The notes under the pieces are model-generated. The model had not been told where the DNA came from, searched no databases, and saw only the letters and a program-made list of their open reading frames with translations. DNA of 39,139 nucleotides from Isoptericola sp. (GTDB lineage Bacteria > Actinomycetota > Actinomycetes > Actinomycetales > Cellulomonadaceae): contig JAPSLQ010000011.1 of the NCBI GenBank assembly GCA_031180595.1, positions 1 to 39,139 of the forward strand, in the 5' to 3' direction. The translations under genes and the position numbers were made by a program. Each line of letters starts with the position of its first letter. The stretch's first letter is position 1. Shown here piece after piece: positions 1 through 39,139 of this stretch.

Positions 1-62
1 AGGTGCCGGCGCGCGTTGAGCATGGTCTGCCCGTGCCGCACGAGGGTGAGGGTGAGGGTCAT
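1..62 (-). CDS. Histidine phosphatase family protein (5' end only)
   Basis: Only the first 20 codons lie in the window; the gene runs off the left edge. On the minus strand ATG at 62 opens MTLTLTLVRHGQTMLNARRH. The LVRHGQT segment followed by N is the hallmark of the histidine phosphatase (phosphoglycerate mutase-like) superfamily, in which the His of RHG is the phosphorylated catalytic residue. A purine-rich AAAGGG lies about 9 bases upstream of the ATG. Substrate cannot be judged from the fragment; small-molecule phosphatase (cobalamin or sugar phosphate) roles are common in this family. It follows the methyltransferase gene on the same strand, but a strong hairpin separates the two, so they are probably separate transcripts. 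Confidence 0.8.
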   Translation of the reverse strand, partial: MTLTLTLVRHGQTMLNARRH

Positions 63-190
63 CGTCGCTGTGCCCTTTCGTCGAGTCCGTCGGCTCGACG
101 CTAGGCGCGCCGGGTGGCCGTCAGGTGACCGGCGGGTGCATGCCCGATGTCGGGACGGACACCCCTGGTGTACCCGTTGCCGACACCGCG

Positions 191-233
191 GTCGTGCGGC
201 CCGGGCGCACGTCCGTGCCCCGGGTCGCACGAC
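191..233 (-). terminator. Long hairpin after the methyltransferase gene
   Basis: Arms 191-210 and 215-233 pair over about 19 bp, with one G-U wobble and one bulged C, around a GTCC loop. On the minus strand it begins about 17 bases after the methyltransferase stop codon, the usual place for a rho-independent terminator in high-GC genomes that often lack a U-tract. There is no clear T-run, so termination efficiency is inferred. Confidence 0.65.
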
Positions 234-249
234 CACGGCCACCCGCCGC

Positions 250-1338
250 TCAGGCGCGCGCCTCGAGCACCAGGTTGTACGGCGTCTGCCCTGCCACCCG
301 CGCGGTGCCGAACCCGGCCGAGGCGAAGGCGTCGAGGAGTCGCCGCGGTCCGGCCTGCGCGCCCAGCGCCGCGCCGCCGTCGGAGAGGCTGTGCGGCACG
401 CAGAGCGCCGAGCTCGCCGCGAAGTACGTCATGGCCACCGGGTCGCCGAGGGCGTCCTCGAGGCGGTCGTGGGCGAACGGCTCGACGGCGAACACCTGGC
501 CCCCGGGCGCCAGCGAGCGCCGCGCGTGCTCCAGCGCGCCGACCGGGTCGCCCATGTCGTGCACGGCGTCGAAGAAGCAGACGAGGTCGAACGTGCCCTC
601 GTAGGCCGACGCGTCGCCCACCCGGAACTCGACCCTGTCCGTCACCCCCGCGGCGCGCGCCGCCTCGGTCGCGAGCCGGATGGACTCGTCGTGGTAGTCG
701 ACGCCGACGAACGTCGAGCGGGGGAACGCCTCGGCCAGCAGGATGGTTGCCGCGCCGAGCCCGCACCCGACGTCGGCCACGCGGATGCCGGCCTCGAGCC
801 GGTCGACCAGCCCGTCGACCTTCGGCAGCCACTCCGCCACGAGCGAGCTCCGGTAGAACACGCTGTAGAACCGCTCGACCCCCGTGAAGAGGCGCGGGTC
901 GTGCTCGTGCCACGGCACGCCCTTGCCGGTCACGTAGGCGTGGGCGAGCTTGTCGGCGGCGGCCCAGACGGCCGCGATGACCTCGAACCCCGCGATGCCG
1001 GAGGCGGGGGTGCTCTCGTCGGCGAGCACCATCGCGCGCTCGGCCGGGAGGCTGAAGCGGCCGGACCCGGCGTCGTAGTCGAGGTAGCCGGCCGCGGCCT
1101 GTGCCGACAGCCACTCGCGGGCGTAGCGCTCCGCGAGCCCGGCCTCCTCGGCGAGCTCGCCGGACGTCGCCGAGCCGACGGCGGCCAGCGTGCGCCAGAG
1201 GCCGAGCCGGTCGCCCAGGTACGTGAGGACGCCCTGGTAGGCGCTCGCCCGGTCGAGGGCGACCCGCCCGGCGAAGGCCTCGACCTCGGCGAGGTCGATG
1301 TCGCCGACCGCCGACGTCACGGTCTCGGTGGTGGTCAT
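250..1338 (-). CDS. SAM-dependent methyltransferase with N-terminal winged helix (Rv2258c-like)
   Basis: A 362-residue protein. The N-terminal part (about residues 18-100) reads as the winged-helix dimerisation domain seen in Rv2258c-type methyltransferases, with LGLWRTLAAVGSATSGELAEEAG as the helix-turn-helix-like stretch trimmed here for description. The C-terminal Rossmann methyltransferase domain has motif I VADVGCGLGAA at residues 187-197, an acidic VGVDY motif II, and a later CFFDAVHDM segment. The start at 1338 is chosen because AGGAAG precedes this ATG; the frame stays open further upstream without a good ribosome site. The substrate is unknown; this class acts on small molecules. It is divergent from the AfsR/SARP gene across 183 bases and may be under its control. 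Confidence 0.85.
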   Translation of the reverse strand: MTTTETVTSAVGDIDLAEVEAFAGRVALDRASAYQGVLTYLGDRLGLWRTLAAVGSATSGELAEEAGLAERYAREWLSAQAAAGYLDYDAGSGRFSLPAERAMVLADESTPASGIAGFEVIAAVWAAADKLAHAYVTGKGVPWHEHDPRLFTGVERFYSVFYRSSLVAEWLPKVDGLVDRLEAGIRVADVGCGLGAATILLAEAFPRSTFVGVDYHDESIRLATEAARAAGVTDRVEFRVGDASAYEGTFDLVCFFDAVHDMGDPVGALEHARRSLAPGGQVFAVEPFAHDRLEDALGDPVAMTYFAASSALCVPHSLSDGGAALGAQAGPRRLLDAFASAGFGTARVAGQTPYNLVLEARA

Positions 1339-1452
1339 GATGCTTCCTTTCGGCAGAGGCGCCCCGGTGGCGCCGACGGGTCCACGCTCCGCGCCGCGTC
1401 TGGCACCGCGCTCGCACGCGATCGCCAGGTACCGGAGGCACGGCACGCGACC

Positions 1453-1470
1453 GTGACAGCCCGGTGACAG
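1453..1470 (+). promoter_or_regulatory. Heptamer direct repeat, 11-bp period, upstream of the SARP gene
   Basis: GTGACAG occurs at 1453-1459 and again at 1464-1470, exactly 11 bp apart. SARP and OmpR-type winged-helix regulators bind heptamer direct repeats with one-turn (11 bp) spacing, so this is a candidate autoregulatory site, or a site controlling the divergent methyltransferase. It lies 52 bases upstream of the chosen SARP start. Two copies only, so chance is possible. Confidence 0.4.
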
Positions 1471-1521
1471 GACGTGCCCGGGGGAGCAGAATCGGCTCGC
1501 TGGCCCGATGCAGGAGGCGCC

Positions 1522-4521
1522 GTGCCGAACGACCGGTCTCCCGACGCGGCCTCCGTCGTGCGGACGGAGCTCCGGGTCGACCTGCTCGGGCCGCTGCGGC
1601 TGCGGGTCGACGGCCGCGACGTCCCGGTCCCCGGATCGCGTCGACGCGCGCTCCTGGCCGTGCTCGCCCTGGCGGGTGGTGCCGTCGTCGGCGCCGACCG
1701 GCTCGTGGCAGCACTCTGGCCCGACGACCCTCCCGAGAACTCCGTCCAGGCGCTCTACAACCAGGTCTCACGGCTCCGCCGTCACCTCGAGCCCTACGCG
1801 GACCGCCTCGAGCGCAGCGCCGGCGGCTACCGCCTCCGGCTCGAGCCGGAGGCCCTCGACGTCGCCGCCGCGCGCCGCCTGGCGCGCGAGGCGGCTGCCC
1901 GCGGCGCGGGTCCGCAGCGCACCGCCGAGCTGGTGCGCACCGCACTGGCCCTGTGGCGAGGTCCCGCCCTCGAGGAGTTCCGGTCCTGGCCCGAGCTCGA
2001 GGTCGAGGCGGTGGGGCTCGACGAGCTGCACCGCCGCCTGGTCGACGACCTGCTGGACGCCAGGCTCACGCTCGGCGAGCCCGACGTGGCCGCCGACGCC
2101 GCGCGGGCCAGGGCGGCGGACCCGCTGCGCGAGCGCACGGCCCTGCTGCACGTCCGGGCGCTGGGGTCGGCGGGGCGTCAGGCCGAGGCGATGGCGGCCG
2201 CCCAGGAGTTCCGACACCGGCTCGCCGACGAGACCGGCCTCGACCCAACCCCAGCCCTGCGTGCGCTCGAGCAGCAGGTGGCGGCCGGCGTCCTGGCCGG
2301 CACGGCCGCCGACGCGACGGGTCCGCCGAGCCGCACCGCCCGACCGGTGCGGCGCGCGGCCCGTCCGGACGGTCCTCTGGTCGGTCGCCAGCACGACCGG
2401 TCGGAGGTCGTGCGGCTCCTGTCCGGTCACGGCGTCGTCACGCTCACGGGACCCGGCGGGGTGGGCAAGACGAGCCTGGCGCTCGACGTCGCGGGCGACC
2501 CGGCCACGGCGGCGGCCACCGAGGTCGCCGTCGTCGACCTCGCCGCCGTCGACTCACCGGACCGGGTGTGCCAGGCGGTCGTCTCGACCCTGGGCCTGCG
2601 CATCACGGGCGAGGTGGGACCTGAGCAGGTCGCCGACCTGCTCAGCAACCGGCTCATGCTCCTCGTGCTCGACAACTGCGAGCACGTCCCCGACGCGTGC
2701 CGGGCGCTCGTGGCGACCCTCAGACGCGCGGCGCCCGGCGTCCGCGTCCTGGCGACGTCGCGGGTCACGCTCCACGTGCCGGGGGAGTACGTCGTGCGGC
2801 TGCAGCCGCTGCCGGTGCCCCCGACGTCGAGCGACCTCGAGGCGTTCCGGAGGCAGCCCGCGGTCCGGGCGTTCGCCGAGCACGCCAGGCGGCTCCGGTC
2901 GGACTTCCACGTGACGCCGGAGGACGCCGACGACCTCGCCGAGGTGCTGCGGCGGCTCGACGGGCTGCCGCTCGGCATCGAGCTCGCGGCGCGCCAGGTC
3001 GCCGTGATGCCGCTCGGCGCCGTCCGGCAGCGGCTGGACCGCGCGCTCGACCTGGCGACCGGGCGCGGTGACGGGACCGACAGCAGGCAGCGCACGCTGC
3101 GGGCGACGATCGACTCCTCGTACCGGCTGCTCACCGCCGAGGAGCAGCGTCTCCTGCGGGCGTTCGCCCCCTTCCCGGGCGGTCTCGACGTCGCGACGGT
3201 CGAGGCCTTGGCCGCACGGCTGGGCGTGGCCCAGGACCCCGTCGACGTGCTGCACCGGCTCGTCGACGCGTCGCTGGTCGTCTCCGACCCGGCGACGGGC
3301 CGGTGCCGCCTGCTCTTCACCGTGCGGACGTTCCTGCTCGACGAGCTGCGGGACGGCGGTGAGCTCCCCGCGGCCGAGTCCCTCTTCCTCGACACCGCGC
3401 TGCGGCTCGCGGAGGAGATCGGCGTCGAGCTGCTGGGGCCCGGCGAGCGCACAGCGGACCGGCGGCTGCGCGCCGAGCTGGACAACCTGCGGGCCGCCCG
3501 GGACGTCGCCGTCGAGCACGGCCGCGACGACGTGCGCGTGGGCATCACCGTCGCGCTCGACGAGGGTTCCATCTGGCGTGACCTGCGCGAGCTGTGGACG
3601 TGGGCGCTCGAGCTCGCGGCCGACCCCGACCTGGTCGGTCACCCGCGCCGCGCGGCCGTGCTGGGAGCCGCGGCCGAGGCCGCTCGGCTCATCGGCGACC
3701 TCGACCGGGCGGCGGCGCTGGCCCACGAGGCGATGCGGGTGGCCGGGCCCGACCCCGACCCGGCGCTGGTCCAGGGCGCCTGGCGGGCTCTCGGCTCCGT
3801 CGCGCACTTCCGCGGTGACTTCGCGGCCGCCGTCGACGGGTGGTTGCGCTCGGGCAAGGGCCGCCGCGTCGAGTCGGGGGCGTACGTGGCCTCGGCCGCC
3901 CTCGCGACGGCGTACGGCGGGGATCCGGCCGGGGCCAGGAAGCTGCTGGACCGCGCGCAGGTCGCCATCTCCAGGTCAGGGTGCCGCTCGCACGCCGCCT
4001 TCGCGACGTACGTGGAGGCCGAGATGGCGGCGGCCACCGACCCTCGGACGGCGGTCCCGCTGTACCTCCGCGCGATCGAGGACGCCCGCGACGCCGGGAC
4101 GACGTTCGTCGAGGGCGTCGCGAGCGTCGGGCTGGCGTCGGCCCGCACCCGGCTGGGCGACCTGGCCGCGGCGGCGGACGGGTTCCGGTACCTGCTCGAC
4201 TTCTGGCGCCGGACGGACCAGCCCACGCAGCTGTGGACCACCGCCCGCAACGCCGCTGGCCTGCTGGCCGAGACCGGCCGCACCCGCGTCGCCGCGCTGG
4301 CCCTGCTCGTCGCCGCGGCACAGCCCGCCGCGGCCGCCGTCGGGCCGGCGATCGCGCGGAACAGCGGCCGCACGGACGTGCACCCCGAGGGGATCGTGCC
4401 GCCGGACGTGCTCGCCGACCTCCGCGAGGAGGCGCGACGGCTCGGCGTGACCGGGACGCTGGACGCGCTCAGCGGCGAGCTGGCCGCCGTCGCGCGCGGG
4501 TGGGCGGCCGAGCCGCGCTGA
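1522..4521 (+). CDS. AfsR/SARP-family transcriptional regulator (BTAD + NB-ARC)
   Basis: A 999-residue regulator. An OmpR-type winged helix (about residues 14-95) is followed by a bacterial transcriptional activator (BTAD) TPR domain (about 100-250). Next comes an NB-ARC/STAND ATPase with P-loop GPGGVGKTS near residue 310 and Walker B LMLLVLDNCEH near 378, then a long alpha-helical TPR-like C-terminus. This is the AfsR architecture, in which nucleotide binding gates DNA binding; such proteins activate secondary metabolite or local genes. GTG at 1522 is chosen because a perfect AGGAGG sits 4 bases upstream; the frame stays open to 1474, so 16 extra residues are possible. It is divergent from the methyltransferase, its likely local target. 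It converges on the isomerase gene with 21 bases between stops. Confidence 0.9.
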   Translation: MPNDRSPDAASVVRTELRVDLLGPLRLRVDGRDVPVPGSRRRALLAVLALAGGAVVGADRLVAALWPDDPPENSVQALYNQVSRLRRHLEPYADRLERSAGGYRLRLEPEALDVAAARRLAREAAARGAGPQRTAELVRTALALWRGPALEEFRSWPELEVEAVGLDELHRRLVDDLLDARLTLGEPDVAADAARARAADPLRERTALLHVRALGSAGRQAEAMAAAQEFRHRLADETGLDPTPALRALEQQVAAGVLAGTAADATGPPSRTARPVRRAARPDGPLVGRQHDRSEVVRLLSGHGVVTLTGPGGVGKTSLALDVAGDPATAAATEVAVVDLAAVDSPDRVCQAVVSTLGLRITGEVGPEQVADLLSNRLMLLVLDNCEHVPDACRALVATLRRAAPGVRVLATSRVTLHVPGEYVVRLQPLPVPPTSSDLEAFRRQPAVRAFAEHARRLRSDFHVTPEDADDLAEVLRRLDGLPLGIELAARQVAVMPLGAVRQRLDRALDLATGRGDGTDSRQRTLRATIDSSYRLLTAEEQRLLRAFAPFPGGLDVATVEALAARLGVAQDPVDVLHRLVDASLVVSDPATGRCRLLFTVRTFLLDELRDGGELPAAESLFLDTALRLAEEIGVELLGPGERTADRRLRAELDNLRAARDVAVEHGRDDVRVGITVALDEGSIWRDLRELWTWALELAADPDLVGHPRRAAVLGAAAEAARLIGDLDRAAALAHEAMRVAGPDPDPALVQGAWRALGSVAHFRGDFAAAVDGWLRSGKGRRVESGAYVASAALATAYGGDPAGARKLLDRAQVAISRSGCRSHAAFATYVEAEMAAATDPRTAVPLYLRAIEDARDAGTTFVEGVASVGLASARTRLGDLAAAADGFRYLLDFWRRTDQPTQLWTTARNAAGLLAETGRTRVAALALLVAAAQPAAAAVGPAIARNSGRTDVHPEGIVPPDVLADLREEARRLGVTGTLDALSGELAAVARGWAAEPR

Positions 4522-4542
4522 CCTCGTCGACCGTCTGGAAGG

Positions 4543-6195
4543 TCAGACCCCGCCGGCCGTGAGAGCGGTGTCCCCGCACAGGTGCACGGGCATGCCGAGC
4601 GCGGCGAAGCACGCCGCCTTGGCGGCCAGCGCCTTGTCGGCCGTCTCGGCGTCGGGCGCGTACGCGACGTTGAGGTGGTTGGCCTTGTGCCGCGCCATGA
4701 ACTGGTCGCGCGTGACGCCGTGCAGCACCGCGTGCATGATCGGCCACTCGGGGTTGGTGGCCTCCTTGCGCCGGCGGGTCTCGTCGTCGGGCAGCGCGAC
4801 CGCCGAGGCGCGGCCGAGGTCGACCTGGAGGATGCCGTCGGCGATGTACACGCGCGACCAGACGATCTCGCCCTCCTTGGACACGCCGTTGATGGTCGAC
4901 CCGCCGGCCGGGAAGAACACCGGGTCCTGGCGCCAGCCCTCCGCGCCCGCGTAGCCGCCCTCGAGGTGCGACGGAGGCACCGATCCTGAGATCTCGAAGA
5001 CCCAGACGAACCGGCCGTCGAACTCCTCGCCCCAGCGCACGTCGTGCAGGGTGGTGGCGGGGTCGAGGCCCATCGCGGTCCAGATGCGGTTGGTGACGAG
5101 CGCGTCGACCGCCACGCCCTCGTCGACCTCGTTGAAGTGCGGGAACGCCTGGCCGTCCCACAGGACGCGCTCGCCGTCGCGCGACCGGACCGGCGGACGC
5201 CGGACGTTGTTGAGCAAGCCCTCGGCGAGGTCGGAGGCGGGGGAGAGGTCCTTGAGGCCTTGCTGGTACTGGATTCCGACGGCGTCGAGGCCGAAGTCGT
5301 CGGCGATGCGCAGGGCGGCGATGTACATCTTGTGCTGCCAGCGCAGCTGGGTGGGCGTGAGCTCCGTCGCCTCGTCCGTGCCGAGGCGGAACGTCATGCC
5401 GGCGTCCTCGAGCCACCGCTGGACGTCGTCGGCCTCGTCGTCGGTGACCCGCTGCATCTCGGCCCAGAGCGCAGACTGCGACAGCCGCTCCTTGTAGATG
5501 CCGATCCCGTTGAGCAGCTCGTCGTCGAAGATGGCGTTGTACATGCCCATGCAGCCCTCGTCGAAGACGCCGATGATCGCCTTCTCGCGCAGCAGCTGGG
5601 CGGCGACGGCGTCGCCGAGCTCCTTCTCCGGCGACGCCGGCAGCTCGGGCAGCGCGTGGACGTGCGAGTCGTCGTGCTCGATGCGCCCGGTCGTCACCCA
5701 GGACGCGATGGCGTCCTTGAACCACTGGTCCGTGCCGTCGACGGTCCAGACGGTCGAGTACGGCTTGCCCATCTTCGTCAGGCCGGCGTTGAGGCCGAGG
5801 AGCCCGACGAGGCCGGGCCAGTCGCCCGCGAAGTTGGCCGCAGTGAGGATCGGGCCGCGGTGCGTGCGCAGGCCCGCGAGCACGTGGTGCGAGTACTGCC
5901 ACACGGCCTCGGCGACGATGAGCGGGGCGTCCGGCGGGATGGTCGCGAAGACGTCGAGGCCCATGCGCTGGCTCGAGATGAAGCCGTGCCCCGTCTCGGG
6001 GTCGACGTCGTTGGCGCGGACGACGTCCCAGCCGTTGGCGGCGAAGGCGTCCGTGAGGACGCGCTCGAGCTCGACCTGCGTGGGCCATCCGGCGACGTTG
6101 GCGGACTCGCGCAGGTCGCCCGACGCGACGAGGTACGCCGTGCTCGCGGGAGCCGTGGGCGGCTCGGGGATCGACGGGAGGGCATAGGCGGTCAT
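4543..6195 (-). CDS. L-fucose/L-arabinose isomerase-family protein
   Basis: A 550-residue protein that I recognise as the fucose-isomerase-like family of actinobacteria. Features include a Rossmann-like N-terminal half (residues about 20-200, with SQRMGLDVFATIP and EAVWQYSHHVLAGLRTHRG). A conserved central DEGCMGMYNAIFDDEL and HFNEVDEG follow, and the C-terminal half has HDVRWG, FFPAGGST and a final HKANHLNVAYA segment. Family members interconvert aldoses and ketoses using a divalent metal; the exact sugar is not readable, and canonical FucI residues cannot be mapped with certainty. ATG at 6195 has GGAG about 6 bases upstream. It sits directly downstream of a LacI repressor on the same strand. 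A perfect LacI-type palindrome lies 68 bases upstream of its start, so sugar-responsive repression is likely. No kinase or aldolase partner is adjacent on its own strand. Confidence 0.75.
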   Translation of the reverse strand: MTAYALPSIPEPPTAPASTAYLVASGDLRESANVAGWPTQVELERVLTDAFAANGWDVVRANDVDPETGHGFISSQRMGLDVFATIPPDAPLIVAEAVWQYSHHVLAGLRTHRGPILTAANFAGDWPGLVGLLGLNAGLTKMGKPYSTVWTVDGTDQWFKDAIASWVTTGRIEHDDSHVHALPELPASPEKELGDAVAAQLLREKAIIGVFDEGCMGMYNAIFDDELLNGIGIYKERLSQSALWAEMQRVTDDEADDVQRWLEDAGMTFRLGTDEATELTPTQLRWQHKMYIAALRIADDFGLDAVGIQYQQGLKDLSPASDLAEGLLNNVRRPPVRSRDGERVLWDGQAFPHFNEVDEGVAVDALVTNRIWTAMGLDPATTLHDVRWGEEFDGRFVWVFEISGSVPPSHLEGGYAGAEGWRQDPVFFPAGGSTINGVSKEGEIVWSRVYIADGILQVDLGRASAVALPDDETRRRKEATNPEWPIMHAVLHGVTRDQFMARHKANHLNVAYAPDAETADKALAAKAACFAALGMPVHLCGDTALTAGGV

Positions 6196-6262
6196 GCGGT
6201 GCTCCTACGGTTCAGGGGTCGCGGCGTCGCGAGGTCGCGGCGGCACTCCACCGAGGATGCCA

Positions 6263-6274
6263 GTAATCGATTAC
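6263..6274. promoter_or_regulatory. LacI-type operator, upstream of the isomerase
   Basis: GTAATCGATTAC is a perfect 12-bp palindrome with the central CG typical of LacI-family operators. It lies between the lacI stop and the isomerase start. On the minus strand a TTGCGG lies just upstream, so the operator would sit between -35 and -10. A near-identical site occurs at 7453-7464. Confidence 0.75.
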
Positions 6275-6305
6275 ACGCCGCAAGGGGCGATCGTGATCGA
6301 GTCGG

Positions 6306-7328
6306 TCACCGAGCCGCCTGGACGACCGCGGCCGCGTCCTCGGTCGCCTGCACCACGTGCCGCGCGGGCGTGTCGTCGCCCGAGATCCGGTCGAGCAGGA
6401 GGCGCGCCGCCGTCACTCCGAGGTCGCGCGGGTTGAGCGGGACGAGCACGACGTCCGACGTGCGCGACGTCGCGAACGGCAGGTCGCCGACGATCCCGAC
6501 GCCGAGCTCCGGCCCGGGCGACCTGCGGTTGGCGTCCGGCCCCGGGAGGGGGCCGCCGTGCCTGTCCGCGAGCGCGCGCAGCACCCCGACCCCGGCGAGG
6601 TTGTTCGTCGCCAGGACCGCGTCGGCCGCGGGCGAGCGACCGAGCAGCGCGCCGAGGGCCTCGTAGCCGCCGTCGACCCGGAAGTTGGCGTGGACGAGCA
6701 GGCCGTCGTCGGCCACGAGGCCCGCGTCCTCCAACGCCTGGCGCCAGCCGTCGGCCCGGTCGACGGCGGTGCTCGTGGTGGCCGGCCCGGTGACGCACGC
6801 GATGCGGCGGAACCCTCGCTCGACCAGGGCGCGGGTCGCGCGGTAGCCGAGGGACCGGTTGTCGAAGGTCACCTGGTCGACGGCGTGCGTGACGCGGCGG
6901 TCGATGACGACGACGCTGCGGCCGTTCCCGACGAGCCTGTCGATCGGCGGCGTCGAGGTCGCCGGGGCGAGGACGACGCCGGCCATCTTCTCGTCGTGCG
7001 CCACGGCGAGGTACCGCTCCTCCTTGTCCGGCCGGTCGTCGGTGTTGCACAGCACGACGGAGAACCCGGCCTCGAGCGCCACGTCCTCGACCCCGCGGGC
7101 GACGGCGGTGAAGAACGGGTTCTCGACGTCGGGCAGCACGAGGGCGATCACCTCGCTGTGGCGCCGTCGCAGCGAGCGTGCCGTGCGGTCGGGGGAGTAG
7201 CCCAGCTCCATGACGGCGTCGCGCACCGCGGACGCGAGCTCCGGCCGGACGTTCTTGCCGTTGAGCACCCGCGAGACGGTCGCCGTGGAGACGCCCGCGA
7301 GGTTCGCGACGTCGACGATGCGTGCCAT
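6306..7328 (-). CDS. LacI-family transcriptional repressor
   Basis: A 340-residue LacI/GalR regulator. The N-terminal helix-turn-helix and hinge (residues 1-58) read MARIVDVANLAGVSTATVSRVLNG with the hinge near YSPDRTARSLRR. The remainder is a periplasmic-binding-protein-like sensor domain (VIALVLPDVENPFFTAVARGVE, GVVLAPA, DNRSLGYRATRALVERGFRRIACVTG). GGGAGGAG lies about 7 bases before ATG 7328. It is divergent from gntR and lies upstream of the isomerase gene. Two copies of an AATCGATTAC palindrome flank it, one before the isomerase and one in the divergent promoter, so it probably represses both units and perhaps itself. The effector is presumably a sugar handled by the isomerase, which is inferred. 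Confidence 0.93.
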   Translation of the reverse strand: MARIVDVANLAGVSTATVSRVLNGKNVRPELASAVRDAVMELGYSPDRTARSLRRRHSEVIALVLPDVENPFFTAVARGVEDVALEAGFSVVLCNTDDRPDKEERYLAVAHDEKMAGVVLAPATSTPPIDRLVGNGRSVVVIDRRVTHAVDQVTFDNRSLGYRATRALVERGFRRIACVTGPATTSTAVDRADGWRQALEDAGLVADDGLLVHANFRVDGGYEALGALLGRSPAADAVLATNNLAGVGVLRALADRHGGPLPGPDANRRSPGPELGVGIVGDLPFATSRTSDVVLVPLNPRDLGVTAARLLLDRISGDDTPARHVVQATEDAAAVVQAAR

Positions 7329-7435
7329 GAGGGCTCCTCCCGGTGGGGCGCAGGACCGGGTGCACCCGGTCGCCGCCCACGGTACGGGCGGCGTGAACTG
7401 GAGTGTTGCACCTCACGGGACGACCGCGTATGTTG

Positions 7436-7447
7436 ACGGTTAACCGT
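7436..7447. promoter_or_regulatory. Second palindrome in the lacI-gntR divergent region
   Basis: ACGGTTAACCGT is a perfect 12-bp palindrome, different in sequence from the LacI sites. It overlaps a TTGACG (7433-7438) that could be the -35 of the rightward promoter. A plausible reading is an operator for the adjacent FadR-type GntR protein, whose dimers bind short palindromes; this is inference. Confidence 0.45.
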
Positions 7448-7452
7448 TAGCA

Positions 7453-7464
7453 GCAATCGATTAC
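7453..7464. promoter_or_regulatory. LacI-type operator in the lacI-gntR divergent region
   Basis: GCAATCGATTAC differs from the site at 6263-6274 by one base. It lies 24 bases upstream of the gntR start and about 15 bases after a TTGACG, so it would cover the -10 region of the rightward promoter. It would allow the LacI protein to control the GntR-TTT operon as well as itself. Confidence 0.65.
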
Positions 7465-7487
7465 AGCACGACGGACGAGGAGGTCCG

Positions 7488-8186
7488 GTGAGCACCACCG
7501 ACGGTCACTGGCGACGCGCAGCGGCGATGAGCGTCCCCCCGGCACGTGCGCTCGGTCAGCACGTGGTGGACCACCTGCGCCGACTCATCATCACCGGCGA
7601 GCTGCCCAGCGGCACGCACCTCGTCGAGGCGCAGCTCTCCGAGGCGTTCGACGTGAGCCGGGGCCCCGTCCGCGACGCGCTGCGTCAGCTCGAGACCGAG
7701 GGGCTCGTCGAGTCGCGCCGCCGCGGGGTCTTCGTCATCGGCCTCACGCTCGACGACATCGAGGAGCTCTACGGGCTGCGCAGGCTCCTCGAGGTCGAGG
7801 CCGTCCGGCTGTGCCTGGGGCGGCAGGGCGTCGGCTACGAGGCGGCGTCGGCCGCGCTCGACCGCATGCGCGCCGCCGCCGACGCCCAGGACCCGACGGC
7901 GTTCGCCACGGCCGACCTCGACTTCCACTCCGCCTTCTACGCCGCGTCCGGCCATCGCCGCCTCGACGCGATCTGGCAGCAGTACCGCCCCACGTTCGCG
8001 GGCATGCTCGCCGTCACGAACGCCGAGGACCAGGACCTGGCGCCGACGTTCGACGATCACGCCGCGCTACTGCGCGCCGTCATGAGCGGCGACCTCGGTC
8101 GCACGCTCGAGCTCATCGAGGAGCACCTCGACGGGTCGCACCGCCGGATGCTCTCCGCCTACTCGCGATTCGTCGCCTCACCCTGA
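7488..8186 (+). CDS. GntR-family regulator, FadR type (FCD domain)
   Basis: A 232-residue regulator with an N-terminal winged helix (about residues 15-85: ALGQHVVDHLRRLIITGELPSG then FDVSRGPVRDALRQLETEGLVES). An all-helical FCD effector domain follows (about 95-225), with the usual D-x3-H pattern (DLDFHSAFY) and a later DDHAALLRAV and EEHLDGSHRRM that supply metal/carboxylate ligands in this family. FCD regulators typically sense organic or sugar acids. GTG at 7488 follows GAGGAGG by 5 bases. It heads the tctCBA operon, 95 bases upstream of tctC, and is probably its repressor. Confidence 0.92.
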   Translation: MSTTDGHWRRAAAMSVPPARALGQHVVDHLRRLIITGELPSGTHLVEAQLSEAFDVSRGPVRDALRQLETEGLVESRRRGVFVIGLTLDDIEELYGLRRLLEVEAVRLCLGRQGVGYEAASAALDRMRAAADAQDPTAFATADLDFHSAFYAASGHRRLDAIWQQYRPTFAGMLAVTNAEDQDLAPTFDDHAALLRAVMSGDLGRTLELIEEHLDGSHRRMLSAYSRFVASP

Positions 8187-8281
8187 CGCCGGGACGCCGC
8201 CGGAGGCCACGGCCCCGGCGCCACCCCGGACCTCTCACCTGACGTACGACCCTGCAGCAGCGACAAAGGAGTTGTCACACC

Positions 8282-9259
8282 ATGAACCGACGTAGCACCC
8301 ACCTGCTCACGGCCGGGGCGGCGTTGGCCGTCACCGCGCTCACGCTCTCCGCCTGCTCCGGCGGCGAGGGCACGGGCGACGGCGGCGGTGACGCCGCCTA
8401 CCCGAGCGAGGACATCACGCTCATCGTCCAGGCCGCGGCCGGCGGCGGGTCCGACCTCACGTCCCGCGCCCTCGCGAACGAGCTCGAGCCGATCCTCGAC
8501 ACGTCCATCGTCGTCGAGAACCGTCCCGGCGCCTCCGGGTCGACCGCGATGCAGTACGTCGCCGACCAGGAGCCCGACGGGTACACGATCGGCTTCGTCC
8601 CCGTCGAGATCGCGATGCTCGGCCACCAGAACTTCGACGTCGACCCGGCCGACTACGACTTCCTCGGCCAGATCATGCTCGCGCCGGGCGTGCTCGTGGT
8701 CCCCGCGGACAGCCCGTACGAGACGCTCGACGACTTCGTCCAGGCAGCCCAGTCGCAGGAGCTGTCCGTGGCGAACTCGGGCGCCGGCTCCATCTGGGAG
8801 GCCGCGGCGCTCGGCCTCGCCGACGAGACGGGTGCGCAGCTCACGCCCGTCCCGTTCGACGGCGGTGCCCCGGCGCTCGCGGCGGCGGTCGGCGGCCAGG
8901 TCGACGCCGCGGTCGCCGGCAGCGGTGAGGTGTCCGCCGCCGTCGCCGAGGACCAGGTCCGGGCACTGGCGATCTTCCACTCGGAGCGCCACCCCGACCT
9001 CCCGGACACCCCGACGGCCGCCGAGGAGGGCTACGAGCTCGAGTTCGGCGGGTGGGGCGGCATCTACGCGCCCGCCGGTCTGCCGGACGACGTCCGCTCG
9101 ACGCTGGAGAGCTCGATCGAGGAGGCGGCGACGTCCGACGGGTTCGTCGAGACCGTCACGGCCTCCGGGGCACTGCCGGTCTACAAGTCGAGCAGCGAGT
9201 TCACCGAGTTCGTCAGCTCCGAGTACGAGCGATTCGGGCAGATCCTCGGGAACGGCTGA
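8282..9259 (+). CDS. tctC: Tripartite tricarboxylate transporter substrate-binding lipoprotein
   Basis: A 325-residue Bug/TctC-family solute receptor. A lipoprotein signal (TALTLSAC, lipidated Cys25) and a Gly-rich linker precede the binding domain. That domain has the family's IVQAAAGGGSDLTSRALANELE opening, VVENRPGASGSTAMQYVADQEPDGYTIG (split for description) and the C-terminal AEEGYELEFGGWGGIYAPAGLP segment. It binds a carboxylate or related ligand at the cell surface and hands it to the TctA/TctB channel. AAAGGAG lies about 10 bases before the ATG. Its stop overlaps the tctB start (TGATG), indicating coupled translation. The real ligand is unknown; linked genes suggest a sugar acid. Confidence 0.9.
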   Translation: MNRRSTHLLTAGAALAVTALTLSACSGGEGTGDGGGDAAYPSEDITLIVQAAAGGGSDLTSRALANELEPILDTSIVVENRPGASGSTAMQYVADQEPDGYTIGFVPVEIAMLGHQNFDVDPADYDFLGQIMLAPGVLVVPADSPYETLDDFVQAAQSQELSVANSGAGSIWEAAALGLADETGAQLTPVPFDGGAPALAAAVGGQVDAAVAGSGEVSAAVAEDQVRALAIFHSERHPDLPDTPTAAEEGYELEFGGWGGIYAPAGLPDDVRSTLESSIEEAATSDGFVETVTASGALPVYKSSSEFTEFVSSEYERFGQILGNG

Positions 9260-9759
9260 TGGACGCCAGCGCATCGCAGGTCACCCCGTCCGAACCGGAC
9301 GGGGTGACCCCCGCCCCCACCTCGCGACCCCTCGAGATCGCGTCCGCCGTCGGTGCCCTCGTGTTCCTGGGCGCGCTGGCGTTCCTCGCCCGGCGGATCG
9401 AGGTCCGGGCCGAGACCGGCGGGATCGACCCCCGCTGGTGGCCCGAGCTGCTCGGCACGGTCGGCGTCGTGCTGGCCCTCGCGCTGCTCGTCGTGGCCGT
9501 CGTCCGGCCGATGCCGCGTGACGACCTCGAGTCCTCGACGCATCGCGGCTTCGTGCGCCTCGGCCTCACCGTCGCCATCACCGCGGCGTACCTCGTCGCA
9601 TGGCCCCTGGTCGGGTTCCTCGTCGCGACCGCCCTCTTCCTCGTCGCGGTGACCGCCGTCTTCGGCGGGCGCGGCTGGGGCGCGCTGGTGCTGTTCCCGG
9701 CGATCACCACCGGCTTCATCCACCTGCTCTTCGACGTGCTCCTCGAGGTGCCCCTGTGA
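9259..9759 (+). CDS. tctB: Tripartite tricarboxylate transporter small membrane subunit
   Basis: A 166-residue membrane protein with about four hydrophobic segments (near residues 28-45, 64-83, 98-130 as two close helices, and 140-160) and a charged cytoplasmic N-terminus. Size, topology and position between tctC and tctA identify TctB, the poorly conserved small subunit. The ATG at 9259 overlaps the tctC stop, and its stop overlaps the tctA GTG start. A longer reading from 9052 lies wholly inside tctC and is rejected. Confidence 0.87.
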   Translation: MDASASQVTPSEPDGVTPAPTSRPLEIASAVGALVFLGALAFLARRIEVRAETGGIDPRWWPELLGTVGVVLALALLVVAVVRPMPRDDLESSTHRGFVRLGLTVAITAAYLVAWPLVGFLVATALFLVAVTAVFGGRGWGALVLFPAITTGFIHLLFDVLLEVPL

Positions 9760-11276
9760 ACGTCATCTCCGACGGCCTTGTCCCGCTTCTCGACGTCACC
9801 GTGGTGGTCTGCCTCCTCGCGGGCCTCCTCGTCGGCACCTTCGTCGGGCTCTTCCCCGGGATCACCGGCTCGATGGCGGTCGCGCTCGCGGCCGGCTTCA
9901 CGCTCACCCTCGAGCCCGTCCAGGGCCTCGCCGTCCTGCTGACGATCTACGTCGGCGCGAACTACGGCGACCGCATCCCGTCGATCCTCGTCAACACCCC
10001 GGGCACACCGGCCGCGATCGCCACGACGCTCGACGGCTACCCCATGGCCAAGCAGGGCAAGGCCGGCCTGGCTCTCGTCGCCTCGTCGTTCGTCACGACG
10101 GCGGGGATCCTCGTGTCGATGGCCGTCTTTCTCGTCGCGGCCCGCCCCATCGCGCAGTTCGCGCTCGAGTTCGGGCCGTCCGAGATGTTCGCCCTGGTGG
10201 TGTTCGGCCTCACCGTCATGATCTCCATCTCGTCGAAGTCGATCCTCAAGGGCGTCATCGCCGGCATCGTCGGCCTCGCGATCGCGACGGTCGGTCGCGA
10301 CCCGGTGACGGGCGACGAGCGGTTCGTCTTCGGCGTCAACGAGCTGAACTCGGGCCTCCCCTTCATCGCCGTCATCATCGGGCTCTTCGGCATCGCCGAG
10401 CTCTTCGACCAGCTCGTCACCCACCGCGAGCACCTGGTGCGGCCGATCTCGTCGCTGGGTCGCTGGTGGCCGAACCGGCGCGAGATCCGGCAGATGGGCA
10501 AGCCCTTCGCCCTGGGGTCGGTCATCGGCACGTTCGTCGGCATCGTGCCGGCCGCAGGCGGCGACATCGCCGGGCTGATCGGCTGGGACCGCGCCAAGCG
10601 GATGTCGAAGGAGCCCGAGAAGTTCGGCAAGGGCTCGCTGGAGGGTCTCACCGCGGCCGACACGTCGTCGAGCGCGACGCTCGGCGGCTCGCTGACCACG
10701 ACCATGGCGCTCGGCATCCCCGGTGACTCCGTCATGGCCGTGATGATCGGCTCGATGGTCATCTGGGGTCTGCAGCCGGGTCCGTCGCTGTTCAGCAACA
10801 GCCCCGACCTCGTCATCACGATCGCGGCGATCATGATCATCGCGACGCTGCTGTCCCTCCTGATCAGCCTCGTGCGCATGCGCGGGATGGTGCGCCTGCT
10901 CGACCTCCCGCAGCACTACCTGTGGGCGGGGATCCTCGTCTTCTGCGCCGTCGGCACCTACACCACGACCAACTCGATGTACACGGTCTGGGTCATGCTC
11001 GCGTCCGGCGTGGTCGGTCTCGTCATGAAGCGCACCGGGTTCCCGGCCGGACCGGTCGTCCTCGGCCTGCTGCTCGGCCCCCTCGCCGAGGCCAACCTGC
11101 GCCGCGCCCTGCTCATCGACGGGCCCGCGTCGCTCGTCACGCAGCCGATCTCGGCCGTCCTGCTCGTGCTGGCCCTGGTCGGGCTCGCGACGCCGCTCGT
11201 GGCGCGCGTCCGAGCGTCTCGTCGTCGCGAGCCTCGCGCCGAGGAGGCGCACGTCACGAGCGGGCGGGGCCGGTGA
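9756..11276 (+). CDS. tctA: Tripartite tricarboxylate transporter large permease
   Basis: A 506-residue polytopic permease (about 11-12 membrane segments). Family motifs are clear: GLLVGTFVGLFPGITGSM near the N-terminus, NYGDRIPSILVNTPGTPAA, the internal repeat GTFVGIVPAAGGDIAGLIGWDRAKRMSK (split for description), and TTTMALGIPGDSVMAVMIG. TctA forms the translocation path of a secondary, ion-coupled importer. The start is GTG at 9756, overlapping the tctB stop; upstream frame extension lies in tctB. Its stop overlaps the next gene's GTG, so transport and metabolism genes are translationally coupled. Confidence 0.93.
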   Translation: MNVISDGLVPLLDVTVVVCLLAGLLVGTFVGLFPGITGSMAVALAAGFTLTLEPVQGLAVLLTIYVGANYGDRIPSILVNTPGTPAAIATTLDGYPMAKQGKAGLALVASSFVTTAGILVSMAVFLVAARPIAQFALEFGPSEMFALVVFGLTVMISISSKSILKGVIAGIVGLAIATVGRDPVTGDERFVFGVNELNSGLPFIAVIIGLFGIAELFDQLVTHREHLVRPISSLGRWWPNRREIRQMGKPFALGSVIGTFVGIVPAAGGDIAGLIGWDRAKRMSKEPEKFGKGSLEGLTAADTSSSATLGGSLTTTMALGIPGDSVMAVMIGSMVIWGLQPGPSLFSNSPDLVITIAAIMIIATLLSLLISLVRMRGMVRLLDLPQHYLWAGILVFCAVGTYTTTNSMYTVWVMLASGVVGLVMKRTGFPAGPVVLGLLLGPLAEANLRRALLIDGPASLVTQPISAVLLVLALVGLATPLVARVRASRRREPRAEEAHVTSGRGR

Positions 11277-12391
11277 GCCCTGCTCCCGTGCGGACGGATC
11301 CACGCGTGCGCCGTCGATGGGTTGCGGTCGACCACCCCGGCTGGGTGCAGGCCCACGCCTCGACGGTCGTGGCGCACGACGGCGATGTGGTCGCCGCGTG
11401 GTTCGCCGGCACCCGCGAGGGCACGCCGGACAACCGGGTGTGGCTCGCGCGCCGCGGGCCAGGGGCCGCCTGGGGTCGGCCGGTCGTCGTGGACGCGGGT
11501 CGGGTCGCCCGGTGGAACCCCGTCCTCGCCCACGGACCGGCGGGCGACCTGTGGCTGTTCCTGCGCCGCGGCGCGCGGATCTCGGAGTGGAGCACCTGGG
11601 TGCGCCGCTCGGCGGACGGCGGGCGCACGTGGTCCGAGGCGGTCGAGCTGGTCCCGGGCGACGTGGGCGGTCGCGGGCCGGTGAAGAACCCTCCGGTCGT
11701 CGCGCCCGACGGCGCCTGGCTGGCGCCAGGGTCGACAGAGGAGTGGGGCGAGCGCCCGCGGTGGCAGCCGTTCGTCGACCGCTCGCAGGACGGCGGACAC
11801 ACGTGGCACGCGGCGCCCATCCCGCTCGACCGTGAGCGGCTGCGCGGCGCCGGCGCGATCCAGCCGGCCCTGTGGGTGGCCGACGGGCGGGTGCACGCGC
11901 TGCTGCGCAGCACCGAGGGCCGCGCCCTGCGGTCGTCCTCGGCGGACGGGGGCCGGACGTGGTCGGTCGCCGAGCCGACCGGACTGCCCAACAACAACTC
12001 GGGCCTCACCGTCGTGCCGCTGCCCGGCGGCGCGGTCGCGTGCGTCCACAACCCCGTCGCCGGCGACTGGGCGGCACGCTGCCCGCTCGTCGTGTCCGTC
12101 TCGACCGACGACGGCCGCACCTGGCGACAGGTCGTCACCGTCGAGGACGGCGTCACACCCGTCGAGGACGACCCGTTCCTCGTGCCGTCACCGCCACCTG
12201 CGGCACCGGCCTTCGAGCCCGCCGACGGCGGCGTCGGCACCGACGGCACCGGCGAGTACTCCTACCCGGCCGCCGTCGTCGTCCGCGACACGCTCCTGAT
12301 CACCTACACCTGGCAACGCCGCGGCATCGTCGAGGCACTCGTCCCGCTCGCGGCCCTCGCGCCGCGCCCCACCACCGAAGGAACACCATGA
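11273..12391 (+). CDS. Sialidase-like Asp-box (BNR) protein, no signal peptide
   Basis: A 372-residue six-bladed propeller-type protein of the exo-alpha-sialidase (BNR_2) superfamily. At least four Asp-box motifs of the S-x-D-x-G-x-T-W type are visible: SADGGRTWS, SQDGGHTWH, SADGGRTWS and STDDGRTWR, plus a STVVAHDGDVVAAWFAGTREG N-terminal blade. No signal peptide or membrane segment is present, so it is probably cytoplasmic, unlike secreted scavenging sialidases. It could act on an imported glycoside or oligosaccharide taken up by the TTT system; true sialidase activity is unproven, because this fold also covers other activities. The GTG start at 11273 overlaps the tctA stop and its stop overlaps the next ATG. 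Confidence 0.8.
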   Translation: MSPAPVRTDPRVRRRWVAVDHPGWVQAHASTVVAHDGDVVAAWFAGTREGTPDNRVWLARRGPGAAWGRPVVVDAGRVARWNPVLAHGPAGDLWLFLRRGARISEWSTWVRRSADGGRTWSEAVELVPGDVGGRGPVKNPPVVAPDGAWLAPGSTEEWGERPRWQPFVDRSQDGGHTWHAAPIPLDRERLRGAGAIQPALWVADGRVHALLRSTEGRALRSSSADGGRTWSVAEPTGLPNNNSGLTVVPLPGGAVACVHNPVAGDWAARCPLVVSVSTDDGRTWRQVVTVEDGVTPVEDDPFLVPSPPPAAPAFEPADGGVGTDGTGEYSYPAAVVVRDTLLITYTWQRRGIVEALVPLAALAPRPTTEGTP

Positions 12392-13245
12392 CCGCTCGCA
12401 TCATCAGCGCCGTCCCCGTCCCGTTCACCGCCGACGGCTCGCTCGACCTGGCCACCTACGACGCCGCCCTGGCTGCGATCGCGCCGCACGTGGGCGGTGC
12501 GCTGATCGCGGGGACGACCGGCGAGTTCCCGGCGCTCGACGACGACGAGCGGGTCGAGCTGTTCCGGCGGGCCGCGGACGTGCTGGGCGCCCAGCGCGTC
12601 GTCGCGCACCTCGGGCACGGGAGCACGCGGCAGGTGCTGCGCCTCGCCGAGGCCGTGGCCGGGCTCGGGATCGGCCGCTTCGCCCTGCTCAGTCCGTACT
12701 ACCTGCCGACCGACGACGACGGCGTCGTCGAGTTCTTCCGCGCGCTCACCGAGGCGCACCCTCAGGCCGAGGTCTACGCCTACCTCTTCCCGGAGCGCAC
12801 GGGGATGGACGTCTCGCCCGAGACGCTCGCGCGCGTCCTCGCGCTGCCCGGGATGGTCGGCGTGAAGCTGTCGGGCGGGGCCGCCGCGCGGCTGCCCGAG
12901 TACGCGGCGGTGCTCGGGCCCGACCACGAGCTCTACTCCGGCGACGACTCGACGCTCCCCGCGGTGCTCGCGGCGGGCGGGACCGGGGTCGTCTCGGGTG
13001 TGTCGAGCGCGTTCCCGGAGACCTTCGCCGCGCTCGCGCGGGCGCTGGACGCCGGGAGCCCGGACGCCGACGCCGCCCAGGCCGTGGTCAAGGAGATCGT
13101 CCCGCTCGTCGGTCCCACCGTCCCGCGGCTCAAGGCCGCGATGGCCGCGCGTGACGGCGCGCCCTGGGCCTCGCGCATGGCGCTGCCCGCCGTCGACGAC
13201 GCGACGCTCGAGGCGATCCGTGACGCCGTCGCGGCGCACCGCTGA
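12388..13245 (+). CDS. DapA-family (Schiff-base) lyase/synthase
   Basis: A 285-residue TIM-barrel of the dihydrodipicolinate synthase / N-acetylneuraminate lyase superfamily. Visible landmarks are GTTGE at residues 42-46, the Tyr of YLFPERTG (Tyr132), and Lys160 in GVKLSGG as the Schiff-base lysine. These enzymes cleave or form 2-keto acids, often 2-keto-3-deoxy sugar acids, via a pyruvate enamine. The GTTGE and P-x-RTG pattern is closer to DHDPS-like than to classic NanA members, so the specific substrate is open. ATG 12388 overlaps the preceding stop (ATGA), placing it in the tct-sialidase operon. A biosynthetic dapA role is unlikely in this setting. Confidence 0.85.
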   Translation: MTARIISAVPVPFTADGSLDLATYDAALAAIAPHVGGALIAGTTGEFPALDDDERVELFRRAADVLGAQRVVAHLGHGSTRQVLRLAEAVAGLGIGRFALLSPYYLPTDDDGVVEFFRALTEAHPQAEVYAYLFPERTGMDVSPETLARVLALPGMVGVKLSGGAAARLPEYAAVLGPDHELYSGDDSTLPAVLAAGGTGVVSGVSSAFPETFAALARALDAGSPDADAAQAVVKEIVPLVGPTVPRLKAAMAARDGAPWASRMALPAVDDATLEAIRDAVAAHR

Positions 13246-13267
13246 GCCCGGCCGACCAGGGAGCGAC

Positions 13268-14230
13268 ATGGGCGAGCAGCCGGTGAGCACCGCGGCCGGT
13301 GCGCCCGCCTCCGGGCGCGTCGCGGTCGTGGGGTCGGCCAACCTCGACGTCGTCGTCGACGTCCCGCGGCACCCGCGCGGCGGCGAGACGATCCTCGGCG
13401 GTGACCTGCGCCGCAGTCCCGGCGGGAAGGGAGCCAACCAGGCGGTCGCCGCCGCGCGGGCCGGCGGCGCCGACACCGTGCTGGTCGGGGCGCTCGGGCC
13501 CGACGACGGCGCCGAGGTCCTGCTGCGGTCGCTGACCGGGGCGGGGGTCCGGACCGACGGGGTGCGCCGCGTCGCCGCGGCCACGGGCACGGCGCTCATC
13601 ACGGTCTCGCCGGACGGCGAGAACGCGATCGTGGTGGCGCCGGGGGCCAACGCGCGCGTCGTCGTGGACGAGCCCGCGCGCGAGCTGGTGGCGGCGGCCG
13701 ACGTGGTGCTCGCGCAGCTCGAGGTCCCGCTCGACGTCGTCGTCGCGGCGGCCCGAGCGCGACGTCCCGGAGTCCCGTTCGTGCTCAACGCGGCGCCCTC
13801 GCGCGAGCTGCCCGCACCGGTGTGGCAGGACGTGGACGTCCTGGTCGTCAACGAGCACGAGGCTGCCGACCTCGCCGGACCGGACGGGGCGACTCAGCCC
13901 GAGCGGGCGCCGTCGGAGCTCGCGCGCCTGCTGCTCGCCCGCGTCCCCGCCGTCGTCGTGACGCTCGGCGGCGACGGCGCGCTCGTGGCCCGGCGTGGCC
14001 ACGACGACGTGCGGGTGCCGGGGGTCCGGGTCGACGTCGTGGACACGACGGGTGCGGGGGACACGTTCTGCGGGGTGCTCGCCGCCGAGCTCGCGCGCGG
14101 GGCCGACCTCGCCGAGGCCGCGCGCGTGGCGACCGTGGCGGGGGCGCTCGCCGTGACCCGGCACGGCGCGCAGGACGCCGTCCCGGGCCGCGCCGAGGTG
14201 CTCACACGCCGGTCGCGCGTGCCCGGATGA
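13268..14230 (+). CDS. PfkB-family carbohydrate kinase, ribokinase-like
   Basis: A 320-residue PfkB kinase. The N-terminal signature GGKGANQAVAAARAGG (near residue 52) and C-terminal signature DTTGAGDTFCG (residues 259-269, catalytic base Asp265) are intact, with VGSANLD at the start and NAAPSREL in the middle as in ribokinases. It transfers phosphate from ATP to a sugar or 2-keto-3-deoxy sugar acid. It follows the DapA-like gene after 22 bases containing AGGGAG, so it is the last operon gene. Its 3' end overlaps the convergent deoR gene by 29 bases. RbsK is the nearest familiar relative, but 2-keto-3-deoxygluconate kinase-type roles fit the neighbours too. Confidence 0.88.
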   Translation: MGEQPVSTAAGAPASGRVAVVGSANLDVVVDVPRHPRGGETILGGDLRRSPGGKGANQAVAAARAGGADTVLVGALGPDDGAEVLLRSLTGAGVRTDGVRRVAAATGTALITVSPDGENAIVVAPGANARVVVDEPARELVAAADVVLAQLEVPLDVVVAAARARRPGVPFVLNAAPSRELPAPVWQDVDVLVVNEHEAADLAGPDGATQPERAPSELARLLLARVPAVVVTLGGDGALVARRGHDDVRVPGVRVDVVDTTGAGDTFCGVLAAELARGADLAEAARVATVAGALAVTRHGAQDAVPGRAEVLTRRSRVPG

Positions 14231-14951
14231 TCGGGATCGGGAAGTGCGACGCCCGGATCGGGTCGAGCGTCGAGTCCGTGATTCCAGCCGTGAAGTCCTC
14301 GATCCCGAAGACGCGGAAGAGCGCCTCGCGACCGAACTTCGAGCTGTCGGCCACGAAGAAGGCTTCCGACGCGATGGACCGCATCTTGCGCTTGAGCTCG
14401 ATCTGGTAGCTCGTCGCCGCGTAGATGCCGTCCTCCATGACGGTCCCGGCGCCGAAGATCGCGACGTTGACCCGCAGGTTCTCGACCTGCTGGACCGACG
14501 TAGGGCCCCACATCGACGTCGTCGTGGGCAGCAGCTCACCGCCGACGAACACGAGGTTGACCTGCGGCTTGGTCGCGATCTCCAGGCCCACGTGCAGGTC
14601 GTGCGTGACGACGGTGAGGCGCTCGTGCGTCAGGTGCCGGGCGACCTCCAGGCAGGTGGACCCGCCGTCGAGGAGGACCGTCTGCCCCTCGAGGATCCGC
14701 TCGGCCATGGCGGCGCCGATGGCCTGCTTCTCGGCGCGGTGCAGGTTGCCCCCGTGCACGCGTCCGTGCTCGAAGGTGTGCACGGCGGCCGCGGCACCCC
14801 CGTGCGTCCGCGTGATCGCCCCCTCGGCCGCGAGGCGGTCGAGGTCGCGGCGGATCGTCGACGTGTCGACGTCGAACCGTGCCGCCAGGGCGGCGACGCT
14901 CTGGAAACCGTGCTGCTCAACGAGTTGCACGATCTGCTCGCGCCGAGTCAT
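14202..14951 (-). CDS. DeoR-family transcriptional regulator
   Basis: A 249-residue DeoR/GlpR-type repressor. The helix-turn-helix (residues 1-55) reads MTRREQIVQLVEQHG then VAALAARFDVDTSTIRRDL and a THGGA hinge. The C-terminal sugar-phosphate-sensing domain has LLDGGSTCLEVARHL and FVGGELLP. The start at 14951 follows GGAGGGGG by about 7 bases; the open frame runs further upstream through the divergent promoter and is rejected. It is divergent from the Lsr/Rha-type importer operon and probably represses it and itself, responding to a phosphorylated intermediate made by the DhaK/DhaL-like kinase. That effector idea is inference from family behaviour. Confidence 0.92.
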   Translation of the reverse strand: MTRREQIVQLVEQHGFQSVAALAARFDVDTSTIRRDLDRLAAEGAITRTHGGAAAAVHTFEHGRVHGGNLHRAEKQAIGAAMAERILEGQTVLLDGGSTCLEVARHLTHERLTVVTHDLHVGLEIATKPQVNLVFVGGELLPTTTSMWGPTSVQQVENLRVNVAIFGAGTVMEDGIYAATSYQIELKRKMRSIASEAFFVADSSKFGREALFRVFGIEDFTAGITDSTLDPIRASHFPIPIIRARATGV

Positions 14952-14995
14952 CGGTGACCCCCTCCGTCGTCCTGCGGCACAGGTTAGCAGCACCT

Positions 14996-15045
14996 TGTGC
15001 GCGAAAGTGCGCACACGCGGGATGGTGGGATGCACGAAACCGTGC
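14996..15045. promoter_or_regulatory. Twin CGAAA-containing inverted repeats, candidate DeoR operators
   Basis: TGTGCGCGAAAGTGCGCACA at 14996-15015 is an inverted repeat with 7-bp arms. GCACGAAACCGTGC at 15032-15045 is a second one with 5-bp arms. Both centre on CGAAA, a core often seen in DeoR/GlpR-type operators. A further TGTGCGC half-site is at 15074-15080. They lie just upstream of, and around, the predicted promoter of the importer operon. Confidence 0.6.
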
Positions 15046-15074
15046 TTGACGGGTCCTGATTAGCGGCCTAGCGT
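15046..15074 (+). promoter_or_regulatory. Predicted sigma-70-type promoter of the importer operon
   Basis: TTGACG at 15046-15051 and TAGCGT at 15069-15074 are separated by exactly 17 bases, a good actinobacterial housekeeping promoter. Transcription would start near 15081, about 54 bases before the binding-protein ATG. The -10 box touches a TGTGCGC half-site, fitting repression by DeoR. Confidence 0.6.
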
Positions 15075-15134
15075 GTGCGCAGTCGGGTGCGATGACCGCG
15101 CCGCACGACATGCAGATCACGAGGGAGTGAAGAG

Positions 15135-16178
15135 ATGAAGCACCTGCGCACACAGGCAGTCCTCGCCTCGGGCGTCGCCGCCCTGATGCTGGCCGGCTGC
15201 GGATCCGTCGGAGGCGCCTCCGCGGGCGCCGGTGGTGGCGCGGCGGGCGGCTCGGACGGGGCGGCAGCCACCATGGTCACCGTCGTCAAGGTCAAGGGCA
15301 TCCCGTGGTTCGACCGCATGGAGGAGGGTGTCCTGGCCTACGGGGAGCGCACCGGGATCGACGCCCGCGCCGAGGGCGGCGACGACGTCAGCCCGGAGAA
15401 GCAGATCCAGATCATCCAGGACCTCATCGCCCAGAAGCCCGACGCGATCACCGTCGTGCCGAACTCCCCGGAGTCGCTGTCCGCGGTGCTCAAGCAGGCG
15501 CAGGACCAGGGCATCGTCGTCGTCGCCCACGAGGCCACGGGCATCGAGAACGTCGACGTCGACATCGAGGCGTTCGACAACGCCGTCTACGGCCGCGAGA
15601 TCATGGAGAACCTGGCCGAGTGCATGGGCGGCGAGGGCACGTACGTGCAGTTCGTCGGCGGCCTCACCGCCAAGACGCACATGGAGTGGGTCGGCGCCGC
15701 CTACGACCTCCAGCAGGCGGAGTTCCCGGGCATGACCCGCGTCGAGACCCCGATCGAGAGCACCGACAACGAGACCGCGGCCTACGAGAAGGCCAAGGAG
15801 ATCCTCGCGAAGCACCCGGACATCAAGGGCTTCCAGGGCTCGGCCGGCAACGACGTCCCGGGCATCGCCCGCGCGGTCGAGGAGGCGGGCCTGGAGGACG
15901 AGACCTGCGTCATGGGCACCTCCATCCCGTCGGCCGCGTCGAAGTACCTGGCCACCGGCTCGATCGACAAGATCTTCTTCTGGGACCCGGCCCTGGCCGG
16001 CGAGGCCCAGCTCGAGATCGCCCGCATCCTCGCCGAGGGCGGCACGATCGAGGAGGGCACCGACCTCGGGATCGAGGGCTACGAGAGCCTCACCAAGCTC
16101 GAGGGCTACGACAACGTCTTCCTGGGCAACGCGTCGATCGCGGCCGACGCCGAGACCGCCGCCCAGTACGACTTCTGA
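15135..16178 (+). CDS. ABC importer sugar-binding lipoprotein (RbsB/LsrB/RhaS type)
   Basis: A 347-residue type I periplasmic-binding-protein-like receptor. The lipoprotein signal ends LMLAGC with Cys22. The mature part has TVVKVKGIPWFDRMEEGVLAYGE, the PDAITVVPNSPESL edge strand, and a C-terminal FFWDPALAGEA and YDF ending like LsrB/RhaS relatives. Residues that bind AI-2 in LsrB are not clearly kept (the usual WDSD region reads AHEAT), so autoinducer-2 is not proposed. A small polyol, ketose or deoxysugar is more likely. It is the first gene of an operon with one double ATPase and two permeases. A strong hairpin follows it, which would allow higher receptor than transporter expression. Confidence 0.88.
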   Translation: MKHLRTQAVLASGVAALMLAGCGSVGGASAGAGGGAAGGSDGAAATMVTVVKVKGIPWFDRMEEGVLAYGERTGIDARAEGGDDVSPEKQIQIIQDLIAQKPDAITVVPNSPESLSAVLKQAQDQGIVVVAHEATGIENVDVDIEAFDNAVYGREIMENLAECMGGEGTYVQFVGGLTAKTHMEWVGAAYDLQQAEFPGMTRVETPIESTDNETAAYEKAKEILAKHPDIKGFQGSAGNDVPGIARAVEEAGLEDETCVMGTSIPSAASKYLATGSIDKIFFWDPALAGEAQLEIARILAEGGTIEEGTDLGIEGYESLTKLEGYDNVFLGNASIAADAETAAQYDF

Positions 16179-16185
16179 CCGTCCT

Positions 16186-16221
16186 GGCGGGACGGGCACG
16201 ACGCACCGTGCTCGTCCCGCC
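16186..16221 (+). terminator. Intercistronic hairpin between receptor and ATPase genes
   Basis: GGCGGGACGGGCACG (16186-16200) pairs with CGTGCTCGTCCCGCC (16207-16221) over 15 positions, with a single G-U wobble and a 6-base ACGCAC loop. It begins 8 bases after the receptor stop. No T-run follows, so it is more likely a partial terminator or a 3'-end stabiliser of receptor mRNA than a full stop; ABC operons often use this to make excess receptor. Confidence 0.7.
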
Positions 16222-16242
16222 GTGGTGCTGGAAGGCGCACAG

Positions 16243-17757
16243 ATGACAACCACAGCCACAGCCGGCGCGGCCACGCCCATCCTCGAGGTGCGTGACGTCG
16301 TCAAGACCTACGGCGGCGTCACCGCGCTCGCCGGGGTGTCCCTGTCGCTCCTGGCCGGCGAGGTGCTCTGCCTCGCGGGCGAGAACGGGTGCGGCAAGTC
16401 GACCCTGATCAAAATCATCTCCGGGGCGGAGCGCCCGGACTCGGGCCAGATCGTCGTCGACGGCGAGGTCTTCGCCGCGATGAACCCGACGGCCGCGATC
16501 TCCAGCGGGATCCAGGTCATCTACCAGGACTTCTCGCTCTTCGGCAACCTCACCGTGGCGGAGAACATCGCGCTCACCTCGGCGGTCGCCGGTCGCCGGA
16601 GGCTCTTCGACCGCGCGGCCGCCCGGGCCCGCGCGCGGGCGGTCGTCGACGACCTGGGGCTCGCGCTCGACCTCGACGCCGACGTGGAGAACCTCTCGGT
16701 CGCCGACAAGCAGCTCACCGCGATCTGCCGCGCCCTCGCCAACGACGCGCGCGTCATCATCATGGACGAGCCGACGACGGCCCTGACGCACACCGAGGTC
16801 GACCGGTTGTTCGAGATCGTCGGACGTCTGCGCGACCGCGGTGTCGGCCTCATCTTCGTCTCGCACAAGCTGGACGAGGTCATGGCGATCGCGCAGCGCG
16901 TGACCATCCTGCGGTCGGGTCGGCACGTGATCACGGGCCCGACGAGCGAGTTCGACCCGCGCTCCATCACGCAGCACATGACGGGGCGCGAGCTCGACGA
17001 GACGCGCCACGTCAGCGACCTGCCGTCCCCGGACGACGTCGTGCTCGAGGTCGAGGGACTCGGCCTGGACGGTGCCTACGACGACGTCTCGTTCGTGCTG
17101 CGGCGCGGCGAGATCCTCGGCGTGACCGGTCTGCTGGGCTCGGGGCGCACCGAGATCGCCGAGGCGCTCTTCGGCGTCCTGCCGCACGACCGCGGCACGA
17201 TCCGGGTCGACGGGGAGCCGGTCCGGATCCGCTCCATCCAGGACGCCATCGACGCCGGGATCGGCTACGTGCCCGAGGACCGCCTGACGCAGGGCCTCTT
17301 CCTGGAGGCGTCCATCGCCGACAACCTCGTCGCCGGCTCGCTGGACCGGCACCGCACCCCGTGGCGCACGCTCGACGTGCGCGCGGTCCGCGCGACCATC
17401 GACCGGCTGTTCCGCCGGTTGCGGATCAAGGCCCCGAGCGTCCAGGCACCGGTGCGCTCGCTCTCGGGCGGCAACGCCCAGCGGGTCGTGCTCGCCAAGT
17501 GGCTCGCACGCCAGCCGAAGGTCCTCATGCTCAACGGGCCCACCGTCGGGGTGGACGTGGGGTCGAAGGCGGAGATCCTCGACATCCTGCGCGCCGAGGC
17601 GGCCGACGGCCGCGGGGTGGTCGTCATCTCCGACGACGCGCCCGAGCTCGTCGCGTGCTGCCACCGCGTCATGGTGGTGCGCCACGGCCGCATCGTCGAC
17701 GTCCTGGACGGCGACGCCGTCACGGTCGACTCGATCAGGGAGAAGGTGGCCGCATGA
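16243..17757 (+). CDS. Double-domain sugar ABC transporter ATPase (RbsA/LsrA type)
   Basis: A 504-residue fused ATPase of the CUT2 class. The first domain has Walker A GENGCGKST (46-54), the RbsA-type signature LSVADKQL and an intact IIMDEPTTAL Walker B. The second domain has the degenerate GLLGSGRTE loop, a good LSGGNAQRVVLAKWL signature, and LMLNGPTVGVDVG where LLLDEPTRGVDVG is usual. Both the Walker B Asp and the catalytic Glu are therefore replaced (Asn431, Gly432). The second site should bind but not hydrolyse ATP well. ATG 16243 is chosen over GTG 16222 because GGAAGG lies 8 bases upstream and the GTG falls at the foot of the hairpin. Its stop overlaps the first permease start. Confidence 0.92.
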   Translation: MTTTATAGAATPILEVRDVVKTYGGVTALAGVSLSLLAGEVLCLAGENGCGKSTLIKIISGAERPDSGQIVVDGEVFAAMNPTAAISSGIQVIYQDFSLFGNLTVAENIALTSAVAGRRRLFDRAAARARARAVVDDLGLALDLDADVENLSVADKQLTAICRALANDARVIIMDEPTTALTHTEVDRLFEIVGRLRDRGVGLIFVSHKLDEVMAIAQRVTILRSGRHVITGPTSEFDPRSITQHMTGRELDETRHVSDLPSPDDVVLEVEGLGLDGAYDDVSFVLRRGEILGVTGLLGSGRTEIAEALFGVLPHDRGTIRVDGEPVRIRSIQDAIDAGIGYVPEDRLTQGLFLEASIADNLVAGSLDRHRTPWRTLDVRAVRATIDRLFRRLRIKAPSVQAPVRSLSGGNAQRVVLAKWLARQPKVLMLNGPTVGVDVGSKAEILDILRAEAADGRGVVVISDDAPELVACCHRVMVVRHGRIVDVLDGDAVTVDSIREKVAA

Positions 17758-18815
17758 GCGCGCCTCAGAGCTCGGCGACCTCGTGGGCCAGGCGCCTGCG
17801 CGGTGCGAACAACGAGGGTGTCCTCGCTCTCATCCTGCTGCTGGTGGTCGTCGGCATGTCGATCGCCAACCCGGTGTTCCTCACGCTCCCGACGGCGTTC
17901 AGCATCGCGCGCGACGCGATCGTCCCGCTGATCCTCGCCCTGGGCGTGCTGCTCATCATCATCCTGGGCGGGATCGACGTCTCGTTCGCCGCGATCGCGG
18001 TGTTCGCCGGGTACGCCACGGTGCGGCTCATGGAGGGCGGCACGCTCGACCTCGGCCTCGTCGCGGCGTTCGCCGTCGCGATCGTGATCGGCGGGTGCCT
18101 CGGGGCGATCAACGGCTGGGTCATCGCCCGGTTCCGTCTGCCGACCCTGATCGTCACGCTGGGGACGCAGGGGATCTTCAAGGGAGCGCTGCTGACCTAC
18201 GTCGGCGGCAAGTACATCGCCAACCTGCCCGAGTCGCTCGCCGGCGTCGGCACGGCGAACGTGCTCGAGGTGAGCCTCGAGAACGGGCAGGCCAACCTGC
18301 ACGTGATGGTGATCCCCGCCGTCGTGCTCGCCGTCGTGCTGGCATGGGTGCTGCGGCGCACGATGTTCGGGCGCAGCATCTACGCCATCGGCGGCGACAT
18401 CGAGGCCGCGCGGCGCGCCGGGATCCGCGTGGTGCGGGTCCAGGTCTGGGTCTTCGTCATCGTCGGGGCCATGGCGGCGACCGCCGGCATGATCTACATG
18501 ATCCTGGGTCGCAGCGCGAGCCCGCACGAGCTGGTCGGCACCGAGCTGGACATCATCGCGGCGGTCGTCCTCGGCGGCGCCTCGATCTTCGGCGGGCGGG
18601 GCTCCGTGCTCGGCACGGTGCTCGGCGTCCTGCTCGTCCAGGTGATCAACAACAGCCTGATCCTCGCCGGCGTCCCGAGCGCCTGGCAGCGCGCCGCCGT
18701 CGGCGCCCTGCTCGTCGTGGGCGTGGGGATCCAGGCGATCGCGGCCCGGCGCGCGTCGCAGGTGCGCCGCGTCCAGGAGGTCGCGCCCGAGCCCAAGGAG
18801 GTGGCGGCCGTATGA
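17754..18815 (+). CDS. Sugar ABC transporter permease 1 (RbsC/LsrC type)
   Basis: A 353-residue membrane protein with about 8-10 hydrophobic segments and CUT2 permease landmarks: LALGVLLIIILGGIDVSF, GAINGWVIARFRLPTLIVTLG (segment shortened here), FGRSIYAIGGDIEAARRAGI as the cytoplasmic coupling loop, and VVLGGASIFGGRGSVLGTVLG. The N-terminus is short and cytoplasmic. ATG 17754 overlaps the ATPase stop (ATGA) and its own stop overlaps permease 2 in the same way. Having two different permeases, as in Lsr and Rha importers, implies a heterodimeric channel. Confidence 0.92.
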   Translation: MSAPQSSATSWARRLRGANNEGVLALILLLVVVGMSIANPVFLTLPTAFSIARDAIVPLILALGVLLIIILGGIDVSFAAIAVFAGYATVRLMEGGTLDLGLVAAFAVAIVIGGCLGAINGWVIARFRLPTLIVTLGTQGIFKGALLTYVGGKYIANLPESLAGVGTANVLEVSLENGQANLHVMVIPAVVLAVVLAWVLRRTMFGRSIYAIGGDIEAARRAGIRVVRVQVWVFVIVGAMAATAGMIYMILGRSASPHELVGTELDIIAAVVLGGASIFGGRGSVLGTVLGVLLVQVINNSLILAGVPSAWQRAAVGALLVVGVGIQAIAARRASQVRRVQEVAPEPKEVAAV

Positions 18816-19879
18816 GCACCGTCGAGAAGCCCAACCCGTTGAAGCAGGTCAACGACGCCGTGGACTCACGGTGGAGCGAGCTGCTCTCGCGGGTGCACAT
18901 GGAGCGCACGACGCGGCGCATGCTCGCGCTCGTCGTCATCGCCTTCGCCCTGTTCGCGGTCCTCGCGCCGAACGTGTTCCTCAGCGCGATCAACCTGCAG
19001 AACATCGCCCTGGCCAGTCCGGAGATCGGCATCCTCGCCGTCGCGATGATGCTCGCGATGCTCACCGGCGGGATCGACCTGTCCCTCGTGTCGATCGCCA
19101 ACCTCTCGGCCATCACCATGTCGACGATCTACACCGCGGTCGCCGCGACCGACCCCGCCCAGGCAGAGGCCATGATGCCCGTCATCGTGCTGGCCGGCGT
19201 GCTCGTCGGTCTCGCCGGCGGGGCGATCAACGGAGTGCTCGTCTCGGTCGTGGGGATCACGCCGATCCTCGCGACGCTCGGCACGATGCAGATCTACAAC
19301 GGCGTCGCGGTCGCCTGGACCGGCGGCTCGACGCTCTACGGTGCCCCCTCGGCCCTGACGGCGATGGGCATGTCCACGCTCGCCGGTGTTCCCCTGCTCT
19401 TCCTGGCGTTCGTCCTGGTTGCCGTCGGCGTCGGCGCGCTGCTCAACCGCACGCCGCTGGGACTGAAGGTGCAGCTCCAGGGTGCCAACCCGACGGCGGC
19501 GCGCTACTCGGGCATCCGTGGTCGCTCGGTCCTCATGAGCACCTACCTGCTCACCGGCCTGCTGGGCGGCATCGCCGGCGTGCTGTTCCTCGCCCGCAAC
19601 CCCACGGCGTCGGCCGACTACGGCGCGTCGTACGTGCTGCTGGTCATCGTGATCGCCGTGCTCGGCGGCACCAACCCCAACGGTGGGTACGCGACGGTGC
19701 TCGGCGTCGTCCTCGCGACGCTCACGCTGCAGATCGTCTCGAGCGGCTTCACCGCGGTGCGCCTGTCCTCCTACGAGTACGCCATGGCCCAGGGCGTCAT
19801 CCTCATCGCCGTCATGGTGCTCGACCAGGTGCGGTGGCGGCGGCGTCGCCGCCGGCCAGCCGCGACGGTCGCCGCCTGA
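18812..19879 (+). CDS. Sugar ABC transporter permease 2 (RbsC/LsrD type)
   Basis: A 355-residue second CUT2 permease. It has a longer hydrophilic N-terminus (about 45 residues), then about 8-9 membrane segments with AMMLAMLTGGIDLSLVSIAN, GAINGVLVSVVGITPILATLG (shortened), the coupling loop LGLKVQLQGANPTAARYSGI, and VIAVLGGTNPNGGYATVLGV. It is expected to pair with the first permease. It ends in a run of Arg residues followed by PAATVAA. DhaK follows after 28 bases containing GAAAGGA. Confidence 0.92.
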   Translation: MSTVEKPNPLKQVNDAVDSRWSELLSRVHMERTTRRMLALVVIAFALFAVLAPNVFLSAINLQNIALASPEIGILAVAMMLAMLTGGIDLSLVSIANLSAITMSTIYTAVAATDPAQAEAMMPVIVLAGVLVGLAGGAINGVLVSVVGITPILATLGTMQIYNGVAVAWTGGSTLYGAPSALTAMGMSTLAGVPLLFLAFVLVAVGVGALLNRTPLGLKVQLQGANPTAARYSGIRGRSVLMSTYLLTGLLGGIAGVLFLARNPTASADYGASYVLLVIVIAVLGGTNPNGGYATVLGVVLATLTLQIVSSGFTAVRLSSYEYAMAQGVILIAVMVLDQVRWRRRRRRPAATVAA

Positions 19880-19907
19880 CGCGCAGATCTTCCCCGAAAG
19901 GAAACCG

Positions 19908-20909
19908 ATGAAGAAGATCATCAACAAGCCCGAGCAGTTCGTCGACGAGATGATCGAGGGCATCCTGCTCGCCCACCCCGACAAGGTGCGGACGCCCGGC
20001 GACGACCGGCGCATCCTCGTGCGTGCCGACGCGCCGCTCGAGGGCAAGGTCGGGATCGTCACCGGCGGCGGGTCGGGACACCTGCCGCTGTTCAAGGGAT
20101 ACGTCGGGCGCGGCCTGTGCTCGGGCGTCGCGATCGGCAACGTCTTCTCCTCGCCGTCCTCCCAGCAGGTCTTCGAGGCGACCAAGGCCGTCGACGGCGG
20201 TGCGGGCGTCCTGTACCTGTACGGCAACTACGGCGGCGACGTCTTCAACTTCGACCTCGCCGCCGACCTCGCGGAGCTCGAGGACATCCCCACCCGCACG
20301 GTGCTCGGCCGCGACGACGTCGCGAGCCAGCCCAAGGAGCGCAAGCACGACCGCCGCGGCGTCGCGGGCATCCTGTTCGCCTACAAGGCGGCCGGCGCGG
20401 CCGCGGAGCGCGGCGACAGCCTCGAGGAGGTCGCCGCGGTCGCCGAGGACGTCGTGGAGCACACCGCGACGATGGGCATCGGACTGTCCCCGACGATCCT
20501 GCCGACGACCGGCGCGCTGAGCTTCGAGCTGCCCGACGGCGAGATGGAGATCGGGATCGGCATCCACGGCGAGCCCGGCATCCACCGCGGGCCGCTCGAG
20601 ACCGCCGACGAGATCACCGACCGGATCGTCGGCGCGCTCACCGAGGACCTCGCCCTCGAGTCCGGCGACCGCGTGGCGGTGCTCGTCAACGGGATGGGCG
20701 CCACGCCGCTCGAGGAGCTGTACGTGGTGTACCGCCGCGTGCACCAGGCCCTGGCGGGGCAGGACGTCGCCATCGCCAAGTCGTACGTGGGCGAGTACGC
20801 CACCAGCCTCGAGATGGCCGGCCTGTCGATCTCGCTCCTCAAGCTCGACGACGCCCGGCTCGAGCTCCTCGAGGCACCCGCCCAGTCCCCCTTCTTCCAG
20901 GAGTCGTGA
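19908..20909 (+). CDS. DhaK-like dihydroxyacetone/ketose kinase substrate-binding subunit
   Basis: A 333-residue DhaK-fold protein. Known substrate residues of E. coli DhaK have counterparts: His58 in GGGSGH, Asp111 in NYGGDVFNF, and His220 in GIGIHGEPG, the His that binds the ketone covalently. However GGGSGHEP is GGGSGHLP here, and the TVPAAGKP-type loop reads ILPTTGAL, marking a divergent branch. DhaK binds the ketose while DhaL supplies nucleotide. ATG 19908 follows GAAAGGAAA by 4 bases; the longer open frame lies inside the permease gene. It is 3 bases upstream of dhaL. Linkage to a two-permease importer suggests a C3-C5 ketose or polyol-derived substrate rather than glycerol-derived dihydroxyacetone; this is inference. 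Confidence 0.88.
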   Translation: MKKIINKPEQFVDEMIEGILLAHPDKVRTPGDDRRILVRADAPLEGKVGIVTGGGSGHLPLFKGYVGRGLCSGVAIGNVFSSPSSQQVFEATKAVDGGAGVLYLYGNYGGDVFNFDLAADLAELEDIPTRTVLGRDDVASQPKERKHDRRGVAGILFAYKAAGAAAERGDSLEEVAAVAEDVVEHTATMGIGLSPTILPTTGALSFELPDGEMEIGIGIHGEPGIHRGPLETADEITDRIVGALTEDLALESGDRVAVLVNGMGATPLEELYVVYRRVHQALAGQDVAIAKSYVGEYATSLEMAGLSISLLKLDDARLELLEAPAQSPFFQES

Positions 20910-20912
20910 GTC

Positions 20913-21545
20913 ATGCGTGCTGACCAGCTGAAGTCCGCCATCAAGGCCAGCCTCGCGGAGCTGGTCGCGTACAGCGACGAGCTGCGCGACCTCGACCAGG
21001 CGCTCGGGGACGGCGACCTCGGCATCACCGTCTCCCTCGGCGCGGGTGCGATCATCGAGGCGCTCGACGAGCTCGGCGACGACGCGACCCCGTCGGAGAT
21101 CGCGCGGGCGTGCGCCAAGGCGTTCGCCAACGCCAACCCGTCCACCATGGCCGCGCTCGTGGCAGGCGGGCTCCTCGCCGGCTCCAAGGCGTGGGCCGGC
21201 CGCGACGACGTGGACGTGGCCGCGGCCGCCGAGTTCGTGCGCGCCGCCGGGGAGAACATCTCCCAGCGCGGCAAGAGCCAGCTCGGGGACAAGACGATCC
21301 TCGACGCCATCCTGCCCGCCGCGGACGCGCTCGCCGCCGCGACCGACGGCCGGGAGGGGCTGGCCGCCGCGGTGGCAGCCGCCGAGCGCGCGGTCCTGGA
21401 GACCCAGAACCTCCAGTCGCGGCGGGGACGCGCCTCCTGGCTCCAGGAGCGCAGCATCGGTCTGAAGGACCCGGGCGCCACCGCCATGTGGCGCTACCTG
21501 CAGAGCTGGGAGAAGGCCGGCGTCCTCGCGGAGGGCGCGCGATGA
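20913..21545 (+). CDS. DhaL-like kinase nucleotide-binding subunit
   Basis: A 210-residue all-helical DhaL-domain protein. The Mg-binding Asp trio is kept (Asp28, Asp33, Asp35 in DLDQALGDGD), as are GDKTILDAILPA and the C-terminal GRASWLQERSIGLKDPGA signature. The residue after the third Asp is Leu36 instead of the usual His. The Gly-rich phosphate loop GGASGPL is replaced by NANPSTMAA (residues 73-81). No DhaM/PTS phosphocarrier is present in the window, so either ATP is used directly by a DhaKL complex or a DhaM lies elsewhere. It overlaps the next gene by ATGA. Confidence 0.88.
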   Translation: MRADQLKSAIKASLAELVAYSDELRDLDQALGDGDLGITVSLGAGAIIEALDELGDDATPSEIARACAKAFANANPSTMAALVAGGLLAGSKAWAGRDDVDVAAAAEFVRAAGENISQRGKSQLGDKTILDAILPAADALAAATDGREGLAAAVAAAERAVLETQNLQSRRGRASWLQERSIGLKDPGATAMWRYLQSWEKAGVLAEGAR

Positions 21546-22438
21546 GCGCTGCCGGCGGCTCGCTCGCCGTCGCGGTGCTCGGCCTCGGCACGATGGGCCG
21601 CGGCATGGCCGCCAACATCGTCCGCGCCGGGCACGACGTCACGGTCTGGAACCGTACGCCGGGTGCCGACGTCGAGGGCGCGCGGTGGGCCGGAACCGTC
21701 GCGGAGGCGGTCCACGACCAGGACGTGGTCCTGTTCTGCCTGTCGGACGACGAGGCCGTCCGCGCCGTCTCGCTCGGCCCGGGCGGCGTCCTCGAGAACG
21801 CCGAGCCGGGTGCCGTCGTCGTCGACATGTCGACGATCAGCGCCGCGCTCAGCGACGAGGAGCACGCGGCGTACCGGGCGCGCGAGCTGCGCTTCCTCGA
21901 CGCGCCGGTCTTCGGGTCGCGCGGCGAGGCGGAGGCAGGCGGGCTGTGGGTCGTCGTCGGGGGAGAGGCGGACGACCTCGCCGCCGCACGCCCGGTGCTC
22001 GAGGCCGTGAGCGCCAGCGTGCACCACATGGGACCGGCGGGCTCGGGTGCCCGGACCAAGCTGGTCGGCAACCTCATGGTCGCGGCCCAGCTGCAGTCGC
22101 TCGGCGAGGCGCTCGTCCTTGCCCGCTCCGCGGGCCTCGACCTCGCCAGGGTGCTCGACGTCGTGGCGGTGACCGACTTCCGCACGCCCATCTACTCGGG
22201 TGTCGGGGCGTCGGTCCTCGCCGGCGACTACAGCCCGGCGTTCGCGCTGAGCCTCATGCGCAAGGACGTGGGGCTCATCGAGAAGCTCGCGGCCGACGCC
22301 GGCGCGCCGGTGCCGGGCACGGGCGTCGTGCGCCAGACGCTCGACGACGCGCTCACCGCCGGTCTGGGCGACCTCAACGCGTCGGCGCTCGTCCAGGTCC
22401 TGGCCGGGCGCGCCGGCGTGGAGCTGGCGCAGGGTTGA
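21542..22438 (+). CDS. NAD(P)-dependent beta-hydroxyacid dehydrogenase family oxidoreductase
   Basis: A 298-residue member of the 3-hydroxyisobutyrate / tartronate semialdehyde / threonate dehydrogenase family. The Rossmann motif GLGTMG is at 14-19 with WNRTP after strand 2, suggesting NADP preference. The substrate segment is DAPVFGSRGEAEAG (120-133) where DAPVSGG-A-G is usual. The catalytic Lys173 and Asn177 are present in GARTKLVGN. It is the last gene of the importer-kinase operon and probably oxidises or reduces a hydroxyacid or semialdehyde in the same pathway. A terminator-like hairpin follows within 9 bases. Confidence 0.87.
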   Translation: MSAAGGSLAVAVLGLGTMGRGMAANIVRAGHDVTVWNRTPGADVEGARWAGTVAEAVHDQDVVLFCLSDDEAVRAVSLGPGGVLENAEPGAVVVDMSTISAALSDEEHAAYRARELRFLDAPVFGSRGEAEAGGLWVVVGGEADDLAAARPVLEAVSASVHHMGPAGSGARTKLVGNLMVAAQLQSLGEALVLARSAGLDLARVLDVVAVTDFRTPIYSGVGASVLAGDYSPAFALSLMRKDVGLIEKLAADAGAPVPGTGVVRQTLDDALTAGLGDLNASALVQVLAGRAGVELAQG

Positions 22439-22446
22439 CGTCCTGA

Positions 22447-22481
22447 GGCCCGGGCGGAGCGCGGTGCGCTCCACCCGGGCC
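22447..22481. terminator. Bidirectional terminator between convergent operons
   Basis: Arms GGCCCGGGCGGAGCGC (22447-22462) and GCGCTCCACCCGGGCC (22466-22481) pair over 16 positions with one mismatch and a 3-base loop. It stands between the dehydrogenase stop and the convergent debranching-enzyme stop, where one stem can serve both strands. Confidence 0.75.
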
Positions 22482-22507
22482 GCTGGGTCGGACGGGGTGC
22501 ACGCGGT

Positions 22508-24526
22508 TCACGCCTCGCGCACGTCCGCACGGCCCGCGGGATCGAGCGTGACCGTGCACGTCCGGGACCCCACGCGCAGCCCTTCCACGCGCACGGCACC
22601 CACCGGGGACGGCGTCACCGGGCGGACGTCGAGCCCTCCGTCGGACGACGGAGCGAGCCCCAGCACCGCGGTGAGCAGCGCGACCGCCGACGCCGCGGAC
22701 CACGCCTGCGGGTGGCACGCAGCCGGGTAGGGCAGCGGCCCGGACCCGTCGCCCGCGGAGTTCCCGCCGAACAGCTCGGGCAGCTGGAAGTCCATGTACG
22801 GCGCGGCCTCGAGCAGCGCGCGCACCAGCGCGCCGGCCTCCTCGCTCAGCCCCGCCCGCGCCATGCCGAGCATGGCGATGGCGGTGTCGTGCGTCCACAC
22901 CGTCCCGCCGTGGTACCGCAGCGGCCAGTAGCCCTTCGAGGCCGCCGACAGCGTCCGCAGCCCGTAGCCGGAGTTCATGTCCGGCGCGACGAGACGCCGG
23001 GCGACGGTCCTCTCCTCGTCCGGGTCCAGCAGCCCCGTTCCGAGCAGGTGACCCATGTTCGAGGCCACGGAGTCCACGGGGCTGCCGTGCCGGTCGAGCG
23101 CGATCGCGACGTACGGGCCGGCGTCGTCGGACAACCAGAACTTCTCCCGGAACCGCTCCTTCAAGGCCTCGGCCCACGCCCGCCACTCGTCACCGCCCGG
23201 GCGCCCGAACGCGTCGAGCAGCTCGGCTCCGCCCCTCGCCGCCTCGTACGCGTACGCCTGGACCTCGCTGAGCGCGATCGGCCCCTCGGCGAGGCTGCCG
23301 TCGTGCCACTGGATCGAGTCGCCGGAGTCCTTCCAGCCCTGGTTGCTCAGCCCGTGCCCGCTGTCGTCGGCGTAGTCGAGGAACCCGTCGCCGTCGGCGT
23401 CGCCGTGGTCGCGCATCCAGGCCAGCGCGCGCTCGAGCGTCGGCAGCAGCTCCTCGACGTCGGCGGTCGCCAGGCCCCAGCGCCACGCGTCGCGCAGCAG
23501 GCACACCCACAGGCTCGTCGCGTCGACCGTGCCGTAGTACAGCGGCGGCAGCACCGTGCCGTCGTCGACCTGCAGCTCGCCGCTGCGCACCTCGTGCAGC
23601 ATCTTGCCCGGCTGCTCGGCGGTCTCGGTGTCGGTCACCGTGCCCTGCCGCGCGGCGAGCGTGCGCAGGGTCCCGCGCGCGAGGTCCGTCCCGAGCGGCA
23701 GCAGCATGCGCGCGGCCCACAGCGAGTCGCGCCCGAACAGCGTGAAGAACCACGGCGCGCCCGCGGCGAGGAAGGTCTCGCCCGGCGTGAACTCCGCGCT
23801 CATGCGCAGCCCGGCCAGGTCCTCGAGCGAGCGGCGCACCAGGGGAGCGAGCCGCTTGTCGTCCGCCTCCACCGTGGGGACCGACCACTCGGGCTCGGCA
23901 TTCGCGGGCGCGGACACCACGGCGGGCACGTGCATCCGCACCGACCAGCCGAGCGTGACCAGCTCGCCGGGCGCGACGGTCACGTCCCACGCGAGCGTCG
24001 CGCCGTCGTCGTCCACCTCGACCGCCGCGCCCGGCGCGGCGACGTCGACGACGGCGGACCCGTCGCTCCAGCGCACGCCGTCGGGCGTGGCGGCCGGCGC
24101 CAGGGGAGCGGCCTCGACGCCCTGCTTCACGGCCTCCATGCGCGCGAGGTCGCTCGTGACGCGCAGCGTCACCCGGCCCGAGACGGGGTCGTCGGTGCCG
24201 CACGACAGCTCGAGCTCCTCCGTCACCTCGCCCGGGCGCACGGCACGGCGCCGGCGCAGCATCGCCGTCGGGTCCGCTCCCGGTCCGTCGATCATGCGCA
24301 GCACGCCGACGGCCTCGAGCTCACCGGGCCCGGACCGGCCCGCGGAGATCGGCTCGGGCAGCAGGTCGTCCACCCGCACGACGGCGGTGCTCAGCACGCG
24401 CACGTCGGCGTGGTAGACGCCCTGCGCACCGTGCGGGTGCACCTGCCCGTCGCGGGCGCACCAGACCTGGCTGGGCGCCTGCAGCGTGACGAGCAGGTCG
24501 TGGAGGAAGGGCTGGACTCCGGCCAT
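22508..24526 (-). CDS. Glycogen-debranching-type amylo-alpha-1,6-glucosidase
   Basis: A 672-residue glycosidase. The N-terminal glycogen-debranching beta domain (about residues 1-215; GVYHADVRVLSTAVVRVDD, VRPGEVTEELELSCG) is followed by an (alpha/alpha)6 six-hairpin catalytic domain. FFTLFGRDSLWAARMLLPLG marks its start, GWKDSGDSIQW carries the likely acidic catalytic region, and YHGGTVWTHDTAIAM and LPYPAACHPQAWS lie near the end. There is no signal peptide, so it is cytoplasmic. It likely trims glucosidic or related branches from imported or stored glycans. ATG 24526 has AAGGAG 9 bases upstream. It is divergent from the lacI-CUT1 importer unit and shares a symmetric promoter with it, so the two are probably co-regulated. 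Confidence 0.88.
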   Translation of the reverse strand: MAGVQPFLHDLLVTLQAPSQVWCARDGQVHPHGAQGVYHADVRVLSTAVVRVDDLLPEPISAGRSGPGELEAVGVLRMIDGPGADPTAMLRRRRAVRPGEVTEELELSCGTDDPVSGRVTLRVTSDLARMEAVKQGVEAAPLAPAATPDGVRWSDGSAVVDVAAPGAAVEVDDDGATLAWDVTVAPGELVTLGWSVRMHVPAVVSAPANAEPEWSVPTVEADDKRLAPLVRRSLEDLAGLRMSAEFTPGETFLAAGAPWFFTLFGRDSLWAARMLLPLGTDLARGTLRTLAARQGTVTDTETAEQPGKMLHEVRSGELQVDDGTVLPPLYYGTVDATSLWVCLLRDAWRWGLATADVEELLPTLERALAWMRDHGDADGDGFLDYADDSGHGLSNQGWKDSGDSIQWHDGSLAEGPIALSEVQAYAYEAARGGAELLDAFGRPGGDEWRAWAEALKERFREKFWLSDDAGPYVAIALDRHGSPVDSVASNMGHLLGTGLLDPDEERTVARRLVAPDMNSGYGLRTLSAASKGYWPLRYHGGTVWTHDTAIAMLGMARAGLSEEAGALVRALLEAAPYMDFQLPELFGGNSAGDGSGPLPYPAACHPQAWSAASAVALLTAVLGLAPSSDGGLDVRPVTPSPVGAVRVEGLRVGSRTCTVTLDPAGRADVREA

Positions 24527-24569
24527 GGTGACGACTCCTTCGGCGCGGAGAGGGTGGTCCGCGTTCGAC

Positions 24570-24617
24570 TTGAACGATCCAACAACCGACGCTAGCGTCC
24601 TGTCTTAGATCGTTCAA
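24570..24617. promoter_or_regulatory. Mirror-symmetric divergent promoter with paired LacI operators
   Basis: Rightward: TTGAAC 24570-24575, 17 bases, TAGCGT 24593-24598. Leftward: TTGAAC on 24617-24612, 17 bases, TAGCGT on 24594-24589. The -10 boxes interlock in the palindrome ACGCTAGCGT (24589-24598), and the whole block is symmetric about 24593.5. Each -35 is covered by a 13-base site TTGAACGATCYAA (24570-24582, and 24605-24617 on the other strand). These are probable operators of the adjacent LacI protein controlling both transcription units together. Confidence 0.8.
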
Positions 24618-24656
24618 ACGGACCGACGACGGCCCGGGGATCGCGAGGGAGCGGGC

Positions 24657-25712
24657 ATGGCGGACGGGTCACGGCCGACGCTGACCACCGTGGCGGAGCA
24701 CGCCCGAGTGTCGCGGCAGACGGTCTCCAACGTGCTCAACTCGCCCGAGGTCGTGCGGCCGGACACGCGCGAGCGCGTCCTGCGCGCCATCGCCGAGCTC
24801 GACTACCGGCCCAATGTCGTCGCTCGCCAGCTGCGCACCCGGCGATCCTCCGTGCTGGGGCTGCGCATGCCCCCGGCGTCGGACGGCATCAGCGGCCAGG
24901 TGCTCGACCGGTTCCTGCACGCGCTCACCGACGAGGCCCAGCGCGCCGGGCTGCGCGTCATGCTGTTCACCGCCGAGGACGACGACGCCGAGATCCGCGA
25001 GTACCAGAACCTGCGCGCCACCACGGGCATCGACGGGTTCGTGCTCGCGAACACGCATGCCGGCGACCCGCGCACGCGCTGGCTCGCCGACCACGGCGTG
25101 CCGTTCGTGACGTTCGGCCGGCCCTGGGACACACGCAGGGACGACGGCGGCACCACGGCCGACCACCACCCCTGGGTGGACATCGACGGTCGCGCCGGCA
25201 CGCGCGCCGCCACGCAGCACCTCCTCGACGCCGGCCACCGCCGGGTCGCGTTCCTCGGCTGGCCCGAGGGCTCGGGCGTCGGCGACGACCGCTTCGCCGG
25301 GTGGCACGCCGCGCTCGCCGGCGCCGGCCTCGCGGACGACGTCGTCGTGCATCGGACGGCGGACAGCGTGGCCCAGGGCGTCGCCGCGGCGACGCGCGTG
25401 CTCGCCCGCGACGACGTCACCGCGCTCGTGTGCGTGAGCGACTCGATCGCGCTCGGCGCGCTCGCCGCCGTGCGCGAGCACGCCGCGCAGCGCCCGGGCA
25501 GGCGGGCCGTCGCGGTGACCGGCTTCGACGACACGCCCGTGGCGCGCGCCGTCGACCTCACGAGCGTCGCCCAGCCCGTGGGCGACGTCGCCGCGCGCGC
25601 CGTCGAGCTGCTGCGGTCCCAGATCGAGGGGCGCGACGACGTCGCGCTCGACCGGCAGGTCCTCATCGAACCCCACCTCGTCGTCCGTGCGACGAGCCGC
25701 GCCGTGCGCTGA
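24657..25712 (+). CDS. LacI-family transcriptional regulator of the CUT1/debranching module
   Basis: A 351-residue LacI/GalR regulator. The DNA-binding domain (residues about 8-65) reads LTTVAEHARVSRQTVSNVLN with hinge YRPNVVARQLRTRRS. The sensor domain carries GIDGFVLANTHAGDPR, VPFVTFGRPWD, WVDIDGRAGTRAATQHLLDAGHRRVAFLG (split for description) and the C-terminal TGFDDTPVARAVDLTSVAQP typical of the family. GAGGGAG precedes the ATG by 6 bases. It is the first gene of a transcription unit continuing into the binding protein 41 bases downstream. Its own promoter contains two matching operators shared with the divergent glucosidase gene. The effector is presumably an oligosaccharide or its breakdown product. 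Confidence 0.93.
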   Translation: MADGSRPTLTTVAEHARVSRQTVSNVLNSPEVVRPDTRERVLRAIAELDYRPNVVARQLRTRRSSVLGLRMPPASDGISGQVLDRFLHALTDEAQRAGLRVMLFTAEDDDAEIREYQNLRATTGIDGFVLANTHAGDPRTRWLADHGVPFVTFGRPWDTRRDDGGTTADHHPWVDIDGRAGTRAATQHLLDAGHRRVAFLGWPEGSGVGDDRFAGWHAALAGAGLADDVVVHRTADSVAQGVAAATRVLARDDVTALVCVSDSIALGALAAVREHAAQRPGRRAVAVTGFDDTPVARAVDLTSVAQPVGDVAARAVELLRSQIEGRDDVALDRQVLIEPHLVVRATSRAVR

Positions 25713-25753
25713 ACCGCAGCGGCGGTGCACTCCCACACCGAAGGAGAACCGCG

Positions 25754-27040
25754 ATGTCAACGACCACCTCACGACCCAGGTCCACGCGACGGGTCCGGCG
25801 CCCGCTCGCGGCCGTCACCGCGTCGTTCGCGGCGCTCGCCCTGGCGGCCTGCGGCGGCGGGTCCGGCTTCGACGAGGGCGGCGGCGGCTCCGGCGACGGG
25901 GAAGAAGGCGCCGGCGGCGAGACCGGCGGCGGCACGCTCGAGGTGCTCATCGGCTCGTCCGGTGACGCCGAGACCCAGTCCGTCACCGAGGCGCTCGAGG
26001 CCTGGTCCGCCGAGTCCGGCACGGAGGCCAACCTCAGCGTCGCGGCCGACCTGCCGCAGCAGCTCAGCCAGGGCTTCGCGGCCGGCTCCCCGCCCGACGT
26101 GTTCTACGTGGGCGTCGACCACTTCGCCGGGTACGCGGCCAACGGCTCGCTCGAGCCGTACGCGGACCAGATCGAAGCGGACTTCTTCCCGGCGCTCGTC
26201 GAGTCCTTCACGTACGAGGACACGTTCTACTGCGCACCCAAGGACTTCTCGACGCTCGCGCTCGTCGTCAACAACACCGCGTGGCAGGAGGCCGGGCTCA
26301 CCGAGGACGACTACCCGACCACGTGGGAGGAGCTGAGCACCGTCGCCGAGCAGCTCACGACCGACGGCCAGGTGGGCCTGAGCTTCGGGCCCGAGTGGCA
26401 GCGCATCGGGACGTTCATGGCCCAGGCGGGCGGCGGCCTCGTCGACGAGAACGGCTCGGCGAACGTCGACACACCGGAGAACGTCGAGGCGCTCACGTAC
26501 GTCCAGGAGATGCTCGCCGCGGGCACGGCGGCGTACCCGTCGGAGGTCGGCGCAGGATGGGGCGGCGAGGCGTTCGGCTCGGGCGCGGCGGCCATGACCA
26601 TCGAGGGCAACTGGGTCATCGGTGCGCTCACCAACGACTTCCCGGACGTCGACTACACGGTCGTGCCGCTGCCCGAGGGGCCGGCGGGCCAGGGCACCCT
26701 GCAGTTCACGAACTGCTGGGGCGTCGCGGCGGACTCGCAGAACAAGGAGGCCGCGATCGAGCTGGTGCGCTTCCTCGTCTCGGACGAGCAGCAGATGGCG
26801 TTCGCCGAGGGCTTCGGGGTCATGCCGTCCGTGGAGTCGGTGCGCGACCGGTGGACCGAGCAGTTCCCCGAGCAGGCGGCCTTCATCGAGGGCGCCGAGT
26901 ACGCGCAGGGCGTGCCGCCCGTCGAGGGCATCTCCGACGTGATCGGCGACTTCAACGCCCAGCTCGAGGGGCTGGCGTCCGGTGACCCGCAGCAGATCCT
27001 GACCTCGGTGCAGGGGTCGCTCGAGGCCGTGGCCCCGTGA
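25754..27040 (+). CDS. CUT1 ABC importer sugar-binding lipoprotein
   Basis: A 428-residue extracellular solute-binding protein family 1 member. The lipoprotein signal has an Arg-rich start and ALALAAC with lipidated Cys33, then a Gly/Glu-rich linker of about 30 residues. The binding domain has LEVLIGSSGDAETQSVTEALEAW, GSPPDVFYVGVDHFAGYA, PTTWEELSTVAEQL and GWGGEAFGSGAAAMTIEGNW (shortened). It captures an oligosaccharide at the cell surface for the two MalF/MalG-type permeases downstream. AAGGAG lies 7 bases before the ATG; its stop overlaps the permease GTG. Ligand is not readable; linkage to a debranching glucosidase favours an alpha-glucan or similar oligomer. Confidence 0.9.
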   Translation: MSTTTSRPRSTRRVRRPLAAVTASFAALALAACGGGSGFDEGGGGSGDGEEGAGGETGGGTLEVLIGSSGDAETQSVTEALEAWSAESGTEANLSVAADLPQQLSQGFAAGSPPDVFYVGVDHFAGYAANGSLEPYADQIEADFFPALVESFTYEDTFYCAPKDFSTLALVVNNTAWQEAGLTEDDYPTTWEELSTVAEQLTTDGQVGLSFGPEWQRIGTFMAQAGGGLVDENGSANVDTPENVEALTYVQEMLAAGTAAYPSEVGAGWGGEAFGSGAAAMTIEGNWVIGALTNDFPDVDYTVVPLPEGPAGQGTLQFTNCWGVAADSQNKEAAIELVRFLVSDEQQMAFAEGFGVMPSVESVRDRWTEQFPEQAAFIEGAEYAQGVPPVEGISDVIGDFNAQLEGLASGDPQQILTSVQGSLEAVAP

Positions 27041-28158
27041 CCACGGCACGGCCGGCCGGAACGGCGGCGCCGCACCGGCGCCGCCGTCCCGGCCGGGGCA
27101 TCCAGTCCGGGCAGGCGGCCGCGGGGTGGCTGTTCATCACCCCGATGCTCGTGCTGCTCGGGCTCTTCCTCGTGCTGCCCATCGCCATGGCGGCGTGGGT
27201 CAGCGTGTCCGACTGGACGGGCCGCGGGAACCCGTTCGGCGGCGCAGCGAGCTACGTAGGTGGCCAGAACTACGCCGAGCTGCTCACCGGCGGCGGCCTG
27301 CCGCAGCGCGACTTCGCGACGTCGCTCCGCAACAACGCGTACTACGTCCTGCTCGTGGTGCCGATCCAGACGGCGCTGTCGCTCACCCTGGCGATCCTCG
27401 TCAACCGCCGGATCATGCGGGGGCGCGGGTTCTTCCGCACCGCGTTCTACTTCCCGTCGGTGACGAGCTCGGTGGCCATCACCGTCGTCTTCCTCTTCCT
27501 GTTCACCGCCTCGGGCGCGGTCAACCGGGTGCTGTCGTACCTGAGCGTCGGCGGACCGAACTGGATCAACGACCCGCGCGGGGTGCTGCACATCGTCCTG
27601 GGCGCGGTCGGGGTGGACCAGCCGCCGGCGGTGCTGCAGTCCGCACCCTTCCTCGGGCTGTCGTGGTGGCAGTGGCTCGCCGGGCCCAGCGTCGCGATGT
27701 GCGTGTTCATCATCATGGGGATCTTCACGACGTCGGGCACGTTCATGCTGCTGTTCCTCGCGGCGCTGCAGAACCTGTCGGGCGAGGTCGAGGAGGCCGC
27801 GATGGTGGACGGCACGACGGCGTGGCAGCGTCTGCGGTACGTGACGATCCCGATGCTGCGGCCGACGATCTTCACGGTCGTCACCCTCGGCCTCATCGGC
27901 ACGTGGCAGGTGTTCGACCAGATCTACACCGGCACGCGCGGCTCACCGGGCAAGACGACGCTCACGCCCGCGTACCTGTCCTACGAGACGTCGTTCAACT
28001 CGCAGCAGTGGGGGCGGGGCGCGGCCATCGCGTTCATCCTCTTCGCGATCATCGTCGTGATGACGATCGTGCAGCGCGTCGTCCTGGCCGAGCGCGACGT
28101 CGTCCCGGCGCGCAAGCGGTTCTACCGCACGGGGCAGAAGGGTGGTGAGCCGTCATGA
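27037..28158 (+). CDS. CUT1 sugar ABC permease, MalF/UgpA type
   Basis: A 373-residue permease with a basic N-terminus (about 28 residues) and about six to seven hydrophobic segments. The EAA coupling loop is EEAAMVDGTTAWQRLRYVTIPMLRPTI (positions about 248-275; shortened motif EEAAMVDG). GTG 27037 overlaps the receptor stop, and its stop overlaps the next ATG. It forms a heterodimeric channel with the following permease. An unusual extra extracellular stretch of about 50 residues (VGGPNWINDPRGVLHIVLG onward) between helices 3 and 4 may contact the receptor. Confidence 0.92.
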   Translation: MTTARPAGTAAPHRRRRPGRGIQSGQAAAGWLFITPMLVLLGLFLVLPIAMAAWVSVSDWTGRGNPFGGAASYVGGQNYAELLTGGGLPQRDFATSLRNNAYYVLLVVPIQTALSLTLAILVNRRIMRGRGFFRTAFYFPSVTSSVAITVVFLFLFTASGAVNRVLSYLSVGGPNWINDPRGVLHIVLGAVGVDQPPAVLQSAPFLGLSWWQWLAGPSVAMCVFIIMGIFTTSGTFMLLFLAALQNLSGEVEEAAMVDGTTAWQRLRYVTIPMLRPTIFTVVTLGLIGTWQVFDQIYTGTRGSPGKTTLTPAYLSYETSFNSQQWGRGAAIAFILFAIIVVMTIVQRVVLAERDVVPARKRFYRTGQKGGEPS

Positions 28159-29057
28159 CCGCGGTCGCGGAGGCACCGGCGAGGGCCGGCGACGCCGGCG
28201 GGCGAGCCGCGGGGCGCCGGTCGCCCACGACGCGGCGGCTCGTGACGACGTCGTTCGTCTACGCGCTGCTCGCGGCGCTCGCCGTCGTGTACATCTTCCC
28301 GTTCCTCATCTCGATCTCGACCTCGTTCAAGTCGAACGCCGACGCCGCGGCGAACCCGCTGTCGCTCGTCCCGGCGACGTTCACGACGGAGGCCTACGAG
28401 CGGCTGTTCCTCAACTCGGACTTCCCGCTGTGGTTCCAGAACTCCGTGATCGTCACGCTGGCGGTGACGGTCGGGCGCGTGCTGTTCGACTCGCTGGCCG
28501 GGTACGCGCTGGCCCGCCTGCCGTTCCGCGGCCGGGGCGTGGTGTTCGCCGGCCTCGTGGCCGTCATGGCCGTGCCGAGCGTCGTGCTGCTCATCCCGAA
28601 GTTCCTCGTGATCAACACGCTCGGGATCTACGACTCCTACTCGGGCCTCATCATCCCGCTCCTGGCCGACGCGGCGGGGATCTTCATCATGAAGAACTTC
28701 TTCGAGTCGGTCCCGGCGAGCGTCGAGGAGGCGGCGCGCATCGACGGGGCGGGCACGTTCCGGGTGTTCTGGTCCGTGGTGCTCCCGATGGCGCGCCCCG
28801 CGCTCGTCACGATCGTCATCCTGTCGTTCCAGGGGTCGTGGAACGAGCTGTCGCACTTCATCGTGGCGTCCCAGAGCCAGGAGCTGTTCAACCTGACCAA
28901 GGGTGTGGCGCAGCTGTCGTCGGGCGCGCTGAGCCAGGGCACGCAGTACCCGCTCAAGCTCGGCGCGGCGGTCATCATGACCATCCCCGTGGCCGTGCTG
29001 TTCTTCGTCTTCCAGCGACGGATCATGAACGCCAGCGCCGGTGCGGTGAAGGGCTGA
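28155..29057 (+). CDS. CUT1 sugar ABC permease, MalG/UgpE type
   Basis: A 300-residue permease with six membrane segments after a 30-residue basic N-terminus. SISTSFKSNADAAANPLSLVP follows the first helix, and the EAA loop reads VEEAARIDGAGTFRVFWSVVLP. ATG 28155 overlaps the preceding stop (ATGA). No ATP-binding gene follows; CUT1 systems of actinobacteria commonly share a multitask MsmK-like ATPase encoded elsewhere, and that is the likely case here. Confidence 0.93.
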   Translation: MTAVAEAPARAGDAGGRAAGRRSPTTRRLVTTSFVYALLAALAVVYIFPFLISISTSFKSNADAAANPLSLVPATFTTEAYERLFLNSDFPLWFQNSVIVTLAVTVGRVLFDSLAGYALARLPFRGRGVVFAGLVAVMAVPSVVLLIPKFLVINTLGIYDSYSGLIIPLLADAAGIFIMKNFFESVPASVEEAARIDGAGTFRVFWSVVLPMARPALVTIVILSFQGSWNELSHFIVASQSQELFNLTKGVAQLSSGALSQGTQYPLKLGAAVIMTIPVAVLFFVFQRRIMNASAGAVKG

Positions 29058-29075
29058 GGCGTCGGGTGCGGGCGC

Positions 29076-29081
29076 TACCGT
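29076..29081 (+). promoter_or_regulatory. -10 box of a leaderless cutA transcript
   Basis: TACCGT at 29076-29081 is followed by exactly 7 bases and then the cutA ATG at 29089. A TANNNT-N7-ATG arrangement places the transcription start on the start codon, the usual signature of leaderless mRNA in actinobacteria. No ribosome-binding site is visible before this ATG. Confidence 0.6.
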
Positions 29082-29088
29082 CGACGCC

Positions 29089-29406
29089 ATGGACGACGTC
29101 GTGCAGGTGGTGACTGTGGTGGACTCCCGGGACCTGGCGGACGCCCTGGTGCGCGACGCCGTCGCGGCGCGGCTGGCCGCGTGCGGCCAGGTCGACGGGC
29201 CGCTGACGAGCACGTACTGGTGGGAGGGTTCCGTCGAGACGGCCACCGAGTGGCGAGCGACACTCAAGACCACCGCCCGGCGGGCGACCGAGCTCGAGGA
29301 GTTCCTGGCGGGGCAGCACCCGTACGACGTGCCCGAGGTGCTCACGACGCCGGTCGTCCGCGGCAACGCCGCGTACGCGGCGTGGGTCGCGCGCGAGGTG
29401 CGCTGA
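29089..29406 (+). CDS. cutA: CutA-family divalent-ion tolerance protein
   Basis: A 105-residue protein of full CutA length. The ferredoxin-like trimeric fold is marked by VVTVVDSRDLADALVRDAVAARLAACGQV, then TSTYWWEGSVETATEWRATLKT, and the family hallmark HPYDVPEV followed by NAAYAAWV (motifs shortened). CutA was linked to copper tolerance in E. coli, but its biochemical role is still unclear. It appears to be transcribed on its own from a leaderless promoter just after the importer operon and has no obvious link with it. Confidence 0.93.
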   Translation: MDDVVQVVTVVDSRDLADALVRDAVAARLAACGQVDGPLTSTYWWEGSVETATEWRATLKTTARRATELEEFLAGQHPYDVPEVLTTPVVRGNAAYAAWVAREVR

Positions 29407-29410
29407 CCAC

Positions 29411-29450
29411 GCCGGTCCGAGCCGGTCGGAGCCGGTCGGAGCCGGTCCTG
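29411..29450. repeat. 10-base tandem repeat after cutA
   Basis: Four copies of GCCGGTCSGA stand head to tail: 29411-29420 (one change), 29421-29430 and 29431-29440 (identical), and 29441-29450 (last three bases differ). It fills the gap between the convergent cutA and DUF2993-like genes. No hairpin strong enough to act as a terminator is evident in it. Confidence 0.75.
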
Positions 29451-29470
29451 CAGCAGGCCCGATGCCGGCC

Positions 29471-30325
29471 TCAGCCCAGGCGTGCGGTGAGCACGAGCTG
29501 CTCGCCCGCCTCGAGCCGCACGTCGGAGAGCCGCACGCCCGGGGGCAGTGCCGCCTGGAGGTCGATGCGGCGCTTCGCGACCGCCTCGACGCGTCCGCGA
29601 GCCATGGCCAGCATCGCGCCGACGAGCGGGTTCCCGCTGCGCAGCTGCACGTCGTCGACCACGAGCACCATGCTCTCGTCGACGGCGGCGGACGCCGTCG
29701 CCTCGACGCTCGCCGCGAGCAGGCCCTTGCGGACCTTGGCGTGGACGTGCACGACCACCGCGCGCGGCCCGCGCGCGGTGATGTCGATCGACAGGTCCGT
29801 CAGCGTCGCGCCCTGCGACGCGAGCGTGACGGCGAGCAGGCCCTTGACCATCCCGGCGAGCCCTCGCTGGTCCACCGCGACGCGCGCGTGCCCGCTGACC
29901 GGGTGGGCGGCGTCGGGCTCCACGGGCTGGGCGCCGACGGTGCCGTCGGTGCCCTCGACCCACGTGAACCGGATGCCCTCGGCCTCGGCGGTGACGTCCA
30001 CGGGCAGGTCGATGGCGGTCAGCGGGTGCGCGTCGAGCCGCAGCCGGCGCGCGACCGCCGGCTCGCGGCGAGCCTCCGCGGGGGCGGACCACCCCGCGAG
30101 AGCCGGCCTGTCCTCGGCGCTGAACGTCACGCCGGTGAGGTCGAGCTCGAAGGACGCGACGTCCGCGCCGTCGAGCGTGCCGGCGGCCCGGACCCGGTCC
30201 AGGCCCCGCACGCCGGGTCCTGCCGTCGTGGCGAGGAGCTGGCGGACCCGGTCGGCGAGGTCGTCGCCGGTGCTCGGGCGCGGGGCGAGGCCGAGCGGGA
30301 CGAAGTCGATGCGGTGCGGCGTCAT
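29471..30325 (-). CDS. Hypothetical protein, DUF2993/LmeA-like
   Basis: A 284-residue protein without signal peptide or membrane segment. The C-terminal two thirds (about 60-284) is rich in alternating beta strands, with LTDLSIDITARGPRAVVVHV and VDDVQLRSGNPLVGAML. This resembles the DUF2993 (LmeA-type lipid-binding) beta fold, but the match is by eye only. On the minus strand TAGAGT (30337-30332) lies 6 bases before ATG 30325 and no ribosome site is visible, so the transcript is probably leaderless. The DUF4126 gene stops 28 bases upstream on the same strand, but this internal promoter could serve the gene alone. A cytoplasmic or peripheral membrane role is possible; no function is assigned. 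Confidence 0.6.
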   Translation of the reverse strand: MTPHRIDFVPLGLAPRPSTGDDLADRVRQLLATTAGPGVRGLDRVRAAGTLDGADVASFELDLTGVTFSAEDRPALAGWSAPAEARREPAVARRLRLDAHPLTAIDLPVDVTAEAEGIRFTWVEGTDGTVGAQPVEPDAAHPVSGHARVAVDQRGLAGMVKGLLAVTLASQGATLTDLSIDITARGPRAVVVHVHAKVRKGLLAASVEATASAAVDESMVLVVDDVQLRSGNPLVGAMLAMARGRVEAVAKRRIDLQAALPPGVRLSDVRLEAGEQLVLTARLG

Positions 30326-30353
30326 GGGTCGACTCTAGATGTCGGCACCCCGC

Positions 30354-30941
30354 TCACACGGCAGCGCGTCGCCGTCGCACGCCACGCCACACGAGCACGG
30401 CGACCACCCCCAGCGCGACGAGCACCGGGATCACGAGGACCGGCAGGAGCACCGCCGCGACCGACAGGCCGACGGCCCCGACGTCCTCGGCGGCCGACAC
30501 CACGGGCGCGGCCGTCCCGGCCGTGGTCGTGTTCGCGACGACGCGTGCGCCGGCCTTCGTCGCGTGGACGACGAGCGCGAGCACGATGCCGAGCGCGACC
30601 GGCACCCACTGGCCCGACTCGACGAACGCCGCCGGGTCCGTCACGGTCGCGGTCTGCGACGTCGCGCCCGCGCCGAACGCGATGCCACCCGCGGTCGGGC
30701 GCACCACCGTCTGCACCACGTCGTTGACCGAGTCGACGACGGGGATCTTGTCCGCGACCATCTCGAGCGAGAGCAGCGCGGCCAGCACGGCGAGGACCCA
30801 GCCGTTCTCGAGCCACGCCCACGAGGGCGGCAGCGCGACGAGGTCGGTGAACCGCGACAGCAGGCCCAGCCCCAGCAGCGGGATCCAGGCGTTGAGACCC
30901 GCGGCCAGGGCCAGGCCGCTGCCGGTGGCGAGCTCGAGCAT
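30354..30941 (-). CDS. DUF4126 family membrane protein
   Basis: A 195-residue protein with about five hydrophobic segments and a short RRRRAAV-type basic tail facing the cytoplasm. GLNAWIPLLGLGLLSRF near the N-terminus and LEMVADKIPVVDSVNDVVQTVVRP in the first third are the recognisable DUF4126 landmarks (longer stretch split for description). The function of the family is unknown. It lies 14 bases downstream of the flavoprotein gene on the same strand and may share its transcript. Confidence 0.85.
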   Translation of the reverse strand: MLELATGSGLALAAGLNAWIPLLGLGLLSRFTDLVALPPSWAWLENGWVLAVLAALLSLEMVADKIPVVDSVNDVVQTVVRPTAGGIAFGAGATSQTATVTDPAAFVESGQWVPVALGIVLALVVHATKAGARVVANTTTAGTAAPVVSAAEDVGAVGLSVAAVLLPVLVIPVLVALGVVAVLVWRGVRRRRAAV

Positions 30942-30955
30942 GGGGCCAGTGTGGC

Positions 30956-31891
30956 CTACCGCCCGATGGTGAGCAGGTCAGCACCCAGCGCCGCTGCCGC
31001 CATCTGGCCGGCGGCGGCGGCCGCGAGGACCGACGAGACCGCCGTCGGGAAGTCCGCCGAGTGCGCGAGGTCGCCCGCCGCGAACACCCCGGGCAGGCTC
31101 GTCCGCCCGAACGCGTCGATCGCGACGGAGCCCGAGTCGCGCAGCTCGAGGCCGAGCTGCTCGGCGAACGGCGCCGCCTGGCGCTGCTTCGGTGCGACCA
31201 TGAGCCCTCCGACCTCGACGGCCGTGCCGCCGTCGAGCACGACCCGTGCGCCGGCCCCGCCATCTCGGAGCGTGTGCGGCTCGACGCGCGCGACCGGCTC
31301 GGTCACCACCTCGACGCCGCGGGCGTCGAGCACCGCGCGCAGCTCCTCGGTCAGCTCGCCGCCGTCGGTGAGGACGGTCAGCCCGGTCGCGATCCGCGCC
31401 ATGAGACCGGCGACGTGGCCGACGTGCGGCCCGGCGCCGAGGATGCCCACCCGCGTGCCCGCGTACTCGTGCCCGTGGCAGTAGGGGCAGTGCGCGGCGA
31501 CGGTGCCGAAGAGCTCGGCGACGCCCGGCGTGGGCGGCAGCTCGTCCACGACGCCGGTGGCGAGCAGCAGGCGCCGCGCGGTCTCGGTGCCGTCCGCGGT
31601 GCTCACCTCGAAGCCCCGCCGGTCGGGCGCGTCGTCGTCCAGGACCCGGACCTTGAAGGCCTCGGCGTCGCGCACGCTCACCGTCGCGTACCTCGCCACG
31701 TCACGGCGTGCGGCGGCGCGGAACTGCGCCGGGGTGTCGCCGTCGTGCCCGATGACGTTGTGCATCGCGTCGGCGGGGTCGTTGCGGTAGCGGCCCGCGT
31801 CGAGCAGCAGGACGTCGCGGTGCGTGCGGCCGAGCGTGAGCGCGGCCTGCAGGCCGGCCGGGCCGCCGCCGATGACGATCGCGTCGTGCAT
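30956..31891 (-). CDS. Thioredoxin-reductase-like FAD/NAD(P)-dependent oxidoreductase
   Basis: A 311-residue flavoprotein. The FAD Rossmann motif GGGPAGLQAA is near residue 8, the redox-active CPYC pair is at Cys135/Cys138, the NAD(P) motif GILGAGPHVGHVAG follows, and the C-terminal FAD motif GVFAAGDLA is near residue 270. The CPYCHG active site and the missing GxGxxG spacing of bacterial TrxB place it with TrxR-like enzymes whose partner is often not thioredoxin (dithiol or small-molecule oxidoreductases). AGGAGG precedes ATG 31891. It is divergent from a MerR regulator, with a MerR-type promoter directly upstream, so it is probably induced by the signal that regulator senses. Confidence 0.87.
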   Translation of the reverse strand: MHDAIVIGGGPAGLQAALTLGRTHRDVLLLDAGRYRNDPADAMHNVIGHDGDTPAQFRAAARRDVARYATVSVRDAEAFKVRVLDDDAPDRRGFEVSTADGTETARRLLLATGVVDELPPTPGVAELFGTVAAHCPYCHGHEYAGTRVGILGAGPHVGHVAGLMARIATGLTVLTDGGELTEELRAVLDARGVEVVTEPVARVEPHTLRDGGAGARVVLDGGTAVEVGGLMVAPKQRQAAPFAEQLGLELRDSGSVAIDAFGRTSLPGVFAAGDLAHSADFPTAVSSVLAAAAAGQMAAAALGADLLTIGR

Positions 31892-31922
31892 GGATTCCTC
31901 CTGGGGGTTGCGTGGTGTACCC

Positions 31923-31953
31923 AGGGTGTGACTTCATGTCGACATGAAGTCAA
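31923..31953 (-). promoter_or_regulatory. MerR-type promoter with 24-bp perfect palindrome
   Basis: Positions 31929-31952 form a perfect 24-bp palindrome whose core is ACTTCATGTCGACATGAAGT. On the minus strand TTGACT (31953-31948) and CACCCT (31928-31923) flank a 19-base spacer, the over-long spacer that MerR-family activators untwist, as at soxS. The merR start codon (31944) lies inside the palindrome, so binding should also block merR expression. Confidence 0.75.
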
Positions 31954-32429
31954 GCGGGTCGCCGTGGAGCGTCGGGGAGGTCGCCGAGCGCTTCGGTCTC
32001 GAGACGCACGTGCTGCGCTACTGGGAGGAGGTCGGGCTGCTGGCGCCCGCCCGCGACATCGCGGGACGACGCCGGTACGGGCCCGACGACGTCGTGCGCG
32101 TCGGGGTCATCCTCAGCTCCAAGGCCGCGGGCATGAGCCTCGAGCAGATCCAGGCGCTGCTCGACGGCGAGGCCGACGGACGGCGCGAGGTGCTCACCGC
32201 GCACCTGGCGGAGCTCGACCGTCGTCAGGCCGAGATGGAGCGCTCACGGCACATGACGGAGCACGCGCTCGCGTGCACCGCGCACGACATCGCGACCTGC
32301 CCACGCTTCCGTGCGCACCTGAAGGACGTGGTCGACGGCACCGGACGCTGGGCGCACGCCGGCGCGACGGCGCACGGGACCGTCCATCGTGTGCATCGCC
32401 CCAGCCCCGGCGTCGGCGTCCGCGCCTAG
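31944..32429 (+). CDS. MerR-family transcriptional regulator
   Basis: A 161-residue regulator. The winged helix-turn-helix (residues about 8-75) reads SVGEVAERFGLETHVLRYWEE, then RRRYGPDDVVRVGVILSSKAAGMSLEQI (shortened). A coiled-coil dimer helix spans about 80-110, and a short sensor part carries Cys111 and Cys119 in ACTAHDIATCP with nearby His residues, suggesting metal or thiol sensing. The ATG at 31944 is the only in-frame start before the conserved domain, has no ribosome site and lies inside the operator, implying leaderless or near-leaderless translation. It is divergent from the thioredoxin-reductase-like gene, its presumed target. Confidence 0.88.
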   Translation: MKSSGSPWSVGEVAERFGLETHVLRYWEEVGLLAPARDIAGRRRYGPDDVVRVGVILSSKAAGMSLEQIQALLDGEADGRREVLTAHLAELDRRQAEMERSRHMTEHALACTAHDIATCPRFRAHLKDVVDGTGRWAHAGATAHGTVHRVHRPSPGVGVRA

Positions 32430-32530
32430 CCGACCTGTTCGTGCTCGACGGAGCTCCTCTCACGACCTGCCCAGGCAGGACGACGTGGCGCCGGCACCAG
32501 CAAGGGGCGGCGGGCGTCTGGACAGATGGC

Positions 32531-33190
32531 TCAGTGCCGGCTGGTCGCCCGGACGACGACGTCGTGGAGGGTGACCGGGCTGCGATCTCGGCCCGGCAGG
32601 GTGCGCCGCGACTCCTCGGCCGTCACGACGTCCCAGACGGTGGGGTCGAGTCGCGCCGTGATGTCGGCGGCGGTCACCGACGCCGAGGACGGCGGCTCAC
32701 CACTACCGGGCCTGTGTCCGTGCCCGTGGCCGTGCTCGTGGTGGAGATGGCCGACGACAAGGAGGGTGCCGCCCGGAGCTACCCAGGAGGCGATCCGGTC
32801 GTAGAACTCCAGCTGCGGCATCGCGGGGTGCGCGTAGTGGGTCGTCACCAGGTCGTACGTGGTGCCCGGTTCCCATGCGGTCAGGTCGGCCTGGACCCAC
32901 TGCACCCGGTCGGTGACGCCCGATGCGGCGGCTCGCTCGGCCGCACGGGCCAGAGCCTCGCCCGCGATGTCGGCCGCGGTGACCTGCCAGCCGCAGGACG
33001 CGAGCCAGATCGCCTCCGCTCCCGCGCCGCAGCCGGCATCGAGCGCCGTCCCGGGCTGCAGGGCGTCGACCTCTCGCACCAGGTGCGGGTTGGGCGGGCT
33101 GACGGCCATGGCGATCGGGGCGGCTCGGTCACCCTGCCACTGCTGGTCCCAGTAGTCCTTGTCGAATGAAGGATCGAACGAGTGCGTCAT
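32531..33190 (-). CDS. Class I SAM-dependent methyltransferase with His-rich loop
   Basis: A 219-residue protein. Motif I ALDAGCGAGAEAIWLA is near residue 49, with the acidic TAADIAG motif, ADLTAWEPG and the post-motif APGGTLLVVG, as in TehB/UbiE-like small-molecule methyltransferases. A His-rich loop HLHHEHGHGHGH (148-159, seven His) is inserted after strand 5 and could bind metal. AGGAG precedes ATG 33190 by about 9 bases. It is divergent from an XRE-cupin regulator over about 220 bases. The intergenic region holds no other gene I can support. A role in chalcogen or metal detoxification is possible but not shown. Confidence 0.87.
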   Translation of the reverse strand: MTHSFDPSFDKDYWDQQWQGDRAAPIAMAVSPPNPHLVREVDALQPGTALDAGCGAGAEAIWLASCGWQVTAADIAGEALARAAERAAASGVTDRVQWVQADLTAWEPGTTYDLVTTHYAHPAMPQLEFYDRIASWVAPGGTLLVVGHLHHEHGHGHGHRPGSGEPPSSASVTAADITARLDPTVWDVVTAEESRRTLPGRDRSPVTLHDVVVRATSRH

Positions 33191-33386
33191 CGGCTGGCTC
33201 CTTCGCCGTTGCGGGCAGCCACGGCCTTGTCGGGGTCTTCCATCACGAGGTCGGCGTCGATGTGGTGAGGCGCGGGAGCTCCTTCCACGACGGCCGCACC
33301 ACGGTGTTCCTCACGTCGACCGCGACCATCGTTCGGCGGCCACGTGCGTCGATGGTGCGCACGAGAAGGCGAATGCGCAAACATTG

Positions 33387-33403
33387 TTGCCGAATGGCAA
33401 AAT
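33387..33403 (+). promoter_or_regulatory. Operator and leaderless -10 of the XRE-cupin gene
   Basis: TTGCC-GAAT-GGCAA (33387-33400) is an inverted repeat, preceded by a second GCAA-N6-TTGC (33377-33390). CAAAAT at 33398-33403 is followed by exactly 7 bases and then ATG 33411. The operator therefore overlaps a likely leaderless -10 box, the expected layout for autorepression. Confidence 0.55.
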
Positions 33404-33410
33404 GATCGAC

Positions 33411-34007
33411 ATGGGCGACTCGACGGACCGCACCCTCGACGCGGTGGGACCACGACTCAAGCAGCTCCGTCAAGGACGCGGCATCACCCTCAGTGACCTG
33501 TCGAAGGAGACCGGGATCTCGACCAGCACGCTGTCCCGGCTCGAGGTGGGGCTCCGCCGTCCCACCCTGGAACAGCTGCTCCCCCTGGCGCGCGCCTACG
33601 GCGTCACCCTCGACGAGCTCGTCGACGCGCCACCGACCGGCAACCCGCGAATCAACCTGCGGCCCATCCCATGTGCCGACGGCTCGACGATCCTGCCCCT
33701 GACCCGCAGGCCGGGCGGCATCCAGGCCTACAAGTTCGTCCTTCCCACCGGCCGCGACGATGCCGAGCCCGACCTGCGCACCCACCAGGGATACGACTGG
33801 GTGTACGTCCTCGACGGCCAGCTCCGGCTGGTGCTTGGCGAGCACGACCTCATCCTCGAGCCCGGCGAGGCCGCGGAGTTCGACACCCGCACGCCACACT
33901 GGTTCGCAGCCACCAGCTCGGGACCGGTGGAGTACCTCAGCCTGATCGGCAAGCAGGGCGAACGCGCCCACGTCCGAGCCGCCCCCAGAGCGCACCGGTC
34001 GAGGTAG
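33411..34007 (+). CDS. XRE-family regulator with C-terminal cupin domain
   Basis: A 198-residue protein. The XRE helix-turn-helix occupies residues about 13-70 (LKQLRQGRGITLSDLSKETG then STSTLSRLEVGLRRPTLEQL). The C-terminal cupin (about 90-185) has HQGYDWVYVLDGQLRLVLGE and LEPGEAAEFDTRTPHWF, the double-stranded beta helix that senses a small ligand. The start at 33411 is preferred because of the leaderless -10 exactly 7 bases upstream; ATG at 33402 (three extra residues) is the alternative, and neither has a ribosome site. It is divergent from the His-rich methyltransferase and probably represses it. It ends 37 bases before the convergent gas vesicle operon. Confidence 0.87.
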   Translation: MGDSTDRTLDAVGPRLKQLRQGRGITLSDLSKETGISTSTLSRLEVGLRRPTLEQLLPLARAYGVTLDELVDAPPTGNPRINLRPIPCADGSTILPLTRRPGGIQAYKFVLPTGRDDAEPDLRTHQGYDWVYVLDGQLRLVLGEHDLILEPGEAAEFDTRTPHWFAATSSGPVEYLSLIGKQGERAHVRAAPRAHRSR

Positions 34008-34044
34008 TCGCTGCGAGTGTCGACAAGCTGCTGGCCGGCAACAC

Positions 34045-34857
34045 CTAGCGCTCGAGACCGCTCGACCAGCGGTCGGCGCGCTGCCCGGACGCCGGCGCCC
34101 TCTCGGCGAACGAGTACGGGGGCCACGGCCCCGAGTACCGGATCCGCGCGGCGGCCTGCTCGTCCCTGATCGCCGCGAGCTCGCGTCCGACCGCTTCCAT
34201 GTCCTCCCGCGGCACGAGCAGGGAGACGCTCAGCACCGGGACGATGCCGGGCTCGGAGCGGGCGCCGCGGTTCTCCGCGAGATCCTCGGACACCTTCGCG
34301 AGCCGGCGGCGGTACTCCTGGTACAGGCCGTCGGCCAGCGCGTCGGTCAGGTCGCGCTCGAGTCCCTCCAGCCGCTTGCGCAGCAGGCGCTGGACACCCG
34401 GCGGGCGGTCCTCGAGCTCCGCGCGTGCGGCGTCGACGCGCGGGTCGTGCCGGGCGACCTCGTGCTGGTCGAGCCCGATCTCGACGCGAAGCTCGACGCG
34501 GCCCTCCAGAAGATCGAGCCGCTCCAGGAGGTCGTCGGCGTTGGCGGTCAGCCAGCTCTCCAGCCGGACGCCCGCCGGCTCGTCGGCGCCGGCGGCGACG
34601 ATCACGTTGAAGCTCATCGGCAGCACGGCCGCCCCGGCCTCCCACACGCGGTCGACCACCTCGCTGTGCTCCACGACCCAGCGCCGCACGTCGTCGTCGG
34701 GACCCGTGTACGGGCCCCCGGTGTGGCGGTGCACGACGGCGGAGAGCGTGTCGCCGACCGAGACGACGTCGAGCGGTGCGCCGTCGATGCCGGTGCCCGC
34801 CGGGCTGGGCACTCCCCGGGCGACGGCGTAGACGTAGAGGCCCTCGATGTCCGTCAC
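34045..34857 (-). CDS. gvpL: Gas vesicle protein GvpL/GvpF family (second copy)
   Basis: A 270-residue GvpL/F protein. The N-terminal ferredoxin-like half opens with IEGLYVYAVARG and contains HSEVVDRVWEAGAAVLPMSF, the core family signature. The C-terminal alpha/beta half contains VLSVSLLVPREDMEAV and the usual GPWPPYSF near the end. A hydrophilic tail follows. GvpF/L proteins are needed early in gas vesicle assembly. The GTG start at 34857 overlaps the gvpK stop (GTGA). It is the last gene of the operon read leftward, and no strong terminator is visible between it and the convergent XRE gene. It is distinct from the GvpF copy at 37141-37917. Confidence 0.9.
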   Translation of the reverse strand: MTDIEGLYVYAVARGVPSPAGTGIDGAPLDVVSVGDTLSAVVHRHTGGPYTGPDDDVRRWVVEHSEVVDRVWEAGAAVLPMSFNVIVAAGADEPAGVRLESWLTANADDLLERLDLLEGRVELRVEIGLDQHEVARHDPRVDAARAELEDRPPGVQRLLRKRLEGLERDLTDALADGLYQEYRRRLAKVSEDLAENRGARSEPGIVPVLSVSLLVPREDMEAVGRELAAIRDEQAAARIRYSGPWPPYSFAERAPASGQRADRWSSGLER

Positions 34858-35177
34858 TCCGCCTCCCGGTGCGCGTCGTCGGCCCACCGCGCCGGGTTGA
34901 CGAGCTTGTCGACGAGCTCGTCCACGACGTCGTCCAGCCCGCGCCGCAGGTCGGCGACCGACGTCGTCAGGCCGTGGTCGGCCTTGATGCCCTCCAGCGC
35001 CTCGTCGAGGTCGAGCAGCGCCTGGCCGAGGCGCTCCTGCTCCTCCTCGGTGAGCTCGCCCCCCTCGAGGCGCCGGACCGCCTGGCTCTCGAGCGCCTCC
35101 TGGATCACCTCCACGAGCGTCACGACGAGCGTGAGGATGCCGTTCTTGAGGCTGGTCTCGTCGACCTTGAGCGTCAT
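34854..35177 (-). CDS. gvpK: Gas vesicle protein GvpK
   Basis: A 107-residue GvpK. The family pattern is clear: LKNGILTLVVTLVEVIQEALESQAVRRLE then EEEQERLGQALLDLDEALEGIK and the final LRRGLDDVVDELVDKLVNP (each shortened where long). GvpK is an essential accessory factor of gas vesicle formation, mostly helical and soluble. The ATG at 35177 overlaps the preceding stop (ATGA); the frame stays open to 35228 inside the upstream gene, which is rejected. Its stop overlaps gvpL. Confidence 0.93.
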   Translation of the reverse strand: MTLKVDETSLKNGILTLVVTLVEVIQEALESQAVRRLEGGELTEEEQERLGQALLDLDEALEGIKADHGLTTSVADLRRGLDDVVDELVDKLVNPARWADDAHREAE

Positions 35178-36130
35178 GCGCCTCCTCCCGTCGACAGCCC
35201 GGCGACGTCGCGCAGCGCCGCCGCCCACCGGCCCGTGTCCTCGGTCGCGAGCCGGACGCTCCCGGCTCCGCCGCCGACGTCGAGCATCTCGCGGCCCACG
35301 GGCGTGCGGCCCTGGACGCGCTCGACCGAGCGGATGTCGTGCGGCCGCAGCCGGACGGCGGGCCTGGCGTCACGGACGCCCTTCCACGTCAGGCCCTCGG
35401 TACGGTCGAGCACGCCCGTGCCACCCCGCCACACCGAGCCGCTTGCGAGGTCCTCGAGGTACCAGAGCCGGGCCTGCAGCAGCGGGCCCGCCTTGCTCCC
35501 GCCCTCGGTCCGTTGCGCCTGCCCGAGGGCGGCGACCTGCTCGCGCACCAGGGACTCGAAGCGTGCGGGTGCGGACACCGAGATCAGCGTGGTGCCGGCG
35601 GACGTCGTCACGGCGAGGCGGTCGCGGTCCTCGCCGCCCACGCTGCGCTCGGAGCGCAGCGCCACGTCCGTGACCTGGTCGAGAGAGACCTGCCAGAGCA
35701 GCTCGCGAGGCTCGGCACGCCACACCATCAGGCGCCGCGAGGTCAGGTAGACGGTCCCGGGCCGCCACGTGACGTACGGCTCCTCCTGACGGTGGCCCCC
35801 CGCCGTCCGCGCGACGACGTCCTCGTCGGCCTCGAGCGGGACGCGACGCGCCAGGGACCTGCGCACCCACTCCCTGGTCTGCTCGTCCCACCGGCGCATC
35901 ATCCCGTGCTCGAGCATCGTCTCGATCCCGGCGATGGCGGCGCGGAGGTTGACCCCGATCAGCGGGATGTCCGCCACGGTGACGATCAGGTCGAGGTCGA
36001 GGTAGACGCCCTTGTCGAGCAGCACGTCCAGCAGGTCGGGGAGCGTGGCACGAAGGTCGCGCGTCGGTTCCATGGCCGACGACCGGCCGGGTGCGCGCGC
36101 CGGCGCGGTGGCCGCCGTGCTCTCAGCCAT
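35174..36130 (-). CDS. GvpJ-like protein with C-terminal PH/GRAM-like extension
   Basis: A 318-residue protein about twice the usual GvpJ length. Residues 29-72 are a GvpA/J domain (LPDLLDVLLDKGVYLDLDLI, VADIPLIGVNLRAAIAGIET). The remainder is not gas-vesicle-like. Residues about 117-188 (EEPYVTWRPGTVYLTSRRLMV, LLWQVSLDQVTDVAL) and again about 222-308 (LEDLASGSVWRGGTGVLDRT to RWAAALRDVA) look like two beta-rich PH/GRAM-like modules of the type that open with a start-up signal strand and end in a helix. This domain call is by pattern only. ATG 36130 overlaps the upstream stop by 8 bases; Met20 is an alternative start. It may seed or anchor vesicle ends while contacting membrane or protein. Confidence 0.75.
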   Translation of the reverse strand: MAESTAATAPARAPGRSSAMEPTRDLRATLPDLLDVLLDKGVYLDLDLIVTVADIPLIGVNLRAAIAGIETMLEHGMMRRWDEQTREWVRRSLARRVPLEADEDVVARTAGGHRQEEPYVTWRPGTVYLTSRRLMVWRAEPRELLWQVSLDQVTDVALRSERSVGGEDRDRLAVTTSAGTTLISVSAPARFESLVREQVAALGQAQRTEGGSKAGPLLQARLWYLEDLASGSVWRGGTGVLDRTEGLTWKGVRDARPAVRLRPHDIRSVERVQGRTPVGREMLDVGGGAGSVRLATEDTGRWAAALRDVAGLSTGGGA

Positions 36131-36569
36131 CGTGACGATCGCGCTCCCCGTCGTCGCGCGCGTCGTCGTCGGCCGGCTCGACGGCGCGGCGGCGACCGCC
36201 GTTCAGCGCCTGGGCGCTCTGCCACCCGCACCAGGGGCAGTACTCCTCGAGGAGCTGCACCGTGGGCGACGTCTTGCCGCAGCTCGGGCAGGTCTCCTTG
36301 GGCTCGGTCGCCTGCCGCCAGGCCACCGTGTCGGTGTCCGTGCCCGACGGGAACTCCAGGCCGTAGCGCGCGGCGGTGTCGAACGACGCGAGCGCGGCCC
36401 GGATGCGGATGCCCAGCAGCTCGACGCCGGCGACCGACACCATGATGTCGGCGTTGACGACGAGGCCCTTGTCCAGCAGGGTCTCGATGACGTGGGTGAG
36501 CGTGCCCTCGCGCTCGCGGCGCGGCTCCATGGCACCGCCGGGTCCGGCCGTGCCGCCGACCACGGTCAT
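36123..36569 (-). CDS. GvpA/J-like protein with C-terminal zinc ribbon
   Basis: A 148-residue protein. Residues about 23-66 are a GvpA-family domain (LTHVIETLLDKGLVVNADIM, VSVAGVELLGIRIRAALASF). Residues 94-114 hold CPSCGK and YCPWCG (Cys94, Cys97, Cys111, Cys114), a zinc-ribbon-like four-Cys cluster not found in structural GvpA. An acidic tail (DDDARDDGERD) ends the protein. The ATG at 36569 follows AGGAAGG by 7 bases; the longer frame to 36605 is not preferred. It occupies the place of GvpJ/GvpS genes in streptomycete clusters. It overlaps the next gene by 8 bases. Confidence 0.82.
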   Translation of the reverse strand: MTVVGGTAGPGGAMEPRREREGTLTHVIETLLDKGLVVNADIMVSVAGVELLGIRIRAALASFDTAARYGLEFPSGTDTDTVAWRQATEPKETCPSCGKTSPTVQLLEEYCPWCGWQSAQALNGGRRRAVEPADDDARDDGERDRHDG

Positions 36570-36601
36570 GGCGCCGCCTTCCTGTCCTGGCACGGCACGT
36601 G

Positions 36602-36886
36602 TCACGTCCCCGCGCGTCCGCGGACGTAGCGCCGGCCGCGGCTGTAGCCGAGGAGCTCGCCGTCGGCGCTGAGCCGCACCTCGTACTCGGCAAGGATGTC
36701 AGAGGTCCTCGGGATGTGCGCGTCCTCGACGACCTCGACCGTGACGACCCACGTGTCGTCGTCGCGCTCGATGCCGACGACGCCCTCCACGGTGTGGGGG
36801 ATCAGCGCGGTGAGCTCCTCGAGCGCCGTGCGGACCGCGCCGCGGGCGCCGAGCCCGTTCCGCCTGTCTTCACGTTCCTCGCTCAC
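36602..36886 (-). CDS. gvpO: Gas vesicle protein GvpO
   Basis: A 94-residue GvpO. The conserved core is EGVVGIERDDDTWVVTVEVVE followed by IPRTSDILAEYEVRLSADGELLGY and the YSRGRRYVRG end (shortened where long). It is a small accessory protein, required in some gas vesicle clusters and proposed to act in regulation or assembly. The GTG start at 36886 follows AAGGAGG by about 6 bases and overlaps the gvpG stop (GTGA). A longer reading up to 37144 lies in gvpG and is rejected. It is followed by a 32-base gap before the zinc-ribbon GvpA-like gene. Confidence 0.92.
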   Translation of the reverse strand: MSEEREDRRNGLGARGAVRTALEELTALIPHTVEGVVGIERDDDTWVVTVEVVEDAHIPRTSDILAEYEVRLSADGELLGYSRGRRYVRGRAGT

Positions 36887-37137
36887 GGTGGTCCTCCTTG
36901 CCGGTTCCGGCGGTTGGCCTCGATCAGCCTGGCCACCAGCGCCTCCTCCAGCGCGTCGGCCTCGGCGTCGTCGATCGTCCCGTTCTGACGGGCCTCGTCC
37001 ACGGCCTCGAGCTGACGACGGATCGCGCCGGGGTCGTAGTACTGGCGCTCGGCCTCGTCGAGCACCTTCTCGGCGACCCACACCACGCCGCGCACGGGGG
37101 CCAGGGGCAGCGAGAAGAGCGCTCCGAACAGGCCCAC
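36883..37137 (-). CDS. gvpG: Gas vesicle protein GvpG
   Basis: An 84-residue GvpG with the typical hydrophobic start MGLFGALFSLPLAPVRGVVW, then EKVLDEAERQYYDPGAIRRQL and a charged helical end with IDDAEADALEEALVARLIEA. GvpG works with GvpF and GvpL in nucleating gas vesicles. The GTG start at 37137 is 3 bases after the gvpF stop and its own stop overlaps gvpO, so the three genes are tightly coupled. Confidence 0.92.
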   Translation of the reverse strand: MGLFGALFSLPLAPVRGVVWVAEKVLDEAERQYYDPGAIRRQLEAVDEARQNGTIDDAEADALEEALVARLIEANRRNRQGGPP

Positions 37138-37140
37138 CCG

Positions 37141-37917
37141 TCACAGCTCCCCGACGAAGTCGTACGGGGCCTGCGGTCCGACGAGTCGCAGGGTGACGCG
37201 CCCGGCGTGCCTGGCGGCCGCCTCCTCGAGCGCCTCCTCCAGGCGAGCGACCGCGTCGCGCCGCACGAGGAGCGCGGCGTCGAGGACGGCGTCGACCTGC
37301 CCGACCTCGCGCTGCTGCACGCGCTCGACGAGCGGCGTGAGCATGCGCTCGAGGGCGTCCGCGTCCGCGGCACGCTTCCGGCCGAACCCGGCGACGACCA
37401 GCTCTCCCAGCCGTGTCCGCTCGCCGTAGGTCGCCGCCTCGGACCGCCCGCGAGTGAGCTCGCGGAGCCGCCGGATCTCCGGCTCCTCGTCCACGAGCTC
37501 CGCGATGACGGCGTCCTGGTCGTAGCGCGCCGTGAGGCTGAGCTGGACGACGTCGGCCAGCTCGCCGAGCCGGCCGGCGTACGCCCGCTGGCGCTCCGTG
37601 GGCAGCGCCGAGGCCAGCTGGTCCTCGCCGGCGGCGGTCGTGCCGAACCGCATCGGGAGCACGGGGGCCGCGGCGGCGACCGCGTCGAGCACCGCGGCGT
37701 GGGCGCGGACCTCGGCGGGCAGACCGATCAGCTCGGCGTCGGGGACGTCGGACACGAGCACCGTGACGTGCTCGAGACCGACCGCGCGCACCGGCTCACG
37801 GCTGACCCCGGTGAGGGCGTCCGGCAGGCTCGCGTCGGGCATCACCAGACCGTAGAGGTACAGGCTCTGCCCGACGCGCGCCTCGCCGTGGTCCGTCGCG
37901 CTCGTGCTCGCGGTCAC
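37141..37917 (-). CDS. gvpF: Gas vesicle protein GvpF
   Basis: A 258-residue GvpF/L protein. The N-terminal domain has [16 protein letters not shown], then [20 protein letters not shown], the family's central signature. The C-terminal domain has [21 protein letters not shown] and ends [15 protein letters not shown], the GP-PYdF motif of this family. It is a minor gas vesicle wall or assembly protein that binds GvpA. GTG 37917 overlaps the gvpA stop (GTGA). It is the first of two GvpF/L paralogues in the operon; its position next to gvpG supports the GvpF name. Confidence 0.92.
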
Positions 37918-38378
37918 GCCTGCTCCTTGCGGACCGGTCGGCGCCGGGGCCGCTCCTGCGTCCTCTTCTGCCTCGGCTCCCGTTCCTCCTCCGGCTCCTC
38001 GTCGTCCTCGTCCGAGTCGCCGCGGCGGCCGTCGTCGCCGTCACCGAGGAGCGCTTCCTTCGCGCCCTGGAGCATGCCCTTCGTCTTTCCCTGGGAGCCG
38101 CTCTCCATCATGCTCCCGGAGAGCTCCGTGAGGTCGCGTCCTCCGGACTCGGCCAGGTCGAGGCGGTTGGTGGCCTCCGCGAAGCGCAGGTACGTGTCGA
38201 CGCTCGCGATCACGATGCGGATGTCGATGGTGATCAGCTCGATGCCCACGACCGAGACGCGGACGAACGCGTCGATGACGAGGCCCTTGTCGAGGATGGT
38301 GTCGATGACGTCGGCGAGCGACGACGACGACGGACGGTCCAGGTAGCCGCCGCGGCGGCTGGTGGTCACTTCACTCAT
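37914..38378 (-). CDS. gvpA: Gas vesicle structural protein GvpA with charged tail
   Basis: A 154-residue GvpA. The wall-forming core (residues about 20-75) has [40 protein letters not shown] and [14 protein letters not shown], matching GvpA closely. An unusually long tail (about 80-154) contains an acidic block ([12 protein letters not shown]) and then a basic block ([16 protein letters not shown]). GGGAGG lies 4 bases before ATG 38378. Tail length is at the upper end for the family and its charge pattern is odd for a closely packed wall protein. It is the second gene in the visible operon, 41 bases after the SRPBCC gene. Confidence 0.92.
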
Positions 38379-38419
38379 GCTGCCTCCCTAGGTCCTGCCG
38401 GTCCGGTGACCGGGGCCGG

Positions 38420-39139
38420 TCACCGGGTCCCGCTCGGAGCCTCCTGCGGCTCTTCCTCCTCCTCGTACTCCTCCTCGTCGTACTCCTCTCCTTCGTCCTC
38501 AGCCTCGCCCTCGGCCTCGTCGTCGTACTCGTCCTCGTCCTCGTCCTCGTCCTGCGCGTCCTCCTCGAGGACCTCCTCGTGCGTGCGCACGATCTCCTTG
38601 TCGACGATCTCCGCCCAGTAGCCCTCGACCTCGTCGGGGTTGAGCACGCTGTCCGTCATGACGTGCCGGACGAAGAGCTTGAGCTCGAGCCGGAGCCGAC
38701 GGTTGAGCGCTCGCCAGATGTTGCCGGTCTTCTCGACGAGGCCCTTGGGGTGGTACTCGACGACCAGGACGATGCGCGTGAGGTCGTCCCCGAGCGGGTG
38801 GAACGTCACCGTGCCGCTGAGGTGGCCCTTGGGGCCGGTCGAGTCCCACACGATCCGCTTGCCCGGCTCCTGGTGGGTGATGGTGGTCTGCCACTGGCGG
38901 TGGGACCAGAACACCTGACCCTTGAAGTCGACCTTGCCCTCGTCCGGGTTGAGCTCGGCGTGCTCGAGCTTCTTCATGAAGGCTGGCCAGCGGTCGTACT
39001 CGGTCCAGGCGTCGTACACGACGTCGACCGGGGCGCCGACGTCGATCGCCTCGACGATGTTGTTGAACTTGAAGGCCTTGCCCTTCCCGCCTCCGCCGCC
39101 ACCGCCGAAGAGGCCCTTGACCTTGTCCTTCAGACCGGT
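38420..39139 (-). CDS. SRPBCC-family protein of the gas vesicle cluster (5' end missing)
   Basis: The open frame covers 239 residues and continues past the right edge, so the start is not visible. From the edge come a Lys-rich stretch, a seven-Gly run, KGKAFKFNNIVEAIDVGAPV and then a typical START/SRPBCC fold with VYDAWTEYDRWPAFMKKLEH, IVWDSTGPKGHLSGTVTFHP and VVEYHPKGLVEKTGNIW. These domains bind hydrophobic ligands in a cavity. The C-terminal 50 residues are almost all Glu, Asp and Tyr. Similar proteins accompany actinobacterial gas vesicle clusters, and it precedes gvpA by 41 bases on the same strand. It may chaperone the hydrophobic GvpA; that is inferred. Confidence 0.82.
   Translation of the reverse strand, partial: TGLKDKVKGLFGGGGGGGKGKAFKFNNIVEAIDVGAPVDVVYDAWTEYDRWPAFMKKLEHAELNPDEGKVDFKGQVFWSHRQWQTTITHQEPGKRIVWDSTGPKGHLSGTVTFHPLGDDLTRIVLVVEYHPKGLVEKTGNIWRALNRRLRLELKLFVRHVMTDSVLNPDEVEGYWAEIVDKEIVRTHEEVLEEDAQDEDEDEDEYDDEAEGEAEDEGEEYDEEEYEEEEEPQEAPSGTR
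38455..38575. repeat. Low-complexity CTCGTC/CTCCTC tract
   Basis: Tandem hexamers (CTCGTC about four times near 38528-38551, and CTCCTC-rich runs around) encode the acidic tail of the SRPBCC protein on the other strand. Such tracts may vary in copy number and change tail length without frameshift. Confidence 0.75.

Follow-up and report, generated by a model that had tools for sequence, protein, structure and literature searches.

Whether one short stretch of intergenic DNA can act as the promoter of two divergent genes and place both of them under a single local repressor is the question raised by a locus of Isoptericola sp. (GCA_031180595.1, contig JAPSLQ010000011.1). The window, meaning the whole stretch of 39,139 nucleotides that was analyzed, contains a GH-type glucosidase gene and a lacI-type gene separated by a 130-bp intergenic region, with genes for a sugar ABC importer following lacI (Table 1). 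The LacI-family protein carries PF00356, PF13377, and PF00532, a LacI-type helix-turn-helix (HTH) together with a sugar-binding domain, and with sugar genes adjoining it has the makeup of a local regulator of this family. Between the two divergent genes, a first-pass annotation had proposed a mirror-symmetric bidirectional promoter with interlocked -10 boxes and one operator on each -35.

Table 1. Features of the divergent glucosidase-lacI locus, in coordinates of the window.
Feature	Position	Strand	Basis or remark
GH-type glucosidase, 672 aa (GDE_N_bis + MGH1-like GH + GDE_C)	22508..24526	-	AAGGAG ribosome site 24535-24540
LacI-family regulator, 351 aa	24657..25712	+	GAGGGAG ribosome site at about 24645-24651
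Sugar ABC importer, binding protein	25772..27040	+	follows lacI
Sugar ABC importer, permease 1	27037..28158	+	
Sugar ABC importer, permease 2	28155..29057	+	
48-bp dyad, candidate bidirectional promoter with operator pair	24570..24617	both	sequence; kept in 6/6 loci with LacI identity >=70%
Left LacI-type operator TTGAACGATCCAA, core GAACGATC, CG center	24570..24582	+	motif match; GAnCGnTC core also seen ahead of orthologous lacI genes
Right LacI-type operator TTGAACGATCTAA	24605..24617	-	motif match; core recurs upstream of orthologous lacI genes
lacI-direction -35 TTGAAC, within left operator	24570..24575	+	direct sequence check
lacI-direction -10 TAGCGT	24593..24598	+	sequence; TAnnnT kept in 6/6
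Glucosidase-direction -35 TTGAAC, within right operator	24612..24617	-	direct sequence check
Glucosidase-direction -10 TAGCGT	24589..24594	-	sequence; TAnnnT kept in 6/6
Interlocked -10 box ANNNTANNNT (ACGCTAGCGT)	24589..24598	both	single occurrence in the 39 kb window
Predicted lacI transcript start, inside right operator	24605..24607	+	inferred: 7 nt past -10; first purine from there A24607
Predicted glucosidase transcript start, inner edge of left operator	24582..24583	-	inferred: 6-7 nt past -10; minus-strand G at 24583

The central geometry of this proposal is borne out by direct inspection of the sequence. TTGAAC and TAGCGT are separated by a 17-bp spacer on the plus and the minus strand alike, T24593 and A24594 are common to both -10 hexamers, and the axis of symmetry falls at 24593.5. 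The symmetry is that of a dyad and not of a mirror, and it is incomplete, with 19 of 24 pairs matching and five mismatched; the element is nevertheless the top-scoring single 48-mer of the window, and exact 10-bp arms, TTGAACGATC and GATCGTTCAA, are visible by direct reading. An inverted-repeat search with two settings listed no repeat, and the dyad was instead verified directly on the sequence. The looser promoter pattern TTG-N16-18-TAnnnT has four matches in the window on both strands, two of which are the putative promoters of the 48-bp element. A scan for E. coli-type promoters between positions 20000 and 30000 found none, a blank that is expected for TAnnnT promoters because TAGCGT is far from TATAAT; TAnnnT is the mapped -10 consensus in Streptomyces avermitilis, an actinobacterium (PMC8780764). 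Elsewhere in the window, TTGACG-N17-TAGCGT, its -10 identical to that of the 48-bp element, occupies positions 15046-15074 between a DeoR-type regulator gene (14202-15035, minus strand) and a sugar-binding protein gene (15135-16178, plus strand).

Both -35 hexamers were also said to lie inside a 13-base LacI-type site, and this holds: with at most two mismatches, TTGAACGATCYAA matches the window twice, at exactly these two places. Shuffled windows gave a mean of 0.13 matches, and none of 100 shuffles contained two. The organism's own genome (86.6% complete) has five further TTGAACGATCYAA-like places, each with two mismatches, and the reversed control has one. The sites follow the even palindrome with a central CG that marks LacI-family operators (half-sites TTGAAC and GATCYA), yet only four of the six pairs match; full operator palindromes such as TTTGATCGATCAAA occur in some orthologs. 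Relative to lacI, the operator cores lie at -85 and -49, and their centers are 36 bp (3.4 turns) apart, instead of the 22 or 32 bp expected of a cooperative LacI pair; in many outer orthologs the spacing is 20–22 or 31–34 bp. Besides the -35 of one promoter, each putative operator overlaps the position at which transcription from the other promoter is predicted to begin, and the description of one operator on each -35 was thus correct for the -35s and incomplete in leaving out the starts. If transcription begins 7 nt from each -10, the plus-strand start would coincide with the right operator's first base and the minus-strand start with the left operator's last base, placing the overlapping -10s of opposite strands in a 23-bp register.

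Conservation of the 48-bp symmetry in close relatives had been set beforehand as the test by which the proposal could fail. Orthologous LacI proteins were found in 53 of the 221 genomes of the family and in 4 of the 18 of the organism's own genus. The comparison covered 56 loci, made up of 51 of the 53 family genomes with a LacI ortholog (E<=1e-60) and five from other families of the order; G202, G075, and any additional match in a genome already represented were left out, and L033 was dropped as a duplicate of L112, the two having equal contig coordinates and upstream sequence. The glucosidase gene is divergent in 44 of these loci and was not found within the piece examined in the other 12. 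Six loci from three genera have a LacI identity of at least 70% (G000, G007, G001, and G015 of the same genus, and G194 and G239 of two others), and all six place both operators 36 bp apart, with 17-bp spacers both ways and the box at the exact center. The TTGA half of both operators points outward in every one of them, as a -35 requires, and the box varies as ACGATAGCGT, AGGCTATCGT, and ACGCTACCGT with TAnnnT retained on both strands. The test was thus passed, and the idea of a bidirectional promoter with shared operators gains support from substitutions that spare TAnnnT in both directions. Across the six loci, invariant columns make up 21 of 26 operator positions, 4 of 4 key -10 positions, and 5 of 18 other central positions, the key -10 positions differing from the other central columns with a hypergeometric value of 0.017 among rows that are related. 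This conservation represents few independent events because the six loci form one clade, and that of the -35s cannot be credited separately to promoter function because operator and -35 are the same bases. The closely related locus is patchy in genera g1, g10, and g15, being present in 4 of 18 own-genus genomes and in one genome each of the two other genera (at least 70%), which hints at transfer or repeated loss.

On the evidence of sequence and its conservation, the 48 bp are probably one bidirectional promoter in the 23-bp register, flanked by two operators of a local LacI-family autorepressor through which both directions would be co-repressed. RNA polymerase would load in either direction on the interlocked TAnnnT boxes, leading to the glucosidase on the left or to lacI, with the importer where present, on the right. 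Since each operator takes in the -35 of one direction and the start of the opposite one, occupancy of a single operator by a repressor dimer should suffice to block both directions. An inducing sugar would then release the repressor, and both units would be expected to be induced jointly, their promoters having the same hexamers and the same spacer length, so that lacI would be made in step with its targets once the repressor is removed. According to a study in E. coli, all five bidirectional promoters tested there were too weak for polymerase competition at basal level, and competition appeared once one direction was strengthened (PMC12825309); in light of this precedent, competition at the 48-bp element is possible and should not be assumed.

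The first-pass annotation had the glucosidase compete with a lacI-importer unit, but the importer is not an essential part of the arrangement. In G015, G194, and G239, the binding protein gene directly follows lacI and a permease 1 homologue is present, located on another contig of the assembly in G194 and G239. At E<=1e-60, searches with the binding protein and with permease 1 hit nothing in G001 (one contig, 100% complete) or in G007 (74% complete). All that G001 retains, just after lacI, is a binding-protein remnant of 49 residues (G001:C1 after 1261774; L003 2586-2767), and in G007 the importer genes are gone (L031 after 4347), a Pfam search of five ORFs after lacI in L031 giving no match. 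Both genomes retain the glucosidase, lacI, and the 48-bp layout despite this loss, and the promoter would therefore serve the enzyme and the repressor first. The importer appears to be a dispensable passenger of the lacI direction.

Among the 50 other loci examined (LacI identity <=65%), none has the two-operator 48-bp form, and many show another two-way register. In a tree of the LacI proteins, the six close loci join L118, L122, and L007 in a nine-member clade (support 100/99, and 87/79 for the six alone); L007 and the L118/L122 pair sit on long branches, whose joining may be spurious. All nine members carry the interlocked box 18 or 19 bp from the center of the right-hand operator, in the 23-bp register, and the lacI-side -35 takes other forms in the three added loci, with TTGACA in the operator's place in L122, a weak TTGCGG in L007, and no clear -35 in L118. 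Outside the clade, 6 of 47 loci carry a box of this kind at another position ahead of lacI, five of them 9 bp from an operator center. The sixth, that of L150, lies 17 bp from an operator-like core and has TTGAAC-N16-TATGGT on the minus strand with no matching -35 on the plus strand, and a similar box can thus arise without the full design.

The other register is built differently. Outside the clade, lacI has a TTGACA-type promoter at 32 of 47 loci, and an operator often follows closely downstream, its TTG half 17–18 bp away from an opposite-strand TAnnnT, which gives predicted starts 18 bp apart. Strict scoring finds a two-way pair in 26 of the 56 loci, comprising 8 in the 23-bp register and 18 in the 18-bp register, the latter being related to one another (11 of 18 in one tree cluster and 14 of 18 in one genus, g41). 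Relaxed matching lifts the pair-bearing loci from 26 to 33, a gain left uncounted since such matches are near-automatic for the 18-bp register, and 23 of the 56 loci show no two-way pair even then. Neither register appeared in any of 40x56 dinucleotide shuffles, nor in the upstream regions of 44 other LacI genes, of which 17 were L014-L030 and 27 were actinobacterial loci chosen by record title from 80. Only this frequency against shuffles and other LacI genes is taken as evidence from the registers; the restriction to distances of 18 and 23 bp, along with a weak 59–60 class, is partly compositional because the registers share bases. The combination of a TTGACA promoter with an operator-borne reverse -35 on one -10, in the 18-bp register, is seen upstream of lacI in L123, L124, L126, L128-L133, L137, L119, L005, L125, L136, L140, L009, and L010. 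In L146-L153 (genus g7), where no glucosidase gene turned up in the piece examined, a TTGACA-type promoter is directed away from lacI, and in L153 the polarity is reversed, TTGACA lying on the far strand and the lacI-side -35 in the operator.

The arrangement does not extend to a general design of the family. A search of the 221 family genomes for TTGA-N13-17-ANNNTANNNT-N13-17-TCAA returned 29 places, consisting of six with the present layout, one at the orthologous L122 locus (G238), and 22 elsewhere; the reversed control gave 24 places, leaving no excess outside the orthologous locus, and a family-wide design was rejected. Operator pairs around such a box were found in one genome, the organism's own, out of 396 genomes of the order drawn evenly and without G001, G007, G015, G194, and G239. 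One of the 22 places is L178 (G026, 1400-1610), where a non-orthologous lacI-type gene (G026:C1:2442706) diverges from what by eye is a permease-like gene; TTGAAC-N17-TAACCT and TTGACA-N17-TAGCCT there have the TA in common in a 23-bp register, with two TTCA(A/G)CGTTGAA sites and an operator-like TTCAGCGTTGAA on one -35. A similar two-way TTGA-box-TCAA element of 47 bp, near-identical in four genomes, is found in L167-L170 (G221, G215, G214, and G211; genus g7).

The central box might have a different function altogether. The 12-bp palindrome GACGCTAGCGTC, perfect over its full length in the window and in G007, would on such a reading be a third protein-binding site in place of a -10 pair. This is most improbable: the palindrome is broken in the other four of the six close loci, and its inner ten bases, ANNNTANNNT, are no longer palindromic in three of them (G001, G015, and G194), yet TAnnnT stays intact on both strands each time, which is predicted by a two-way promoter and not by a palindromic protein site. 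The LacI-type sites here, moreover, are centered on CG, versus TA in GACGCTAGCGTC. Harder still to credit is that the symmetry arose by chance, two operators having landed at matching distances from a fortuitous box. The control-level frequency of the pattern in the family outside the orthologous locus favors chance, but the window has a single ANNNTANNNT, positioned exactly at the center, three genera keep the exact spacing at LacI identities as low as 70%, and shuffles gave no two-way pair.

Less improbable, though still unlikely, is that a real promoter exists in one direction only. When a palindromic LacI operator sits at +1, the opposite strand automatically receives a -35, the operator's TTGANC lying about 17 bp from the -10 read in reverse, and the second promoter would be no more than this by-product. 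The 18-bp register of the outer orthologs is in part just that: much of it is accounted for by this geometry, the relaxed minus-strand -10 (.A...T) being automatic there, and the separate TTGACA-type promoter on the lacI side of most loci outside the clade points the same way. In the 23-bp register, however, the shared TA is all that comes automatically; A24589 and T24598 on the outside are needed as well, along with a second operator, and six of six loci keep them all. The upstream regions of these six loci (about 330 nt each), in turn, have no TTGAC[ACG]-type lacI promoter.

With the bidirectional promoter as the preferred reading, a history of the locus can be offered tentatively, as possible though short of probable. 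The locus may have changed register, from an 18-bp form in the outer orthologs, with one operator-borne -35, to the 23-bp form of the clade, within whose inner part a second operator would have been recruited as the other -35. The operators would then be the -35s, read by repressor and sigma factor alike, and the result would be a nearly fully symmetric switch in which repressor and enzyme have equal promoter strength, one dimer shuts both directions, and the arrangement persists after loss of the importer. The orthologs may line up as an evolutionary series linking the 18- and 23-bp registers, and they suggest a simple route to bidirectionality in which a palindromic LacI operator at +1 supplies the opposite-strand -35. 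The locus is also a natural, near-symmetric test object, as identical hexamers and spacing and matched operators remove most confounders, and polymerase competition and the way in which one repressor acts on both directions are questions testable on it.

A 2021 paper is reportedly the founding report on bidirectional promoters. Those with a shared -10 are common as a class, and what is uncommon in the present element is the matching of its two operators. A search of the open-access literature on bidirectional promoters, LacI, MalI, Actinobacteria, and Isoptericola found no report of this locus, nor a bidirectional promoter in which both -35s are operators of one repressor arranged as a dyad. 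Common distances between the starts of bidirectional promoters are 18, 10, and 23 bp, the 18- and 23-bp registers being published for E. coli (PMC12825309). The shared -10 promoters of Warman, Grainger, and colleagues (PMC12825309, PMC10268837) resemble the 48-bp element in that -10s of opposite strands overlap between divergent genes, the predicted starts being 23 bp apart here; unlike them, the present element, with starts that are predicted, has identical and equally spaced -35s, both inside putative sites of one local regulator. The E. coli PacrA/acrR promoter is similar in that a single shared -10 serves the gene of a local repressor and, divergently, the repressor's target, and AcrR represses both RNAs of this promoter in vitro, but AcrR is a TetR-family repressor and SoxS/MarA activates one direction, whereas the present locus has a LacI-family protein with two matched sites and a presumed action on both (PMC12825309). 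At malI-malXY of E. coli, the repressor MalI likewise belongs to the LacI/GalR family and has a 16-bp target at its own and its target promoters (PMC5543585). The divergons of the LacI family, as described in PMC4052901, share with this locus CG-centered palindromes, paired sites in a divergent intergenic region, and local autoregulation, which here is predicted; their intersite distances peak at 13, 22, and 32 bp, whereas the 36 bp of the present pair matches the geometry of the promoter.
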